Origin: Comamonadaceae bacterium
Lineage (GTDB): Bacteria > Pseudomonadota > Gammaproteobacteria > Burkholderiales > Burkholderiaceae_C
DNA: 64,000 nt
Direction: 5' to 3'
Assembly (NCBI GenBank): GCA_947442105.1
Contig: CANEVH010000003.1
Location: 31,704 to 95,703 of the forward strand
Below the pieces are notes generated by a model. It was given only the letters and a program-made list of their open reading frames with translations. It did no database searches and was not told where the DNA came from. Positions 1 through 64,000 of this stretch are shown piece by piece. Every line of letters starts with the position of its first letter. The stretch's first letter is position 1. The position numbers were made by a program, and so were the translations under genes.

Positions 1-978
1 ACCGGCCATGGTGGTACCACGGTACATGTGCACCGGGTTTTTGAATGCGGCGTAGACCGAGCCAGTCATGTGGCGCATGTAGTTGCGGCCCACCTGGCCC
101 GAGGAGTTGGCCAAGCCGTCTTTGAACATGCTTGAGGCCGACAGCAGCAGCAGACGGGGAGTTTCGATTGAGTTGCCGGCCACACACACGATGCGGGCTT
201 TCTGGCGCTGCTCTTTGCCGTCTTTGTCAAAGTACATCACGCCGGTGACTTTGCCGGAGGCGTTGTGCTCGATGCGCGTCACATGCGACTGGGGGCGAAT
301 CTCAAAGTTACCAGTGGCCTCGGCCTTGGGAATTTCGGTGTACAGCGTGGACCACTTGGCGCCGCTCTTGCAGCCCTGGAAACAAAAGCCCAGCTGCATG
401 CAGCGGCCACGGCCATCGCGCGGCTGGCTGTTGATGGCCATATTGCCGGTGTGTACCTCTTTGTAGCCCAGCTTGGTGGCACCCGCGTGCATGACCTTGA
501 AGTTGTTGTTGCCGGGCAGGCCGGGAATGCCGTTGGTACGCGTCACGCCCATTTTGTATTCGGCCTTGGCGTAGTAAGGCTCCAGGTCTTTGAGGGTGAT
601 GGGCCAGTCCAGCAGGTTGGCGCCCTTGACTTCGCCGTAGACCGACTTGGTGCGGAACTCGTGCTCTTGGAAGCGCAGCGAAGCGCCCGCCCAGTGGGTG
701 GTGGTGCCGCCCACGGTTTTGCAAATCCAGGCGGGCAGGCCAGCAAAGTCTTTGGCCACGCGCCAAGAGCCGGAGGTGGAGCGCTTGTCCAACCAAGCCA
801 GTTGGCTGAAGGACTTCCACTCGTCGTTGATGAAGGTCGCTTGCGACTGCAGCGCGCCCGCCTCCAACACCACGACCTTGATGCCTTTTTGGCACAGCTC
901 GTTGGCCAGGGTGCCGCCGCCTGCGCCGGAACCGATGATGAGGACGACGGAGTCGTCAGAAAAATCAAATTTCGCCAT
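1..978 (-). CDS. GMC-family / gluconate 2-dehydrogenase-like flavoprotein (partial, C-terminus beyond window)
   Basis: Minus-strand frame from ATG at 976-978 reads MAKFDFSDDSVVLIIGSGAGGGTLANELCQKG..., a FAD-binding GxGxxG motif, and continues open to base 1. It is absent from the ORF track because it runs off the window. Confidence 0.85.
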   Translation of the reverse strand, partial: MAKFDFSDDSVVLIIGSGAGGGTLANELCQKGIKVVVLEAGALQSQATFINDEWKSFSQLAWLDKRSTSGSWRVAKDFAGLPAWICKTVGGTTTHWAGASLRFQEHEFRTKSVYGEVKGANLLDWPITLKDLEPYYAKAEYKMGVTRTNGIPGLPGNNNFKVMHAGATKLGYKEVHTGNMAINSQPRDGRGRCMQLGFCFQGCKSGAKWSTLYTEIPKAEATGNFEIRPQSHVTRIEHNASGKVTGVMYFDKDGKEQRQKARIVCVAGNSIETPRLLLLSASSMFKDGLANSSGQVGRNYMRHMTGSVYAAFKNPVHMYRGTTMAG

Positions 979-1008
979 GTTGTATCTCCGGTATTTTTAT
1001 GAAACGAC

Positions 1009-1638
1009 TCAGCCCATGTAGGGCTTGGGGCTGGCTTCGAGCGAGGGCGTGGGCAGCCACTTCAGGTCCTGGAAGCCACGGGTGATGTAGCCACCTTTTT
1101 CCCAGGCCGAGCCGGGGTAGCCAAACACCGCGTAGGCCATGTCGTTGTCGTACAGCGAGGTAATGCACTGGCCGCGCACCGTGCCAAAGAAGGCGGTGCC
1201 TTCCATGCTGCGCACAATCTCTTCCCGTTTTTTGGCGTTGGCTTTGCCGAAGTCGCCACCGGCAGACTTGTTGAGCCAGGCAATGCCGTCTTGCAGCAAC
1301 TTGGCCGAGTCGGCGCTGCCTGCGGCGGCGCCATCCAGGTCTTTGGCCAACAGGGCGTAGACGGCGTCGGGCAGCTTCTCGTGCGGGTACAGGGTGCGGC
1401 CCATGGCCATCAGGGTTTTGCCCTCGGCGGTAGAGAGCTTCTTCAGCTCCAGCGCCCAGGCGCTTGACGGTGCCAGACCGGCCAGCAAGGTGCCGGTAGC
1501 CAGCGAGCCGAACAACAGGCCGGAGCCCTTGAGAAATTCACGCCGCGCCAGCGGCAAGTTGACCTTGCGGACCACGCCGCTGTCTTCGTCGCAACCCGCA
1601 ACTTCTGCACTGTCTTGGGCTATGGAAATGACACGCAT
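1009..1638 (-). CDS. Gluconate 2-dehydrogenase subunit 3 family protein with Tat-like signal
   Basis: ORF 209 aa with RREFLKGSG twin-arginine motif, directly upstream of the GMC gene in the same orientation. Confidence 0.7.
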   Translation of the reverse strand: MRVISIAQDSAEVAGCDEDSGVVRKVNLPLARREFLKGSGLLFGSLATGTLLAGLAPSSAWALELKKLSTAEGKTLMAMGRTLYPHEKLPDAVYALLAKDLDGAAAGSADSAKLLQDGIAWLNKSAGGDFGKANAKKREEIVRSMEGTAFFGTVRGQCITSLYDNDMAYAVFGYPGSAWEKGGYITRGFQDLKWLPTPSLEASPKPYMG

Positions 1639-1831
1639 ATTTTTGTCTCCGGTGGGTTAGTCGCATCTGCCCAGATGTGTGCAGATCCGGAGCAAAGTAT
1701 CTGCCCCAGCGCACCACTTTGGGTGATAGCTGACTACCTACAGGGAAAACCCTCGACGCACGCCCTGGGTTCTGCGTCAAAACAGGGCGGGTGTCAGGCC
1801 TGCGCTGCGGGGCTTAGGCCGCTCAGGCTGC

Positions 1832-3439
1832 CTAAGGCAGCGGTCTTAATCCCAGCTCCAACAAAAAGGCGTTGTGCTTGCGCTTGGCGGCGTCTATGAC
1901 TTGCTTGATCTCGACCAAGGCCTCATGCGTAGCGTCCAGGCTGATTTCCGCCTCTCCCACTGCGGTGCTGATGTAGCGCGAGATATTGAGGTTGAAATCG
2001 TTCTTCTCAATCTCGGCCATGTCCACGCGACGCGCGTAGCGCGCCTCCGGCTCGCGGAACTGGTAGGTATGGATGATTTTGTCAATGTGCTCGGGCAAGA
2101 GCTGGTTTTGGCGTTTGCCTTTGACAAAGTGCTCGGCGGCGTTGATGAACAACACATCGTCTGGCTTCTTGCACTTTTTGAGCACCAAGATGCACACCGG
2201 AATGCCGGTGGAGTAAAACAGATTCGATGGCAGGCCAATCACGGTGTCAATGTGCCCGTCTTTGAGCAGCTTGGTGCGAATGCGCTCTTCCGCCCCGCCC
2301 CTAAACAACACGCCGTGCGGCAAGATGATGGCCATCACGCCCTCGTCTTTGAGGAAGTGAAAACCGTGCAGCAAAAACGCAAAGTCCGCCGCCGACTTAG
2401 GCGCCAAGCCGTGGTTTTTAAAGCGCACATCGTCCGCCATGGCCTCGCTGGCATCCCAGCGCAGGCTAAACGGCGGGTTGGCCACGATGGCATCAAACGA
2501 TGGCTTTTTGGCGGGGTTCAGCTCGCGCAGCTTGTCCCATTCGTTGGTCAGCGTGTCGCCGTGGAAGATTTCAAACTCGGTGTCCTTCACCCCGTGCAGC
2601 AGCATGTTCATGCGCGCCAGGTTGTAGGTGGTGATGTTTTTTTCTTGGCCGTAAATCTTGCCAATGCCGTGCGGCCCCATGCGTTTGCGCACGTTCAGCA
2701 GCAGCGAGCCCGAGCCACAGGCAAAGTCCATCACGCTCTCCAGCCGTTGCTTGTGCCCGGTCTTGGGCTCTTGGCTGTCTAGCGTGACGATGGTGGACAA
2801 AATGTCCGATATTTGCTGTGGCGTGTAAAACTCGCCCGCCTTTTTGCCCGAGCCTGCGGCGAACTGGCCAATCAGGTATTCGTAGGCATCGCCCAGCGCG
2901 TCAATGTGGGTTGAAAAATCAGCCAAGCCTTCGGCAATTTTTTGAATGACAGTGCAGAGCACCGCGTTGCGCTCGCTGTAACCCTTGCCCAACTTGCTTG
3001 AACCCAAATCAATCTCAGAAAACAAGCCCGCAAACGTGCTCTCAAAAGATTCGTTTTCGATGTACTTGAACCCTGCTTGCAAGGTATGCAGCAACTCGCC
3101 GTTCTGCGTGCGCGCCATGTGGGCCACGCTGCTCCACAAGTGCGCTGGCTGAATGACGTAATGCACCTTACGGCGCATTTGCTTCTCGAACGTGGGCACA
3201 TCTGCGGCGTTCGCGGCATACCAAACCGCCAGCGGCACTTGCTTGGCGTCAGCGTCTACTTTGGGGTAATCAGCGCCCAGCTCTTTTTGTGCGGCGGCCT
3301 CGTAGTTGTCGGACAGGTAGCGCAAGAACAGGAAGGACAGCATGTAGTCCCGAAAGTCGTCCGCGTCCATCGCACCGCGCAGCTGGTCGGCAATGGCCCA
3401 CAGCGTCTTGCCCAGTTGTTTTTGGTTTTGTTCGGTCAT
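1832..3439 (-). CDS. hsdM: Type I restriction-modification system methyltransferase subunit HsdM
   Basis: 535 aa; N-terminal HsdM bundle (LGKTLWAIADQLRGAMDADDFRDYMLSFLFLRYLSD), FACGSGSLL and NPPF methylase motifs. Confidence 0.95.
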   Translation of the reverse strand: MTEQNQKQLGKTLWAIADQLRGAMDADDFRDYMLSFLFLRYLSDNYEAAAQKELGADYPKVDADAKQVPLAVWYAANAADVPTFEKQMRRKVHYVIQPAHLWSSVAHMARTQNGELLHTLQAGFKYIENESFESTFAGLFSEIDLGSSKLGKGYSERNAVLCTVIQKIAEGLADFSTHIDALGDAYEYLIGQFAAGSGKKAGEFYTPQQISDILSTIVTLDSQEPKTGHKQRLESVMDFACGSGSLLLNVRKRMGPHGIGKIYGQEKNITTYNLARMNMLLHGVKDTEFEIFHGDTLTNEWDKLRELNPAKKPSFDAIVANPPFSLRWDASEAMADDVRFKNHGLAPKSAADFAFLLHGFHFLKDEGVMAIILPHGVLFRGGAEERIRTKLLKDGHIDTVIGLPSNLFYSTGIPVCILVLKKCKKPDDVLFINAAEHFVKGKRQNQLLPEHIDKIIHTYQFREPEARYARRVDMAEIEKNDFNLNISRYISTAVGEAEISLDATHEALVEIKQVIDAAKRKHNAFLLELGLRPLP

Positions 3440-4530
3440 GGGGTGCCGTCTTTAATGCTCAAATTTTTGTGTTCTTCAATGGCTTGGCGGTCGCGTTGCA
3501 GCTCTAGGCGCAGCTCTTCCTCACTGGGCAATATCAGGCGGTATTTGCTGGCAAACAGTTGTTCGCTGCCATTGAGCACCGAGTAGCGTGCCACCGATTG
3601 GTCTTTGCTGCCGCACAGCAAAATGCCCACCGTGGGGTTGTCGCCTTCGCCTCGGCGCAGCTCGTCGTACATGCGCACATACATATCCATCTGCCCCACG
3701 TCTTGGTGCGTCAGCGGCCCGGTTTTCAGGTCGATCAGCACAAAGCATTTGAGCAGGTAGTTGTAAAACACCAGGTCGATGTAGAAGTCTTGCGTTTCGG
3801 TACTGATGCGCTGCTGGCGGGCCACGAACGCAAAGCCCTTGCCCAGCTCCATCAAAAACTGCTGCAGCTTGTCCATCAGCGCAGTTTCCAGCGTGGCTTC
3901 TAGCAAGCGCCCCGTGTCGGGCAGGCCCAAAAACTCCAACATCACCGGGTCGCGCACAAAAGCCCGTGGTGAGTCATCGAGCGTGGCCATGTTGGCTATT
4001 GCCTCGGCATTTACCGCCGCTTTGTCTTGGCTTAGCAAAAGACGGTCGTAATACAGGCTGCCAATTTGGCGCTCCAGCGCCCGCGTGCTCCAGTTTTGGG
4101 TGGCTGCCTCATTCACATACCACTGGCGGGCCTCTGGGCTGTCCACCCGCAGCAGCAGGCGGTAGTGCGTCCAGCTCAATTCGTGACGCAGTGCGTCACG
4201 AATTGGAAATGCCTGATAAAAGAGCCTCATATACCGAAGGTTGGACGCATCAAACCCGCGCCCAAACTCAGCAGACAGCGCCTGCCCCAGCTGCACCAGC
4301 AAGCCCCGCCCATAGGCTGCCCGCTGTGCCCCGCCTTGTTCAAACTCCACAATGTGCTGCCCAATGTGCCAGTAGGTTTGCACCTGCACCACGTCCACCG
4401 CACGCAGCACTTGCTGGCGTGATTCGGCAATGAGTTGGCGCAGGCTGCCAAGCAAAGCGGGCAAGTCCTCGACAAGTCCCGTCGAGAGGCGATCTCTATC
4501 TTGGTGGGGTTGTGAGCTGCGCGGTGTCAT
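3436..4530 (-). CDS. DUF1016/YhcG-like PDDEXK nuclease domain protein
   Basis: 364 aa; LSWTHYRLLLRV and FYIDLVFYNYLLKCFVLIDLKTG motifs typical of the YhcG/DUF1016 family. Overlaps hsdM start by 4 bp. Confidence 0.85.
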   Translation of the reverse strand: MTPRSSQPHQDRDRLSTGLVEDLPALLGSLRQLIAESRQQVLRAVDVVQVQTYWHIGQHIVEFEQGGAQRAAYGRGLLVQLGQALSAEFGRGFDASNLRYMRLFYQAFPIRDALRHELSWTHYRLLLRVDSPEARQWYVNEAATQNWSTRALERQIGSLYYDRLLLSQDKAAVNAEAIANMATLDDSPRAFVRDPVMLEFLGLPDTGRLLEATLETALMDKLQQFLMELGKGFAFVARQQRISTETQDFYIDLVFYNYLLKCFVLIDLKTGPLTHQDVGQMDMYVRMYDELRRGEGDNPTVGILLCGSKDQSVARYSVLNGSEQLFASKYRLILPSEEELRLELQRDRQAIEEHKNLSIKDGTP

Positions 4531-5537
4531 TTTTGGGTTCGATTCTTCAGGCTATTTTCCAGCGCCTTCAACTCGGCTTCGTCCTGTCTGTCGGCTCGTG
4601 CGGCCTCTTGCTGTTTACGGCGTTGGTCAAAGTCCAAGAACATCGGCTCAATCTTTTGCTCCATGCGAGCATGGCTCACCTTACCTGCATGGGTGAGCAC
4701 CGTGAAGCCGTTAGAGCTGATGATCTGCTCGACGTTTTGCTGCCAAAAGGCCATGCGAATTTCTTGGCGACTCTTGGTGCGCAGCTCTGCGGTTTCTAGA
4801 AAGATCACCACCAGCCGGTTTAGGGTGTCGATCTCGTCTTCGGTCAAATAATTCTTTGCGATCAAAATATCTTGCTTGCGTACCTGCGCGCCTTTCCAAT
4901 GCATCAGACCAAAGTTGGGGTCGTTCGCATTGGCTCGGGCAGTAATCAGTTCCGCCGCAGTCTTTTGCGTGACCGCATAAAGCAGCATGTTTTGCACGGT
5001 CGCAAAAAACTGTTGGGTCGCTTGGTCTGTCTTGTCGTAATCGCTGCTCAGCGCAAAAAGCTCGCGCACCTTTTGGTAAAAGCGCTTTTCCGAGGCCCGA
5101 ATGTCGCGGATGCGCTCCAGCATCTCGTCAAAGTAGTCTGGGCGACCATCGGGGTTCTTCAGCCGCTCGTCGTCCATCACAAAGCCCTTGGTCAGGAACT
5201 CTTTGAGGACAGTGGACGCCCAACGGCGAAACTGCACACCACGGGGCGAGCGCACCCGGTATCCCACGGCCAGAATGGCATCTAGGTTGTAGAGCGTCAC
5301 TGGCCGTTGCACCTGTCGCGCACCCTCAGTTTGAACTGTCAAGGATTCCTTGACAGTTGCCGCCGGCTCCAACTCTCCGTCCCCGAAAACGTTCTTCAGG
5401 TGCAGGGAGATGTTTTGCTTCGTGGCATCGAAAAGCTCCGCCATCTCCAATTGGGTCAGCCATACCGTCCCCAGATCAGCCCGAAGCTGAATCTGGCTAT
5501 TGCCGTCGTCAGTCGTGTAAAGAATTACGTTGTTCAT
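4527..5537 (-). CDS. RhuM-family (virulence RhuM/Fic-associated) protein
   Basis: 336 aa; MNNVILYTTDDGNSQIQLRADLGTVWLTQLEMAELFDATKQNISLHLKNVF, characteristic RhuM N-terminus. Confidence 0.85.
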   Translation of the reverse strand: MNNVILYTTDDGNSQIQLRADLGTVWLTQLEMAELFDATKQNISLHLKNVFGDGELEPAATVKESLTVQTEGARQVQRPVTLYNLDAILAVGYRVRSPRGVQFRRWASTVLKEFLTKGFVMDDERLKNPDGRPDYFDEMLERIRDIRASEKRFYQKVRELFALSSDYDKTDQATQQFFATVQNMLLYAVTQKTAAELITARANANDPNFGLMHWKGAQVRKQDILIAKNYLTEDEIDTLNRLVVIFLETAELRTKSRQEIRMAFWQQNVEQIISSNGFTVLTHAGKVSHARMEQKIEPMFLDFDQRRKQQEAARADRQDEAELKALENSLKNRTQK

Positions 5538-6133
5538 CCTTGCAAGGGAGAGTTCTTACCGCCCAATTCGACCAGTCCATCCCTAAAAGCCTTGGCACTA
5601 GGGCATGCTGGATGCGCGGCTGCCCTTTCAAGCTCGTATCGCAACGCCACGCCACACATCTTTTTTGCAAAAATGACCTTGTTGCTGCCTGGCCCCCTGG
5701 AACGGTGTGCCTTAGCTACTTCTTTCAACCGCTCCCAAGGCATTCCAATAGTTTGCTCTGGTACGGGTTCAAAAAAATCTAATGCATTCAGCCAACGACG
5801 CATGGCATCGGTGTCGGCTAAAAACCAGGCCTCCAGCGCTTTGACCGCAATAAAAATCAAGTTCGTGTGCTCTGTTGTTATGCGGGCTTTGACCGCTTCT
5901 TCACTTGCTGCATCCTCCAGATCCGTCAATATCACTATGTGGTCGGGTTGACTGCGAGCAAATTGCGCCAACATGGTTTTGAGATGGTGCGGCAATAAAT
6001 TTCCGCCCCCTTTGGCATTGATCACGGGGCGACAAATTTCGAGCCCCTGATCGCCTGCCCATTTTCTAAATCCCGCGGACTCGATCAGAACCTTTTCGGA
6101 ATCCCCTTCAACGATGAACCCCACTTTCACCAT
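5534..6133 (-). CDS. DUF4276-like/TOPRIM-like protein, partner of adjacent AAA ATPase
   Basis: 199 aa; TOPRIM-like acidic motifs VEGDSEKVLIE and ILTDLED. Overlaps the AAA gene (start 6133 vs stop 6127) and rhuM (4 bp). Confidence 0.6.
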   Translation of the reverse strand: MVKVGFIVEGDSEKVLIESAGFRKWAGDQGLEICRPVINAKGGGNLLPHHLKTMLAQFARSQPDHIVILTDLEDAASEEAVKARITTEHTNLIFIAVKALEAWFLADTDAMRRWLNALDFFEPVPEQTIGMPWERLKEVAKAHRSRGPGSNKVIFAKKMCGVALRYELERAAAHPACPSAKAFRDGLVELGGKNSPLQG

Positions 6134-7245
6134 GGCAGGCCCCCATCAAACATGTTCATGAGCCATGCCGTGTCTAAGTTCAGGCCATCCAATGCTGAGC
6201 TACTTTGCGCCGCATTTTTGGCAACAGTTTTTCCCTCCAACTTATTGACCAGCCACAACTCACTCACCTTAGATGCACGAACCAATGACTCACTGTGCGT
6301 CGTGACGAAGACCGGGTGCTCGATGTTCGCGTTTTGGCGCATTAGGTCTACCAAAGCCTCGATGCCTTTGGGGTGCAGCCCACGCTCTGGCTCTTCTATC
6401 AGTGTGATGCCATGTTTTTTTGCGCGACTGAGTACAGCCGTCATGATGCACAGCGCGTAGATAGTTCCATCTGAAATAAGATTCGCAGGAAAGTGTGCTT
6501 TGGTACCCTCTTCCTTGAACTTAATCACCGTGCCGCCACTCAGGCGGTCAGGCTCGGCGCGAACCTGCTCCATGCCCGGCACCAAAAGGTTCATCCATTC
6601 CATTACCTGCGTGCGGAAATCATCATCCTTCTCAAGCGTCGCGAGCATCGTTGCAACGTTATGCCCGTTCGGGTGCAATGCGGTAGTGTCGGCGCTTGAA
6701 CCATCGGGCTCTTTCGCACCCAAGGGGTCAAAGCGGAAAACTTCGACGTTGGTCAAGTAGTCATACAGTGGAAACTCCCCTTGCGTAAACAAAAGCCCAG
6801 ACATGTCTGGCGGGAATTTTTCGATGAACATGGGCGCTTCATTATTTGAGGAGGAAATCTGGGGGTCGCTCCCTTTTTTCCTCTCCAAAATCTTCTTCCC
6901 GTTAACCACCAGAGTCTCATCTAGTACGGGAGCCGTGTCCATGTCATGCACCTTGAGGGTGTAAGCCAAGGCTTGCCCATCCAGGGTTGCACGGATGCTG
7001 AATCCAAAGGTACGGGCATTGCGCCTTCGAAGCTTGAAGCTGTGAACTTGAGGAAAACCACGGAACTGGCGCAACGCCTTGACCGCCCCGGACTCAACGA
7101 CAGCACTGACGAAAGACAACGCATCCATCAAATTGCTTTTGCCAGAACCGTTCGGACCAGCAAACACGCTGAACGGCTCTAAATCCAAGAGTTGAAGATC
7201 GGCCACACTTTTGAAGCCCGAAACTTCGATCTGATCTATTTTCAT
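6127..7245 (-). CDS. AAA family ATPase (AAA_21/SMC-like, OLD/PARIS-type)
   Basis: 372 aa; Walker A GPNGSGKSN, Walker B LIEEPERGLHP, ISDGT and TTHSESL motifs. Confidence 0.85.
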   Translation of the reverse strand: MKIDQIEVSGFKSVADLQLLDLEPFSVFAGPNGSGKSNLMDALSFVSAVVESGAVKALRQFRGFPQVHSFKLRRRNARTFGFSIRATLDGQALAYTLKVHDMDTAPVLDETLVVNGKKILERKKGSDPQISSSNNEAPMFIEKFPPDMSGLLFTQGEFPLYDYLTNVEVFRFDPLGAKEPDGSSADTTALHPNGHNVATMLATLEKDDDFRTQVMEWMNLLVPGMEQVRAEPDRLSGGTVIKFKEEGTKAHFPANLISDGTIYALCIMTAVLSRAKKHGITLIEEPERGLHPKGIEALVDLMRQNANIEHPVFVTTHSESLVRASKVSELWLVNKLEGKTVAKNAAQSSSALDGLNLDTAWLMNMFDGGLPW

Positions 7246-7258
7246 TTTTTGTCCTTTT

Positions 7259-7324
7259 CTACTTAAACCAGCCCCGCATCTGGCTCTTGCCGTCTTCAGT
7301 GGTGCAAATTATCAGGTTGCTCAT
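7259..7324 (-). pseudogene. Truncated 5' fragment of a second rhuM-like gene
   Basis: Minus strand reads MSNLIICTTEDGKSQMRGWFK*, resembling the intact RhuM start MNNVILYTTDDGNSQIQL. About 38 of the first 48 nt match by hand alignment. Its ATG overlaps the hsdS stop (ATGA). Confidence 0.7.
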
Positions 7325-8583
7325 GCCTCAACCCCCTCCACCGAAGGAAAAAGCTGCCGCATCAAACCCTTTTTGTGGGTCTTGAGGATGTCGAGTTCTT
7401 GTGAGGCGGCGGTGATGAGGGCGTCGAGGGAGGCGAGGCAGTCGGCGATGCGTTGTTGCTCAGCAATCTTGGGCACGAGCAATCGCACTGACGAAAACAG
7501 GCTCTTATTGATGATGGGAACGGCTTGTCTTCCTGCCAGTAACGCGATGCGCTCCGACGCCTGTGAAAGCGCGAAATAAGCAAAATCATCAGAGTGCTTA
7601 GAACTGGGGACGACTGCATTGATCTGTTGATTCGTCGCACATTCGCGAACGTTCTGCGCTACCTTGCCAATCGTGGAGCCAATGGAAACGAAGAGGATGC
7701 TTCCGGCGCGTATGGGGCGGGTTTCCGCGAAACCCTCTGGGGTCAACGTGGTTTTGGTTTGATCAACAAATCGTAGGTCAGAAATGTCCGCAGGCGAAGC
7801 GAAAGGAATACCGCCGCCATAGAAAGCGGGTTGCGCTGTGCTGGGGGTGTTACCTGTGACAACCTTTCCAAACTCTCCGACAGACTGTTCCACCCAATCC
7901 CCTGTGTTTTGAAACTCCGGAAACCGCAAACGCGGTTGGGTTTCGCCTTCGCGGGGGAAGAGTTGTTGCATCAGCCCTTTTTTGTGGGTTTTGAGGGCTT
8001 CGACTTTGCGGGCTTGTGCGGAGATCAGTTGGTCGAGTGAGCTCAGGCAGTCGGCGATTTTTTGTTGTTCATTTGAACTTGGAGTTGGAATCTCAACCCC
8101 AAAAAACGCTTCCTTACTAATGTTTAAAAGGCCGTTGCTCCGCGCACCACTGGTGATGTGCTTTTTTAGTTGTTTTCCGTGAGCATTTGATTCAAAACAG
8201 TTTTGGAAAAAACCATTCGAATAATCGCTTTTCAAACGAAAGCAAATGAAAACGTTAGGTGCCGCAACCTCGCCCCAGCCTTGCAATAGATAGATACATC
8301 CTTCAGGAAATTTGAGTGAGTTCCCTTTGTTATAAACAAAGTCGCCATCTTTGACCAGGGTGTAAAGCTGATACTGATTGCCAGAGATATCTCTGCCAAA
8401 CTTCTCTGCTTGTGGAACAAAGCCAATGCCAGCAGAGATACTGACTGGTGTTAGCTTTTTGGCGCCAACCCTTTCGTTTACGGGAATGGAGACCTCTCCT
8501 AGAGAAACTGGCTGCCAAGGCGCAGCATCCCGAAACTCAGGAAACCGCCGCTTAGGCACTAGCCTTGTTTTCTCGCCGCTCAC
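7321..8583 (-). CDS. hsdS: Type I restriction-modification specificity subunit HsdS
   Basis: Two target-recognition halves, each ending in a similar coiled-coil repeat (QQKIADCLSSLDQLIS..LKTHKKGLMQQLFP and QQRIADCLASLDALIT..LKTHKKGLMRQLFP). Start proposed at GTG 8583 (VSGEKTRLVPKRRFPEF); the ORF track opens at 8628. Confidence 0.92.
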   Translation of the reverse strand: MSGEKTRLVPKRRFPEFRDAAPWQPVSLGEVSIPVNERVGAKKLTPVSISAGIGFVPQAEKFGRDISGNQYQLYTLVKDGDFVYNKGNSLKFPEGCIYLLQGWGEVAAPNVFICFRLKSDYSNGFFQNCFESNAHGKQLKKHITSGARSNGLLNISKEAFFGVEIPTPSSNEQQKIADCLSSLDQLISAQARKVEALKTHKKGLMQQLFPREGETQPRLRFPEFQNTGDWVEQSVGEFGKVVTGNTPSTAQPAFYGGGIPFASPADISDLRFVDQTKTTLTPEGFAETRPIRAGSILFVSIGSTIGKVAQNVRECATNQQINAVVPSSKHSDDFAYFALSQASERIALLAGRQAVPIINKSLFSSVRLLVPKIAEQQRIADCLASLDALITAASQELDILKTHKKGLMRQLFPSVEGVEA

Positions 8584-8714
8584 GGTGCCAGCCTCTTGGT
8601 GGGGTGGTCGGTAAGCAAGTTGCTCCACTGTCGGGGCAGCGGAACGAAGCCCTTACGGACATTCTCATTTCCAAACCTCTCGAATTCGATGGGGTTCCGT
8701 GTCTTGCGGTTCAT
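8580..8714 (-). CDS. Small ORF (44 aa), translationally coupled to hsdS; probable truncated accessory gene
   Basis: MNRKTRNPIEFERFGNENVRKGFVPLPRQWSNLLTDHPTKRLAP*. Its TGA overlaps the proposed hsdS GTG start (GTGA), and its leader duplicates that of the KilA-N gene. Confidence 0.45.
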   Translation of the reverse strand: MNRKTRNPIEFERFGNENVRKGFVPLPRQWSNLLTDHPTKRLAP

Positions 8715-8758
8715 GGGTTTACCTCGCCGGTGTTGTTATGGTCATGGCGCAGGCTCTT

Positions 8759-9604
8759 TCATCCTCTGTCCAGGGTGTCGGGATTCTTGAGCGCCTGCTT
8801 TTCATCTGCGCTCAGACGGCGTTCGACCTTTTTCACGTCTTCTGCCGCTGGCAGGCTCTCCGGGCGAATACCCCGGTTGAGCAAGGTATCGCGCACGGCT
8901 TGGTTGTTGGTGACGTGTTCGCGCGAAATCTTCGGCTCGCTGGACAAGCCGTGGGCGCGGGCGTTGTGGATGGTGATCTCGGTGGCGAAGTCTTTGGCCT
9001 TGAGGATGATGGTGGGCGCAAAGTCGGCGAGCGGGCGGCTGTCGGGCACGCGCCATTGGGCTTTCATAGCCTGGGTACTTTTGCCGAGTAAGGCGTGGTC
9101 GCCCTTGCTGCGGATGACTGCAAAGTCCTGGTTGCCGCCGGTGTGTTCGAAGATGAGCTGGGACAGTTCCTTTTCCGTGCTGGTGAGCTTTTTGCGGGCA
9201 GAGACGCGCTCGGCTTCCAGAAGCCGCTGCTCAATCAGCTCCGCCCGGCGGGTCTGCATGGCAAAGTAAGTTTGGGCGAAGGCGATTTCGGGCTTGCGGG
9301 GGTCACCGTTCTGGGCGATGAGGTAACAGGCGTAGCGGGTGAGCATGATGTCGTCGATCGCACGCTCTGTGCTGGAGCCGATGCGGACCATTTTCTTGAC
9401 GTCAGGAAAATGGTTTTCCACTGGATGACCAGACACCTCGCAGGCGGTTTTGGCCTTGGCGACCACAGCCTGAAAGTTCTCCCACTTGGAATAGCCAAGA
9501 AGCTGCTGGATATCCCGCGCCAGCCAATACTCAATGCCGGTTTCTGTCTGCTGGGCGTGGCCCTCGAAAGTGCCAGTCAGTGTTTGTATTTGGGATAGGT
9601 CCAT
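8759..9604 (-). CDS. dinD: DinD-like DNA-damage-inducible protein D
   Basis: MDLSQIQTLTGTFEG...YWLARDIQQLLGYSKWENFQAVVAKAKTAC...; matches the DinD/BRO-like pattern. Confidence 0.85.
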   Translation of the reverse strand: MDLSQIQTLTGTFEGHAQQTETGIEYWLARDIQQLLGYSKWENFQAVVAKAKTACEVSGHPVENHFPDVKKMVRIGSSTERAIDDIMLTRYACYLIAQNGDPRKPEIAFAQTYFAMQTRRAELIEQRLLEAERVSARKKLTSTEKELSQLIFEHTGGNQDFAVIRSKGDHALLGKSTQAMKAQWRVPDSRPLADFAPTIILKAKDFATEITIHNARAHGLSSEPKISREHVTNNQAVRDTLLNRGIRPESLPAAEDVKKVERRLSADEKQALKNPDTLDRG

Positions 9605-9635
9605 GGTGGGCTTCCTGTTGTTTGATGCGGGCAGT

Positions 9636-9923
9636 TCACCTGGAATGCGCACTCTTTGACGCTGATCTTTTTGCTGTTGAGACCTGCCTGACTTCTAATT
9701 GTGGCGAATTCGCCGTATTAAAAGCGAGGTTGTAAATCGACTCCCAGATACCCAAAAACTCCACCGTGTTGCGGTTGCGCAGCCAGTCAGCGATGAAGAA
9801 GTCCCCGTCCTTGGCGCGCAACATGTCGGTGAGTGAGATGTGATCGCCCTGGGGCGACGTAACCACGGCCACGCGGGTGCCCTGGATGTCCAGGGTGTTG
9901 GTTTTCGCTGTTTTCCGGTTCAT
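9636..9923 (-). pseudogene. KilA-N domain protein, frameshifted and truncated
   Basis: MNRKTAKTNTLDIQGTRVAVVTSPQGDHISLTDMLRAKDGDFFIADWLRNRNTVEFLGIWESIYNLAFN, then the KilA-N continuation NYGEFATIRSQAGLNSKKISVKE appears in another frame from about 9717. The remainder of the domain is missing. Confidence 0.75.
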
Positions 9924-10001
9924 GGGCTCACCTCTTCGGTGTTGTTATGGTCGTCAGCATCCCACGCCACTTCCTTGCTGCTTCCTTGCTGCTTCCTTGG
10001 C

Positions 10002-10607
10002 TCACAAGTCTTCTACCCGGTATTCGCTATAGCCTTCGTAGTAGTAGCTCACGTCAATGCCTTTCATGTACAGCGCGCGGTCGTTGATTTGGTCGGTCAA
10101 GGCGCCCTTGAGCAGGTGTTTGATTTCCAGGTCTTTCACCACGCTGCGCTCCATGGCCGACAAATATTCGGCTTTGTCCACCGCGTTCCAGTCGATGACT
10201 TGGCGGATTTCTTTTTTCAGCATCAAGTCGAGCCAGATGCGCGTAGCGCGCCCGTTGCCTTCGCGAAACGGGTGGGCCACGTTCATTTCTACGTACTTTT
10301 CAATGATTTGCTCAAAGTTTTGCTGCGGCATGGCGCTGATGTGCGCCAGCGATTGCTGCAAATACATGACGGGTGCAAACCGAAAATTGCCTTTGGCCAG
10401 ATTCACCTCGCGCACTTGGCCAGCAAAGGCATACACCTCGCCAAACAAATAGGCGTGGATGGCGGCCAGGCCTGCAAAGGTGCCCACTTCCATTTCGGCA
10501 ATGTCGCCGCTTTCAAAGAGCTGTTTGGCTTTTTGTTTGCTAAGCCTTTCTTCCGCCCGGCTGAGTTCGACTTGGCTGCTAATGCCCAGTTTGTTGCCTA
10601 AGACCAT
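10002..10607 (-). CDS. Fic family protein (putative AMP transferase)
   Basis: Fic core motif [13 protein letters not shown]-terminal SYYYEG fits a class III autoinhibitory (S/T)xxxE(G/N) motif. Confidence 0.9.
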
Positions 10608-12052
10608 GGTGTGTCCTTTGTGGGTATGGCTTGTTTCAACAGGGCCCTTCCCTGGTCGGTGAGGCGGTATTGCTGCAAGCGGCTGTTGGGTTTGTTGGGG
10701 AGGGTGTATTCGATCAAGCCACTGGCTTGCAAGCGGCGAATTTGCTTGTTCAGCTCGCCGGACACGCCTTGGTGCCCGAGTCCTTGCGCCAGTGCCAGCT
10801 TGCCCAGCGCCGTTGCATCAAGCATCAGCATCACCTTGGTCGCCAAGTTCGACTCTAGCTGTGACTCTGGCCGCGACTCTGGCCGTGACTCTGGCCGTGA
10901 CTCTGGCTCTAGGGTGACTTGCGGATTGACTTGTTCGGTCGCCTCTTCCTCGTGCACAGGCCTGCTGGCCGCAAAAGTGATGCGCAAAAAGTTCTCGGTG
11001 AAGCGAAAGCACGCTGGCCCATAAAACTCGGTGATGCGCGGCAGGCCAGAGCCCAGGTGCTCGACCATCTCTAGGTCTTTAAAGACGCGCATCAGTTCTT
11101 TGTTGCGGGGGATGGAGTAGCCCTCAAAAAACTCGGCCGGGGTCAAGCCCTCGGGCAAAGCGCAGGCGGAGGTGATTTCGATGCGGTCGGCAAATATTTC
11201 AAACTTGGGCGGCGCCTCGCGGCTGTAGTCGTTGTGGACGATGGCGTTGATTACCGCCTCGCGCAGGGCCACGGGGTTCCACAGGCGCACGTCGATGCGT
11301 TCTTTGGAGGTAATGGTGCTGGCGGTTTTGTTTTCTAGGTCCAGCTTGTCGAGCACGGCCTTGGTGGCTTTGATGAGGGAGCAGTAGCCATATTCGTTGC
11401 TCTCTATCAAGTGCACCCGGTCTTTGCCACGGTACTTGGCCACTTTGATGGACATGCCGTTTTCGTCGGCCAATAAATAGGCGGCGTAGTTGAGCGCGCC
11501 GTCTTCGGTGGTCAGTTCCAGATTGGTTTTGAACTGGCGGCCTAGGGGTTTGCGCTTTTCTTCATAGTAAATGCGCAGTTGCTCAAAGCTCAGGGCTTGG
11601 CGGTGCGCTTTGATTTTGCCGATGGAATTGCGGGTGCGGTTGGCAAACAGCCGCTCGATCATGGCGGTGGGCATGGGCTCGGCGGCGCTGCCCACGCGCA
11701 CAAAGCAACCCTTTTCGCTCAGGCCGTATTTCTTTTTGGCGTAGGGTTTTTCGCTGCCGCTGGCCACGATGAGCTTGATGCAGTGCACGCCCGCTGGTCC
11801 CTCAACTTCAAAGACATCAAACAAGCCCATGGCCGAGGGGCTGATGTTGTTTTTGATGCGGTCTTTGAGCTTGAGCATGTCGCCGTCCACATCGGCCACG
11901 CCAACACGCTGACCGTCTTTGTCGATGCCGATGTAGATGAACCCGCCCTCACGGCTATTGAGGAAGGCGACGACTTCTTTTTCAAGGTCAAGCTCGGGCG
12001 TGAGTTCGCGCTTGAGCTCAACGCGGTGGTTTTCGTGCAGGGGCTCAGTCAT
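10598..12052 (-). CDS. AlbA_2/Schlafen AAA_4-type ATP-binding protein with C-terminal winged-helix region
   Basis: N-terminal EFKRELT-like motif ([37 protein letters not shown]), [16 protein letters not shown] motif, C-terminal wHTH-like region. Confidence 0.85.
10851..10910. repeat. 12-bp in-frame tandem repeat (about 5 units) encoding ESRP repeats
   Basis: gactctagctgt / gactctggccgc / gactctggccgt / gactctggccgt / gactctggctct. Minus-strand translation [19 protein letters not shown]. Confidence 0.9.
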
Positions 12053-15000
12053 AGGCGCTCAGCCCCGATATATCTCGCCCCTGCGCACGCTTGGTCAGCA
12101 GCGGAATCAGCGCGGCCATGAGCGCTGTCTCGGCTTGGGCGCGGGCTTTCCAGCCCAGGTCCAGCGGGGCCATGAGGTCGGTCAAGGCGTCGGTGTCCAA
12201 AATCAAACGCTGCAAGATGCTGTCTACAAAGGTTTGCAGGGCGGCGGGGGCCAGGCCGTGTTGGGTGGCGATGGCGGCCAGCTCGGCATGGTCTTTGTCT
12301 TTTTTAAAGCGGGTGTAGCCGTCGCGGATAGCGGCCTCGCTCAAGCCCGCGCCTGCCTTGAGGGTGTTGATGTAGGCGGCAATGTCGTCGCGCTCGTTCA
12401 TGAACTTGGCGTCGGCGCTGATCAGGCCAATCAGCGCTTCGCGGCTCATCTTTTGCTTGCCCGGCGCTTGGCTACTAAAGCGCGACATGAGGCCCACGAT
12501 GTAGTCGTAGTCAATCACGGCGCTGGCAAAGAGCACAAATTCAAAGTCGAGCTGGTCTACCGCGTCCGTGGTGTCGCCACCCTCGCCTTGGCCTGCTTTG
12601 TCTTGCAGCGCTTTGAGGCGCTGCGCGGTTTCGAGGTACACGCCTTTGAAGCCTTGTTGGGCTTCTTTGGGCAAGATGTGCTCTATAGCGGCGGCGTTGT
12701 CCGGCGTGAGGTCGGTGTATTGGTCAAGCTGGGTTTTGAGGCGCTGCACTTCTTTGAAGTGGCCAATAAAGGCGGCGCGGGCTTCGTCGCCCTTGAGCTG
12801 GGGCACGGCCTCGGGCGTGCAGGGCAGGCCTTGGGTTTGCATGAAGTCTTCTAGGCGCTGCACCGCGCCTTGAAGCTTGTCGATGACAACAGGGGCTTTG
12901 TCCACCAGCCAAATTTCGCGGGCTTTTTCTTGGCTCTTCTCGCCAGAGAACAAAGCAATGGCAGCATCGACCGCGTCTTTTTGGTAGCGAAAGTCGAGGA
13001 TGTTGCCGTAGGGCTTGGTGCCGTTGAGCACGCGGTTGGTGCGCGAGAAGGCCTGTATCAAGCCGTGGTGCTTGAGGTTTTTGTCCACGTACAGGGTGTT
13101 GAGGTATTTGCTGTCAAAGCCGGTGAGCAGCATGTCCACGACGATGGTGATGTCGATCTTTTGGGCGGCTGGGTAGTCGGCATTGGGCCACTCCTGGGCT
13201 TTGATGCGCTTTTGAACGTCTTGGTAGTACAGGTCAAAAAAACCAATGGTGTGGTTGGTGCCGTAGCGGGTGTTGTAGTCCGCAAGAATAGTTTTAAGCG
13301 CGGCTTTTTTGCTGTCGGGGTCTACCTGGTTGTCTTGTTTTTCTTGCGGCAGGTCTTCTTGAATTTGCTGCACATCGGCGTTGCCTTCGGCGGGCGGTGA
13401 GAACACGCATGCGATGTTCAGCGGCACAAAGCTGGCGTCCGCCGCGTGCTTGGCCGCTTGTGCTTCTTTGAACAATGCGTGGTATTCAATGGCGTCGTTG
13501 ATGCTGGCGGTGGCCAGCACGGCGTTGAAGCGGCGGCCTGCGGTGGCGGTGTCGTGCTTTGCAAGAACAGCGTCAATCACCGCCTTTTTAGCCAGCGCCT
13601 CGCCGGGTTTGGCTACGTTTTTACCCTCGGGCTTGAAGTAGTCCACATGAAAGCGCAGCACGTTGGCGTCTTCAATGGCGTGGGTGATGGTGTAGGCGTG
13701 CAGCTGCTTTTGAAAAATGTCTTGGGTAGTGCGCAAGCTGGCTTGCTCGTCTTCAATCTGGGTGCGGCTGGCGTTGTCTTCAAAAATGGGCGTGCCGGTA
13801 AAGCCAAACAACTGCGCCTTGGGGAAGAAGGCTTTGATGGCTTTGTGGTTCTCGCCAAACTGCGAGCGGTGGCATTCGTCAAAGATGAAGACGATGCGTT
13901 TGTCTTGCAGCGGCGCGAGCTGCTCTTTGTAAGTGGCTTGGCCGCCTTTGCTGCGCTGCTGGTTGCGCTTGCTGTTTTCGTCCAGTGCCAAACCTAACTT
14001 TTGGATGGTGGTGACGATCACCTTGTCGGCATAGTCGTCCGACAGCAGACGGCGCACCAAGCTGGCGGTATGGGTGTTTTCCTCCACACAGCCTTCTTGA
14101 AAGCGGTTGAACTCTTCGCGGGTCTGGCGGTCCAGGTCTTTGCGGTCCACCACAAAAAGGCATTTCTCAATATCGGGGTTGTCTTTGAGCAGCGTGGACG
14201 CTTTGAAGGACGTGAGCGTTTTGCCGCTGCCCGTGGTGTGCCAGATGTAGCCGTTGCCACAGTTTTGCTTGATGCAGCCCACGATCTGCTTGACCGCATA
14301 GACCTGGTAGGGCCGCATCATCAGCAGCTTTTGCTCCGATGCGACCAGCACCATGTAGCGGCTGATGGCCTCACCCAAGGTGCATTTGGCGAGAAAGGTC
14401 TCGGCAAAGCGGTCGAGGTGGGTGATCTTGTGGTTCGCCTCGTCCGCAAACTGGTAGATGGGCAAAAAGCGCTCGTCTTGGTTAAAAGCGAAGTGGCGCG
14501 CGTTGTTGTTGGCGAAATACCAGGTGTTGCTGCGGTTGCTGACGATGAAGAGCTGCAAAAAGCACAGCAGCGTCTTGGTGTAGCCGTTGCCAGGGTCGTT
14601 TTTGTAATCAACGATTTGCTCCATGGCGCGGCGCGGGTTGACGTTGAGGGTTTTGAGCTCCACTTGCACGCAGGGCACCCCATTGATCAGAATCAACACG
14701 TCATAACGGTGGTGGCTGTTGTCCGTGTTGATGCGCAGCTGGTTGACCACCTCAAAGGTGTTTTTGCACCAGTCTTTGATGTTGACCAAGGTGTAGTTGA
14801 GCGGCGTGCCGTCATCGCGGGTGAAGGCGTTGATGCTGCGCAGGGTGCGGGCGGCAGTGAAAACATCGGGGGTGACGATGTCTTCAAGCAGGCGTTTGAA
14901 TTCGCCATCGCTCAAATTGACGCGGTTGAGCGCCTCAAATTTCTCACGGAAGTTGCGCTCCAGAGCGGCGCGGTCACCGATGTCGGCGCGGTATGCGTAT

Positions 15001-15107
15001 TTGAGGCTTTGCAACTTGCCGATAAAGCCGTATTCGATGTGTTCCTCTTTGACGGCATGTCCGGGTGCAGGGGGCTGCGGGCCGTACGTGAACTTCGGAG
15101 TAGGCAT
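12045..15107 (-). CDS. hsdR: Type I restriction endonuclease subunit HsdR
   Basis: About 1020 aa; PDDEXK-like region (CVQVELKTLN), Walker A HTTGSGKTLT, DECHRSQ helicase motif. Start proposed at MPTPKF; ORF opens at 15152. Confidence 0.95.
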   Translation of the reverse strand: MPTPKFTYGPQPPAPGHAVKEEHIEYGFIGKLQSLKYAYRADIGDRAALERNFREKFEALNRVNLSDGEFKRLLEDIVTPDVFTAARTLRSINAFTRDDGTPLNYTLVNIKDWCKNTFEVVNQLRINTDNSHHRYDVLILINGVPCVQVELKTLNVNPRRAMEQIVDYKNDPGNGYTKTLLCFLQLFIVSNRSNTWYFANNNARHFAFNQDERFLPIYQFADEANHKITHLDRFAETFLAKCTLGEAISRYMVLVASEQKLLMMRPYQVYAVKQIVGCIKQNCGNGYIWHTTGSGKTLTSFKASTLLKDNPDIEKCLFVVDRKDLDRQTREEFNRFQEGCVEENTHTASLVRRLLSDDYADKVIVTTIQKLGLALDENSKRNQQRSKGGQATYKEQLAPLQDKRIVFIFDECHRSQFGENHKAIKAFFPKAQLFGFTGTPIFEDNASRTQIEDEQASLRTTQDIFQKQLHAYTITHAIEDANVLRFHVDYFKPEGKNVAKPGEALAKKAVIDAVLAKHDTATAGRRFNAVLATASINDAIEYHALFKEAQAAKHAADASFVPLNIACVFSPPAEGNADVQQIQEDLPQEKQDNQVDPDSKKAALKTILADYNTRYGTNHTIGFFDLYYQDVQKRIKAQEWPNADYPAAQKIDITIVVDMLLTGFDSKYLNTLYVDKNLKHHGLIQAFSRTNRVLNGTKPYGNILDFRYQKDAVDAAIALFSGEKSQEKAREIWLVDKAPVVIDKLQGAVQRLEDFMQTQGLPCTPEAVPQLKGDEARAAFIGHFKEVQRLKTQLDQYTDLTPDNAAAIEHILPKEAQQGFKGVYLETAQRLKALQDKAGQGEGGDTTDAVDQLDFEFVLFASAVIDYDYIVGLMSRFSSQAPGKQKMSREALIGLISADAKFMNERDDIAAYINTLKAGAGLSEAAIRDGYTRFKKDKDHAELAAIATQHGLAPAALQTFVDSILQRLILDTDALTDLMAPLDLGWKARAQAETALMAALIPLLTKRAQGRDISGLSAYD

Positions 15108-15327
15108 GGGGTGGGCGTTGCGAGGGGGTTCGGCGAAGGGCGGTAGAAACAAACCACCGGGGGCGAAAATTTCATTCTAGGGGTCAAGCCTTGGACGCGG
15201 CACCCAAACCGTTAAAGGTTTAACAGGTATATCGACGGTGCGGGCAATGGCACGGCTTTGGTCTTGCGCCCGGCAATTTCAATACAAAAGCAGCCCCTGC
15301 CCCGAAGGACTGCCAGCAAGACCTCCG

Positions 15328-16365
15328 TCAGGCCACTTGAAACACCGCGTCCAACTCCGCCATCCACGCCGCCTTTTGCGCCTCGCTGGCAAAGCTGGCC
15401 TCAAAGCTGTTGCGGGCGAGCTGCCAGGCGTCTTGCACCGTCAAGGCGGGCAGCGCTTCAAAAGCGGCCTCAAAGTTGGCCAGCAGGTAGCCGCCAAAGT
15501 AGGCCGGGTCGTCGGAGTTGAGGGTGATGCACAAACCGGCGTGCAAGAGCGTGGCCAGGTTGTGCTCGGCCATGGTGGCAAATACGCACAGCTTGGTGTT
15601 GGACAGTGGGCAGACGGTGAGCGGCATGCGGCTTTGGGCCAAGCGCTGCGCCAGCGCTGGGTCTTCACTGCAACGCACGCCGTGGTCTATGCGCTCCACG
15701 TGCAGCACGTCCAGCGCGCTTGTGATGTAGGCGGGTGGCCCCTCTTCGCCCGCGTGCGCCACCACATGCAGGCCCAGAGCGCGGCATTGGGCAAACACGG
15801 TGGCAAACTTTTCAGGCGGGTTGCCGCGCTCGCCCGAGTCCAGGCCCACGCCGATAAAGTGCTGGCGGTAGGGCAAGGCGGCTTGCAGTGTTTCGATAGC
15901 CGAAGCCTCGGACAAGTGGCGCAAAAAGCACAAGATCAGGCTCGCGCTGATGCCGTATTGGCTTTGGGCGTCCGCACACGCACGCGCCAGTCCGCCAATG
16001 ACCTCGCCCATGGGCACGCCACGCTCGGTATGGGTTTGCGGGTCAAAAAACAGCTCGGCGTGCACCACATGGTCGGCATGGGCGCGCGCGAAATAGGCCA
16101 TGGTCATGGCGTAAAAATCGCTCTCGTCAATGAGCACCGACGCCCCGGCGTAGTACAGGTCCAAAAAGCTTTGCAGGTCAGTAAACGCATAGGCCGCGCG
16201 CAGCGCCTCCACGCTGGGGTAGGCCAGCGCCACGCCGTTTTTGCGCGCCAGGGCAAATATCAGCTCGGGCTCTAGCGAGCCCTCGATGTGGATGTGCAGC
16301 TCGGCCTTGGGCATGCGGGCCAAGAGTGCGGGGAGTTGGGCGCGGGTGAGGTGGGAGAAGTCCAT
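15328..16365 (-). CDS. add: Adenosine deaminase
   Basis: MPKAELHIHIEGSLEPELIFALARKN..., HAGEEGPP, RIDHGVRC, LNSDDPAYFGG motifs. Confidence 0.93.
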   Translation of the reverse strand: MDFSHLTRAQLPALLARMPKAELHIHIEGSLEPELIFALARKNGVALAYPSVEALRAAYAFTDLQSFLDLYYAGASVLIDESDFYAMTMAYFARAHADHVVHAELFFDPQTHTERGVPMGEVIGGLARACADAQSQYGISASLILCFLRHLSEASAIETLQAALPYRQHFIGVGLDSGERGNPPEKFATVFAQCRALGLHVVAHAGEEGPPAYITSALDVLHVERIDHGVRCSEDPALAQRLAQSRMPLTVCPLSNTKLCVFATMAEHNLATLLHAGLCITLNSDDPAYFGGYLLANFEAAFEALPALTVQDAWQLARNSFEASFASEAQKAAWMAELDAVFQVA

Positions 16366-16430
16366 GGCAGGTGTTGGCTAAAGGGTTGCTTGGAGGACGC
16401 TCGTTTTGTTGGCGACCCCGACCAGTTCAT

Positions 16431-16733
16431 CTAGTCTTTGCTCTCTTGGGCGAGAAAAACCAGGATGACGATGAGACCAATCAAGGGCACCAAGACAATG
16501 AGTTGCCACCAACCGCTGCGCCCGGTGTCGTGCAGCCTGCGCGTTGCTGCCGCTGTTGAAGGCAGCAGTGTCCCCAAAGTGAACAAACCACTGACTATGG
16601 GATTGATCATGGAGGTGGCAAGGCCTGCCAACACGAGGAAGAGAACGAACCACCAGTACTCCGATCGCGATGCGCGGCCATTGAAATCGGCATACTTCTG
16701 AAAACAAACCCGTATGGCTTCTTGAAACGACAT
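16431..16733 (-). CDS. DUF805 domain membrane protein
   Basis: MSFQEAIRVCFQKYADFNGRASRSEYWWFVLF..RRLHDTGRSGWW. Confidence 0.9.
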   Translation of the reverse strand: MSFQEAIRVCFQKYADFNGRASRSEYWWFVLFLVLAGLATSMINPIVSGLFTLGTLLPSTAAATRRLHDTGRSGWWQLIVLVPLIGLIVILVFLAQESKD

Positions 16734-16886
16734 ATTTCCTCCTGATGCGGTGCGGCGCGCTGGCACAAAACTGACAAACCACTCATTCTTCGCGCGATAG
16801 TATCTTCTTGCCTGCCTTGCGAACGAATCGCCATGGCGCAGGCGGCCAATTCCCCATTACCGGCGCAGTGGCGGCGCGCTAATCCC

Positions 16887-17867
16887 TCAAGGCCCCGCCA
16901 CCGTCCCCGCAGCTTTGGGCAGCCCTCCGGCGCCAATCTGTGCCACATGCACCTCCACTTGGCGCACGCCGGTCTTGTCCAGCTCCAGGCGCAGCGCCCA
17001 GCCCCAGTTGTTGATGGGGTCTGAAAAGCCATCGAACACAAAATTGCCCAGGCTGTAAAAAATCGGCTTGCCTTGGTAGCGCTCGGTGTCTTGCACTTGG
17101 TGGGGGTGGCCTCCGATCACTGCGTCGGCGCCCGCGTCAATCATGGTGCGGGCGAGCTGGCGCTGGCGGGTGTTGGACACCGGGTCTTCCCAGCCCCAGT
17201 GCATGATGGGAATCACCACATCAGCCTTCCAGCGGCTGCGCGCGGCTTGGATGTCGCGCACCACTTGGGCGTCTTCGCTCCAGGCCACGCCGGGTTTGTC
17301 GGTGTCGGCCTCAAAGCTGCGGGGCTGAAATTCGTTGTAGCCCAAGATGGCGATGCGCAAGCCCTTGCGCTCCACGATCCACGGCGTGTGCGCCTCGCTC
17401 AGATTCAGACCACCACCGTAAACGCCCAGACCGGCTTGCTTCAGCAAGCCCAGCATTTGCGCAAAGGCCTGCGGGCCGTAGTCGCCCGAGTGGTTGTTGG
17501 CCAGGCCCACGGCGTCGAAGTGGCGTTTGACGTATTTGAGCGTGCTGGGTGGCACGCGGAACACATTGGGCTTGTCGTCCTCGGGGCTGCCAACGGTGGC
17601 CACCACGCATTCCAGGTTGCCAATGCGGATGTCGGCCTCTTTGAACAGCTTGGCGAAACCGGCAAACGGGTCTTGGCCCCGGCGCATGGCTTGGAGGGGG
17701 CCGTCTTCCAGCATGATGTCGCCCACTATCACCAGCGAGACGGTGTTGGCGCCCGACGCCACGGGCGCTTCGGCTGCAGCAGCTTGCGCACCTGCGCTGG
17801 CGGTCACCAAGATGGCGGCAGCCAGAGCGCGCCAAGCTCTGAACCCAGCCAAACCGTGCGCGCTCAT
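16887..17867 (-). CDS. CapA family protein (poly-gamma-glutamate capsule-like metallophosphatase)
   Basis: VIVGDIMLEDGP..., NLECVV, LANNHSGDYG, GGHPHQVQ motifs with N-terminal signal sequence. Confidence 0.88.
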   Translation of the reverse strand: MSAHGLAGFRAWRALAAAILVTASAGAQAAAAEAPVASGANTVSLVIVGDIMLEDGPLQAMRRGQDPFAGFAKLFKEADIRIGNLECVVATVGSPEDDKPNVFRVPPSTLKYVKRHFDAVGLANNHSGDYGPQAFAQMLGLLKQAGLGVYGGGLNLSEAHTPWIVERKGLRIAILGYNEFQPRSFEADTDKPGVAWSEDAQVVRDIQAARSRWKADVVIPIMHWGWEDPVSNTRQRQLARTMIDAGADAVIGGHPHQVQDTERYQGKPIFYSLGNFVFDGFSDPINNWGWALRLELDKTGVRQVEVHVAQIGAGGLPKAAGTVAGP

Positions 17868-18301
17868 GGCGCCACCTCGGCCAGCGCACAGTGGTATTGC
17901 AGCTCTTTGCCAAGCAGGGGCGAATACAGGGCCACGCGGCCGGTCAGCGCGTCTGGCGCTGGGTTGCGCAGCGCTTGCGGCTGCCGGTATTGGACGTGTT
18001 GCATGACCATGGGTTGGCGCCGAGTGGTGTAGTAGACGTAGATGTTGACGCTCTCCAGGCCCTGTTCGTCGCCCAGCAAGATGGCCTTGAAGCGAAAGCG
18101 GTTGCCAATGGGCACCGCCGCTACGGTGTAGGGGTCGGTGGCCAGTCCGTGCACGGTGTGGTGGGTTTCAGAATTGACATCAAAGGTGCATTGCAGTTGC
18201 GCGCTGGCCAGTGCCGCGCAAGGCAAAAAGGCCAGCCACAGGGCGGCAACACAAAGGGGCGGCAGGGGCGGACGTTGGCGGGGTTTCACGGTGCGGTGCA
18301 T
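17864..18301 (-). CDS. Hypothetical secreted protein
   Basis: 145 aa with signal peptide-like N-terminus, overlapping the CapA gene by 4 bp. Confidence 0.55.
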   Translation of the reverse strand: MHRTVKPRQRPPLPPLCVAALWLAFLPCAALASAQLQCTFDVNSETHHTVHGLATDPYTVAAVPIGNRFRFKAILLGDEQGLESVNIYVYYTTRRQPMVMQHVQYRQPQALRNPAPDALTGRVALYSPLLGKELQYHCALAEVAP

Positions 18302-18412
18302 CCAGACGGTTGGTGGGCCTGCGCCGTGGTGGGCGCAGCGTTGGTGGTCGGTCTTCGGGGCCTGGTTGGCACCGTGGGCGGCGGCGCGCAGTGTATGCGC
18401 AGCCGCACCGCG

Positions 18413-19963
18413 TTAGGCCGCGTGCTGGGCCACCCAGTCCACCAGCTTCAGGCGCTGCACTTTGCCCGAGGGGCCACGCGGCAAGTCGTGCACAAAGTGA
18501 AACACTTTGGGCGTCTTGAAGCGCCCCAGCGCCGTGGTGCAAAAGTCGCGCAGCGCGGGCTCATCCGCCGCGTGGCCGTCGCGCAGCACCACGCAGACCA
18601 TGATGTCCTGGCCGTAGTGCGCATCCGCAATGCCCACGGCGGCGGCGTCCAGCACGGCGGGGTGGCGCAAGAGCGCCTCGTCAATCTCGCGCGGGGCGAT
18701 GTTTTCGCCGCCTTTGATGATGAGTTCTTTGATGCGCCCGGTGACAAAGAAGAAGCCGTCCGCGTCGCGGTGGCCTAAGTCGCCGGTGCGCAGCCAGCCG
18801 TCGGGGGTGAAGCTCGCGCGCGTGGCCTCCTCGTTCTTGTAGTAGCCGCGCATCACCTGCGGGCCGCGGATGGCAATCTCGCCCGTGGTGCCGTCCGGCA
18901 CCGCTTGCAGCGCGGCGTCGATCACGCGGGCCTCGCAGCCCGAGGCGCGGCCCACGGCGCCCAACTTGCGCAAGCCAGGCTCCAGCGGGTTGGAAAAAGC
19001 CGGTGCTACGGTTTCGGTCAGGCCCATGGTCTCGATGATGCCAATTCCAAATTTGGTCTCAAACGCACGCAAATGCGCCGGTGGCAGCGCGGCTGATGCG
19101 CTGCGACAAAAGCGGATGCCCGCCACACTGGCTTGCGGCGCCGCGCCTTCGAGCAAATAGGAAATCATGGTTGGCACCACATTGATCCAGGTGCAGCCGC
19201 TGCCCGTAGCCTGTTGCCAAAAGGCGCCAGCCGAAAACTTGGGCGGCATGGCCAGGCTGCCGCCATGCGCCAGGGGCGCGAGCATGGTCACAGCAAAGGC
19301 GTTGATGTGGTACAGCGGCAGCACCGCCAGCACCCGGTCGCGGGCCTCCAGCGCATGCTCGGCGCTGATGGCGCGTGCGTTGGCGGCCAGGTTAGCCTGC
19401 GTCAGCATCACGCCCTTGGGCACGCCGGTGGTGCCCGAGGTGTACATCAGCAGCGCCAGCGCATCGAGGCTGGGCGTGGGGGTGTCGGCCTCTAGGCTAG
19501 GCAGAATGTCTTGGGCCGAGTCATAGTCCGGGCTGCACACCAAGAGCGCAATCGGGCGCTGCAGCGTGGCCAGCACGGAGCGCACACGCTCGGCCCAGTC
19601 GGGGCTGGCGATGACGAGCTTGCAGTCGCTGTGCTCCAGCACATAGGCCATTTGCGTGGCGCTGCTGAGCAGGTTAACCGGGTTAACGCACCAGCCGCCG
19701 TACAAAGCGCCCAGCAGCAGGCGCAAGGTGTTCAGGCCATTGGGCATGACCAGCGACACCGTGTCGCCCGGCTGCAAACCCTGGCTCAACAGAAGCGTGG
19801 CCACTTGGCGGCAACTGCGCGCCAAGTCGCCAAAGCTGAGCTGCGCGCCCACGCCATCGGCGGCGTCCGCTGGCACGGCCAGCGCGTACACCGCCGCGGG
19901 CTGCAGCGCCGCCTGCGCGTCAATCAATGCGCGCACGGTGCGCGCTGTGTCCAAAGAACTCAT
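18413..19963 (-). CDS. sauT: AMP-dependent acyl-CoA synthetase; putative sulfoacetate--CoA ligase
   Basis: ANL motifs YTSGTTGVPKGVML and GWLRTGDLG. Overlaps an acylating aldehyde dehydrogenase gene by 4 bp. The specific SauT call rests on context. Confidence 0.65.
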   Translation of the reverse strand: MSSLDTARTVRALIDAQAALQPAAVYALAVPADAADGVGAQLSFGDLARSCRQVATLLLSQGLQPGDTVSLVMPNGLNTLRLLLGALYGGWCVNPVNLLSSATQMAYVLEHSDCKLVIASPDWAERVRSVLATLQRPIALLVCSPDYDSAQDILPSLEADTPTPSLDALALLMYTSGTTGVPKGVMLTQANLAANARAISAEHALEARDRVLAVLPLYHINAFAVTMLAPLAHGGSLAMPPKFSAGAFWQQATGSGCTWINVVPTMISYLLEGAAPQASVAGIRFCRSASAALPPAHLRAFETKFGIGIIETMGLTETVAPAFSNPLEPGLRKLGAVGRASGCEARVIDAALQAVPDGTTGEIAIRGPQVMRGYYKNEEATRASFTPDGWLRTGDLGHRDADGFFFVTGRIKELIIKGGENIAPREIDEALLRHPAVLDAAAVGIADAHYGQDIMVCVVLRDGHAADEPALRDFCTTALGRFKTPKVFHFVHDLPRGPSGKVQRLKLVDWVAQHAA

Positions 19964-21399
19964 GCGCGGCCAAACTTGGCAAAGTAGGTGCCAAAAATCG
20001 CGTCCTCGGTGGGCAGGCGCTCAGGGATGGGACGCGAAATGCGGGTGATGTTGAGGTAATGCCGGTAGTTCATGTTGTCCGAGAAGTTGTTTTTGCCCCA
20101 GGTGCCGCAGCCCATGGACAACGAAAAAGGCAGGCCGTTGTCAAAACTGCCGCCCGTGGCAATGCAGTGCGCCTGGTCGACGATGACGCGGCTGACTGGC
20201 AGCTCTTGCCCCAGGCGCAGCGCGCGCGCAGGCAAGGCGCTGTGCAAACCGACCGAGTGGCCCGCGCCCTGGAAGGTGTAAATGCGCTCGACCAGCGCAA
20301 TTGCGACGTCAAAGTCCGCCGCGCCATAGAGGGTGAGCACCGGGCACAGCTTTTCGCCCGAGAACGGGTGGTCGTCGCCCACGCCGTCTTCTTCCACCAG
20401 CAAGATGCGCGGCTGGAGCCCGGCCACATCTAGCAGCCCGGCGCGCTCGGCCACCACGGTGGCGCTTTGGCCGATGACGGCGGGGGAGAGTTTGCCGTCG
20501 GGCCACATCACCGCCTGCAAAGCCTTCTTTTGGGCGGCGCTCAGCAGCACTGCGCCCTGGTCCTGCAAGGCGGCTATTGCCGCAGTGCGCACCGCATCCA
20601 GCAGCACCAGGCTGTTCTCAGACGAGCAGCTGGTGGCGTTGTCAAAGGTTTTGGAGCGCAAGATGCGCTCGGCGGCCAGGGCCAGGTCGGCGGTCTCATC
20701 GACGATGCCCGCCACATTGCCCGCGCCTACGCCAAAGGCCGGGGTGCCGCTGGCGTAAGCCGCGCGCACATTGGCCTGCGAACCGGTAGCCACTACCAAG
20801 TCGCAAGCGGCCATGAGCGCGTAAGTAGCGGCCTTGCTGATGGGGGAAGGCAGCATTTGCACCAGGTCGCGCGGCGCGCCTATGCGGTCAAACTCCGCGT
20901 GGATGTATTCCAAGAGCCGCGCGCTGGTGGCCCAGCCCTTGGGCGAGGGCGCCACGATGACGGCGTTGCGGCCCTTGAGCGCGTTGATGATTTTGTTGGC
21001 CGGGGTGGCCGCCGGGTTGGTGGACGGGGTGATGGCGCAGACCACGCCGACCGGGCGGGCGATTTCGGTAATGCCGTTGGCGGCGTCCTCGTGGATCACG
21101 CCCACCGACTTAGCGCCCTGCAGGTCGCGCAGCAGGCCAAAGGTTTTGCGGTAGTTTTTGCGCACCTTGTCGGGCACGTTGCCAATGCCGGTGTCGACCA
21201 CGGCCAGCTCGGCCAGGGCCTGGTTGCGCCCGGGCTCGATGATGGCCCAGCCCGCAGCGGCCACCAGCTCGTCGACCCGGGCCTGGTCGTAGCCGTTGGC
21301 GATGTGCTGGGCCGCACGGGCGCGCAGCAGTAGTGCTTGCACAATGGCTTGGGCCTCCAAGTCGGCCGGTTTGGGGTTTGCCGAAGAACTTGCGTGCAT
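19960..21399 (-). CDS. sauS: CoA-acylating aldehyde dehydrogenase; putative sulfoacetaldehyde dehydrogenase
   Basis: EIARPVGVVCAITPSTNPAATPANKIINALKGRNAV, FDNATSCSSENSLV catalytic Cys region; EutE/AdhE-type family. Confidence 0.75.
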   Translation of the reverse strand: MHASSSANPKPADLEAQAIVQALLLRARAAQHIANGYDQARVDELVAAAGWAIIEPGRNQALAELAVVDTGIGNVPDKVRKNYRKTFGLLRDLQGAKSVGVIHEDAANGITEIARPVGVVCAITPSTNPAATPANKIINALKGRNAVIVAPSPKGWATSARLLEYIHAEFDRIGAPRDLVQMLPSPISKAATYALMAACDLVVATGSQANVRAAYASGTPAFGVGAGNVAGIVDETADLALAAERILRSKTFDNATSCSSENSLVLLDAVRTAAIAALQDQGAVLLSAAQKKALQAVMWPDGKLSPAVIGQSATVVAERAGLLDVAGLQPRILLVEEDGVGDDHPFSGEKLCPVLTLYGAADFDVAIALVERIYTFQGAGHSVGLHSALPARALRLGQELPVSRVIVDQAHCIATGGSFDNGLPFSLSMGCGTWGKNNFSDNMNYRHYLNITRISRPIPERLPTEDAIFGTYFAKFGRA

Positions 21400-21400
21400 C

Positions 21401-22393
21401 TCAATCCGCCTTGATGTTGGCGTCTTTGGCCAGTTTGGCCCACTTCGACAGCTCGGCGGCAATCACCTTGCCCAGCGCCTCGGGCGTGCCGCCCACCGCT
21501 TCGGCGCCTTGCTCCAGCAACTGGGCGCGAATGGCGGGCTCGGCCAGCACGGTGTTGAGCGCCTTGTTCAGCTTGTCAATAATGGCCTGGGGCGTTTTGG
21601 CTGGTACCAGCATGGCGTACCAAGAATCGACCTCAAAGTCCGCCACACCGGCTTCTTGCATGGTAGGCACGTCTGGGAAAGCGGCACTGCGCTTGACGGT
21701 AGACACCGCCAGCGCCTTGAGCTTGCCCGACTTGACGTGCTGCGCGGCGGCGGGAATGGACACCCACAGGTAAGGCACCTGGCCACCCATCACGTCGGTA
21801 ATGGCCGGGCCGCCGCCCCGGTAAGGGATGTGCAGCATTGGCGCACCGGTGCGTATCACCATCAGCTCACCGGCCAGGTGGCCGGGAGAGCCGTTGCCCA
21901 CCGAAGCAAACGAAGACTTGTCGGGTGCCGCCTTGGCCTGGGCCACCACGTCGGCTACGTTGCGTACGGGGATGGACGTGTTGGCGACCAAGATTTGCGG
22001 CAATGAGGCCACCAGCCCCACGGGTTCGAAATCTTTGAGCGTGTCGTAGGGCAGCTTCGGGAAGATGGCCGGGTTGATGGTGTGCGAGCTCAGGGTGAAC
22101 AGCACGGTATAGCCGTCGGGCGCGGACTTGGCCACCACGTCGGTGCCCAAGGAGCCACCAGCACCGCCCTTGTTGTCAATCAACACGTTCTGGCCCAGCG
22201 CCGCTTGCAGGCGCATTTGCACGATGCGCGCCACCACGTCGGTGCCGCCACCGGGCGGGTAAGGCACGACAAATTTGATCGGCTTGTCGGGGTAGTTGGC
22301 CTGGGCTTGCGCCGCCAAGGGGGGGAGCAGGCCTAGGGCAGCCGCGGTCAGCGCCAGGCGCAGGGTGTGGCGGCGGGTGGAATGCAGTGTCAT
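21401..22393 (-). CDS. Tripartite tricarboxylate transporter substrate-binding protein (Bug/TctC family)
   Basis: MTLHSTRRHTLRLALTAAALGLLPPLAAQAQANYPDKPIKFVVPYPPGGGTDVVARIV; classic Bug protein motif. Confidence 0.92.
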   Translation of the reverse strand: MTLHSTRRHTLRLALTAAALGLLPPLAAQAQANYPDKPIKFVVPYPPGGGTDVVARIVQMRLQAALGQNVLIDNKGGAGGSLGTDVVAKSAPDGYTVLFTLSSHTINPAIFPKLPYDTLKDFEPVGLVASLPQILVANTSIPVRNVADVVAQAKAAPDKSSFASVGNGSPGHLAGELMVIRTGAPMLHIPYRGGGPAITDVMGGQVPYLWVSIPAAAQHVKSGKLKALAVSTVKRSAAFPDVPTMQEAGVADFEVDSWYAMLVPAKTPQAIIDKLNKALNTVLAEPAIRAQLLEQGAEAVGGTPEALGKVIAAELSKWAKLAKDANIKAD

Positions 22394-22413
22394 CGGTATC
22401 TCCTTGGGGTGGT

Positions 22414-23400
22414 TCAGGGCTGCGAGGGCAGCGGGACGGGGCTCGGGCAATTGATAGCAGGCCGGGGGCGCGTGCCCCCGACCTGGGGGTTGGTGGGGCG
22501 AGCGGTCGGGCGCGCTATGGCAACGCTGCCGGGGCGGTCAGCGCATGCGCTGGCGGGCAAACCCAGGCTGGTGCTGGCCTGTGCGGCGCAGGCGCACAAA
22601 GGCTGCGCCAAGGCTGCTGCCTGCGCCGGGCTGCAGCGAATGGCGGGCACGCTCATGCCCACGGCCGCCACGGCTTCTCCCCGGGCGTTGAACACCGTCG
22701 CGCCCAGGCCGCAAACGCCCAGCCGCCATTCCTGCGCATTGCTGGCCCAGCCGCGCGTGCGCGCTGCGGCCAGGTCGGCTTGTAGCGCCTGCAGCGTGGT
22801 CAAGGTGTGGGGCGTGTGCGCGGGCAAAGCGTCACCGCTTGCGCCCAGTTGCGCCCGCAACGCCGAGTCATCGAGTGCCAGCGCCGCCAGCAGCGCCTTG
22901 CCCGAGGCCGCACAGTGCGCGGGCGCCCGTCCGCCCACGCGCGAATACGCCGCCACCGGCATGGGGCTGTCAAATTTGTCCAGGTAAACAATGTCCGGTC
23001 CCTGCAGCACCGCCAGGTGAATCGTCTCGCCCGTGGCTTGCGCCAGCGCGGCCAAAAATGGATGCAAGCGGTCTTTGAGGTCTACCGCGCCATCGACCAA
23101 ACCGCCCAGTTCAAACAGCTTGAGGCTGGCAAAGTACCGGCTGTCGTCTAAGCTTTGCCGCGCCCAGCCGCATTGCACCAGGGTTTGCAGGGTGCGGTGC
23201 GCGTTGCTGCGCCCTAGCCCCAGGGCCTGCGCCACTTCGCCCAGGCGGGCGCCCTCAGCTTGGCGGGCCAGCCAATCCAGTACCCCCAAGCCTTTGGCCA
23301 ATGTGGTGTCCACAGTTTTTCTATATATTGGAACGTTAATTTGAATGTCAGAACAATTATGCGTATTTGGCGCCGCCTGTGTCTCGGGGTAAACCCGCAA
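22414..23400 (-). CDS. IclR family transcriptional regulator
   Basis: HTH region LAKGLGVLDWLARQAEGARLGEVAQALGLGRSNAHRTLQTLV plus IclR effector domain (GETIHLAVLQGPDIVYLDKFDSP). True start may be the GTG of VDTTLAKGL. Confidence 0.88.
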   Translation of the reverse strand: MRVYPETQAAPNTHNCSDIQINVPIYRKTVDTTLAKGLGVLDWLARQAEGARLGEVAQALGLGRSNAHRTLQTLVQCGWARQSLDDSRYFASLKLFELGGLVDGAVDLKDRLHPFLAALAQATGETIHLAVLQGPDIVYLDKFDSPMPVAAYSRVGGRAPAHCAASGKALLAALALDDSALRAQLGASGDALPAHTPHTLTTLQALQADLAAARTRGWASNAQEWRLGVCGLGATVFNARGEAVAAVGMSVPAIRCSPAQAAALAQPLCACAAQASTSLGLPASACADRPGSVAIARPTARPTNPQVGGTRPRPAINCPSPVPLPSQP

Positions 23401-23592
23401 ACCGCAGGCGCCTTGGCATCATTGCGGCCCTAGCACCGTACAGTCCGCCGGGGTCTGATGCCACTCGGCGGGGACTTTTGTTGTGGCATGGCAATTGCTG
23501 ACAAGCTTGTGTCCACAGCCCAGCGCGTTGTATCGTCATGTTTTTGACAGCTGCAACGGTGCGATGCCCTGCTACCTGCCCAGGAGAATTTC

Positions 23593-24375
23593 ATGCCAGT
23601 TATGTGCAAGCGCTTTGCGCCACTCTTTCAACTCCAGCGGCTTGTGAGGCACCTGCTGGGCGTTGCCGCTTTGCTAGCCGCCACATCCGCACATGCAGGT
23701 CTGTCAAGAACGGACGCTGTACCGCTGTCGACGGCGATGTTCTCCGGCCTCACCTCCAGCCACACCTACACCCCCAGCACGGGCGAAACACTGGGCCGCA
23801 TCGTGGCCAAAACCCTGCCCAACAGCCCCTTGAGCGAAGACTTGTTGGTCCAGGCCTTTGTCAGCCTGAACCCCCAAGCCTTTAGCACTGGCAAAAACAG
23901 CCGCACTTTGAGCGCCGCCGCCCTCAAGGTGCCCAACCACAACCAGTTGGTGCAACTGGTGCTGGCGAAAAACGAAGCTGCGCGGCCCGCCGTATTAGCG
24001 GCAGTGGCGGCGCAAGAGACACAGGCCAAGTCGGCGCTACTGCCTACGCCACGACCAGCCGAAAAACGTGAAAACTGGGTGCGCTACGCCGGCGGACCGG
24101 TGAAGGCGCCGCTCAACTTTGACGGCAGCGCCCCCGAGCGCAAAGGCTGGGTGCACTACCTGGGCGCTGCGGTACAACTTGCCCTGGGCGCCAGCGGCCT
24201 CAGCCCGGACGCCCTGCGCTGGGTGCATTACCCCCGCGTGGCCGTGGCCGCCGACGCCAATCCCTCTGCGCCTGCAGCGGCGCTGCCCGAAGGCACCGCA
24301 GACACCCGCCACTGGGTGCGCTACACCGCCGGGCGCAGCTACCCGGTGCAGCAGTTTGCGCAGTTGTTTGAGTGA
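23593..24375 (+). CDS. Secreted FimV-like N-terminal protein with WV[R/H]Y repeats
   Basis: Signal peptide (VRHLLGVAALLAATSAHAG), YTPSTGETLGRIVAKTLPNSPLSEDLLVQAFVSLNPQAF region reminiscent of FimV/LysM-like domains, four WV[RH]Y motifs. Confidence 0.6.
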   Translation: MPVMCKRFAPLFQLQRLVRHLLGVAALLAATSAHAGLSRTDAVPLSTAMFSGLTSSHTYTPSTGETLGRIVAKTLPNSPLSEDLLVQAFVSLNPQAFSTGKNSRTLSAAALKVPNHNQLVQLVLAKNEAARPAVLAAVAAQETQAKSALLPTPRPAEKRENWVRYAGGPVKAPLNFDGSAPERKGWVHYLGAAVQLALGASGLSPDALRWVHYPRVAVAADANPSAPAAALPEGTADTRHWVRYTAGRSYPVQQFAQLFE

Positions 24376-24408
24376 ACCTTCAAGACATCCGCACGAGGTC
24401 TGGCTCGC

Positions 24409-24843
24409 TTACCAGCAGCCGGCCGCCGGCGTGCGTGTACCAGTTTCGGTCACTGTCATGGTCGTACAGCTTGCGTCAGCGCTCACCTGCGTGCCTGTCG
24501 CGGATGCTTTAACGGTGTAACGCGAAGCGGTGGCTCTCGGCAAAGAGAAGCTGTAGTACTTGGTCAAGTCCGCCTGGCATTGCTGGGCAGACGATGCTGG
24601 CAGGGCCGCACCGGCATAGCTCATGGCCGTGGTGTAGATGCGCTCCATGTACTGCGCCTGCTCCACCAAACAGCCTTGCGCCGCATTGCGCCGCGACTTC
24701 GCCACGCTGCTCTGGTAGCTGCCAAAGGCAATGCGTGCCAGTATGCCGACGATGGCCACCACGATCATCAGCTCGATCAGGGTGAAGCCGCACAGGCGAA
24801 GGCGCCTTGCCTTGCGGGGCTTGGTTATATTGAGGACGGTCAT
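24409..24843 (-). CDS. pilE: Type IV pilin-like protein PilE
   Basis: GFTLIELMIVVAIVGILARIAFGSYQSSVAKSRRNAAQGCLVEQAQYMERIYTT. Confidence 0.88.
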   Translation of the reverse strand: MTVLNITKPRKARRLRLCGFTLIELMIVVAIVGILARIAFGSYQSSVAKSRRNAAQGCLVEQAQYMERIYTTAMSYAGAALPASSAQQCQADLTKYYSFSLPRATASRYTVKASATGTQVSADASCTTMTVTETGTRTPAAGCW

Positions 24844-27800
24844 TTCACGATCTCGCGCCAAGAAATACGGCGTGGCACCAGGCTACCGCCTTGCGTGCCT
24901 GTACTGTCATTACGGACCCCGGGAGCATTGCTGCCGCCGGTGTAATTATCCTTGCCAGTATTGCCCTGCACCACCACGTTATTACCCGGATTATTGGATT
25001 TGCCGATATTGCCGATGCCAAAGTCAATGGAGCTTATAGCCGCGCCATCAATGGTTTCGTCCGCAAATTTGTGATCGCGGTTGATATCAAAGTAGCTGGC
25101 GCCCAGGCTACCGCCATGGTAGGCGTCCATGGCATTCAAAAATCCCACTCCAGAACTCTGGCAGCTATTGGTGTTGATAATATTGCTGCTGACCAGCAAG
25201 GTAGGCGTCGTAGCATTGCGCACCGTTGCTGCAGAAAATACCTTCTCGGATACCGAGTCTGCAGGTGCAGTCCAATCCATCACCCAGCCGTCGCGCTTCA
25301 CCTGCCATACACCATCCACTTTCTGACTCATGTAGCCTTTTGCGGCGAAGGTTCGTGCGTTCACTGTATACCCGCCAGAAGTCCAAGCGGTACTCGTGCT
25401 TATCTCGCCTATTTGCGTAAGACCACATTGCGAAGTATCTGAAGCAGGCTTTCTTGTATTGGAGATGGTTGAGGTCGAACTACATTGCGCATCGGGCGGA
25501 TCAATCACCCCATACATGCTTTGCACCCTGGTACTGAGGGCATCAGTAGTTGTAGCAGTTAAATCGCTGCCTGTTCCAAAAAAAAGAAACCATTTATTCG
25601 GTACGTCAATACTGTTGTAACTGTTGGCTACAGTAATTCGGCTAGTAATAGGCTGAGCTATCCCGTTTTTTACCGCTGTGAAAATATGAGTCCCGAAGCT
25701 TATTACCGGTGTGCCCTGCGTACCTCTGATGCTCGACAAATCAAAGCGCCAGACGCGGCCCAAATAATCACCTGCATACGCATACTGCAAAAAACCACTG
25801 TTTAGACGCAAGCCAGGAGTCGCAAGACCGTTCGAAGTCGCATCATCGGTTGTAAACTTTCCGAGTAGGCGACCATCTGAGAGGCGCACGACAAACAATG
25901 CTGCTTTTGAATTAACGCTGTTGTACCCATTACCAAAAACAACAACTGGGGTTGAGTTTCCATCATTCAGGTAGGCAATCACTGGTTCACCCAGCAAATA
26001 GCCCATGTCTGGGTCTGCTGGATTCAGCGTTGATACCGCCGCTGGGTAACCGTCTTGGCCCCAGCGCATTGCGCCGGAAAAGTCCCAAACTTTGGTGGTA
26101 TCGACGCCCACAAGATTTTGGGTGCTGGGCGGTAGCACCTGAAGGCCATAAAGGCCCTTGGCGCCACGACCCATAAAGCCCACCAGGTAGTTGATACCAC
26201 TGGTTTTTGTACCGCCGACCACCGCAATATTTCCATCTACATAGTTGCGATGCGTAAAATTGGGGTCACTCAACATAGAAATATTAGGAATAGCCGCACT
26301 GGGTATATATGCGAAGCGCTCCTCTCCTGTCTCTGAATTGAAGCCGTGCAGCATTCCGTCGTTCGCGCCCACATACACGGTTTTGGTCGCATCAAAATAA
26401 ATGGGCGCGGAATTGATCATGGAACCCAATACATTGGAATCAAAGGCAGAGTTTGCATTGGTCGCATCAGTTCCTCGGTTTCGGTATACGCCGCCAGTAT
26501 TGCGCATTTCCTTGCTGGTGTCGCCGCGCAGATAGTTAACCACGTCCTTGCTTATATTGGTGGTTCCGATGGTTAATGTTGCAGTATTGGTGCTAAATAG
26601 TGATAAAGCAGTGCCGTTTTTGTAATAGATATTTCGGCTGGTATACCCTTGCGCCGGAGTATTCAACCGGGTAGTCAGTTTTTGGGCGGCAGTTCCCCCC
26701 CATGCGTCTTGGTAGCTCGCGGTATCGGCATCTGCGCCGGGTGTAACCGTGAATTTGGTGGCGGTTAAATCGCCGGTGAAATACTTTTGGTTGAATTTAG
26801 TTTGGAATAAATTGGTGCTGTCGCCAATTAGCTGGTTGCTGCTTGACCCGACGGCACCCGTGCTGGAGTTGCGGTCTAATATCATTCGAAATGCGATGTC
26901 AAGCGCGGTTCTGAGCGCGGCGGGGCTGGTGACTTTGGTATAGCTGACCGGGTCCGTGGTGGTAGGGCCGGTTGGCGCCGCACCTTCAACATAGCCGCCC
27001 CACTTCGCGGCGTACCACAGGGGGTCATTCAGGTAAGGATCCGCCACTGCAGACGCATCCTGGCCCGGTGGAGAAAAAGTTCTCAGACTATGCCCAGTTA
27101 AATTTCCGGCCTGATCAGGCAACATTTCGCAATCGGTTGGCATATCGTCGACGTTGTCGTAGTTGCAATAACCGACGTCTTTGCCAGGAGGCACGTTGAG
27201 ATAATAATAGCCCAACCGACCTCCACCATTGCGGGCGAAGTTTTTGGGTTGAACTACCAGATAGGGTCCATCTTTCGTAGACCCGGATACAACATATCCT
27301 ATGTTTTGTGTAGAACCACTCGATGTGCTCCCCCCATATTTTGGAGTTACTTTGACAGCTACTTCTGTCGTAGTTGCTGTTATTTCGTATTCCGCAATCG
27401 CATCCATGTCAAAGTCAAGACCCCAGGAACGATCGTCAAAATTAACCAGCAACTTCAAATAATATTGCCCGTTTGCATTAGCCAAATCTCTGGAGTCTAA
27501 AATGTAAATCCCAACTATCTGATTGGTCGGTTGAAATTGGTTTTTACCGTTGTGCAGGCTGTCGATGGTGCGCGCAAACGGCACGATGGATATTTTTTTT
27601 CCGCCTGAAAATGGTACCTCGATGCGCGGAAGCGGGCTATTCATCAACAGCGCAAAGGTATCGACGGTTGCGATATCGTGGCCGCTCACCTGCTGCAGTG
27701 AATGGGTTTTGCCAAACTTCGCCACGGCGGCTGCGTAATAGCTGCCCTGTTTGTTCGTGTCGTCAGGCGGCAGGCCTCGGACAGACCCTAGTCCTGCGGC

Positions 27801-29639
27801 CGTCTTGAGCGTGGGCGCACCGTCTGTACTGGTGCCAGATTCACCAATGAAGAAGCGGGTGGTGTCTGTGATCCCTTCCGCTGTGCCGATGTCGTCCGTG
27901 ATATCACCCACGTTCAAGGCTACGGTTGTGCTGTTGCTATCTACCTTGCCCTGCACATTGACCTTCAGTCCGGTCAACGCATTGCCGCTGGTTCCGGCAC
28001 CGAACTTGGCACCGGGCAACTGGTCTGAATCGAACGAAGGATTGACGCTGGAGATCACCATCTGGCTGGGCTTGGCGCACCAGTTGGCGGGTTTATACGG
28101 GTTTACCCAGTTTGGCAGTTTCAAACCAACTTCACCATCTTCGGCGGTATTGTCGTTGTTGTAGGCGTCGGTTTTAGTCTCACCGGCGAAGTAACGCAAG
28201 CCTTCGTACATCATTTCTGCAATCGGATTGCCCCAATCGGCATACTCACCTTCTTGCATAACGTGGTATCCGCCAGTCTCCATGCCCCAATTTCCATACG
28301 AGTTATTGGCAATACTCGGCAAGCCACCGGCGTCAACATATGGCGAAAGGTCTTCTCTGCCATTACGGTAGAGATAACTCTCATAATAGTATTTGTTTAC
28401 GTCGGTCTCGGTTCCTTTGCTGTAATTGAAGTTACGGATACGTATATTGTCTATTTGTGTGACAAGTGAGTCATTTGTTGGTCGGGCAAATACTCCGGTT
28501 TGAGCTGTTACCTCGCCGGTAAAACTGGCGATATTCTTGCGCAAACGTCCACCCGACAGGTTTTGGTCGTAGCTGCCGGTCAATAGTCCAAAATAGATGC
28601 TGTCATTCTCACCATAATCGTGCAGCACCCCTGTAGGCTTGAATTCTTCGTTTGGATATTTTTTGCAATTAACATGGTAACTAGCCGTGCAGACTTTCAC
28701 ACGTACCGTGTAATCTGTCGGCGTACCCTGATCGAAGGTCCAGATCCGCGCACCCCATGCTTTAGGATTTTTTATCACGCTCAATACCGGACGCTCTGCA
28801 GACGCCCAATCCCATACGCGCATGTTGCTATTGGTGATGACGCGCAGTAGTGGCGGGTAGTTGCTACAGGTCGCCAACACGGCGCATGCTTTGCCTACCG
28901 GGGGAAAGTCGGTACCTGTGTAGGTGTATTCTTTAGTCGGATCCACGCTCGCTGTATCTGTAAGGCTACCGAAAAAATGTCTTTTGTTGCTGGTGGGCTG
29001 CGACAGCGGCGTGTACTGGCTGATGTCATAGCCGTCCACCGCTGTGCTGGTGTATTCCTTGGCCCAGGCATGGCCTTCTTGCGGGATATAGGCGCGGCGC
29101 AATATCGTTTGGCCCGTCGTTGTGCCTTGCGTCGTTGTGTCGGTCGCGGTATCAACTTCGCGGTAGCCGCCGTACAGAGCCACCCGCAGCGCGTCTATGC
29201 GGCTGGTGGTGACATAGTTCAGGAAGTTGCCACTCCACTTCGCAGTGCATTTGCCCGCGCTTGCCGGTCCGGCCGGGGTAAACAGCCCATCGTTGTCGTC
29301 TGATTTGTTATTGCCGGAGTAGCTGTAGCAGTAGGCAGAGTTGAACAGCCCCACATAGGTAAAACCGGGCTTGAAGCGAACGTCCAGCACGCCATCGCCA
29401 TCCACGTCGCTCAGGTCGTTGTAGGCCGGGTAAAAGAGGCTGTTGTCGCGCGCCATGGTGAGCATGACCAAAGGGGTGCTGCCTTTGTTGGCATAGACCG
29501 AGGGGGCGGTCTCCGGCGTCGTGCCCAACACGTCGGCGGCCTGTACGGCACTGCAAAACCATTGCTGCACTAGGCAGGCACCGATCACGCCGCAGCGCGC
29601 CATGTGGCCGAGTTTTCTTGGGTGCTTTGTTTGACTCAT
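24840..29639 (-). CDS. pilY1: Type IV pilus tip adhesin/assembly protein PilY1
   Basis: [16 protein letters not shown]...[53 protein letters not shown] and C-terminal PilY1 beta-propeller ([27 protein letters not shown]-like). ORF-track start at 30074 overlaps pilX and is rejected. Confidence 0.93.
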   Translation of the reverse strand: [1599 protein letters not shown]

Positions 29640-29664
29640 GGAGATATTCCTTGCCAGTGCGGGT

Positions 29665-30264
29665 TCATTTCGGTAGGGCCAGGTAATAGGACTGCAATTG
29701 CGCAAACGCCCGGTTGCTGCCGGTTGCGCTGCGCACAGTAATGCGGTATTGCAGGCAGTTCTTCGGGTCGTTCGGGTCGCTGAGGTTGCACACAAAGGTA
29801 TCGCCCAAGAATTCGATGAGGTATTGCACGCCGCTGTCGGCCAACGCAGACTTGGTGCTTGGCGTCCATGTGGCCCACGCAACGCTGGAATCTTCCCAGC
29901 GCGATTTGCAGCCCTGTAGCGTGGGCTGCGAGCACAAGCCTGCGGTGCAGGGCGAAGGGTCAGTCCTGTCGCTGTTACATGCGGCAGCACTGAAACTTCC
30001 GTTAGGCAAGCCACTGGTCGTGGAGGCCCTAAAGCCGGCGTTGACAGTGCTGGCCACCGATTGGGCCTGGGCAACGCCTTCAGCGTAGCGCAGCGCGTTT
30101 TCGAGTGACTGAACGGCCAAACTGCGGTCCAGGCTATTGGCCGCCATGCGCTCTTCCACCACCAGGCTGCGCACGGCGGCGATACCTGCCAAGGTGACCA
30201 GCAACACCAAGATAAGTACGACGATGAGGGTGACGCCGCGTTGGCGCTGCATATTGCCGGTCAT
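29665..30264 (-). CDS. pilX: Minor pilin assembly protein PilX
   Basis: QRGVTLIVVLILVLLVTLAGIAAVRSLVVEERMAANSLDRSLA. Confidence 0.9.
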   Translation of the reverse strand: MTGNMQRQRGVTLIVVLILVLLVTLAGIAAVRSLVVEERMAANSLDRSLAVQSLENALRYAEGVAQAQSVASTVNAGFRASTTSGLPNGSFSAAACNSDRTDPSPCTAGLCSQPTLQGCKSRWEDSSVAWATWTPSTKSALADSGVQYLIEFLGDTFVCNLSDPNDPKNCLQYRITVRSATGSNRAFAQLQSYYLALPK

Positions 30265-31280
30265 TTCAGGCGGCGGCGGATGGCCAAGGTAAACGGAAAA
30301 TCTTGCGTGAGCGCCTGGCTTGCGCCTGAGGTAGAGAGTCCCACGCTGTCGGGCGTGGCCAGGGTGAGCACCACGCGCACTGCCAGCACATTGGCCCAGC
30401 TGGTGACGGTGCTCGCGTCCACATAGTCGGTGTCGGTGGGGGTTCCGTTGCCGTCGCCCTGCAGATAGGTGATCTGCATGTTGGTAACGTTTTCAAGTAT
30501 TTCTTGGGCGGGGGCGCTAAGCGCGGCGGTGCTTTGGGCAGACACCAGGCCCGCCCTCCACAGGGAGTACGTACTAGACGAACTCCCTCCCACACCGATG
30601 TACCAGGCCGATGCGTTGAGTTGGTTCACAAAACCACCAGTCTTGATGGCATTGGTCGGCGCTTGGTCGGCTTGCACGGTTGTTGTTGATGCATCTTGGG
30701 CTAGCGTGAAGGTACTCACACGGGTGTCATCGCAGGCGGTGAACACCTTCCCGGATGTGGCTGTTTGCGCGGGATACACGGTAAACGTGCTGGTCCCTGC
30801 GTCATAGGCCGAAATGACGCTGGGCGAGGCGGTGCTGGCGCTCCAAACCACAATGGCGTCAGTACCGGACTTTTGGTCTCCAGAGTTGGTTCCAGTCGTT
30901 TGCGCCACGAAAGTACTACCGCCGTCGTAGCCTGTAAGCCCAGCAGACCAGTCGGACCACCAGTGCGTGCTACTGGGGTAGTCTGCAAGCACCACGTTTT
31001 CCTGCACCAAGTTGCCGCCACAAACGATGCCACCCGCTTCGCGCAAGTCGCGCCCCAAGAATTCCACCGCGAAGCGGGCGTTTTCTTGCAGCCTGGCCGC
31101 GCCCTCGATCGTTTTGTAGGAACTGCGGTTGGCCAGGTAGATCGAGATCGCGCCGGCCACCGCCACCATGCCCAGGGTGATGGAGATCATCAGCTCCACC
31201 AAGGACAAGCCGCGCTGGCGCCCACGTGCCGAGGGCGCTTGAAGCACCTTGGCGGGAAACGGCCCCGTGAAGTAGCTCAT
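30261..31280 (-). CDS. pilW: Minor pilin PilW
   Basis: RGLSLVELMISITLGMVAVAGAISIYLANRSSYKTIEGAARLQENARFA; start MSYFTGPFPAK overlaps the pilV stop. Confidence 0.9.
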   Translation of the reverse strand: MSYFTGPFPAKVLQAPSARGRQRGLSLVELMISITLGMVAVAGAISIYLANRSSYKTIEGAARLQENARFAVEFLGRDLREAGGIVCGGNLVQENVVLADYPSSTHWWSDWSAGLTGYDGGSTFVAQTTGTNSGDQKSGTDAIVVWSASTASPSVISAYDAGTSTFTVYPAQTATSGKVFTACDDTRVSTFTLAQDASTTTVQADQAPTNAIKTGGFVNQLNASAWYIGVGGSSSSTYSLWRAGLVSAQSTAALSAPAQEILENVTNMQITYLQGDGNGTPTDTDYVDASTVTSWANVLAVRVVLTLATPDSVGLSTSGASQALTQDFPFTLAIRRRLK

Positions 31281-31741
31281 AGCGCGCTGACCAGGTTGAG
31301 GGTTTGCGTGGCCGAGCCGCCCAGCGCGCGGCTGTCGTCCCAGTAGATATTGACGGTGCAGACAGCTGCGGTGGTGCAATTCAGGTCTGCGCAGGTGGTG
31401 CCGGCATCGCCTAGAGCGCTCTTCAATGCCGCAAACCAATTGACGCGGTCGTTGTCTGCCAGCGTAGCGGTGGCGGTGGGTGTGGCGCAAGTTTTTGTAC
31501 TGACAAGATAACCGGATGGGCTGGTGATAGCGGCGTCCTTGTTGGCCCGAATGGAGTCCAAGATGTAGTTGCCCAGCATGACGGCCTTGGTGCGCTGCAA
31601 GGTGCTTTGGGTGGCTTTGAGTGCGCGCGCTTGCAGGGTAGAAAAGCCGACCAGGCCGACAGACAGGATGAGAAACGCGATCAGCACCTCCAGCAAGGCC
31701 ACGCCGCGCTGGGCTTTCAAGGGCTTGGGCCTTGTTGACAT
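31277..31741 (-). CDS. pilV: Minor pilin PilV
   Basis: QRGVALLEVLIAFLILSVGLVGFSTLQARALKATQS. Confidence 0.9.
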   Translation of the reverse strand: MSTRPKPLKAQRGVALLEVLIAFLILSVGLVGFSTLQARALKATQSTLQRTKAVMLGNYILDSIRANKDAAITSPSGYLVSTKTCATPTATATLADNDRVNWFAALKSALGDAGTTCADLNCTTAAVCTVNIYWDDSRALGGSATQTLNLVSAL

Positions 31742-31837
31742 GACTTCACTCCTTGGACGACTTCGCGTTTAATATGTCAAAACATTAACAAACGCCTTTA
31801 AAGTGATTGTAGTCAAAGGTTTTAAAAAGGCAACGGC

Positions 31838-32431
31838 ATGCGCAACAAACAAGTAACCGGCTTTTGCACGCCCCAGACTGGCAGGATGCGGGGCATCACT
31901 CTGGTGGAGACCCTGGTGGTGGTAAGCATTTTGGGCATCTTGGCGGCCATTGCGGTACCTAGCTTTCAGTCCACCATTGAGACCAACCGGCGCCAAACTT
32001 CCGCGAACCAGCTTTTTGAAGACCTGGCGTTTGCGCGCAGCGAGGCGATCAAGCGGGGGGTGCGGGTGGTGGTGTGTCCGCACACCACTGGAGCGCAGTG
32101 CAATGCGACAAACGATTGGTCGAGTGGATGGATGGTCTATGTTGACGCCAACAACGACGGGGAGTCGCAGGGAACGGAGACGACATTAAGAGTGCATGAA
32201 GCGCTGAGTTTGCCTGCCGGATGGGCTGCGATCGACAACAACTCTGTCAAATACATCTCATTTAGCCCACTTGGCAGCATACAGTTCCCGGGCGGTGGAT
32301 TCATGGCGCTGACGATTTGCTTTTTGCCAAGCGGGACGACTTGCACATACGCTCCCCCAGCCACCGTAAGCCGATACACCAACATCATCATCAGCGCGCC
32401 GGGCCGGGTGCGCATCGCATCCAAGGGCTGA
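31838..32431 (+). CDS. fimT: FimT/GspH-type pseudopilin
   Basis: MRGITLVETLVVVSILGILAAIAVPSFQSTIETNRRQTSANQLFEDLAFARSEAIKR; divergent from pilV. Confidence 0.85.
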   Translation: MRNKQVTGFCTPQTGRMRGITLVETLVVVSILGILAAIAVPSFQSTIETNRRQTSANQLFEDLAFARSEAIKRGVRVVVCPHTTGAQCNATNDWSSGWMVYVDANNDGESQGTETTLRVHEALSLPAGWAAIDNNSVKYISFSPLGSIQFPGGGFMALTICFLPSGTTCTYAPPATVSRYTNIIISAPGRVRIASKG

Positions 32432-32458
32432 GCGCAAAAGAGAGGCGCCGCCCCCCCC

Positions 32459-34369
32459 CTAACCCAACACCCCCACCACCTGCGCCAGCACCTGGCGCGT
32501 GCTTTGCCCGGCCAGGTCCAGCACCGTGCTGTGTTGGTAAAGGGCGCTCAGGTCCAGGCCCACGCCAATGCCGCGCAGGTCTATCTGGCCTTGGGCTTCG
32601 ATGTGCGCGGCGGTGGCTTGCAGGTCGCGGTCCAGATAGTGCGGGTCGTTGGCCAGGACGGTGGCGCCGTCCATGGGGCTGCCGTCGCTCACCACCAGCA
32701 AAATGCGTCGGCGCACGTCTTGGGCCAGCAGGCGGGCGCTGGCCCAGCGCAGGGCCTCGCCGTCCACGCACTCGCGAAACAGCTCGGGCTTGAGCAGGGC
32801 CGCCAGGCTGCGCCGGGCGCTTCGGTAAGGGCTGGCGTGGTCTTTGAACACCATGTGGCACAGCTCGTTCAAGCGTCCCGGGGCGGGCGGCTTGCCGGCA
32901 CGGCGCCAGTCGCGCAGCGCGCGCCCGCCATTCCAGGCGCCGGTGGTGTAGCCCAGCAGCTCGGTGGATACGCCTGCGCGCCCCAGGGCGCGCAGCAGCA
33001 CGTCCAGGGCGGTGGCCAGCGCCAGCGCATGCGCCTTCATGGAGCCCGAGCAGTCCACCAGCACGCTTAAAGCGCAGTCGGTGTGCGGGGCAATGTGTTC
33101 GGTGCGAAACAGCCGGCGCTCCTTGGGGCTGGCAATCAGCTGGCCCAGGCGGCTGCCGTCTATGCGCCCGGCCTCTTGGCCGCTGTCCCAACCGTCGGCT
33201 TGGAGCAAGGCCAAGCGGGCTTGCAGTTGGCGCGCCAGCAGGCCCGGGCTGACGCCAGCCTGGGCTACTTGCGCATCCAGCGTGGTGCGCAGGCTGGCCA
33301 ATTGCTCCACGCGCACTAATTGGCTGGCATCCACCACGCGGTCATAGGCAGTGGTAAAGGCGCGGTAGCGCTCGGGCTCGCCTTCAGGCGCGTCGCGCGG
33401 GGTCAGGGCGCTGGCAAAGCCGGGTTCGCTGTCGGTCTCAAAGTCCACCCAGATTTGCAGCCAGGCGTCTTCTTCGCCGCCCTCTTCACGCAGGCGCTCG
33501 GCGGGTTTGCTGTTGCCTGCGTCGTTGTCCACCAGGGCCGCGACCACTGCGCCAATTTCGAGTGCGTGCACCGCGTAGTCCGCTTGGTTGTGTCGGCTGC
33601 GGCGCAAGGCATACAGCGCGTGGCCGATGCACGGCGCCAGGCCAAAGCGCGTGGCTTCCAGCAGGTCTTGCAGCGCCTCGGGCACGGCGTCGCCGGTGAC
33701 GCGGCTGCGGCAAATGTGGGCTACGGTAAGCAACAAAATGCCTTGCGCCGACTCGTGCAGGCGCGCGCGCACAAAGGCCTGCGACCAGGCTTCAAACCGG
33801 TGGCACATATTGGCCCGCACGCCCGGCCAAGTCTGGGGCACCAGAGACTCGGCGCGGTACTGCTCCAGCAGGTCAAACACGCGCCGCGCCATGGGCAGCG
33901 CGGGGCGCAACTGCTGGCGCAGCGCGCGGTCGCTGCTGCGCAGGCGCAGCGCCACGCCGTCGGCGGCGCCGCGAAACGAGGCCAGGTCATCGGGCAAAGG
34001 CGCATCGTGGGCAACTGCAGGCTGGGCGACGGTGATGCCCGCCAAGGCGGCGTCAGCAGCAGCTTTGGGATGCAGATGCGGCGCAAAACTGGGCAGCAGC
34101 GCCTGGCCCTGCCAGAGCTTGCGGCCCCGGTAGTGCAAACCCGGCTGGCCACTGAGCGCCCGCAAGGTGGCGGCGCACAGCGCGTCCAACTGCTGCTGGT
34201 AGCGCACCAAGGCCTGCAGGCTGGGTGCGCCGTGGGCGGATGACGCCGGTTCAGCCATGGCCAGCGATGCAAAACGCGGGCACGCCACGGATGCCTGCGC
34301 CTGTTTCCGAGCCGGAGCCGGGTCTGGCGCTTGCGCCAGCCGGTCTAAGCAACCCGCCCGCCACGCCAA
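32459..34369 (-). CDS. CobT-like VWA/MIDAS protein (cobaltochelatase CobT family)
   Basis: YRAFTTAYDRVV region, MIDAS motif VLVDCSGSMK, VSDGSPMDGA; start may be MAEPASS at 34258. Confidence 0.8.
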   Translation of the reverse strand: MAWRAGCLDRLAQAPDPAPARKQAQASVACPRFASLAMAEPASSAHGAPSLQALVRYQQQLDALCAATLRALSGQPGLHYRGRKLWQGQALLPSFAPHLHPKAAADAALAGITVAQPAVAHDAPLPDDLASFRGAADGVALRLRSSDRALRQQLRPALPMARRVFDLLEQYRAESLVPQTWPGVRANMCHRFEAWSQAFVRARLHESAQGILLLTVAHICRSRVTGDAVPEALQDLLEATRFGLAPCIGHALYALRRSRHNQADYAVHALEIGAVVAALVDNDAGNSKPAERLREEGGEEDAWLQIWVDFETDSEPGFASALTPRDAPEGEPERYRAFTTAYDRVVDASQLVRVEQLASLRTTLDAQVAQAGVSPGLLARQLQARLALLQADGWDSGQEAGRIDGSRLGQLIASPKERRLFRTEHIAPHTDCALSVLVDCSGSMKAHALALATALDVLLRALGRAGVSTELLGYTTGAWNGGRALRDWRRAGKPPAPGRLNELCHMVFKDHASPYRSARRSLAALLKPELFRECVDGEALRWASARLLAQDVRRRILLVVSDGSPMDGATVLANDPHYLDRDLQATAAHIEAQGQIDLRGIGVGLDLSALYQHSTVLDLAGQSTRQVLAQVVGVLG

Positions 34370-34396
34370 AACTTGCCCTCGGGCGCATGAGTCGGC

Positions 34397-35386
34397 TCAC
34401 GCCCCAGGGGCCAGGGCGCCGTCTGGCAGCAAGGGCAAATCAAAGCAGCGCTGAAAGTATTCGGCCACCGTAGCACGTTCGGCCTCGTCGCATTTATTGA
34501 CAAAGGACAGGCGCAGCGCCAGCGCTATGTTGCCAAAAATCTGCAGGTTTTCGGCCCAGGTGATCACGGTGCGCGGGGACATGACGGTGGACAGGTCGCC
34601 TAGCGCAAAGCCTTTGCGCGTCAGATCGGCCAAGGCCACCATTTGCGCCAGCAGCACCTGGTGCTGCGGCCCGGCCAGCGCGGGCACGCGGGCGGCGACG
34701 ATGGCGATTTCTTCAGGCGCGCTCAAGTAATTGAGCGCGGCCACCAGGTTCCAGCGGTCGAGTTGCGCGTGGTTCAGGCGTTGGGCGCCGTGGTACAGGC
34801 CGTTCAAGTTGCCCAGGCCCAGGGTGTTGCTGGTGGCAAACAGGCGGAACTGTGGGTGCGCGCGTAGCACGGTGTTTTGGTCCAGCAGGGTGAACTGGCC
34901 TTCGCGTTCTAGCAGGCGCTGGATGACAAACATCACGTCAGGGCGGCCGGCGTCGTATTCGTCAAATATAAGCGCCATGGGCCGCTGCAGCGCCCAGGGC
35001 ACCATGCCTTGCTGAAATTCGGTGACCTGCTGGCCCTCGCGCAGCACCACGGCGTCACGCCCCACCAGGTCCAGGCGGCTGATGTGGCCGTCCAGGTTGA
35101 TGCGAACGCAGGGCCAGTTCAGGCGCGCAGCCACCTGCTCAATGTGGGTGGACTTTCCCGTGCCGTGCAGGCCCTGCACCAGCACCCGGCGGTTGTGCGC
35201 AAAACCGGCCAGCAGCGCCAGCGTGACTTCGGGGTTAAAGCGGTAGGCGGCGTCCACCTCGGGCACGTGTTCGCTGGGCTCCACAAAGGCAGGTACGGAC
35301 AAGGGGCTGTCAAAGCCAAAAACGCTGCGCACCGCCACCTGGTGCATGGGCAGGGGCGTTTGGGAAGCTGGGGTCGTGGCGCTCAT
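34397..35386 (-). CDS. CobS-like MoxR/AAA+ ATPase
   Basis: Walker A GLHGTGKST, IFDEYDAGRPDVMFVIQRLLE, FATSNTLGLGN motifs typical of CobS. Confidence 0.85.
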   Translation of the reverse strand: MSATTPASQTPLPMHQVAVRSVFGFDSPLSVPAFVEPSEHVPEVDAAYRFNPEVTLALLAGFAHNRRVLVQGLHGTGKSTHIEQVAARLNWPCVRINLDGHISRLDLVGRDAVVLREGQQVTEFQQGMVPWALQRPMALIFDEYDAGRPDVMFVIQRLLEREGQFTLLDQNTVLRAHPQFRLFATSNTLGLGNLNGLYHGAQRLNHAQLDRWNLVAALNYLSAPEEIAIVAARVPALAGPQHQVLLAQMVALADLTRKGFALGDLSTVMSPRTVITWAENLQIFGNIALALRLSFVNKCDEAERATVAEYFQRCFDLPLLPDGALAPGA

Positions 35387-36231
35387 GCGGCCTCCGTACC
35401 CAGGTTCGCCGCAGCCTGCCCCGCCGGGGTGGCGTCGGTTTCAATGCGGCTCAGCGCCGCAGCGGCGCGTTGCAGTGCGGGCAGCAGCGCCAGCGCCTTG
35501 TCGGCGGTCAGGCGCATCATGGGCGCTTGCACCGCCACGCACAGGTTGGAGCGCCCGCCGCCCGATGGCACGGCTACCGCCACGCACAACAAACCGGGCA
35601 AAAACTCTTCGTTATCCAGCGCAAAGCCCTGGCGTTTGACGCGGTAAATCTCGGCCTCCAGCGCCTCGGGCGCGGTCAGGGTTTTGGGGGTGAAGGCCTC
35701 TAGCGGCGTGTGGGCCAGCAGGCGCTGGCGCTGTGCTGCGGTCATTTGGCTCAAAAACACCTTGCCGCTGGCCGAACAGTGCACCGGTACGCGCGAGCCG
35801 GGATGCAGATAAAAGCGCAGCGGCGCGGGGGTTTCGACCCGGTCCAGGTAGATCACTTCGCTGCCGCTGAGCGCCGTGAGGTTAACGCTCTCGCCCACCT
35901 CGGCCACCAGCGTGCGCAGCACCGCGTGGCGCGCGCCGTGGGCGGTGTCGTTCATCAGCAGGTTCTCGGCCAGACGGCGCAGGCGCACGCCGGTGCCGTA
36001 GTGGCGCCCATCGCCGCTGCGCTCCAGCAGCTGGGCGCCCTCTAACTGTTGCAGCATGCGGTGCAAAGTGGGTTTGGGCACCGCCGTTTCATCGGCCAGG
36101 CTTTGCAGGGAGAAATACTGGTCTTTGGCGGCGATCACCTCCAAGAGCGCAAACAGGCGCAGCGTGGGCGTGTCGCCATTGACTTCAACCGGGGCAGATG
36201 GCGCCAGGGGGGCGATGGGGAGGGAGGGCAT
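35383..36231 (-). CDS. IclR family transcriptional regulator, divergent from xsc
   Basis: LRLFALLEVIAAKDQYFSLQSLADETAVPKPTLHRMLQQLEG HTH plus IclR domain. Its stop overlaps the cobS-like start by 4 bp. Confidence 0.9.
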   Translation of the reverse strand: MPSLPIAPLAPSAPVEVNGDTPTLRLFALLEVIAAKDQYFSLQSLADETAVPKPTLHRMLQQLEGAQLLERSGDGRHYGTGVRLRRLAENLLMNDTAHGARHAVLRTLVAEVGESVNLTALSGSEVIYLDRVETPAPLRFYLHPGSRVPVHCSASGKVFLSQMTAAQRQRLLAHTPLEAFTPKTLTAPEALEAEIYRVKRQGFALDNEEFLPGLLCVAVAVPSGGGRSNLCVAVQAPMMRLTADKALALLPALQRAAAALSRIETDATPAGQAAANLGTEAA

Positions 36232-36258
36232 GGCGCGATGATAGAACAAAACAAAATA

Positions 36259-36277
36259 ATGGAACAAAATATTTCAT
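36259..36277. promoter_or_regulatory. Candidate IclR-type operator (imperfect inverted repeat ATGGAA-N7-TTTCAT)
   Basis: atggaacaaaatatttcat in the AT-rich iclR-xsc divergent intergenic region. An adjacent perfect palindrome ataaat-cgat-atttat lies at 36276-36291. Confidence 0.4.
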
Positions 36278-36431
36278 AAATCGATATTTATTGTTGCTAC
36301 AGGTCATTTTCATGGCTATAGTTGGCGCTGATTCCGGTTTTCGGAACACATGGTTTCAATTGCCGGCAATTTTTGCGCAGCGCAGCCAGGGTGTTGCCGC
36401 CGCCCGCGCCCTATTCATTCAGGAGTTCTCT

Positions 36432-38249
36432 ATGAGCCAAGCCCCCAAAGACAGCCGCACCGTAGCAAGCGGCGTGCAGAAAATGACGCCTTCCGAGGCT
36501 TTTGTCGAAACCCTGGTCGCCAACGGCGTGACCGACATCTTCGGCATCATGGGCTCGGCCTTTATGGACGCGATGGACATTTTTGCCCCGGCCGGTATTC
36601 GCCTGGTGCCCGTGGTGCATGAACAAGGCGCGGCGCACATGGCCGACGGTTATGCCCGCGTATCGGGCCGCCACGGTGTGGTGATTGGCCAAAACGGCCC
36701 CGGCATCAGCAACTGCGTGACCGCCATTGCCGCGGCCTACTGGGCACACAGCCCGGTAGTGATGATCACGCCTGAGACCGGCACCATGGGCATGGGCCTA
36801 GGCGGCTTCCAAGAGGCCAACCAGCTGCCCATGTTCCAAGAATTCACCAAGTACCAAGGCCATGTGAACAACCCCAAGCGCATGGCCGAGTTCACCGGCC
36901 GCTGCTTTGACCGCGCCATGTCCGAGATGGCGCCCACCCAGCTCAATATTCCGCGCGACCATTTCTATGGCGAAATCATGTGCGAAATCCCCAAGCCCAT
37001 GCGCGTGGAGCGCGGCCATGGCGGGGAAAACAGCCTGGCCGCCGCAGTCGAACTGCTGGCCAACGCCAAGTTTCCGGTGATCCTCTCGGGCGGCGGTGTG
37101 GTGATGGGTGATGCGGTGGCCGAATGCGTGGCCCTGGCCGAGCGCCTGGGCGCGCCGGTGGCCAATGGCTATTTGCGCAACGACTCTTTTCCCGCCAGTC
37201 ACCCGCTGTGGGCTGGCCCCTTGGGCTACCAGGGCTCCAAAGCCGCCATGAAGCTGATCGCCCAGGCGGATGTGGTGATTGCCTTGGGTTCGCGCATGGG
37301 CCCGTTTGGCACGCTGCCCCAGCACGGCATGGACTACTGGCCCAAAGACGCCAAGATCATCCAGGTCGAAGCCGACCACACCAATCTGGGCTTGGTGAAA
37401 AAGATCACCGTGGGCATCCACGGCGACGCCAAGGCAGTGGCCAAAGAACTGCTCAAGCGCCTAACCGACCGCACCCTGGCCTGTGACGCCAACCAGGCCG
37501 AGCGCGCCGCCACCGTGGCCGCCGAGAAAGCCGCCTGGGAAAAAGAACTCGACGCCTGGACCCACGAGCGCGACCCCTACAGCCTGGACATGATTGACGA
37601 GGCCAAGGGCGAACGCACGCCCACCGGCGGCACCTACCTGCACCCGCGCCAGGTGCTGCGCGAGCTGGAAAAAGCCATGCCCCAGCGCGTGATGGTGTCC
37701 ACCGACATTGGCAACATCAACGCCGTGGCCAACAGCTACCTGCGCTTTGACGAGCCGCGCAGCTTCTTTGCGCCCATGAGCTTTGGCAACTGCGGCTATT
37801 CGCTGCCCACCATGATTGGCGCCAAAGCCGCCGCCATGGACCGCCCGGCCGTGGCCTATGCCGGTGACGGCGCCTGGGGCATGAGCATGTCCGAGCTGAT
37901 GACCGCCGTGCGCCACGACATTCCAGTCACCGCTGTGGTGTTCCACAACCGCCAATGGGGCGCGGAGAAGAAAAACCAGGTGGACTTCTACAACCGCCGC
38001 TTTGTGGCCGGTGAGCTGGAGAGCGAAAGCTTTGCCGGCATCGCCATCGCCATGGGCGCCGAGGGCATCGTCGTCGACAAACTAGAAGACGTGGGCCCGG
38101 CGTTGAAGCGCGCCATTGACATGCAGATGAACGAGGGCAAAACCTGCGTGATCGAGATCATGTGCACCCGCGAACTCGGCGACCCCTTCCGCCGCGACGC
38201 ACTGGCCAAGCCGGTGCGCTTTTTGGACAAGTACAAAGACTACGTCTAA
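36432..38249 (+). CDS. xsc: Sulfoacetaldehyde acetyltransferase
   Basis: 605 aa ThDP enzyme; MTPSEAFVETLVANGVTDIFGIMGSAFMDAMDIFAPAGIRLVPVVHEQGAAHMADGYARVSGRHGVVIGQNGPGISN and GDGAWGMSMSELMTAVRHDIPVTAVVFHNRQWGAEKKNQ. Confidence 0.92.
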   Translation: MSQAPKDSRTVASGVQKMTPSEAFVETLVANGVTDIFGIMGSAFMDAMDIFAPAGIRLVPVVHEQGAAHMADGYARVSGRHGVVIGQNGPGISNCVTAIAAAYWAHSPVVMITPETGTMGMGLGGFQEANQLPMFQEFTKYQGHVNNPKRMAEFTGRCFDRAMSEMAPTQLNIPRDHFYGEIMCEIPKPMRVERGHGGENSLAAAVELLANAKFPVILSGGGVVMGDAVAECVALAERLGAPVANGYLRNDSFPASHPLWAGPLGYQGSKAAMKLIAQADVVIALGSRMGPFGTLPQHGMDYWPKDAKIIQVEADHTNLGLVKKITVGIHGDAKAVAKELLKRLTDRTLACDANQAERAATVAAEKAAWEKELDAWTHERDPYSLDMIDEAKGERTPTGGTYLHPRQVLRELEKAMPQRVMVSTDIGNINAVANSYLRFDEPRSFFAPMSFGNCGYSLPTMIGAKAAAMDRPAVAYAGDGAWGMSMSELMTAVRHDIPVTAVVFHNRQWGAEKKNQVDFYNRRFVAGELESESFAGIAIAMGAEGIVVDKLEDVGPALKRAIDMQMNEGKTCVIEIMCTRELGDPFRRDALAKPVRFLDKYKDYV

Positions 38250-38282
38250 AGCCCACCGCCCAACGTCCACCGCCCTTTCGCC

Positions 38283-39395
38283 ATGGCCCAGGAACACCTG
38301 CTCACGCTCAACGCGGGCTCGTCGTCGGTCAAGTTCGCGCTGTTTGCCCGTGGCGACGCGGCGCTGGTGCCGGTGCGCAGCGGCCAGGTGGACGGCATTG
38401 GCAGCGGCGGCGTGGCAAACCATGCGCAGGCGCTGCAACAGGTGCTGCACGGCTTGGGCGATGTACACATAGGCGCCGTGGGCCACCGGGTGGTGCACGG
38501 CGGCACCCGGTTTGACGCGCCGGTGCGGGTGGACGAGGCGGTGCTGGACGCCATAGCCGCCCTGTCGCCGCTGGCGCCTTTGCACCAGCCGCACAACCTG
38601 GCGGGCATGGTGGCGGCGCGCCAGGCTTTTGCCGTGGTGCCCCAGGTGGCCTGCTTTGACACCGCCTTTCACCGCAGCATGCCGCAGATCAACCAGCGCT
38701 TTGCGCTGACGCAGGCGCTGTTTGACGCGGGCGTGCGCCGCTACGGCTTTCATGGCCTGAGCTACGAGTCCATTGCCCAGCAACTGCGCGCCCAGCACGC
38801 GGCTTTGGCGGGTGGGCGGGTGGTGGTGGCGCACCTGGGTAACGGCGCTTCGATGTGCGCCATGCAGGACGCACGCTCGGTAGCCACCACCATGGGCTTT
38901 TCGCCCCTGGACGGTTTGCCCATGGGCACGCGCTGCGGGCGGCTGGACCCGGCCGTGGTGCTGCACCTGCTGCAGGACCGCAGCACTGAGGAAGTCGCGC
39001 ATTTGCTCTACCATGGCTCGGGCCTGCTGGGTTTGTCGGGCGTGTCTAGCGATATGCGCGCACTCGAAGCGTCCGCGCTGCCGGAGGCGGCGATGGCGAT
39101 TGACTATTTTGTAGAGCAGGTGCTGCGCGAAATAGCGGCCATGGCTTCGGCGCTGCGCGGCATCGATGCGCTGGTGTTCACCGGCGGCATGGGCGAAAAC
39201 GCGGTGGCCTTGCGCCAACGCATCGTGCAAGGCGCCGCCTGGATGGGCTTGCAGCTTGACGCCCAGGCCAACCAAGCAGGCCGCGCCACCATCAGCGCCG
39301 CCGACAGCCCGGTCGCCGTGCTGGTGCTGCGCACCAACGAAGAGGCGGTGATCGCCCGCCACACCGGGCATGTGGCTTGGGGCGCGAGCGCCTGA
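38283..39395 (+). CDS. ackA: Acetate kinase
   Basis: LTLNAGSSSVKFALF, HRVVHGG, VAHLGNGASMCA, VFTGGMGENA motifs. Confidence 0.93.
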   Translation: MAQEHLLTLNAGSSSVKFALFARGDAALVPVRSGQVDGIGSGGVANHAQALQQVLHGLGDVHIGAVGHRVVHGGTRFDAPVRVDEAVLDAIAALSPLAPLHQPHNLAGMVAARQAFAVVPQVACFDTAFHRSMPQINQRFALTQALFDAGVRRYGFHGLSYESIAQQLRAQHAALAGGRVVVAHLGNGASMCAMQDARSVATTMGFSPLDGLPMGTRCGRLDPAVVLHLLQDRSTEEVAHLLYHGSGLLGLSGVSSDMRALEASALPEAAMAIDYFVEQVLREIAAMASALRGIDALVFTGGMGENAVALRQRIVQGAAWMGLQLDAQANQAGRATISAADSPVAVLVLRTNEEAVIARHTGHVAWGASA

Positions 39396-39441
39396 GCCCG
39401 CCCATTGGCACCTACTGTTTACGCAACCCAGCGAGGCACGC

Positions 39442-42405
39442 ATGTTCAAGTTTCTGTCTTCCGAGCCCGTGCACCAGCCGCTGGCAGCGCCCACGCCCAC
39501 CGCGCAGACCACCATCAAGTGCACCACCTGCTATATGTGCGCCTGCCGCTGCGGCATCCGCGTGCACCTGCGCGAGGGTGACAACGGCCCCGAGGTGCGC
39601 TACATCGACGGCAACCCGAACCACCCGCTCAACCAGGGCGTGATTTGCGCCAAGGGCGCCTCGGGCATCATGAAACAGATCTCGCCCGCGCGCCTGACGC
39701 AGCCGCTCTTACGCAAGCCCGGCAGCGAGCGCGGCGCCTCTGAGTTTGAGGCCATCAGTTGGGAAAAAGCCTACGAGATCTTGACCGAGCGCCTGCAGAA
39801 AATCCGCTCCACCGACCCCAAGAAATTTGCGCTGTTCACCGGGCGCGACCAGATGCAGGCGCTCACCGGCCTGTTTGCCCGCCAGTTCGGCACGCCCAAT
39901 TACGCGGCGCACGGCGGCTTTTGCTCGGTCAATATGGCTGCCGGCATGATTTACACCGTGGGCGGCAGTTTTTGGGAATTTGGCGGGCCCGACCTGGACC
40001 ATGCCAAGGTGTTTGTCATGCTGGGCACGGCCGAAGACCACCACAGCAACCCGATGAAGATCGCGCTGTCCAAGTTCAAACGCGCGGGCGGGCGCTTTAT
40101 CTCGATCAACCCGATTCGCACCGGCTACTCGGCCATTGCCGACGAGTGGATTCCCATCAAGCCCGGCACCGACGGCGCGCTCTTGATGGCGCTGCTGCAC
40201 GAGCTGATTCGCACCGACACGCTGGACCACGCCTTTCTTAAACGCTTTACCAACGCGCCGCAACTGGTAGTGCTGGACGAGGGTGCGCGCGAAGGCCTGT
40301 TTGCCTTTGACGCCAACCCGGAAAAAGGCCCGCCCGGCGACGGCCGCAATCCGCACAACAAACTGATTTTTGACAAAACCAGCGGCACGGTGTTGAACGC
40401 CTACCCCGAAGGCATTGCTGACGGTTGCGACCCGTCGTTGGAGGGCCACTACACGCTGGCCGACGGCACCCGCGTCACCCCGGCGTTCCAGTTGCTGCGC
40501 GAGCGCGTGGCCTCTTGCACGCCCGAATGGGCCGCCACCATCACCGGCATTGACGCCCACCGCATCGTGGCGCTGGCGCAGGAGATGGGCAACGCCGCCT
40601 TGCAGCAGGCGTTCGAGCTTCCCATCCCCTGGACCGACGCCTGGGGCAAAGTGCACCCGACCACACAGGCGCGGCCTCTGGCTTTTCACGCCATGCGCGG
40701 CCTGGCGGCGCATTCCAACGGCTTTCAGACGGTGCGTGCGCTGGCGGTGCTGATGAGCGTGCTGGGCACGATTGACGCGCCCGGCGGCTTTCGCCACAAG
40801 GCGCCCTACCCGCGCCACATCGTGCCCAACTACCGGGCCTTCAATTCGCCCGAGATGATTCAGCCCAACACGCCGCTCAACGCCGCGCCGCTGGGTTTTC
40901 CGGCGCACCCGGACGAGCTGGCCATCAACCCCGACGGCTCGCCCATCCGCATTGACCATGCGTTTTCGTGGGAGCATCCGCTGTCGGCCCACGGCATGAT
41001 GCACAACGTCATCACCAACGCAGCCAAGGGCGACCCCTATCGCATCGACACGCTAATGATCTTCATGGCCAATATGGCCTGGAACAGCTCCATGAACACC
41101 ATGGGCGTGCGCGAAATGCTCAACCGCAAGGACGAGAAGGGCGAGCACGTCATTCCCTTCATCGTCGTTTGCGACGCCTTCCAAAGCGAGACCGTGGCCT
41201 TTGCGGACCTGGTGCTGCCGGATACCACTTACCTGGAACGCCACGACGTGATGGGCATGCTGGACCGGCCGATCTCCGAGTTCAACGGCCCGGTGGATTC
41301 GGTGCGCATTCCGGTGGTCAAGCCGCTGGGCGAATGCCGGCCGTTCCAAGAGGTGCTGATTGAGCTGGCGTCTCGCCTGAAGTTTCCGGCCTTCACCACG
41401 CCCGAGGGGGGGCGCAAGTTCACCGGCTACCCGGACTTTGTGGTGAACTTTCAGCCCCAACCCGGCATCGGCTTTTTGATGGGCTGGCGCGGCAAAAATG
41501 GCGACGAGCACCTGCGCGGCGAACCCAACCCCAAACAGTGGGAAGCCTACGAGAAGAACGACTGCGTGTTCCAGTACCACATGCCGCAGACCATGCACTA
41601 CATGCGCAACTGGAACCGGGAGTATTTGGACTTTGCCAAAGAGAAAGGCTGGCGCCAAAAGAACGACCCGGTGCAGCTGGCCATTTACTCCGACACCTTG
41701 CAGGCCTTTCGCCTGGCCGCCCAAGGCAAAACCGAAGGGCGCCAACCGCCCGCGCACTTGCGTGCGCGCATCAGCACCTATTTCGACCCGCTGCCGTTTT
41801 GGTACGCGCCGCTGGAAGAAGACGCCACCGACTTGGAAGCCTATCCGCTCAACGCCATCACCCAGCGGCCTATGGCCATGTACCACTCCTGGGACTCGCA
41901 AAACGCCTGGCTGCGCCAGATCCATAGCCACAACTACCTGCATGTGAACCCGCGCACCGCGCAGGCCGCCGGTATTGCAGACGGCGGCTGGGCCTGGGTG
42001 GAAAGCCAATGGGGCCAGGTGCGCTGCATGCTGCGCTACAGCGAGGCGGTAGAACCCGGCACGGTCTGGACCTGGAACGCCATTGGCAAAGCCGACGGCG
42101 CCTGGCAACTCGCCCCCGGCGCCGACGAGGCGCGCAAGGGATTTTTGCTCAACCACCTGATTTCCGAAGAGCTGCCCATGGCCGGCACGGCCAGCGGCCG
42201 CATCAGCAACTCTGACCCCATCACCGGCCAAGCCGGCTGGTACGACGTGCGGGTGCGCATTCGCCCCGCCGAGCCCGAAGAGCCGCAAGAGACCTTTCCG
42301 CAAGTGGCCAGCATGCCCGCCGTGCCGGGCGTGGTGGGCAAGGCGGCACAGGTGCTAACTTACTTTGCGGGCAAGAAAAAGAACGCCGGAGGCAAAAAAC
42401 CATGA
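39442..42405 (+). CDS. soeA: Molybdopterin oxidoreductase, putative sulfite dehydrogenase SoeA
   Basis: N-terminal CxxCxxxC cluster motif (CYMCACRC), molybdopterin-domain architecture, no Tat signal. Followed by FeS and DmsC-like subunits and downstream of xsc/ackA. Confidence 0.75.
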   Translation: MFKFLSSEPVHQPLAAPTPTAQTTIKCTTCYMCACRCGIRVHLREGDNGPEVRYIDGNPNHPLNQGVICAKGASGIMKQISPARLTQPLLRKPGSERGASEFEAISWEKAYEILTERLQKIRSTDPKKFALFTGRDQMQALTGLFARQFGTPNYAAHGGFCSVNMAAGMIYTVGGSFWEFGGPDLDHAKVFVMLGTAEDHHSNPMKIALSKFKRAGGRFISINPIRTGYSAIADEWIPIKPGTDGALLMALLHELIRTDTLDHAFLKRFTNAPQLVVLDEGAREGLFAFDANPEKGPPGDGRNPHNKLIFDKTSGTVLNAYPEGIADGCDPSLEGHYTLADGTRVTPAFQLLRERVASCTPEWAATITGIDAHRIVALAQEMGNAALQQAFELPIPWTDAWGKVHPTTQARPLAFHAMRGLAAHSNGFQTVRALAVLMSVLGTIDAPGGFRHKAPYPRHIVPNYRAFNSPEMIQPNTPLNAAPLGFPAHPDELAINPDGSPIRIDHAFSWEHPLSAHGMMHNVITNAAKGDPYRIDTLMIFMANMAWNSSMNTMGVREMLNRKDEKGEHVIPFIVVCDAFQSETVAFADLVLPDTTYLERHDVMGMLDRPISEFNGPVDSVRIPVVKPLGECRPFQEVLIELASRLKFPAFTTPEGGRKFTGYPDFVVNFQPQPGIGFLMGWRGKNGDEHLRGEPNPKQWEAYEKNDCVFQYHMPQTMHYMRNWNREYLDFAKEKGWRQKNDPVQLAIYSDTLQAFRLAAQGKTEGRQPPAHLRARISTYFDPLPFWYAPLEEDATDLEAYPLNAITQRPMAMYHSWDSQNAWLRQIHSHNYLHVNPRTAQAAGIADGGWAWVESQWGQVRCMLRYSEAVEPGTVWTWNAIGKADGAWQLAPGADEARKGFLLNHLISEELPMAGTASGRISNSDPITGQAGWYDVRVRIRPAEPEEPQETFPQVASMPAVPGVVGKAAQVLTYFAGKKKNAGGKKP

Positions 42406-43223
42406 TTCAGTGGCTCAAAGACCTGTTGCAATCCAACCTGGTAGAGAACAGCCCCGGTGCGCGCACCACAAGGCCTGCGCCCGCCGCACCCACCCCGCCT
42501 AAACGGGTACGCGCCGAGCAGGGCGAAACCTTGGCCAAGCAGCTCGCGCTGGTGATTGACCTCAATGTCTGCGTAGGCTGCCACGCCTGCGTGACCTCCT
42601 GCAAGCAATGGAACACCTCGGGCAGCGCAGGTCCCTTGGCCGACTTTGCGCCCTACGGCGCCAACCCGACCGGCACCTTTTTCAACCGGGTGCAAACCTA
42701 CGAGGCCGGGGAGTTTCCGGGCACCGACACCATCCACTTCCCCAAAAGCTGCCTGCACTGCGAAGAGCCGCCCTGCGTGCCGGTCTGCCCCACGGGTGCG
42801 AGCTACAAGCGCGCCGAGGACGGCATCGTGCTGGTGGACTACGACAAGTGCATCGGCTGCAAGTACTGCGCCTGGGCCTGCCCCTACGGCGCGCGCGAAA
42901 TCGACGAAGAGCGCCAGGTGATGACCAAGTGCACGCTGTGTGTGGACCGCATTTACGACGAGCAGCTACCGGTGGAAGACCGCAAGCCGGCCTGCGTGAA
43001 AGCCTGCCCCACCAACGCCCGCCTGTTTGGCGACGTGAAAGACCCGAACTCCGAGGTGAGCATCGCCATCCGCGAGCGCGGCGGCTATTCGCTCATGCCC
43101 GAGTGGGAAACCAGCCCGGCTAACCAGTATTTGCCACGCCACATCACCCCCATGGCGCACAGCGCAGCCCCGGTGGCGCCCACGGCCACACCCGCCGTGT
43201 TCCGCTCCCGCACCGCAGATTGA
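42402..43223 (+). CDS. soeB: 4Fe-4S ferredoxin-type subunit, putative SoeB
   Basis: CVGCHACVTSCKQWN, CEEPPCVPVCPTGA, CIGCKYCAWACPYGAR, CTLCVDR. Confidence 0.8.
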   Translation: MIQWLKDLLQSNLVENSPGARTTRPAPAAPTPPKRVRAEQGETLAKQLALVIDLNVCVGCHACVTSCKQWNTSGSAGPLADFAPYGANPTGTFFNRVQTYEAGEFPGTDTIHFPKSCLHCEEPPCVPVCPTGASYKRAEDGIVLVDYDKCIGCKYCAWACPYGAREIDEERQVMTKCTLCVDRIYDEQLPVEDRKPACVKACPTNARLFGDVKDPNSEVSIAIRERGGYSLMPEWETSPANQYLPRHITPMAHSAAPVAPTATPAVFRSRTAD

Positions 43224-43229
43224 CCCGCC

Positions 43230-44162
43230 ATGCATCCTGCTTTTTCGATTCTGTTTTTCACCACCTTGGCCGGGGCCGCACAAGGTCTGGTGGTGGCGCT
43301 GGCGCTGGCGTTGCTGGCCGGTGTGGCCATGGACGCCACGTTTTTGCTGCAAGCCCTGGCCGTGGGCGAAGTGCTGCTCGTCGCCGGTCTGGGCGCCTCG
43401 TTTTTGCACCTGGGCCACAAGATGCGCGCATGGCGTGCGGTGTTGATGTGGCGCACCTCGTGGATGTCGCGCGAGGTGATTGTGTTGCCTGCCTTTATTG
43501 GCGTGGTGGGCGCCTGGTGGCTGAGCTTGTGGCTCGATGTCAGTGGCATTTGGGCGCAGGCTTTGCCACTCTTGGTGGTGCTGGGCGCCTTGCTGCTGTG
43601 GTACTGCACCGCCATGATTTACGCCTGCCTGCGCTTTATCCAGGAATGGGCACACTGGCTTACCGTGGCCAACTTCACGCTGATTGGCCTGTCTTCGGGC
43701 AGCATGCTGGCCTGCGCGCTGGCCGCGCTGGCGAACCAGAACGCGCTGCTGACCGTGCTGGCCCCGTGGGCTACGGAGGTCACGCTGCTGGCCGGCCTGG
43801 CGCGCTGGGCCAGCCTGCGCCGCAACGCGGACTTGCGCGCTATCTCCACGCTGCAGTCGGCCACCGGCATCAAGGCGCCCAAGCTGGTGCAAAAGTCCAT
43901 GGGCATGTCGGCCGGGTCCTTCAACACCCGCGAGTTTTTCCACGGCGCAAGCCTGGCCGTGGTGCGCAATCTGCGCTGGGCGTTCTCACTGGGTCTGTTC
44001 GTGCTGCCGCTGGTGCTGGCCTGGTGGGCATTTTCCAGCGCCGCGCTGTGGCCCTGGGTGCTGGCGTCAGTCTTGCAAGCGCCGTCGCTGATCGCCGAGC
44101 GCTGGGTGTTTTTTGCCCAGGCCAAGCACCCGCAGAATTTGTACTACCAGACGGTGGGTTAA
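43230..44162 (+). CDS. soeC: DmsC-type membrane anchor, putative SoeC
   Basis: Multi-pass membrane protein MHPAFSILFFTTLAGAAQGLVVALALALLAG..., DmsC-like, 6 bp after soeB. Confidence 0.75.
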   Translation: MHPAFSILFFTTLAGAAQGLVVALALALLAGVAMDATFLLQALAVGEVLLVAGLGASFLHLGHKMRAWRAVLMWRTSWMSREVIVLPAFIGVVGAWWLSLWLDVSGIWAQALPLLVVLGALLLWYCTAMIYACLRFIQEWAHWLTVANFTLIGLSSGSMLACALAALANQNALLTVLAPWATEVTLLAGLARWASLRRNADLRAISTLQSATGIKAPKLVQKSMGMSAGSFNTREFFHGASLAVVRNLRWAFSLGLFVLPLVLAWWAFSSAALWPWVLASVLQAPSLIAERWVFFAQAKHPQNLYYQTVG

Positions 44163-44545
44163 GCCACGGGCGGGGCTGCACCTTAGGGCGCAGCACGTAC
44201 TCAGGCTTAGCGCGGGCATCGCGTCCCCCCGCGTCACAAACCAGACCACTCACCTCCCTTCGGGCCTGCGCCCGTACGCCTCCGAACTCCACGCGTGGCT
44301 CTCGGACCGCCACTTAGAATGCCGGAATAAACATCAATTCCGATCAATATTTGTCGTAGCAAGTCCGAGTGATAGGTGTACATCGCCACGCCGTGAGCCG
44401 ATGTGCCCTGTGGAACTTGCGAGCACGACTTCTGGGGGAAGTATCCAATGGCGTTCGACACCGGCATTGCAAGCCGAAAGTGCTCCAGCACGCCTGAAAT
44501 TTTGCCCGGGTCAGCCCGCCCCCATGCAAACGGGCGTGAAAGCAG

Positions 44546-45337
44546 ATGCCGTCGCATCTGTGGGCCAGGATGGCCCGTGTGAGCCTGCAAGCCAATGCTT
44601 CTGCCAGCGTCAACGCTGCCACCTACAGCTTACGCCTTGCGCAATCGAAAGCAGATCTGCGCGCGGTGCAGCGCCTGCGGTTTGAGGTGTTCAATCTCGA
44701 ACTCCAAGAAGGCCTCGCAGCGTCCTATGCCAGCGGCCTGGACGCGGATCCTTTTGATGCAGTGTGTGACCATTTGATGGTCGAGGATGCCGCCAGCGCA
44801 ATGGTGGTGGGCACCTACCGCCTGCAAACCGGCATGTGCGCTGCTACTGCGCTGGGCTACTACTGTGCGCAGGAGTTCGACTTCTCTGTCTACGAGGCGT
44901 TGCGGCCCGAACTGCTAGAACTCGGGCGGGCGTGCATTGCGCACAAGCACCGGTCCATGCAGGTGCTGAGTCTGTTGTGGCGCGGCATTGCAGAGTACGC
45001 GACGGCGCGTGGTGCGCGCTATTTGTTCGGATGCAGTTCCTTAACTTCCCAAGACCCGGCGGTCGGCCATGCGGCCTATGTGGCTTTGCAAACCTATCTT
45101 GCGCCGCAACACCTGCGCACCTTTGCGCTTGCGGACTATGACCTGCCGCGCGTAGACGCCGTCTTGGCTGAGGTGCACATTCCCAAATTGCTGACGGCTT
45201 ATCTGGCCCTTGGCGCCTGGGTATGCAGCCCGCCGGCACTAGACCGCAGTTTTGGGACCATTGATTTTTTGACCTGCCTGGACTTGCAATCGCCCCACAT
45301 GGCGCAGCGGCGCAAGCGCTTCGGAATTACAGCTTGA
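44546..45337 (+). CDS. GNAT-type N-acyltransferase (OlsB/hemolysin-like)
   Basis: YSLRLAQSKADLRAVQRLRFEVFNLELQEGL...LELGRACIAHKHRS... ; start could be internal. Confidence 0.75.
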   Translation: MPSHLWARMARVSLQANASASVNAATYSLRLAQSKADLRAVQRLRFEVFNLELQEGLAASYASGLDADPFDAVCDHLMVEDAASAMVVGTYRLQTGMCAATALGYYCAQEFDFSVYEALRPELLELGRACIAHKHRSMQVLSLLWRGIAEYATARGARYLFGCSSLTSQDPAVGHAAYVALQTYLAPQHLRTFALADYDLPRVDAVLAEVHIPKLLTAYLALGAWVCSPPALDRSFGTIDFLTCLDLQSPHMAQRRKRFGITA

Positions 45338-46079
45338 AGCGCGACGTGCCGGCCAGGCGGCCCGCCGCCTCAAACCGGCGTTCCTCCACGGAAATGCCGT
45401 CGGCGTAGATTTTCAAGAGCGTGCTGGCGCGCGTGCCGTAATCGGGCGTGGCAATAAACGCGGTGGACAAGGCCCGCTCCCTTTCCAGGGGAATTCCCGT
45501 TTGGGGCAGTAGTTCGTCCGGCGCAGCTTCGGCGTCGCACAACAAATCCCACAAAGCATGGTCTTGGTCTGGCGGCGTACCTTCCACCGCCTGCGCCAGA
45601 CCGGTACGCAACTTCTCCAGTTTTGGCCACGGACTCAAGAAGTCCGCGTTGGACACCGCGCCTATGCCCGCGGCCAGCTCCAGCATGCGCGCGTGCCGAC
45701 TCTCCAGCCCCAAAAGCTGGGTGCCATCGAAAACCAGCAAGTTAAACCCGTTGTAGCGCCCGACGGTGGGCAATATGCTCTCCACGTAATTCGCGGCGGA
45801 AAGCGTGCCTTGCAGAAAGTTGGCGACAAGCGCGCCGCGCGACGGGGCGTCAGCCCGAAAATTGGCGGGGTCGCGGTAATTGGTCAGAGCCGCCACGCGA
45901 CCGCTGCGGCTAACGCCCAGCCAAGTGCCGCCACCGGCCAGGTCGCGCCCGGCCAGCACCTGGCCGCCGTTCCACCAGTGCATTGCCTGGCTTGGCCGTG
46001 CGTAGAACTCGTCGCGGTTTGCCAGCAGCAGCAGCGGCTGAGCGGTGCCGGGCTGCCAGCTCCAGGCGATCAAGCACAT
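45327..46079 (-). CDS. NRDE (TANGO2-like) family protein
   Basis: MCLIAWSWQPGTAQPLLLLANRDEFYARPS, including the defining NRDE tetrapeptide. Confidence 0.92.
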   Translation of the reverse strand: MCLIAWSWQPGTAQPLLLLANRDEFYARPSQAMHWWNGGQVLAGRDLAGGGTWLGVSRSGRVAALTNYRDPANFRADAPSRGALVANFLQGTLSAANYVESILPTVGRYNGFNLLVFDGTQLLGLESRHARMLELAAGIGAVSNADFLSPWPKLEKLRTGLAQAVEGTPPDQDHALWDLLCDAEAAPDELLPQTGIPLERERALSTAFIATPDYGTRASTLLKIYADGISVEERRFEAAGRLAGTSRFKL

Positions 46080-46081
46080 GC

Positions 46082-46639
46082 TCAGGCGCTGGTAGCAGTG
46101 TGGAGTTGCTCGAAAGCCATCGTCGCGGGGGCCTTGCCAAAGTCGTGCCCCAGCTCCACGCCGGCAGTTCGGCAGTACTCCCCTAAGAGCGCAAAGTGGT
46201 GCACGGTATGGGAGGAGAGGAACAACAACTCGCGGCCCAAGCTGGTATCCACCGTGAGTTCTATCTCACCCCGCGCCCCAGCAAGCAGCCGTGTAAGCAA
46301 GGGCGTCTGCAAATCTAGGTTCTTCTCTTGTGCCAGTGCTGCAAAGCTGTCGGTCAGTTGTTTCAAAGCAGCGAGGGTTGCAGCTGGATCGGTTTGAATG
46401 CGCGGGTCGCGGTCGCGTGCGTCGTAGCAAACACAGCGATCCCTTGAAGCCAATGCGTTCACCAAGGCCAGGTAATGCTCAATGATGTGGCGCAGATGCG
46501 GACCCACTGCGCGGGAATAGACAAAGCCGGCATCAGCCTCCGCGCCTAAACGGGTGACCATGGCAGCGGCTTGCGCAAGCAGGGCCGCGTTGTACCGCCA
46601 CAAAGCGGCAGCGGAGGTGTTCTGTGGGGAAATTTGCAT
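46082..46639 (-). CDS. DinB-superfamily protein
   Basis: HLRHIIEHYLAL and ELLFLSSHTVHHFALLGEYCR metal-binding His pattern. Confidence 0.75.
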   Translation of the reverse strand: MQISPQNTSAAALWRYNAALLAQAAAMVTRLGAEADAGFVYSRAVGPHLRHIIEHYLALVNALASRDRCVCYDARDRDPRIQTDPAATLAALKQLTDSFAALAQEKNLDLQTPLLTRLLAGARGEIELTVDTSLGRELLFLSSHTVHHFALLGEYCRTAGVELGHDFGKAPATMAFEQLHTATSA

Positions 46640-46650
46640 GGTGTCGGTAT

Positions 46651-47778
46651 TCAGTCGGTAGCCGGATAGAGCGGAGTGAGGGTTTTTTCGCGGCGGTACC
46701 ACTGGCGAAATTCGCCCAAAGTCAGAGGCCGAAAGCCCCTATCGACGTTGGCACGCCCGATTTGAAACAGCAGTCGGTACTGCTTCATCAGGTCACGCCA
46801 GGCGCTCAGCAGGCCGGTGCGGCGGTCCCAAATATGCGTGCTTTCCGCCCCTGCGCCGTTGGCCTCCAAAATCGTGAAGCCGGTGCCAAGTTGCACGTCA
46901 GAAAATTGGGCAAAGCGGATATCAAAGCGTCCGAAGTAAAACTCCGGCAGGCTCTTGGAAATAGCGTCAAACCGGTCCTCCATGGCCTGGGTAACCAAGG
47001 CGTTGCCATTGCGAAAGATGGCGCCACGGCTGTGGCTGCCGGCGAAGGCCAGGCGAACCGGTTCCCCCGGGGCAGGCACGGTGTCCAGGCCTGCCGCGTG
47101 GCGCGTGAGGTACAGGTGCGCAAGCTGGCCAGCTCGGGGGTCCGCCAGAATGAGTTCACGCAAAGTGCGCCGACCATCGCCGACCACATGCGGAAAATAC
47201 TTGAGCGTGATGGAGATGATGCGTCCGCGCGTCTGGCCCGGGTGGCGACAGTAAAAAATGCCCGCCTCGCCCTCAAAATCCACCAGGCGTTGCAGCAAGA
47301 GCCGCGCGCCTGCGGGAAAGGCGTGAAGGTATTGGCGCAAATCGGCCTCTGTGCGTATGAGCTTCACGCCGGCGCCGCGGCAACCCAGGTCGGGCTTGGC
47401 CACCACCGGCAAGGCCAGCCCAGCCGTCGCCAAACTGTCAAGCGCCAATGCGGTCAATTGGTCCAGCCCGCTCGACGCGTTGGCGCCCAGCGAAGGACGA
47501 TCGACAAGCACAAAGGGCGCAACCCATTCAGGCGCATGGCGCACCGCGAGGCTCAAAATATCGGCTTTGGACTCGCCCACAAATCCACCCCCAGGAAACG
47601 AGGGATTCGCAACCGTAGGCAGCAGCACGCCACGGTAGCGCACCATCAGCCACAGCACGTACAAAAGCACGGGCGGGTAAAACGCCCACATGGGCCAAAA
47701 CTCAAAAAAACTCAAAGGTGGCCCGGACTCGTCCAGGGGCGGCATGCCTTCATGGGGAACGTGGACATGCTGGTTCAT
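46651..47778 (-). CDS. ATP-grasp (D-Ala-D-Ala ligase-like) protein with N-terminal membrane segment
   Basis: MNQHVHVPHEG...FYPPVLLYVLWLMVRYRG then VVAKPDLGCRGAGVKLI and FTILEANGAGAEST ATP-grasp-like motifs. Confidence 0.7.
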   Translation of the reverse strand: MNQHVHVPHEGMPPLDESGPPLSFFEFWPMWAFYPPVLLYVLWLMVRYRGVLLPTVANPSFPGGGFVGESKADILSLAVRHAPEWVAPFVLVDRPSLGANASSGLDQLTALALDSLATAGLALPVVAKPDLGCRGAGVKLIRTEADLRQYLHAFPAGARLLLQRLVDFEGEAGIFYCRHPGQTRGRIISITLKYFPHVVGDGRRTLRELILADPRAGQLAHLYLTRHAAGLDTVPAPGEPVRLAFAGSHSRGAIFRNGNALVTQAMEDRFDAISKSLPEFYFGRFDIRFAQFSDVQLGTGFTILEANGAGAESTHIWDRRTGLLSAWRDLMKQYRLLFQIGRANVDRGFRPLTLGEFRQWYRREKTLTPLYPATD

Positions 47779-48386
47779 ACGGTGTTGGACTTTCGGCGTT
47801 GTAGAAGACGTTTGACAAGAGGGACAGCAAGTGCAAGGGCAAGAATGGGCAGCGCCACTGCCACAGGCTGCGGCACGTGCAGCGCTTGGGCCAATGCGGC
47901 GCCTGCGACCGCACCCAAGCCCAGCAGCGCCGCCGTCCACAGCGCCACCGCCAACAGCACCCAAAGGCAAAACGCCACAAAGGGAAGGCGTAAAAAACCA
48001 CACAACACGTAAGTCACCAAGCGAAGGCCGGGGATCACCCGCGCCAACATTAGGGCCGTCGGCAAGTTCTGTTCCAGCCGATGCTTGATGCTGCTGTCGC
48101 GTTGCGGCGCGATGTACTTTTGGCGCAGCCAGGGAATGCGTCTTGCCCCCAGGCCTATGGCGTACAGGCCGATGTCACCGATCGCAATCCCTAGAAAAAC
48201 CCAGCCAAACGCTCCAGCCCACGATAGCAATCCGGCAGTAGCCAAAGACGCGGCAGCGGCGAGAGCGACATCCTCCAGCAAGAAACTGGTCAGCACCAGT
48301 GCCAGCCCGATGACCCAGGGCGTTGCCATGCCGCTCAGGGCGGATTGCAGCCATTGCTGCGTCAAATCCCAGAATTGCATAAACAC
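47775..48386 (-). CDS. DedA/VTT family membrane protein
   Basis: LLEDVALAAAASLATAG, GIAIGDIGLYAIGLGAR, ARVIPGLRLVTYVLCGFLR motifs. Confidence 0.88.
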   Translation of the reverse strand: MFMQFWDLTQQWLQSALSGMATPWVIGLALVLTSFLLEDVALAAAASLATAGLLSWAGAFGWVFLGIAIGDIGLYAIGLGARRIPWLRQKYIAPQRDSSIKHRLEQNLPTALMLARVIPGLRLVTYVLCGFLRLPFVAFCLWVLLAVALWTAALLGLGAVAGAALAQALHVPQPVAVALPILALALAVPLVKRLLQRRKSNTV

Positions 48387-49232
48387 CTAATTGCAGGGCG
48401 CTGCCACCGTGGTGCCCTGTGTCGCAGCCCAGACCACGGCTTCACGCACCGTGGTTTCGGAGTTCCAGGGGAGAAAATGGTTTTGGCCTTGCAGCACCAC
48501 GGTTTTGACGCAGCTTGCAGCGCGCAGGTGCGACTGCATGTACGCCACATTGGCAAATGGCACCAAGTCATCCCGCGTTCCATGGACGATGATGGTGGGT
48601 GAGGTGATCAAAGGCAGCAGCGCTTGCAAGGCCAGCAACTCCGGCTTCAAGGCCATCAGTTCTTCATTGGCATTGCGCAAGGCGCGCGGTAGCAGATTGG
48701 CTATGGGCCAGGCCCTGCCGACATATTGCATGGGGTGGATGACTTCTTGCGCCGGGTCCAGCGATGCCGCCAGCAGCACCAAGGCGCGCACGCGCTGCGG
48801 ATTTCGCGCTGCCACCAGTGCCGCAACAGCACCGCCAAGTGAATGGCCGACCACAACAACGCGCTGGGGCGCAGGGGGAAACAGCGCCACCACCGCGTCC
48901 GCTTGGCGCTCAAGACTCGTTACGGGGCCTTGTGGTTCACTCTGTCCGAACCCAGGCCGGTCCAGTGCGACAGACACGGTACCAGGCACGGGTTCGAGCA
49001 CATAGTCGGACCACCCTTGCGCGTCACCCGGTGTTCCATGCACCCAAACAACCTGCACTTCTGCAGCGCCTGCGCTACGCAAATAGCTGACGGTGGCCTG
49101 CGGGGCTTCGCCCCAGCTGGTGCTTGCGCGCCGACTCTGGAGGCCGGCCACATCCAAACGTGACTTCGGTGGTGCGCAACCCACCGTCGCCAGCATCACC
49201 GACAGGGCCGTAAATACCCGCAACAAACTCAC
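48387..49232 (-). CDS. Alpha/beta hydrolase, putative lipoprotein
   Basis: Lipobox-like FTALSVMLATVGC, VWVHGTPGDAQGW, GHSLGGAVAAL; GTG start proposed at 49232, overlapping the upstream stop. Confidence 0.8.
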   Translation of the reverse strand: MSLLRVFTALSVMLATVGCAPPKSRLDVAGLQSRRASTSWGEAPQATVSYLRSAGAAEVQVVWVHGTPGDAQGWSDYVLEPVPGTVSVALDRPGFGQSEPQGPVTSLERQADAVVALFPPAPQRVVVVGHSLGGAVAALVAARNPQRVRALVLLAASLDPAQEVIHPMQYVGRAWPIANLLPRALRNANEELMALKPELLALQALLPLITSPTIIVHGTRDDLVPFANVAYMQSHLRAASCVKTVVLQGQNHFLPWNSETTVREAVVWAATQGTTVAAPCN

Positions 49233-49723
49233 GCGCTGGCAGGCGCAAGCCGTGCCCTTAGCCAACTCAGCAAGTGGGTGTGTAGCAAAAAGACGATCGC
49301 TGCAGAAGACACCCACACACCGCAGGCCAATGCAAACAGTTCGCCGCCGTCCAGGGTGCCATCGGCATTGAGCACCTGCACGCCCAGAGGGGTAAAAAGA
49401 TGAAAGAAGATCGCGCCGCTGATGACACCCATGGATAAGAGCGCTGCCGCACATTGCAGCACGGGCTTTTTGGCGATAGCGCCGACGAGCAAAGTGCACG
49501 AGGCGATCAATTCCGCCGTACCAACAACGTATTGGCTAAAGATGCCATGCGGCGCAAACAGCCCGGGGAACCCCAGAGCGCCAGCCCAGCTATCGAGGGT
49601 GCCAAAGATGTACTGCGTCTCAGGAGAATCGGTAAATTTAAAAAACAGTGACTGGATGAATACAAAGGCGATGAAAACCGTCAGAGCCCAAAGGACGGCG
49701 TTGCGGGTTTGTTGCTTGGACAT
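49229..49723 (-). CDS. DoxX-like membrane protein
   Basis: 164 aa with four predicted TM stretches (FIAFVFIQSLFFKFTDSPET...). Confidence 0.6.
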   Translation of the reverse strand: MSKQQTRNAVLWALTVFIAFVFIQSLFFKFTDSPETQYIFGTLDSWAGALGFPGLFAPHGIFSQYVVGTAELIASCTLLVGAIAKKPVLQCAAALLSMGVISGAIFFHLFTPLGVQVLNADGTLDGGELFALACGVWVSSAAIVFLLHTHLLSWLRARLAPASA

Positions 49724-49735
49724 AAAGACTCCGGC

Positions 49736-50191
49736 TTACTCAAGGACTTTGGGCCAGTGGCTGTCGGCCTTCTGGATGAATTCGGGGATGCTGACTTCCC
49801 ACTTTTTTTGGACGTCGGCGTCGTAATTGAGGTACAGCTTGTTGTTGACCACCTTCCAGAACAAGGGGTCGCCCGAAGCGGTGTAGCCCTGCGACACCGC
49901 CCATGCGCAGTAGCCACCGTACTGCGGCGCGTATTGCTCTGGTGCGGCGACAAACTTGTCGCGGTTCTCCATGCTGGAGAAAAGCCACTTGGCGCCTTTG
50001 TATTCGGTACTGAACTTCGCGACGCCTTTGACTGGTTTGGCAGCGGTGAAGTAGGCAACAGGGTCATAACCACTCAAAGCGGTACTGCTGAATGTTCCGG
50101 TATAGATGGGCGCGTCCTTTGCAAGTGCGGGCCCACACCCCACCATTGCAAGCAAAAGGCTGCACATTGCGACGTGCCATGATTTCCACAT
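49736..50191 (-). CDS. YHS domain secreted protein
   Basis: LSGYDPVAYFTAAKPVKGVAKFSTEYKGAKWLFSSMENRDKFVAAPEQYAPQYGGYCAWAVSQG. Confidence 0.9.
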   Translation of the reverse strand: MWKSWHVAMCSLLLAMVGCGPALAKDAPIYTGTFSSTALSGYDPVAYFTAAKPVKGVAKFSTEYKGAKWLFSSMENRDKFVAAPEQYAPQYGGYCAWAVSQGYTASGDPLFWKVVNNKLYLNYDADVQKKWEVSIPEFIQKADSHWPKVLE

Positions 50192-50449
50192 TCGAACACC
50201 TTTAAGGGGTAATGCACCGCGGATTGCGGCTTTGCAGCTAAGGCGGGGTATAGGTTCTCAACACCATCCCGCGAGGATGTCGGATCCGAACACTCCGATC
50301 ACGAGCAACGGCAACAAGTTTGTGTTGCCTGCCGGTTGATCATAATCAAAATGTGATGTGTTTATCCGAGGTACGAATGCTTATTTAAGCCTGCATTGCT
50401 TGCCTTAGGCATTCTGTCCAGAACTGCGAAATTTTCAAGCAGTGGCGGC

Positions 50450-50521
50450 TTCACGGCGGCGGCTTCACTGTTGCAGGCGCCCAAGCTGCTCGCCAAGCAC
50501 CCGCAGGATTTGTACTACCAA
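50450..50521 (+). pseudogene. Remnant of a soeC/dmsC-like 3' end
   Basis: Encodes LLQAPKLLAKHPQDLYYQ, cf. SoeC VLQAPSLIAERWVFFAQAKHPQNLYYQ. The 29-nt stretch 50492-50520 differs from 44121-44149 at one position. Confidence 0.65.
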
Positions 50522-50583
50522 CGCTGGGTCATACTGCGCAGCCTGATCAACGCCCAACCCAGCAAACCACCGAGGACAACCCC

Positions 50584-51081
50584 ATGGAAACCCCTTCGCA
50601 CCCACCCCACGACTCCACCCCCACCGATTGGAAGCACGACGGCGTACGCGTGGTGCCGGGGGACCAGCTCGACGGCAACGTTCCTTCCACCCCCGGCATG
50701 GACCGCAAGGCGGCCATCAACTTTGCCCGTGTGGGCGCGCAAAAGCTGTGGGCCGGCACGGTGCACATCCACCCCAACGCCAAAACCGGCGCCCACCACC
50801 ACGGGCCGCTGGAGAGCGTGATTTATGTGGTCAAAGGCCGGGCGCGCATGCGCTGGGGCAATGCCCTGGAATTTACCGCCGAGGCCGGGCCGGGCGACTT
50901 TATTTATGTGCCACCCTTTGTGCCGCACCAAGAAATCAACGCCAGCGCCGACGAGGCGCTGGAATGCGTGCTGTGCCGCAGCGACGGCCAGGCGATTGCC
51001 GTCAACATGGACATTGAGCCGGTAGAAAAGCCCGAAACCGTGCTGTGGATAGACCCCACGCACCCGCAAGGCGGGGTCTGA
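50584..51081 (+). CDS. Cupin domain protein
   Basis: HPNAKTGAHHHGPLESVIYVVKGRARMRWG...GDFIYVPPFVPHQEIN cupin motifs. Confidence 0.9.
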   Translation: METPSHPPHDSTPTDWKHDGVRVVPGDQLDGNVPSTPGMDRKAAINFARVGAQKLWAGTVHIHPNAKTGAHHHGPLESVIYVVKGRARMRWGNALEFTAEAGPGDFIYVPPFVPHQEINASADEALECVLCRSDGQAIAVNMDIEPVEKPETVLWIDPTHPQGGV

Positions 51082-51082
51082 T

Positions 51083-52021
51083 GTGGGCGCGCCACCGAGC
51101 CGCGCGCGGGCCAATGTTTTGTGCATGCTGTCCATGCTGGTGTGGGCGATGGCTCTGCCTGCGGCTGACCTGCTGATTGGACCGGTGCCTGCCCTGCCGC
51201 TCACGGCTGCGCGCATGGTGATGGCCTCGCTATGCCTCTTGCCACTGTGGTGGTGGATGGAAGGCATGCAGGCGCTGCGCAGCGCGCACTGGGGCAAAGG
51301 CGTGCTCGTGGGCGGCGTGGGCGTGGGCGTGGGCGCCTTTATGTTGCTGCTGGGCCAAGGCCGCAGCAATGTGGTGACGGTGGCCGTGATCTCGGCGACC
51401 ATGCCGGTGGTGGGTATTGCCACCGAAGTGCTGCTCGATGGGCGAAAACTGACGTGGGCACTGGCACTGGGCGTCTTGCTCAGCCTGGGTGGGGGTGTGA
51501 TGGCGCTGGGCGGTGGCAGCGACGGATGGGGCACGGGCCTGGGCCTGGGCGCGCTGCTGTGTTTTGGATCTGTGGTGCTCTTTACATTGGGCTCGCGCAT
51601 GACGGTCACGTCTTTTCCGGCACTCAGCCCCTTGGGCCGCACCACGGTTACCTTAAGCGGTGCGGCCTTGACCACCAGCGTGGCGGCTGGGGTGCACGCC
51701 CTGTTGGGCGGCACCGCACCCGACTGGAATGCGCTCGGCCTCAAAGAACTGGGGGCGCTGGCCGTGTTTGCCATTGGTGGCCTCGCCATCAGCCAGGTGC
51801 TGTGGATCATGTCGATTGGGAGCCTGGGTATCGCCATGTCCTCACTGCATATCAACGCAACGCCGTTTTACGTGATGCTGATCTTGTTTGCGCTGGGCGG
51901 CGCCTGGAACTGGACGCAGGCTACCGCCGCAGCCGTGGTGGGGCTGGGGGTGTTGGTGGCCCAGGGCTTGGTGCCGCTGCGTCTTGGGGGCAGCGCTGCG
52001 CGCTCCTCACTGTCACCTTAA
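51083..52021 (+). CDS. DMT/EamA family transporter
   Basis: Multi-TM protein, about 10 helices; GTG start adjacent to cupin stop. Confidence 0.8.
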   Translation: MGAPPSRARANVLCMLSMLVWAMALPAADLLIGPVPALPLTAARMVMASLCLLPLWWWMEGMQALRSAHWGKGVLVGGVGVGVGAFMLLLGQGRSNVVTVAVISATMPVVGIATEVLLDGRKLTWALALGVLLSLGGGVMALGGGSDGWGTGLGLGALLCFGSVVLFTLGSRMTVTSFPALSPLGRTTVTLSGAALTTSVAAGVHALLGGTAPDWNALGLKELGALAVFAIGGLAISQVLWIMSIGSLGIAMSSLHINATPFYVMLILFALGGAWNWTQATAAAVVGLGVLVAQGLVPLRLGGSAARSSLSP

Positions 52022-52164
52022 GCGCTAGCCCTGTCACTTGCGCAAGGGGTGACCGAGCGCAACAGGTTTAACTTGCTGGTTTGCTAAGGTCTGGCCTTCG
52101 CCCCAGCGGCGATTGCCTTGGCCTTTTTGCGCACCACCCTGTGTCCATTACCGAAAGGCTTTTT

Positions 52165-52707
52165 ATGCGGTTACGCGAGCGCGTTGTCTGTGCCTTGATG
52201 GGCTTGGTTTTCACCTTTCCAGGAGTTTGCTTGGCCCAAAACAACCGCGTAGATAGCCGCATGGACAACCGCATTGACACCATCCGCTCCGACGCGCCGG
52301 AGCTAGCCCGGTACGGCACGTTCGCAGTGAGGGTAAAAACCGTCAAACTAAGCCACCCGCAGCAGCTCGGCATTGCCAAGTACAAGGCCGGTGCGCCCAT
52401 GCCCGCGCCCATTGAGACCTGGACGCCCGCAGCCCACCTGAACTTTGTACCAGCCGAACATTACAGCAACGCGGTGTGGGACAGCGTGCGCATGAACAAC
52501 ATCGCCCAGCACTTTACTACCGCCTTTTTGGGCAAATACCTCAAAAGCGACGCCGCGCTGGGGAGCTACCTCACCGTGGTGGAAAACGCCAAGGACGGCA
52601 AGTTCTCGGCGGCGAAAGACGGCAGCTTTAAGCCCGACCACACTTATTGGAAAGGCTTTCCGGCCCGAAGCGCGGTGGGCCTGCGCTTGGAGCAGCGCGC
52701 GCCTTAA
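52165..52707 (+). CDS. Probable internally deleted alpha/beta hydrolase (dienelactone/PAF-AH-like), secreted
   Basis: N-terminal NNRVDTIRSDAPELARYGTFAVRVKTVKLSHPQQL joined directly to a C-terminal HYSNAVWDSVRMNNIAQHFTTAFLGKYLKSDAAL...HTYWKGFPARSAVGL. No GxSxG nucleophile elbow is present. Confidence 0.5.
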   Translation: MRLRERVVCALMGLVFTFPGVCLAQNNRVDSRMDNRIDTIRSDAPELARYGTFAVRVKTVKLSHPQQLGIAKYKAGAPMPAPIETWTPAAHLNFVPAEHYSNAVWDSVRMNNIAQHFTTAFLGKYLKSDAALGSYLTVVENAKDGKFSAAKDGSFKPDHTYWKGFPARSAVGLRLEQRAP

Positions 52708-52785
52708 GAGAATCGCCGCCCGGACCCTGTGAAGCGGCGCCCGCTCAAATTGGAAGAACTCTCAAGATGGGGGTGCTGCGCACCG

Positions 52786-53727
52786 TCATGCAAGTGAGGC
52801 GGCGCGCCGCTGCTCGCGCCGGGCGATCCACACCGTAGACGCCAAAATCACCAGCGCCCCCAGCACCGTGCTGTGGCTGGGCACATCAGCAAACACCAGC
52901 CAGCCCATCAGCGCCGCCCACACCAGGTCCAAAAAGCGCAGCGACTGGGTGGCAGAAATATCGGTGGCACGAAACCCGCGCGTCAAAAGGTAATGCGCCA
53001 ACGAGCCCAGCACACCGGCAGTGGCAAAACCCAGCCACTGCCACGGCGCTGGGTTGCTCCAATGCAGCAGCCCCAGGGGCAGGCTCAGCAGCGTGACGGA
53101 CAAGGCTTGCCACAGCACGATGACGCCGGGGCTCTCGGTGCGCGTCAGGCTTTTGGTCATCAAAAACGAGGCTGCAAAAATCGGCGACGACGCCAGCATG
53201 AGCAGCGGGTACCAGCCGCCCTTGCCGGTGAGCTGAGGCGCAATCACCACCAGCACCCCGGCAAAGCCGAATACGGCGGCCACCCAGCGGTCGGCGTGCA
53301 TTTTTTCGCCCAAAAACCAGGCCGCCCCCAGCATGATGAAGATCGGCCCGGTAAAGCCGATGGCGGTGGTGTCAGCCAGCCCGAGGTGGGGCAAGGCAGT
53401 AAACCAAAACATCAGCCCCAGCGTGTGCACCGCGCCGCGCCACCACTGACCGGCCAAGTTCACCGGTATGTAGCTGCGCCAGCCCTGGCGCAGCACCAAA
53501 GGCGCCATGGCCACTACGCTAAACAGGTAGCGCAAAAACTGCGATTCAAACGGGTCCAGCGTGAGCGTAATGGCGCGCACCAAGTTGTTGAGCAGGCAAA
53601 ACACCAGGCCACTGAGCGCCACCCAAAACATGCCGCGCCAGACCTCGGGCAGCAGGTGGCCCTGCATGCGCGCGTGGCGCAGGCGCAGGTGCAGGCGGCG
53701 CAGGCAGTGTTTGGAGCGCGGAAACAT
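52786..53727 (-). CDS. DMT/EamA family transporter
   Basis: Two EamA-like halves; start proposed near MFPRSK (ORF opens at 53829). Confidence 0.85.
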   Translation of the reverse strand: MFPRSKHCLRRLHLRLRHARMQGHLLPEVWRGMFWVALSGLVFCLLNNLVRAITLTLDPFESQFLRYLFSVVAMAPLVLRQGWRSYIPVNLAGQWWRGAVHTLGLMFWFTALPHLGLADTTAIGFTGPIFIMLGAAWFLGEKMHADRWVAAVFGFAGVLVVIAPQLTGKGGWYPLLMLASSPIFAASFLMTKSLTRTESPGVIVLWQALSVTLLSLPLGLLHWSNPAPWQWLGFATAGVLGSLAHYLLTRGFRATDISATQSLRFLDLVWAALMGWLVFADVPSHSTVLGALVILASTVWIARREQRRAASLA

Positions 53728-53852
53728 CACCTGCGCAGGCCGATAGGGAATGGGGACACGTCCCGAGTATGGGCTGCGCCACGGGCCGCACCAGTCTCTG
53801 AGCCGACACGTGGCGTCTGGCGCGCGCAACGCCTGCGCCCGCCAAGGGCCGG

Positions 53853-54701
53853 CTACTTGCCCACGAGGGTGTCAGAGCGCCCTAGCGTCCAGGTCAACCC
53901 CAGGCCCACCGAAGGACTGCTATCTTGCAGCGCCAGAGGGCTGTCGCTGTTGGCCCCCAGACCGTAGTAGTCCATGCGCGCATAGCCAAACAGGCGCAGG
54001 TCGGCGCTCAGGCTCTTGCTGGTGCCCAGGCTGGCGCGCGCGCTGATCCAGCCGGCCTGGGCTTCATAGGCCGGGCGCTCGCTGGTGGCATAGGCCGAGG
54101 GCACGCCATAAAAGTACTGGTTAATCCGCTGGTCACCCCAGGTCAGTCCGGCTTTGGCGCTCAGGCTCCAACCGGCGCCGATGTCCGCCCGCTCCAGAAC
54201 CAAAGCGGGCTCAAACACCATGCCCTGGCTGCGCGCGCCGCCATTGAACTCGATGACGTTGCGCAAGGGCAAGTCCAGCCCCAGCCGCATGCCGGGACGC
54301 GGGTCTCCCAGCTGCACCTTCAGCCGCGGGCCAAACTCCACCAGCGTACCGAGGTCGGGCATGCCCTGGCGCGCGGCGATGTCGTTAGATGAGGCGGGAA
54401 AGGACCCGCTCAGGCCCACATCAAGCTCGTAGCCGGGCGCCAGACGCATGCGTGCGCCAATGCCCTCGCGGTCCGCCCGCAGCAGTTCGCCACGGTAAAT
54501 GAAGTAAGGCGCCACCACATGGCGCTCAAAGCGCTCGACCGAACCCGGATAGGCCGGGCTGGTTATCGACCCTGCAAAAGCGCCAGCCTCCCACAGCGGC
54601 AAACCCTGCGCGTGCAGCGCATCGATGGCACACAGTGGCAGCAGGCCCAGCACCCCAGCGGCTAATCGTCGGCCTAACTGCGGTTTAGAAAAATAGTTCA
54701 T
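53853..54701 (-). CDS. MipA/OmpV family outer-membrane protein
   Basis: Signal peptide MNYFSKPQLGRRLAAGVLGLLPLCAIDALHAQG; GAFAGSITSPAYPGSVERFERHVVAPYFIYRGELLRADREGIGARM. Confidence 0.85.
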   Translation of the reverse strand: MNYFSKPQLGRRLAAGVLGLLPLCAIDALHAQGLPLWEAGAFAGSITSPAYPGSVERFERHVVAPYFIYRGELLRADREGIGARMRLAPGYELDVGLSGSFPASSNDIAARQGMPDLGTLVEFGPRLKVQLGDPRPGMRLGLDLPLRNVIEFNGGARSQGMVFEPALVLERADIGAGWSLSAKAGLTWGDQRINQYFYGVPSAYATSERPAYEAQAGWISARASLGTSKSLSADLRLFGYARMDYYGLGANSDSPLALQDSSPSVGLGLTWTLGRSDTLVGK

Positions 54702-54871
54702 GGCGACGCGATGTGAAGTGGTGGGATGTGAAGGTTGGGCTTGCGGCAAATGCCAACAGCCGGGTTGGATTCTCACCGGGAACCGAAAAAGATGGCTGTG
54801 GTTTGAGCGACGGGCTCCATAAGCGCACGAGCATAATGTTTTTTAATTGTTTAACGACACCAAGGGGCAGT

Positions 54872-57616
54872 ATGCATCGTTCGGTTCTAGCAATAGGTAT
54901 TGCCACGGCAATGGTTCTTTGCGGCTGCGGCAGCGACAGCGCCGCACCGGCTTCTGAAGTTCCGACGGCGACCAAGGCGGAGATAGAAAAGTCGCTGGGC
55001 GACGCGCTGGCAAAGCCGGTTTTCCAATGCGGCACCCAGGCCGACACCCTGACAGCAGACGCCGCCCCCGGTTCGGTCGCCACGTTTGAGAGCGGCCCGG
55101 TGCGGCCGGTGGCGCTGTCGGCCAACGGGCAGCGGCTTTATGTGACCAATACTGCGGCCCATTGCCTAGAAATTTATGCCGTAGAGGGCGATGCCTTGCG
55201 CCTGGCCAGCACCGTGAGCGTCGGCCTGGAACCGGTTGCTGTGGCCGAGCGCAATGGCAACGAGGTCTGGGTGGTGAACCACCTGTCTGACGCGGTCAGC
55301 GTGGTGCGGCTTGATGGCACGCCCCGCGTGCTGCGCACCCTGCAAGTTGGCGACGAGCCGCGCGACATCGTATTTGCTGGCCCGGGCCGCGACCGCGCAT
55401 TCATTACTGCCGCCGCACGCGGTCAGAACAAGCCGGGCTTTACTTCCGAATACCTCAGCACCCCTGGCGTTGGGCGAGCGGATGTATGGGTGTTTGACGC
55501 GGCCAATGTGGGCGATGACTTGAATGGCAAGCCCTTGGCCATCGTGAACCTGCGCACCGAAGTGCCACGCGCGCTTGCAGCCAGTCCTGACGGGACCTCG
55601 GTTTATGCGGCGGCCTTTCATTCGGGCAACCGAACCACCACCCTGCACCGTGACGCGCTGTTCCAGACGGTAGGAAACACCAGCACCCCCTTTCTCAAAC
55701 CCTCCTCCCCCAGCAGCTTGGACGGACAAGCCGCATTGCGCACCGCCCTGATTGTTCGCAACAAGGGCACGCAGTGGCTCGACGAAGCCGCAAAGGACTG
55801 GTCTGACCGGGTGAAGTTCAGCATGCCCGACGAAGACGTGTTTGTGATTGACGCTGCGGCCGCTGCGCCCACAGCCACGGCCAGCTTCAGCGGTGTGGGC
55901 ACCACCTTGTTCAATATGGCGGTCAGCCCCTCCAATGGCAAGCTGTTTGTCAGCAATACCGAGGCCTTTAACGAGGTCCGCTTTGAAGGATCGGGCGCCC
56001 GCAGTAGCGGCAGCACGGTGCGTGGCCGCATTGCAGAGAGCCGGATCACGGTGATTGACCCCAGCAGCGCGGCGGTCACGCCGGTGCATCTGAACCGGCA
56101 CCTGGACTACACGCTGCAAGGCAGCGCCGTGCCAGCGGCTGACAAGGCCAAGACGCTGGCGCAAGCCATGGCCCTGGTCACCAGCCCCGGCGGCGAACTG
56201 ATGTACGAGGCAGCCTTTGGCTCTGGCAAGGTGGCAGTTCTATCCACCGATGGTTTGACGGCCAATTTCACGCCCGATGCCAGCACCCATATTGACGTGC
56301 CAGCCGGGCCTGCGGGCTTGGCACTGAGCGCCAACGGCAAGCGGCTGTATGTGTATTCGCATACCGCCCACAGCATTAGCGTGGTGGACACAGCCGCCAA
56401 AAAAGTGCTGGCGACCACCGACTTGTTCAGCCCGGAGAGCACGGCCCTGCGTGCGGGCCGCCAGTTTTTGTACGATGCCCAACTGAGCTCGGCCAACGGC
56501 TCGGTATCGTGTGCGAGCTGCCACATGTTTGGCGACATGGACCAGCTGGCCTGGGATTTGGGCAACCCGGACGAGTCCACCGTAGCCAACCTCAATGGCT
56601 ATCTGCCCCGCTCCAGGTTCGTGAAGACCACTTATGCATTTCACCCGGTTAAAGGCCCGATGACCACCCAGACTTTGCGCGGCATGCGCGGTAATGGCCC
56701 CTTGCACTGGCGCGGCGACCGCATGGGCCTGAACAAAACCGACGTCAACGGACGCTTGGAGTCTCTGGAAGAAGCGGCATTCAAAGAATTCAATGACTCC
56801 TTTGTCAGTTTGCTGGGGCGCGATTCCACCTTGAGCGCCGCACAAATGCAGTCGTTCACCCACTTCGCCATGGGCTTGGCCATGCCCCCTAACCCGGTGC
56901 GCCGGCTCGACAACACGCTCACCGCCGATGAGGCGGCCGGTCAAGCGATTTACCACAACAAAAAGGACGTAACCGGTCTGGGCTCGTGCAACGATTGCCA
57001 TACCCTCGACCCGGCCGGAGGAAAGTTCGGCACGTCGGGCTTGATGACCTTTGAAGGCGACCGGGTTACCGGCGACTTCAAGATTCCGCAATTGCGCAAT
57101 ATGTACCAAAAAGTGGGCATGTTTGGCTTTAGCGCGGCGGCTGGCGCCACCAATTCGGGCCCCCAGCTTCGGGGATTTGGTTTTGGCAATGACGGCTCGA
57201 TTGACACCTTGGAGAACTTCTTCTCAGACCCCGTATTCGTGTTCGACAACCCGGCGCTTGATCGCAAAAAGGTCAGCGCCTTTGTGCTGGCTTTTGACAC
57301 TGACTTTGCGCCCGTGGTGGGCCAGCAAGTCACTTGGCGCCCCGGAGCGACCAGCGAAACCGAGGCGCGGCTCACCTTGCTCAAGCAGCAGGCCCAGGTG
57401 ACCGCGCCACGCCGCGCATGTGACTTGCAAGCCCGTGGCGCGGCGGACGGTGTCGCCTTTAGCGCTTTGATGCAAGCCGACGGAAGCTGGCTGCTGCGCA
57501 GCGGTGGCAGCACATCGGACGCTGCGCTGCGCCAACTTGCCACCAGCAGCCAACCACTCACTTTTACCTGCCTGCCGCCGGGTACGGGCCAACGCACCGC
57601 ACTCAATCAGTCATAA
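54872..57616 (+). CDS. Lipoprotein beta-propeller fused to diheme cytochrome c peroxidase-like domain
   Basis: Lipobox VLCGC, YncE-like repeats (RLYVTNTAAHCLEIYAVEG, NEVWVVNHLSDAVSVV), CASCH and CNDCH heme motifs. Confidence 0.8.
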   Translation: MHRSVLAIGIATAMVLCGCGSDSAAPASEVPTATKAEIEKSLGDALAKPVFQCGTQADTLTADAAPGSVATFESGPVRPVALSANGQRLYVTNTAAHCLEIYAVEGDALRLASTVSVGLEPVAVAERNGNEVWVVNHLSDAVSVVRLDGTPRVLRTLQVGDEPRDIVFAGPGRDRAFITAAARGQNKPGFTSEYLSTPGVGRADVWVFDAANVGDDLNGKPLAIVNLRTEVPRALAASPDGTSVYAAAFHSGNRTTTLHRDALFQTVGNTSTPFLKPSSPSSLDGQAALRTALIVRNKGTQWLDEAAKDWSDRVKFSMPDEDVFVIDAAAAAPTATASFSGVGTTLFNMAVSPSNGKLFVSNTEAFNEVRFEGSGARSSGSTVRGRIAESRITVIDPSSAAVTPVHLNRHLDYTLQGSAVPAADKAKTLAQAMALVTSPGGELMYEAAFGSGKVAVLSTDGLTANFTPDASTHIDVPAGPAGLALSANGKRLYVYSHTAHSISVVDTAAKKVLATTDLFSPESTALRAGRQFLYDAQLSSANGSVSCASCHMFGDMDQLAWDLGNPDESTVANLNGYLPRSRFVKTTYAFHPVKGPMTTQTLRGMRGNGPLHWRGDRMGLNKTDVNGRLESLEEAAFKEFNDSFVSLLGRDSTLSAAQMQSFTHFAMGLAMPPNPVRRLDNTLTADEAAGQAIYHNKKDVTGLGSCNDCHTLDPAGGKFGTSGLMTFEGDRVTGDFKIPQLRNMYQKVGMFGFSAAAGATNSGPQLRGFGFGNDGSIDTLENFFSDPVFVFDNPALDRKKVSAFVLAFDTDFAPVVGQQVTWRPGATSETEARLTLLKQQAQVTAPRRACDLQARGAADGVAFSALMQADGSWLLRSGGSTSDAALRQLATSSQPLTFTCLPPGTGQRTALNQS

Positions 57617-57732
57617 GCGTGCGCGAATGCGCGTCGTGTCAAGGGCTGTTGGGCTTGTTGGGCTGATGACATTGCGAGGCCCCTGTCTTTCATGAAGGTC
57701 GGCAACACCCCAATGATGAAAGTTCTTGCACC

Positions 57733-58626
57733 TTAACCAAACAACTGGCCCCGCGCCGCGTCGGTAATGGCCACCACACAGGGGTGGGTGATGCGCCGCT
57801 CTACCGACACTGCAAAAAACTCTTCCACCAGTTCGTCGCTGCGACCCACGCACTGCACACCAAACTGCTCCAGCGTCTGCGCCTCCATGACGCTGGGCAC
57901 CATAAACACACCGCCGCCTTGCTGGCCAAAAGCGGTCATCAGGGCCGCATCGTCAAACTCACCGACGATGCGCGGCGCGATGCCGTGGCGCGTCAGCCAG
58001 GCCTCCAGCGGCTGGCGCACCGAGGCCTGTGCGCCGGGAATGAGCAAGGGCGCGCCTCCCAAGCAGCCGGGGAATGTGCCCTGCAGCTGCTGCGCCACCG
58101 CAGACGATGCACAAAAAGACATGCTGCTGCGCCCCAAGGGGTGGTTAAAGGCGCGCACGTTGATGCGACGCGCCATCGGCTCATCAGCGATCACCAAATC
58201 GAGCCGGTTCAAGGCCAAGCGCGAGAGCAAATCTGGAAACTTGCCCTCGCTGGCCACCAAACGCACTGGCATCCCCAGGCCCAATGCGGGTTCCAGCAAG
58301 CGGTAAGCCACCGATTTGTTGACCGCATCAGCCACGCCGACACGGAACTCCAGCACCGGCTGGCCGCCATGGGCCTGGCGCACTGCAGTTTCTAGCTCGC
58401 CACCCAAGGCGAATATCTGGTCCGCAAAACCCAACGCCACGCGCCCGGCTTCGGTCAGTTCCATGGTGCGACCGCTTCGTTGGAACAGCTTGCGGCCTAA
58501 ATCTTCTTCGAGCAGGCGGATTTGTCCCGACAGGGTTTGGGGCGTTGTGTGCAGCTGCGCACCCGCGCGCATCACGCCGCCGGCCCTGGCCGTGACCCAA
58601 AAATAGTGCAAATGCTTGAAATTCAT
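57733..58626 (-). CDS. LysR family transcriptional regulator (NhaR-like)
   Basis: MNFKHLHYFWVTARAGGVMRAGAQLHTTPQTLSGQIRLLEEDLGRKLFQRSGR. Confidence 0.9.
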   Translation of the reverse strand: MNFKHLHYFWVTARAGGVMRAGAQLHTTPQTLSGQIRLLEEDLGRKLFQRSGRTMELTEAGRVALGFADQIFALGGELETAVRQAHGGQPVLEFRVGVADAVNKSVAYRLLEPALGLGMPVRLVASEGKFPDLLSRLALNRLDLVIADEPMARRINVRAFNHPLGRSSMSFCASSAVAQQLQGTFPGCLGGAPLLIPGAQASVRQPLEAWLTRHGIAPRIVGEFDDAALMTAFGQQGGGVFMVPSVMEAQTLEQFGVQCVGRSDELVEEFFAVSVERRITHPCVVAITDAARGQLFG

Positions 58627-58820
58627 GGGGATCTTGGGATGTTGAAATGCCCAGCAGCACACCGAGAGCAAGCCGAGTCACTTCGATTTATGCGATGTAA
58701 AAATTAAACAAATACGAATTTACGCGAAGAATAAACGCTTTTACAGTCGGCGCTTCGGGGCCTGCGCTGCGCGGCCCTGCATCTGGCACCGAGGGGTGCA
58801 CTTTTTTCAAGGAGATTGGT

Positions 58821-59354
58821 ATGCGACTTAGTACCCGCGGACGCTTTGCGATCAACGCCATGATTGATTTGGCCTTGCGCGACCCGCATTGCCCGGTGCC
58901 GCTGAGCGACTTGGCGCTGCGCCACGGCATCTCGCTGTCCTATCTGGAGCAAGTGTTTGCCAAGCTGCGCCAGCACGGATTGGTGGAAAGCACGCGTGGG
59001 CCCGGTGGCGGCTACACCCTAGGGTTTCGCGGTGACGCGATCACGGTGGCAGACATCGTGGTGGCCATTGAAGGCACAGCCCCCAGTTTGCAAGCCGACG
59101 ATGCACAGGGCGCTGCGAGCCCTGCCGACATGACCCAAACCCTGTGGGAACAGCTGCACACCGCGCTGATGGAACACATGCGAACCATCAGCTTGCGCAG
59201 TTTGGCACTGGAGCAGCGTGCCAAGGGTTTTGCGGTGCAAGACCGCAAAGCGCGCAAAAAGGGCATTTTGAAAAACCCCGCTTCGCTGGTGCAGCGGCCC
59301 AGCGCACCGAACTCGGTGTTCGCATTGGGCCAGTGGCTGCCCCACAAAGTCTGA
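58821..59354 (+). CDS. Rrf2 family regulator (IscR-like fold, lacking cluster cysteines)
   Basis: MRLSTRGRFAINAMIDLALRDPHCPVPLSDLALRHGISLSYLEQVFAKLRQHGLVESTRGPGGGYTLG. Confidence 0.9.
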   Translation: MRLSTRGRFAINAMIDLALRDPHCPVPLSDLALRHGISLSYLEQVFAKLRQHGLVESTRGPGGGYTLGFRGDAITVADIVVAIEGTAPSLQADDAQGAASPADMTQTLWEQLHTALMEHMRTISLRSLALEQRAKGFAVQDRKARKKGILKNPASLVQRPSAPNSVFALGQWLPHKV

Positions 59355-59635
59355 ACCTGTTGGCACGCTGTGGTTGAGCGTCCAAAGCGACGCACCCGGC
59401 GCGCTGCTTGTCGCCGCTTCCGGGCGCGTGACACGGTCGAAACGATACGAGGATTTTTTTTCAATTCAAGCTGAAAAAAAGGTCAGCGCGAATTGCGCAT
59501 GGGCAGCGAAATTCCAGGGTTAACCCCATTCAAGGGACGAACCCGCAACACTACATTGGCGTTGGCCTGGGGTGAGCCATTGGGTTGCGCTCGGGGCATC
59601 TTGCAACTGCTGTTAAACCATCAAAAAGGAACACC

Positions 59636-60913
59636 GTGAAACTAGTCAAACTGACATCACTCGCTGTGGCGATTGCCGCACTGGGTGCGACATCGGCTTA
59701 CGCACAAGACGCCAATCTGTCGACTCTTCAGCGCATGGGCAATACCGCCACCAATATGAACATCCCTTCCATTCCCCAGGAAGGTAAAAATGCCGATGCG
59801 ATTCGCGCCAATTTGAAGAAAGTCAAATTGCCCGATGGATTCAAGATCGATCTGTACGCCGTGGTGCCAGACGCGCGCTACATGGCCATTGCACCATCGA
59901 CCAATATGCTGTTTGTCGGCACGCGCAAAACCACCGTGTGGGCTGTGACCAACCGCAATAACGGCGACGCCGCGACCGAAGTCAAGGCCTTTGCACCCTC
60001 CATCAAATTCAGCAACCCCAATGGCGTTTGCTTTACCAAAGACGGTTTTTTGATTGTGGCGGAATCCAACCGCATCCTGCACTTCCCCGCAGCCGAGTAC
60101 TTTTATGAAGGCCCGGACGTGGCTGTTGGCGTGATAGTCCCTGAGGGCAAGCTGATCCCGGTGGAAGAGCAGTCTTTCAACCACACGGGCCGCGTGTGCA
60201 AAGTGGCGTCTGACGGCAAAATTTACGTCACGCTGGGTCAGCCTTACAACGTGCAGCCCAAGGACAAAGTGGCCTTGTATGAAGACGTGGGCATTGGCGG
60301 CGTGGTGCGCTACAACGGCCTGGACGGCACGGGCCGCATGGTCTACGCCAAGGGCATGCGCAACCCAGCAGGCCTGACCATCGGACCCAAGGGTGACATC
60401 TGGACCACCGACAACCAGGTCGATGGTTTGGGCGACGACATTCCTCCAGGCGAGCTGAACAAGCTGACCAAGGCGGGTGAGCACTTCGGCTTTCCGTACT
60501 ACAACGGGCACTACAAAGTGGCAGGCTCCCCTGCGGCAGCAGACCTCAAAGACATGAAAGAGCCCGCTGGCCACATCTACCCGCAAGTGGAGTTCCCAGC
60601 GCACCAGGCCCAATTGGGCGTGGCGCATTACACCGGCAAGGCCTTCCCCGCGAAGTACCAAAACGGTTTGTTTGTGGCGTCCCACGGCTCCTGGAACCGC
60701 ACCGTGCCTAGCGGCTACCTGATCAACTTCGTGCCTATCAAGGCCGATGGCAATGCAGGACCTTCCGAAGTGTTTGCAGATGGCTTCTTGGACAAGAACA
60801 CCGGACGCGCTTTGGCCCGCCCTGTGGACGTGGCCAACTTGCCAGACGGCTCGATCTTGGTGTCGGATGACTATGCTGGCGCGATCTATCGCATCAGCTA
60901 CACCGGCATGTAA
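59636..60913 (+). CDS. PQQ-dependent sugar dehydrogenase-like (soluble GDH/Hip-type) beta-propeller protein, secreted
   Basis: GTG start, signal peptide MKLVKLTSLAVAIAALGATSAYAQ; GMRNPAGLTIGPKGDIWTTDNQVDGLGDDIPPGELNKL motif. Confidence 0.82.
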   Translation: MKLVKLTSLAVAIAALGATSAYAQDANLSTLQRMGNTATNMNIPSIPQEGKNADAIRANLKKVKLPDGFKIDLYAVVPDARYMAIAPSTNMLFVGTRKTTVWAVTNRNNGDAATEVKAFAPSIKFSNPNGVCFTKDGFLIVAESNRILHFPAAEYFYEGPDVAVGVIVPEGKLIPVEEQSFNHTGRVCKVASDGKIYVTLGQPYNVQPKDKVALYEDVGIGGVVRYNGLDGTGRMVYAKGMRNPAGLTIGPKGDIWTTDNQVDGLGDDIPPGELNKLTKAGEHFGFPYYNGHYKVAGSPAAADLKDMKEPAGHIYPQVEFPAHQAQLGVAHYTGKAFPAKYQNGLFVASHGSWNRTVPSGYLINFVPIKADGNAGPSEVFADGFLDKNTGRALARPVDVANLPDGSILVSDDYAGAIYRISYTGM

Positions 60914-60955
60914 TTCATAGGCAAAGCACGGGCCTGGTGCCCGTTGCTCCCACCT

Positions 60956-60985
60956 GCCGGGGCCCTTGTGGGCCCCCGGCTTTTT
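60956..60985 (+). terminator. Rho-independent terminator
   Basis: gccggggccc-ttgt-gggcccccggc followed by ttttt, between the sugar dehydrogenase-like gene and the cytochrome c gene. Confidence 0.75.
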
Positions 60986-60997
60986 GTACGCTCCCCC

Positions 60998-61312
60998 ATG
61001 AAAAAACTCTCTTTTGTTTTACTGGTCTGCGCTGCGCTCAACGCGCTTGCCGACGATGTCGCCCAAGGCCGCGCCAAGGCCGATGTGGCATGCGCCCTGT
61101 GCCACGGCCCCACGGGCATCGCGACACTTCCCAACGCCCCAAATCTTGCAGGCCAGCAGGCGATTTATCTGAGCGAGCAGTTGAAAAACTACCGCAGTGG
61201 CAAGCGACAGCACGAGGTCATGGGCGTGATCGCCAAACCGTTGACCGACGCCGAAATCGCCCAACTCGCTGCGTGGTACAGCGCCGTTAAAGTCACTGCC
61301 GAGGCGCCCTGA
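60998..61312 (+). CDS. Class I c-type cytochrome
   Basis: Signal peptide MKKLSFVLLVCAALNALA, CALCH heme motif. Confidence 0.9.
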   Translation: MKKLSFVLLVCAALNALADDVAQGRAKADVACALCHGPTGIATLPNAPNLAGQQAIYLSEQLKNYRSGKRQHEVMGVIAKPLTDAEIAQLAAWYSAVKVTAEAP

Positions 61313-61328
61313 ACCGGGGCAGTGAGCA

Positions 61329-63512
61329 ATGCCTTGTCCTTCCATTCCACTGGCTACTTCGATGTCTTCACCATTCAAATACACCCCCTTGACCGTCGCC
61401 TCCATGGCCTTGCTGTCTGGCCTGCTGGCACCCGCACTTGCCCAGACGCTTGATGAGGTGGTGGTTTCTGCCTCCCGCGCGCAGGCCCGCAGTTTTGACG
61501 CGCCGGCCGCCATCCAGTCGGTGGGGCGCGAGGTGATTCAAAACGGCGGCCCGCAGGTCAATTTGTCCGAGTCGCTGGTGCGCGTGCCGGGCCTGACTAT
61601 TTTGGACCGCAGCAATTACGCGCAGGATTTGCAGCTCTCCATCCGTGGCTTTGGAGCGCGGGCGGCGTTTGGCATTCGCGGCATTCGCCTGCTGATTGAC
61701 GGCATTCCGGCCACCACGCCAGACGGCCAGGGCCAGGGCTCATCGGTGAGCCTAACCTCCATGGACCGCATCGAAGTCTTACGCGGACCGCTGGCCCAGC
61801 TTTACGGCAACGCCTCTGGCGGCGTGATCCAGGCGTTTACCAAACCGGCCTCCCCGGTGCCCTTGGTGGACTACCAGTACTATGTAGGCGACTACGGTCT
61901 GCACCGCGCCGACTACCAGTTCTCTGACACCGTGGGGGACTATGGGCTGGTGGCCGACTACAGCACTTTCACCATCGACGGCTACCGCGACAACAGCCGT
62001 ACCGAGCGCAAGCAGTTCAACGGCAAGCTCGACTTCAACACCAACAACCAGACACGTGTGACCCTGGTGTTCAACCAGTTTGATATGCCACTGGCGCAAG
62101 ACCCGCTGGGTTTGACCGCAGCGCAATGGGCGTCCAACCCCGCGGGTGCTGGCAACTACGCCGCCCTGTACCAAACGCGCAAGGCCGTGCTCCAAAACCA
62201 ATTGGGAGGCTCTGCAACCTACACCGTGGACCGCGACCGCTCGTTCACCGGGCGCGCCTACTACGGCACCCGTGACAATTTGCAATACCAAAGCGCAAAC
62301 ACCATCACCAATCCACCGGCTGCCACCTGGGTCGGCCTGAACCGCAAGTACTTCGGAGCGGGTTTGCAATACAACGAAAACACCCGCTGGGGCGAAACGC
62401 CGGTGCAGTGGGTCTCTGGCTATGAATTCGACCGCTCGCGCGAGTACCGCCAAGGCGGCGGCACGCTGTATGGCGAGAAAAGCAACGATCCGCCCACGCG
62501 CAATGAAGACAACCAATCAGAAAACAGCGACTTCTTTGCACAGGCCACCGCCCACGTCTCCGAGGCCGTGTCCGTGGTGGGCGGACTGCGGCACAGCGCG
62601 GTGCGCTTTGCCAGCGACGACTACCTGGTTACACCCAGCAGCCCCGATGGCTCGGGCAGCGTGAGCTACCGCGCCACCACGCCCGTGCTCGGGGTGACCT
62701 ACTACGCCACCGAACACCTCAATGTCTACGCCAACTACGGCCAAGGCTTTGAGACGCCCACGCTGGCGGAGATGGCCTACAGCAACGACCCCGGCGCCAG
62801 CGGCCCCAAAGGCGCGTTCAATTCCACCCTGAACGCGTCCAACAGCCGCCACTATGAAATCGGAAGCAAATGGGCGCCAAGCCGCCAAACCCGTGCAGAT
62901 TTTTCCGTCTACCAGATAGACACGACCGACGAACTGGTAGTCGCCCAAAGCTTTCGGGGCGCAACGGCGTACACCAATGCGCCGGGCACCTCGCGAAGCG
63001 GGTGGGAACTCTCTGCCCACACCTTGCTATCGCCCCAGGTTTCGGCCACGCTGTCGGCCTCTGCCATCAATGCGCAGTACACCAAAGACTTTGATTGTGT
63101 TGGCTTGCTTTGCAGCGGCAAGACCAAGATTCCTTCCGGCAGCAAGATGCCGGGTATTCCTGAGACCTCCTTTTTCTCTGAAGTGGCCTGGTCCAGCAGC
63201 CCCGCGCAGCCAGGGGCCAAGTCCGCCCCGGTGGGAACCCGGCTGGGCTTCGAAGTGGTTCAAGCCGGCAGAATGTACGTGAACGACTTGAACGATTTGG
63301 CGCCGGCCAATGGTCACACTATTTTCAACCTCAGCGCCAGCCAGCGCTGGGCAGTGGACCGGGCAGCGGTCACGCTGTACGCGCGCCTGAACAACGCCAG
63401 CGACGAGCGCTATATCGGCTCTGTCATCGTCAACCAAAGCAGCAAGCAGTTTTACGAACCGGGCCTGCCGAAGAACTGGATGCTTGGCGTCTCGGTATCT
63501 GCACCGCTTTAA
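61329..63512 (+). CDS. TonB-dependent outer-membrane receptor
   Basis: Plug domain (SIRGFGARAAFGIRGIRLLIDGIPATTPDGQGQ...RIEVLRGPLAQLYGNASGGVI) and C-terminal barrel ending NWMLGVSVSAPL. Confidence 0.93.
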   Translation: MPCPSIPLATSMSSPFKYTPLTVASMALLSGLLAPALAQTLDEVVVSASRAQARSFDAPAAIQSVGREVIQNGGPQVNLSESLVRVPGLTILDRSNYAQDLQLSIRGFGARAAFGIRGIRLLIDGIPATTPDGQGQGSSVSLTSMDRIEVLRGPLAQLYGNASGGVIQAFTKPASPVPLVDYQYYVGDYGLHRADYQFSDTVGDYGLVADYSTFTIDGYRDNSRTERKQFNGKLDFNTNNQTRVTLVFNQFDMPLAQDPLGLTAAQWASNPAGAGNYAALYQTRKAVLQNQLGGSATYTVDRDRSFTGRAYYGTRDNLQYQSANTITNPPAATWVGLNRKYFGAGLQYNENTRWGETPVQWVSGYEFDRSREYRQGGGTLYGEKSNDPPTRNEDNQSENSDFFAQATAHVSEAVSVVGGLRHSAVRFASDDYLVTPSSPDGSGSVSYRATTPVLGVTYYATEHLNVYANYGQGFETPTLAEMAYSNDPGASGPKGAFNSTLNASNSRHYEIGSKWAPSRQTRADFSVYQIDTTDELVVAQSFRGATAYTNAPGTSRSGWELSAHTLLSPQVSATLSASAINAQYTKDFDCVGLLCSGKTKIPSGSKMPGIPETSFFSEVAWSSSPAQPGAKSAPVGTRLGFEVVQAGRMYVNDLNDLAPANGHTIFNLSASQRWAVDRAAVTLYARLNNASDERYIGSVIVNQSSKQFYEPGLPKNWMLGVSVSAPL

Positions 63513-63557
63513 CTGCCATGAAGGTGCGCCGCGCCCCCATGCATGAACCTTGTTTTG

Positions 63558-64000
63558 CTAAGCGCCAATGCCAGCGGCGCCGTACTCCACCACCTGCGCC
63601 GGTTGCACGGTTTGCGCCGCTGCGCTCTGTGCCATCGCCGTGACAGCATGCCTCAGGGGCGAGTTCGGTGCCAGAACGCCGAAGTAGCGGTGACGGTGCG
63701 TTCGCGGTGGTGGCACCAGCTTGGCAATGCGATCCATCAGCTCCAGCGGCGTGAGTGTGAGCTCATCGACCTTGGCACCGCGTTTGTGGTGGAGGTTGCT
63801 GCCGGGCTCGCTGTGCTGCTTGGCGCAGCGGTAAACCAACTCGCGGCCCGCTTTGCGCAGCCGCTCCATGGCAAACGGCGGTCGGGCGCAGTAGCGCAAC
63901 AAACGCTCCAGCCCGGCGCGGTCGTGCGCTGCAATGCATACGCTGGTGTCCACCGAGAAGCCGCTGTGCTTGTAGCCCAGCATCTCTTGGGCCTCGAAAC
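63558..64000 (-). mobile_element. IS91-type (Y2) transposase remnant, N-terminus beyond window
   Basis: FEAQEMLGYKHSGFSVDTSVCIAAHDRAGLERLLRYCARPPFAMERL...LTLTPLELMDRIAKLVPPPRTHRHRYFGVLAPNSPLRHAVTAMA. The stop comes early, before the expected C-terminal extension. Confidence 0.75.

Follow-up and report, generated by a model that had tools for sequence, protein, structure and literature searches.

PARIS combines an ATPase, AriA, with AriB, a TOPRIM effector of the DUF4435 type, and has been proposed as class 4 of the OLD nucleases. In this system AriA keeps AriB sequestered, and release by a DNA-mimic inhibitor allows AriB to cut tRNA-Lys (PMC11455837, PMC12409363); PARIS modules inside BREX operons are already known (PMC11341690, PMC12839542). 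RloB, which is related to OLD_TOPRIM, is known from type I restriction-modification (R-M) operons and from AbiLii (AbiL) (PMC10440598). The Hma-embedded candidates (HECs; PMC10855318, PMC12988326) include HEC-01, which is listed in PADLOC-DB v2 and is credited to a 2024 preprint by Payne et al. (doi 10.1101/2024.01.29.577857), as cited in PMC12988326 and PMC12255303. According to PMC12988326, experiments have shown activity for several HECs, HEC-06 among them; the paper makes no such statement for HEC-01. Among the papers searched, none names DUF4276, the family to which we assign the second protein of the pair described below.

We analyzed a 64,000-nucleotide stretch of a Comamonadaceae genome (the window), in which a type I R-M operon occupies 1.8–15.2 kb on the minus strand. 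The operon appears intact, with closely spaced or overlapping genes in the order hsdR, AlbA_2/HATPase, fic, a truncated KilA-N ORF, dinD-like, hsdS, HEC-01A, HEC-01B, rhuM, DUF1016/yhcG and hsdM. Its G+C content is 52–57% over most of its length, compared with 62–68% in the adjoining 16–24 kb, and this lowered value fits an acquired island. A first-pass annotation had described an AAA_21-type ATPase gene overlapping that of a 199-residue protein at 5534–7245, carried inside the operon; the coordinates and motifs are confirmed, and the pair lies between hsdS and rhuM–DUF1016–hsdM. The features of the operon are:

12045..15152, minus strand: HsdR (TIGR00348, 3.6e-112)
10598..12052, minus strand: embedded AlbA_2/HATPase_c_4 gene (domain matches)
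10002..10607, minus strand: embedded Fic gene, PDC-S04 (Pfam/PADLOC)
9636..9923, minus strand: short KilA-N ORF, 95 aa, running into the dinD-like gene (Pfam, 3e-6)
8759..9652, minus strand: embedded DinD/Bro-N gene, PDC-S13 (Pfam/PADLOC)
7321..8628, minus strand: HsdS (Methylase_S, 6e-28)
7259..7324, minus strand: remnant of a rhuM 5' end, a 22-codon ORF, MSNLIICTTEDGKSQMRGWFK, read as the left-hand scar of the cassette (comparison with the empty sites L119, L121, L122 and L124)
6127..7245, minus strand: HEC-01A, predicted ABC/SMC-OLD-type ATPase, 372 aa, putative sensor and regulator (Pfam AAA_21, PADLOC, AF2, Foldseek)
6127..6133, minus strand: 7-nt overlap ATGGTGA of the HEC-01A and HEC-01B genes (sequence; the same in nearly all relatives)
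5534..6133, minus strand: HEC-01B, DUF4276, TOPRIM-like putative nuclease effector, 199 aa (PADLOC, Pfam, hhalign, conserved acids, AF2)
4527..5537, minus strand: RhuM, complete gene, its ATG overlapping the HEC-01B stop at the right-hand junction (Pfam Virulence_RhuM, 9e-111; PADLOC PDC-S05)
3436..4530, minus strand: DUF1016/YhcG PDDEXK gene, PDC-S02, a second embedded gene (Pfam/PADLOC; absent from the empty-site relatives)
1832..3439, minus strand: HsdM (TIGR00497, 2e-115)

The two proteins match the PADLOC models of HEC-01 over their full length: HEC-01A matches PDLC04176 (7.7e-161, residues 1–372 of 372) and HEC-01B matches PDLC04191 (1.3e-82, residues 1–190). As judged by these matches, the pair is a member of the catalogued candidate defence system HEC-01, and the proposal that it represents a distinct new module is not supported. 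The window pair shares with HEC-01 the A-then-B gene order and the embedding in another defence system, but its host operon is type I R-M rather than Hma. The RhuM, DUF1016, DinD and Fic genes of the operon are likewise PADLOC candidates (PDC-S05, PDC-S02, PDC-S13 and PDC-S04), found by the same reasoning. The HEC-01A gene has its own ribosome-binding-like AAAAGGA ahead of it, and the overlap with HEC-01B is read as ‘W-stop’ in the first frame and ‘M-V’ in the second. Most informative comparisons of either gene give a dN/dS of about 0.05–0.1, the exception being HEC-01B of the window against that of L018 (0.41, a value resting on very few changes). Because intact homologues occur in several phyla and dN/dS is low, both ORFs are real genes under purifying selection. 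The genome from which the window comes (G000) holds three further ATPase–DUF4276 pairs of other HEC-01 subtypes (C25:7444-7962, C8:80841-81395 and C61:16957-17352), four in all. Elsewhere in the window, a region of lower G+C at 24840–30074 on the minus strand contains, as judged by eye, a very long ORF resembling a PilY1-type pilus tip protein with pilin-like genes on either side.

HEC-01A carries a Walker A motif (GPNGSGKSN), a signature-like LISDGT, a Walker B motif (LIEEPERGLHP) and TTHS, and matches Pfam AAA_21 (1.4e-27). Across 43 HEC-01A sequences, the residues of the Walker A and Walker B motifs, the signature and the H-loop are invariant. The AF2 model of the protein (pLDDT 90.9) finds its best Foldseek matches in Rad50, PtuA, retron PtuA, SMC and OLD heads (best E 4e-14). 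The PADLOC AriA models also recognize HEC-01A (3.9e-28), by way of the general AAA_21 domain, and the HEC-01A model scores far higher. Motifs and predicted fold together identify HEC-01A as an ABC ATPase of the SMC/OLD type.

The assignment of HEC-01B is less direct. The protein scores just above the Pfam cut-off for DUF4276 (1.2e-7; 32.6 bits against 30.2), which agrees with its earlier description as DUF4276-like. The acidic motifs VEGD and LTDLED had been likened to TOPRIM, and in an alignment of 42 proteins four acidic residues are retained almost without exception: E9 in 41, and D71, E/D73 and E101 in all 42, with the complete quartet in 41 of the 42. These motifs are not due to chance. 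The spacing of the acidic residues matches that of TOPRIM, with a glutamate after strand 1 and DxE/D after a later strand; in the AF2 model (pLDDT 90.6), E9 stands just past strand 2–8 and D71 ends strand 65–71. In hhalign comparisons HEC-01B aligns with OLD-TOPRIM at 93%, a value that none of 100 block-shuffled profiles reaches, with other DUF4276 proteins at 99% and with the RloB profile at 57–68%; a comparison with DUF4435 rested on two sequences only and is uninformative. Pfam gives no DUF4435 and no RloB domain (PF13707) in HEC-01B, and the PADLOC AriB models are not listed among its matches. A match to VWA_3 (0.0011) lies below the cut-off and was taken as chance.

The structural check recommended in the first-pass annotation divides: the fold of HEC-01A is that of Rad50, PtuA and OLD, and HEC-01B has no Foldseek match in the PDB at E ≤ 0.001, its weak matches being assorted alpha/beta folds. 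A sequence search of HEC-01B against the PDB gave nothing meaningful. A Rossmann-like domain with another role, such as nucleotide signalling or a scaffold, and no nuclease activity would account for this result. However, the presence of all four acids in 41 of the 42 proteins, the OLD-TOPRIM profile match above all 100 shuffles and a top viral fold match to an RloB-like protein (Foldseek, BFVD; probability 0.99, TM 0.49) argue against such a domain, which we consider improbable. Since the model has no significant match in the PDB, motif and profile are the basis of the TOPRIM assignment, and we describe HEC-01B as TOPRIM-like rather than proven TOPRIM, and as a probable nuclease effector.

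Relatives of HEC-01B are sparse, occurring in 4 of 201 genomes of the family and 3 of 369 genomes of a sample of the class (the genome of the window is included in both counts). When GTDB genomes were scanned, 47 loci were identified, distributed over Pseudomonadota, Bacteroidota and a small number of further phyla. The weak matches L015–L017 and L064 (21–36% identity) were not assigned to the same subfamily. The co-occurrence of the pair, raised as a check on the first reading, is borne out: HEC-01A or its remnant adjoins HEC-01B in 46 of the 47 loci, the exception being the remote match L064, and the 7-nt overlap is retained in almost every intact pair (4 nt in L050). Matches on plasmids are all from E. 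coli. Viral contigs in IMG/VR contain no relatives, and that collection thus lends no support to an origin on phages.

The pair occurs in type I R-M operons in the window, L018 and L019; among the pglX and pglZ genes of BREX in E. coli chromosomes and plasmids (L008–L012) and in ten GTDB loci (L020, L022, L025, L027, L028, L033, L034, L039, L043 and L045); and beside a Wadjet-type operon with JetD and SbcC/MukB-like domains in L035, with the same layout in L042 and L048. Stand-alone copies have housekeeping neighbours: trpE or trpG (L021, L029, L047), polA (L024), mgsA (L038), SelO (L014), transketolase (L056, L059) and FTCD (L054). The majority of the sampled copies lie outside any restriction operon, and the idea of a module tied specifically to type I R-M does not hold. 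The stand-alone pairs directly downstream of trpE/trpG (L021, L029, L047) come from two lineages, Sphaerotilus and Methylococcaceae, and may mark a recurrent insertion site. One genome has two different HEC-01-type pairs in tandem (L014, 5857–9200).

On the HEC-01A tree, the context labels require at least eight changes, and the R-M copies group together, with a BREX copy from Limnohabitans (L020, 89% identical) as their sister. It follows that the cassette passes from one host system to another and that R-M subunits cannot be a requirement for it. The R-M operon itself suggests how the pair arrived. In the empty-site relatives L119, L121, L122 and L124, the order is hsdS–rhuM–hsdM with stop/start overlaps at the junctions, and both the A–B pair and DUF1016 are absent. 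In the window, a 22-codon ORF beginning MSNLIICTTEDGKSQMR, a remnant of a rhuM 5' end, comes after hsdS, and HEC-01A, HEC-01B and the full rhuM then follow; L018 is arranged alike, but its remnant has decayed further. We read this layout of the hsdS–rhuM junction as the footprint of cassette gain at that site. The operon is a mosaic in other respects (3436–12052, minus strand): DUF1016, missing in the empty-site relatives, lies between rhuM and hsdM, and AlbA_2, Fic and DinD separate hsdR from hsdS, which adjoin each other in L121, L122 and L124. The KilA-N ORF at 9636–9923 (minus strand) looks like the stump of a further embedded gene.

Translational coupling inside R-M and BREX operons would also be expected if the two proteins were accessory subunits that modify the activity of the host system and confer no immunity of their own. 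This we consider very improbable, given two unrelated host systems, many stand-alone copies and related operons that keep all core genes without the pair. Taken together, the sequence comparisons point to an autonomous mobile cassette whose two genes travel together among R-M, BREX and stand-alone locations.

The BREX-1 operons of E. coli carry the HEC-01 pair exactly between pglX and pglZ. Of the 28 E. coli genomes with a pglZ matching this type, strain R18 has an ATPase and a TOPRIM protein in this position instead (PADLOC AriB, 9.4e-15; Pfam OLD-like_TOPRIM, weak). In another E. coli BREX operon the slot is empty. The corresponding slot holds an ATPase and a DUF4435 protein, that is, PARIS, on an Oceanisphaera plasmid, and a DUF262 gene (GmrSD-type) that overlaps the pglZ start on an A. 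baumannii plasmid. HEC-01 and PARIS are therefore alternative occupants of one BREX slot, and the exchange involving HEC-01 was observed in this analysis. Several BREX loci with HEC-01 contain other embedded genes in the pglX–pglZ interval. The BREX operons of L020, L022, L025 and L034 also hold a second ATPase pair, PDC-M25A/B, and L020 a third ATPase, AAA_15; HipA kinase genes are found within the HEC-01-bearing BREX operons of L028 (6310–7674) and L045 (3833–5155).

The shared slot, and the nesting of HEC-01 within type I R-M and BREX, both of which are inhibited by Ocr (PMC9122126, PMC11341690), raise the possibility that the module guards restriction. It would then sense the inhibition of methylation-dependent systems by Ocr, ArdA or other DNA mimics and respond with abortive infection, as PARIS does. 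Blocked restriction is a plausible candidate trigger. However, the majority of copies outside restriction operons weighs against a guard, a PARIS embedded in Salmonella BREX gave no response to Ocr (PMC11341690), and embedding alone may just reflect co-expression; we regard this reading as possible but unlikely. A stronger form of it, in which HEC-01 forms a second family of anti-anti-restriction guards, independent of the first, whose ATPase recognizes DNA-mimic inhibitors of methylation-dependent systems and releases a DUF4276 TOPRIM nuclease, is a speculative proposal that we think unlikely. If true, it would explain both the mutual replacement of HEC-01 and PARIS in the BREX slot and the nesting in type I R-M.

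The two genes decay unequally. Interruptions confined to HEC-01B are seen in seven loci (L010, L013, L036, L043, L045, L048 and L063), interruptions confined to HEC-01A in none, and four loci (L046, L058, L061 and L062) have both genes interrupted; in L021, HEC-01B is open and lacks E9. If lesions fell by gene length, the probability that all seven single lesions hit HEC-01B would be 6e-4, or 2e-3 without L043, where neighbouring genes also appear frameshifted, as in an error-prone assembly. Draft errors may account for some of the broken HEC-01B genes; the L010 type occurs in a complete E. coli genome. This pattern is consistent with an effector that is costly and an ATPase that is harmless once the effector is lost. 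The one-sided decay and the presence of some copies on plasmids might instead suggest a toxin–antitoxin or addiction module that stabilizes the operon or plasmid, with HEC-01B as toxin and HEC-01A as antitoxin. We find this quite improbable, because HEC-01A, a large ATPase that retains its catalytic residues, does not resemble an ordinary antitoxin, and most sampled copies are chromosomal. Because deletion of either gene of E. coli PARIS is non-toxic (PMC9122126), the loss of HEC-01B alone may reflect cost rather than a restrained toxin.

The ATPase type, DUF4276 with its TOPRIM acids, the linkage of the two genes, their mobility and the shared slot are read from the sequence. Sequestration, trigger, nuclease activity and abortive outcome are what we infer. 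We consider it likely that the window pair is a mobile, self-working two-gene phage-defence cassette inserted at the hsdS–rhuM junction, in which HEC-01A would restrain the putative nuclease HEC-01B. The pair would form a second defence behind restriction, most likely as a back-up module that acts autonomously by abortive infection. By analogy with PARIS, HEC-01A would hold HEC-01B inactive in a complex and would sense infection through a phage product or damaged DNA. HEC-01B would then be freed or activated by an ATP-dependent rearrangement and, as a metal-dependent nuclease, would cut RNA or DNA and halt growth before phages mature.

Compared with known systems, HEC-01 has elements in common with several. 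The ATPase fold of Septu PtuA is among the top structural matches of HEC-01A, but the Septu effector PtuB is an HNH protein and HEC-01B is TOPRIM-like. OLD nucleases and Gabija GajA (OLD classes 1–3) share the OLD-type ATPase head and the TOPRIM profile similarity; in these classes ATPase and TOPRIM form one chain, whereas HEC-01 has two separate overlapping genes, and the GajB helicase of Gabija has no counterpart here. RloB and AbiLii resemble HEC-01B through its top viral fold match, but differ by its lack of an RloB Pfam match and by the modest alignment with the RloB profile. The likeness suggested at the outset, to an OLD/PARIS-like module, is reasonable in that an OLD/SMC-type ATPase is paired with a TOPRIM-like protein and PARIS occupies the same BREX slot. 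HEC-01B is not a DUF4435 protein. HEC-01 and PARIS have in common the two-gene ATPase–TOPRIM design, the conserved TOPRIM acids and the interchangeable position between pglX and pglZ; they differ in the effector, DUF4276 in HEC-01B and DUF4435 in AriB, and the sensing of Ocr and the cutting of tRNA-Lys are features of PARIS itself. What this analysis adds is that: (i) the cassette is autonomous and mobile and (ii) HEC-01, PARIS and GmrSD-type genes alternate in one BREX slot. The shared slot makes the question of whether embedded modules guard host restriction directly testable, with the BREX-embedded HEC-01 copies of E. coli as material ready for laboratory work, and the exchange between HEC-01 and PARIS is the part most worth following.
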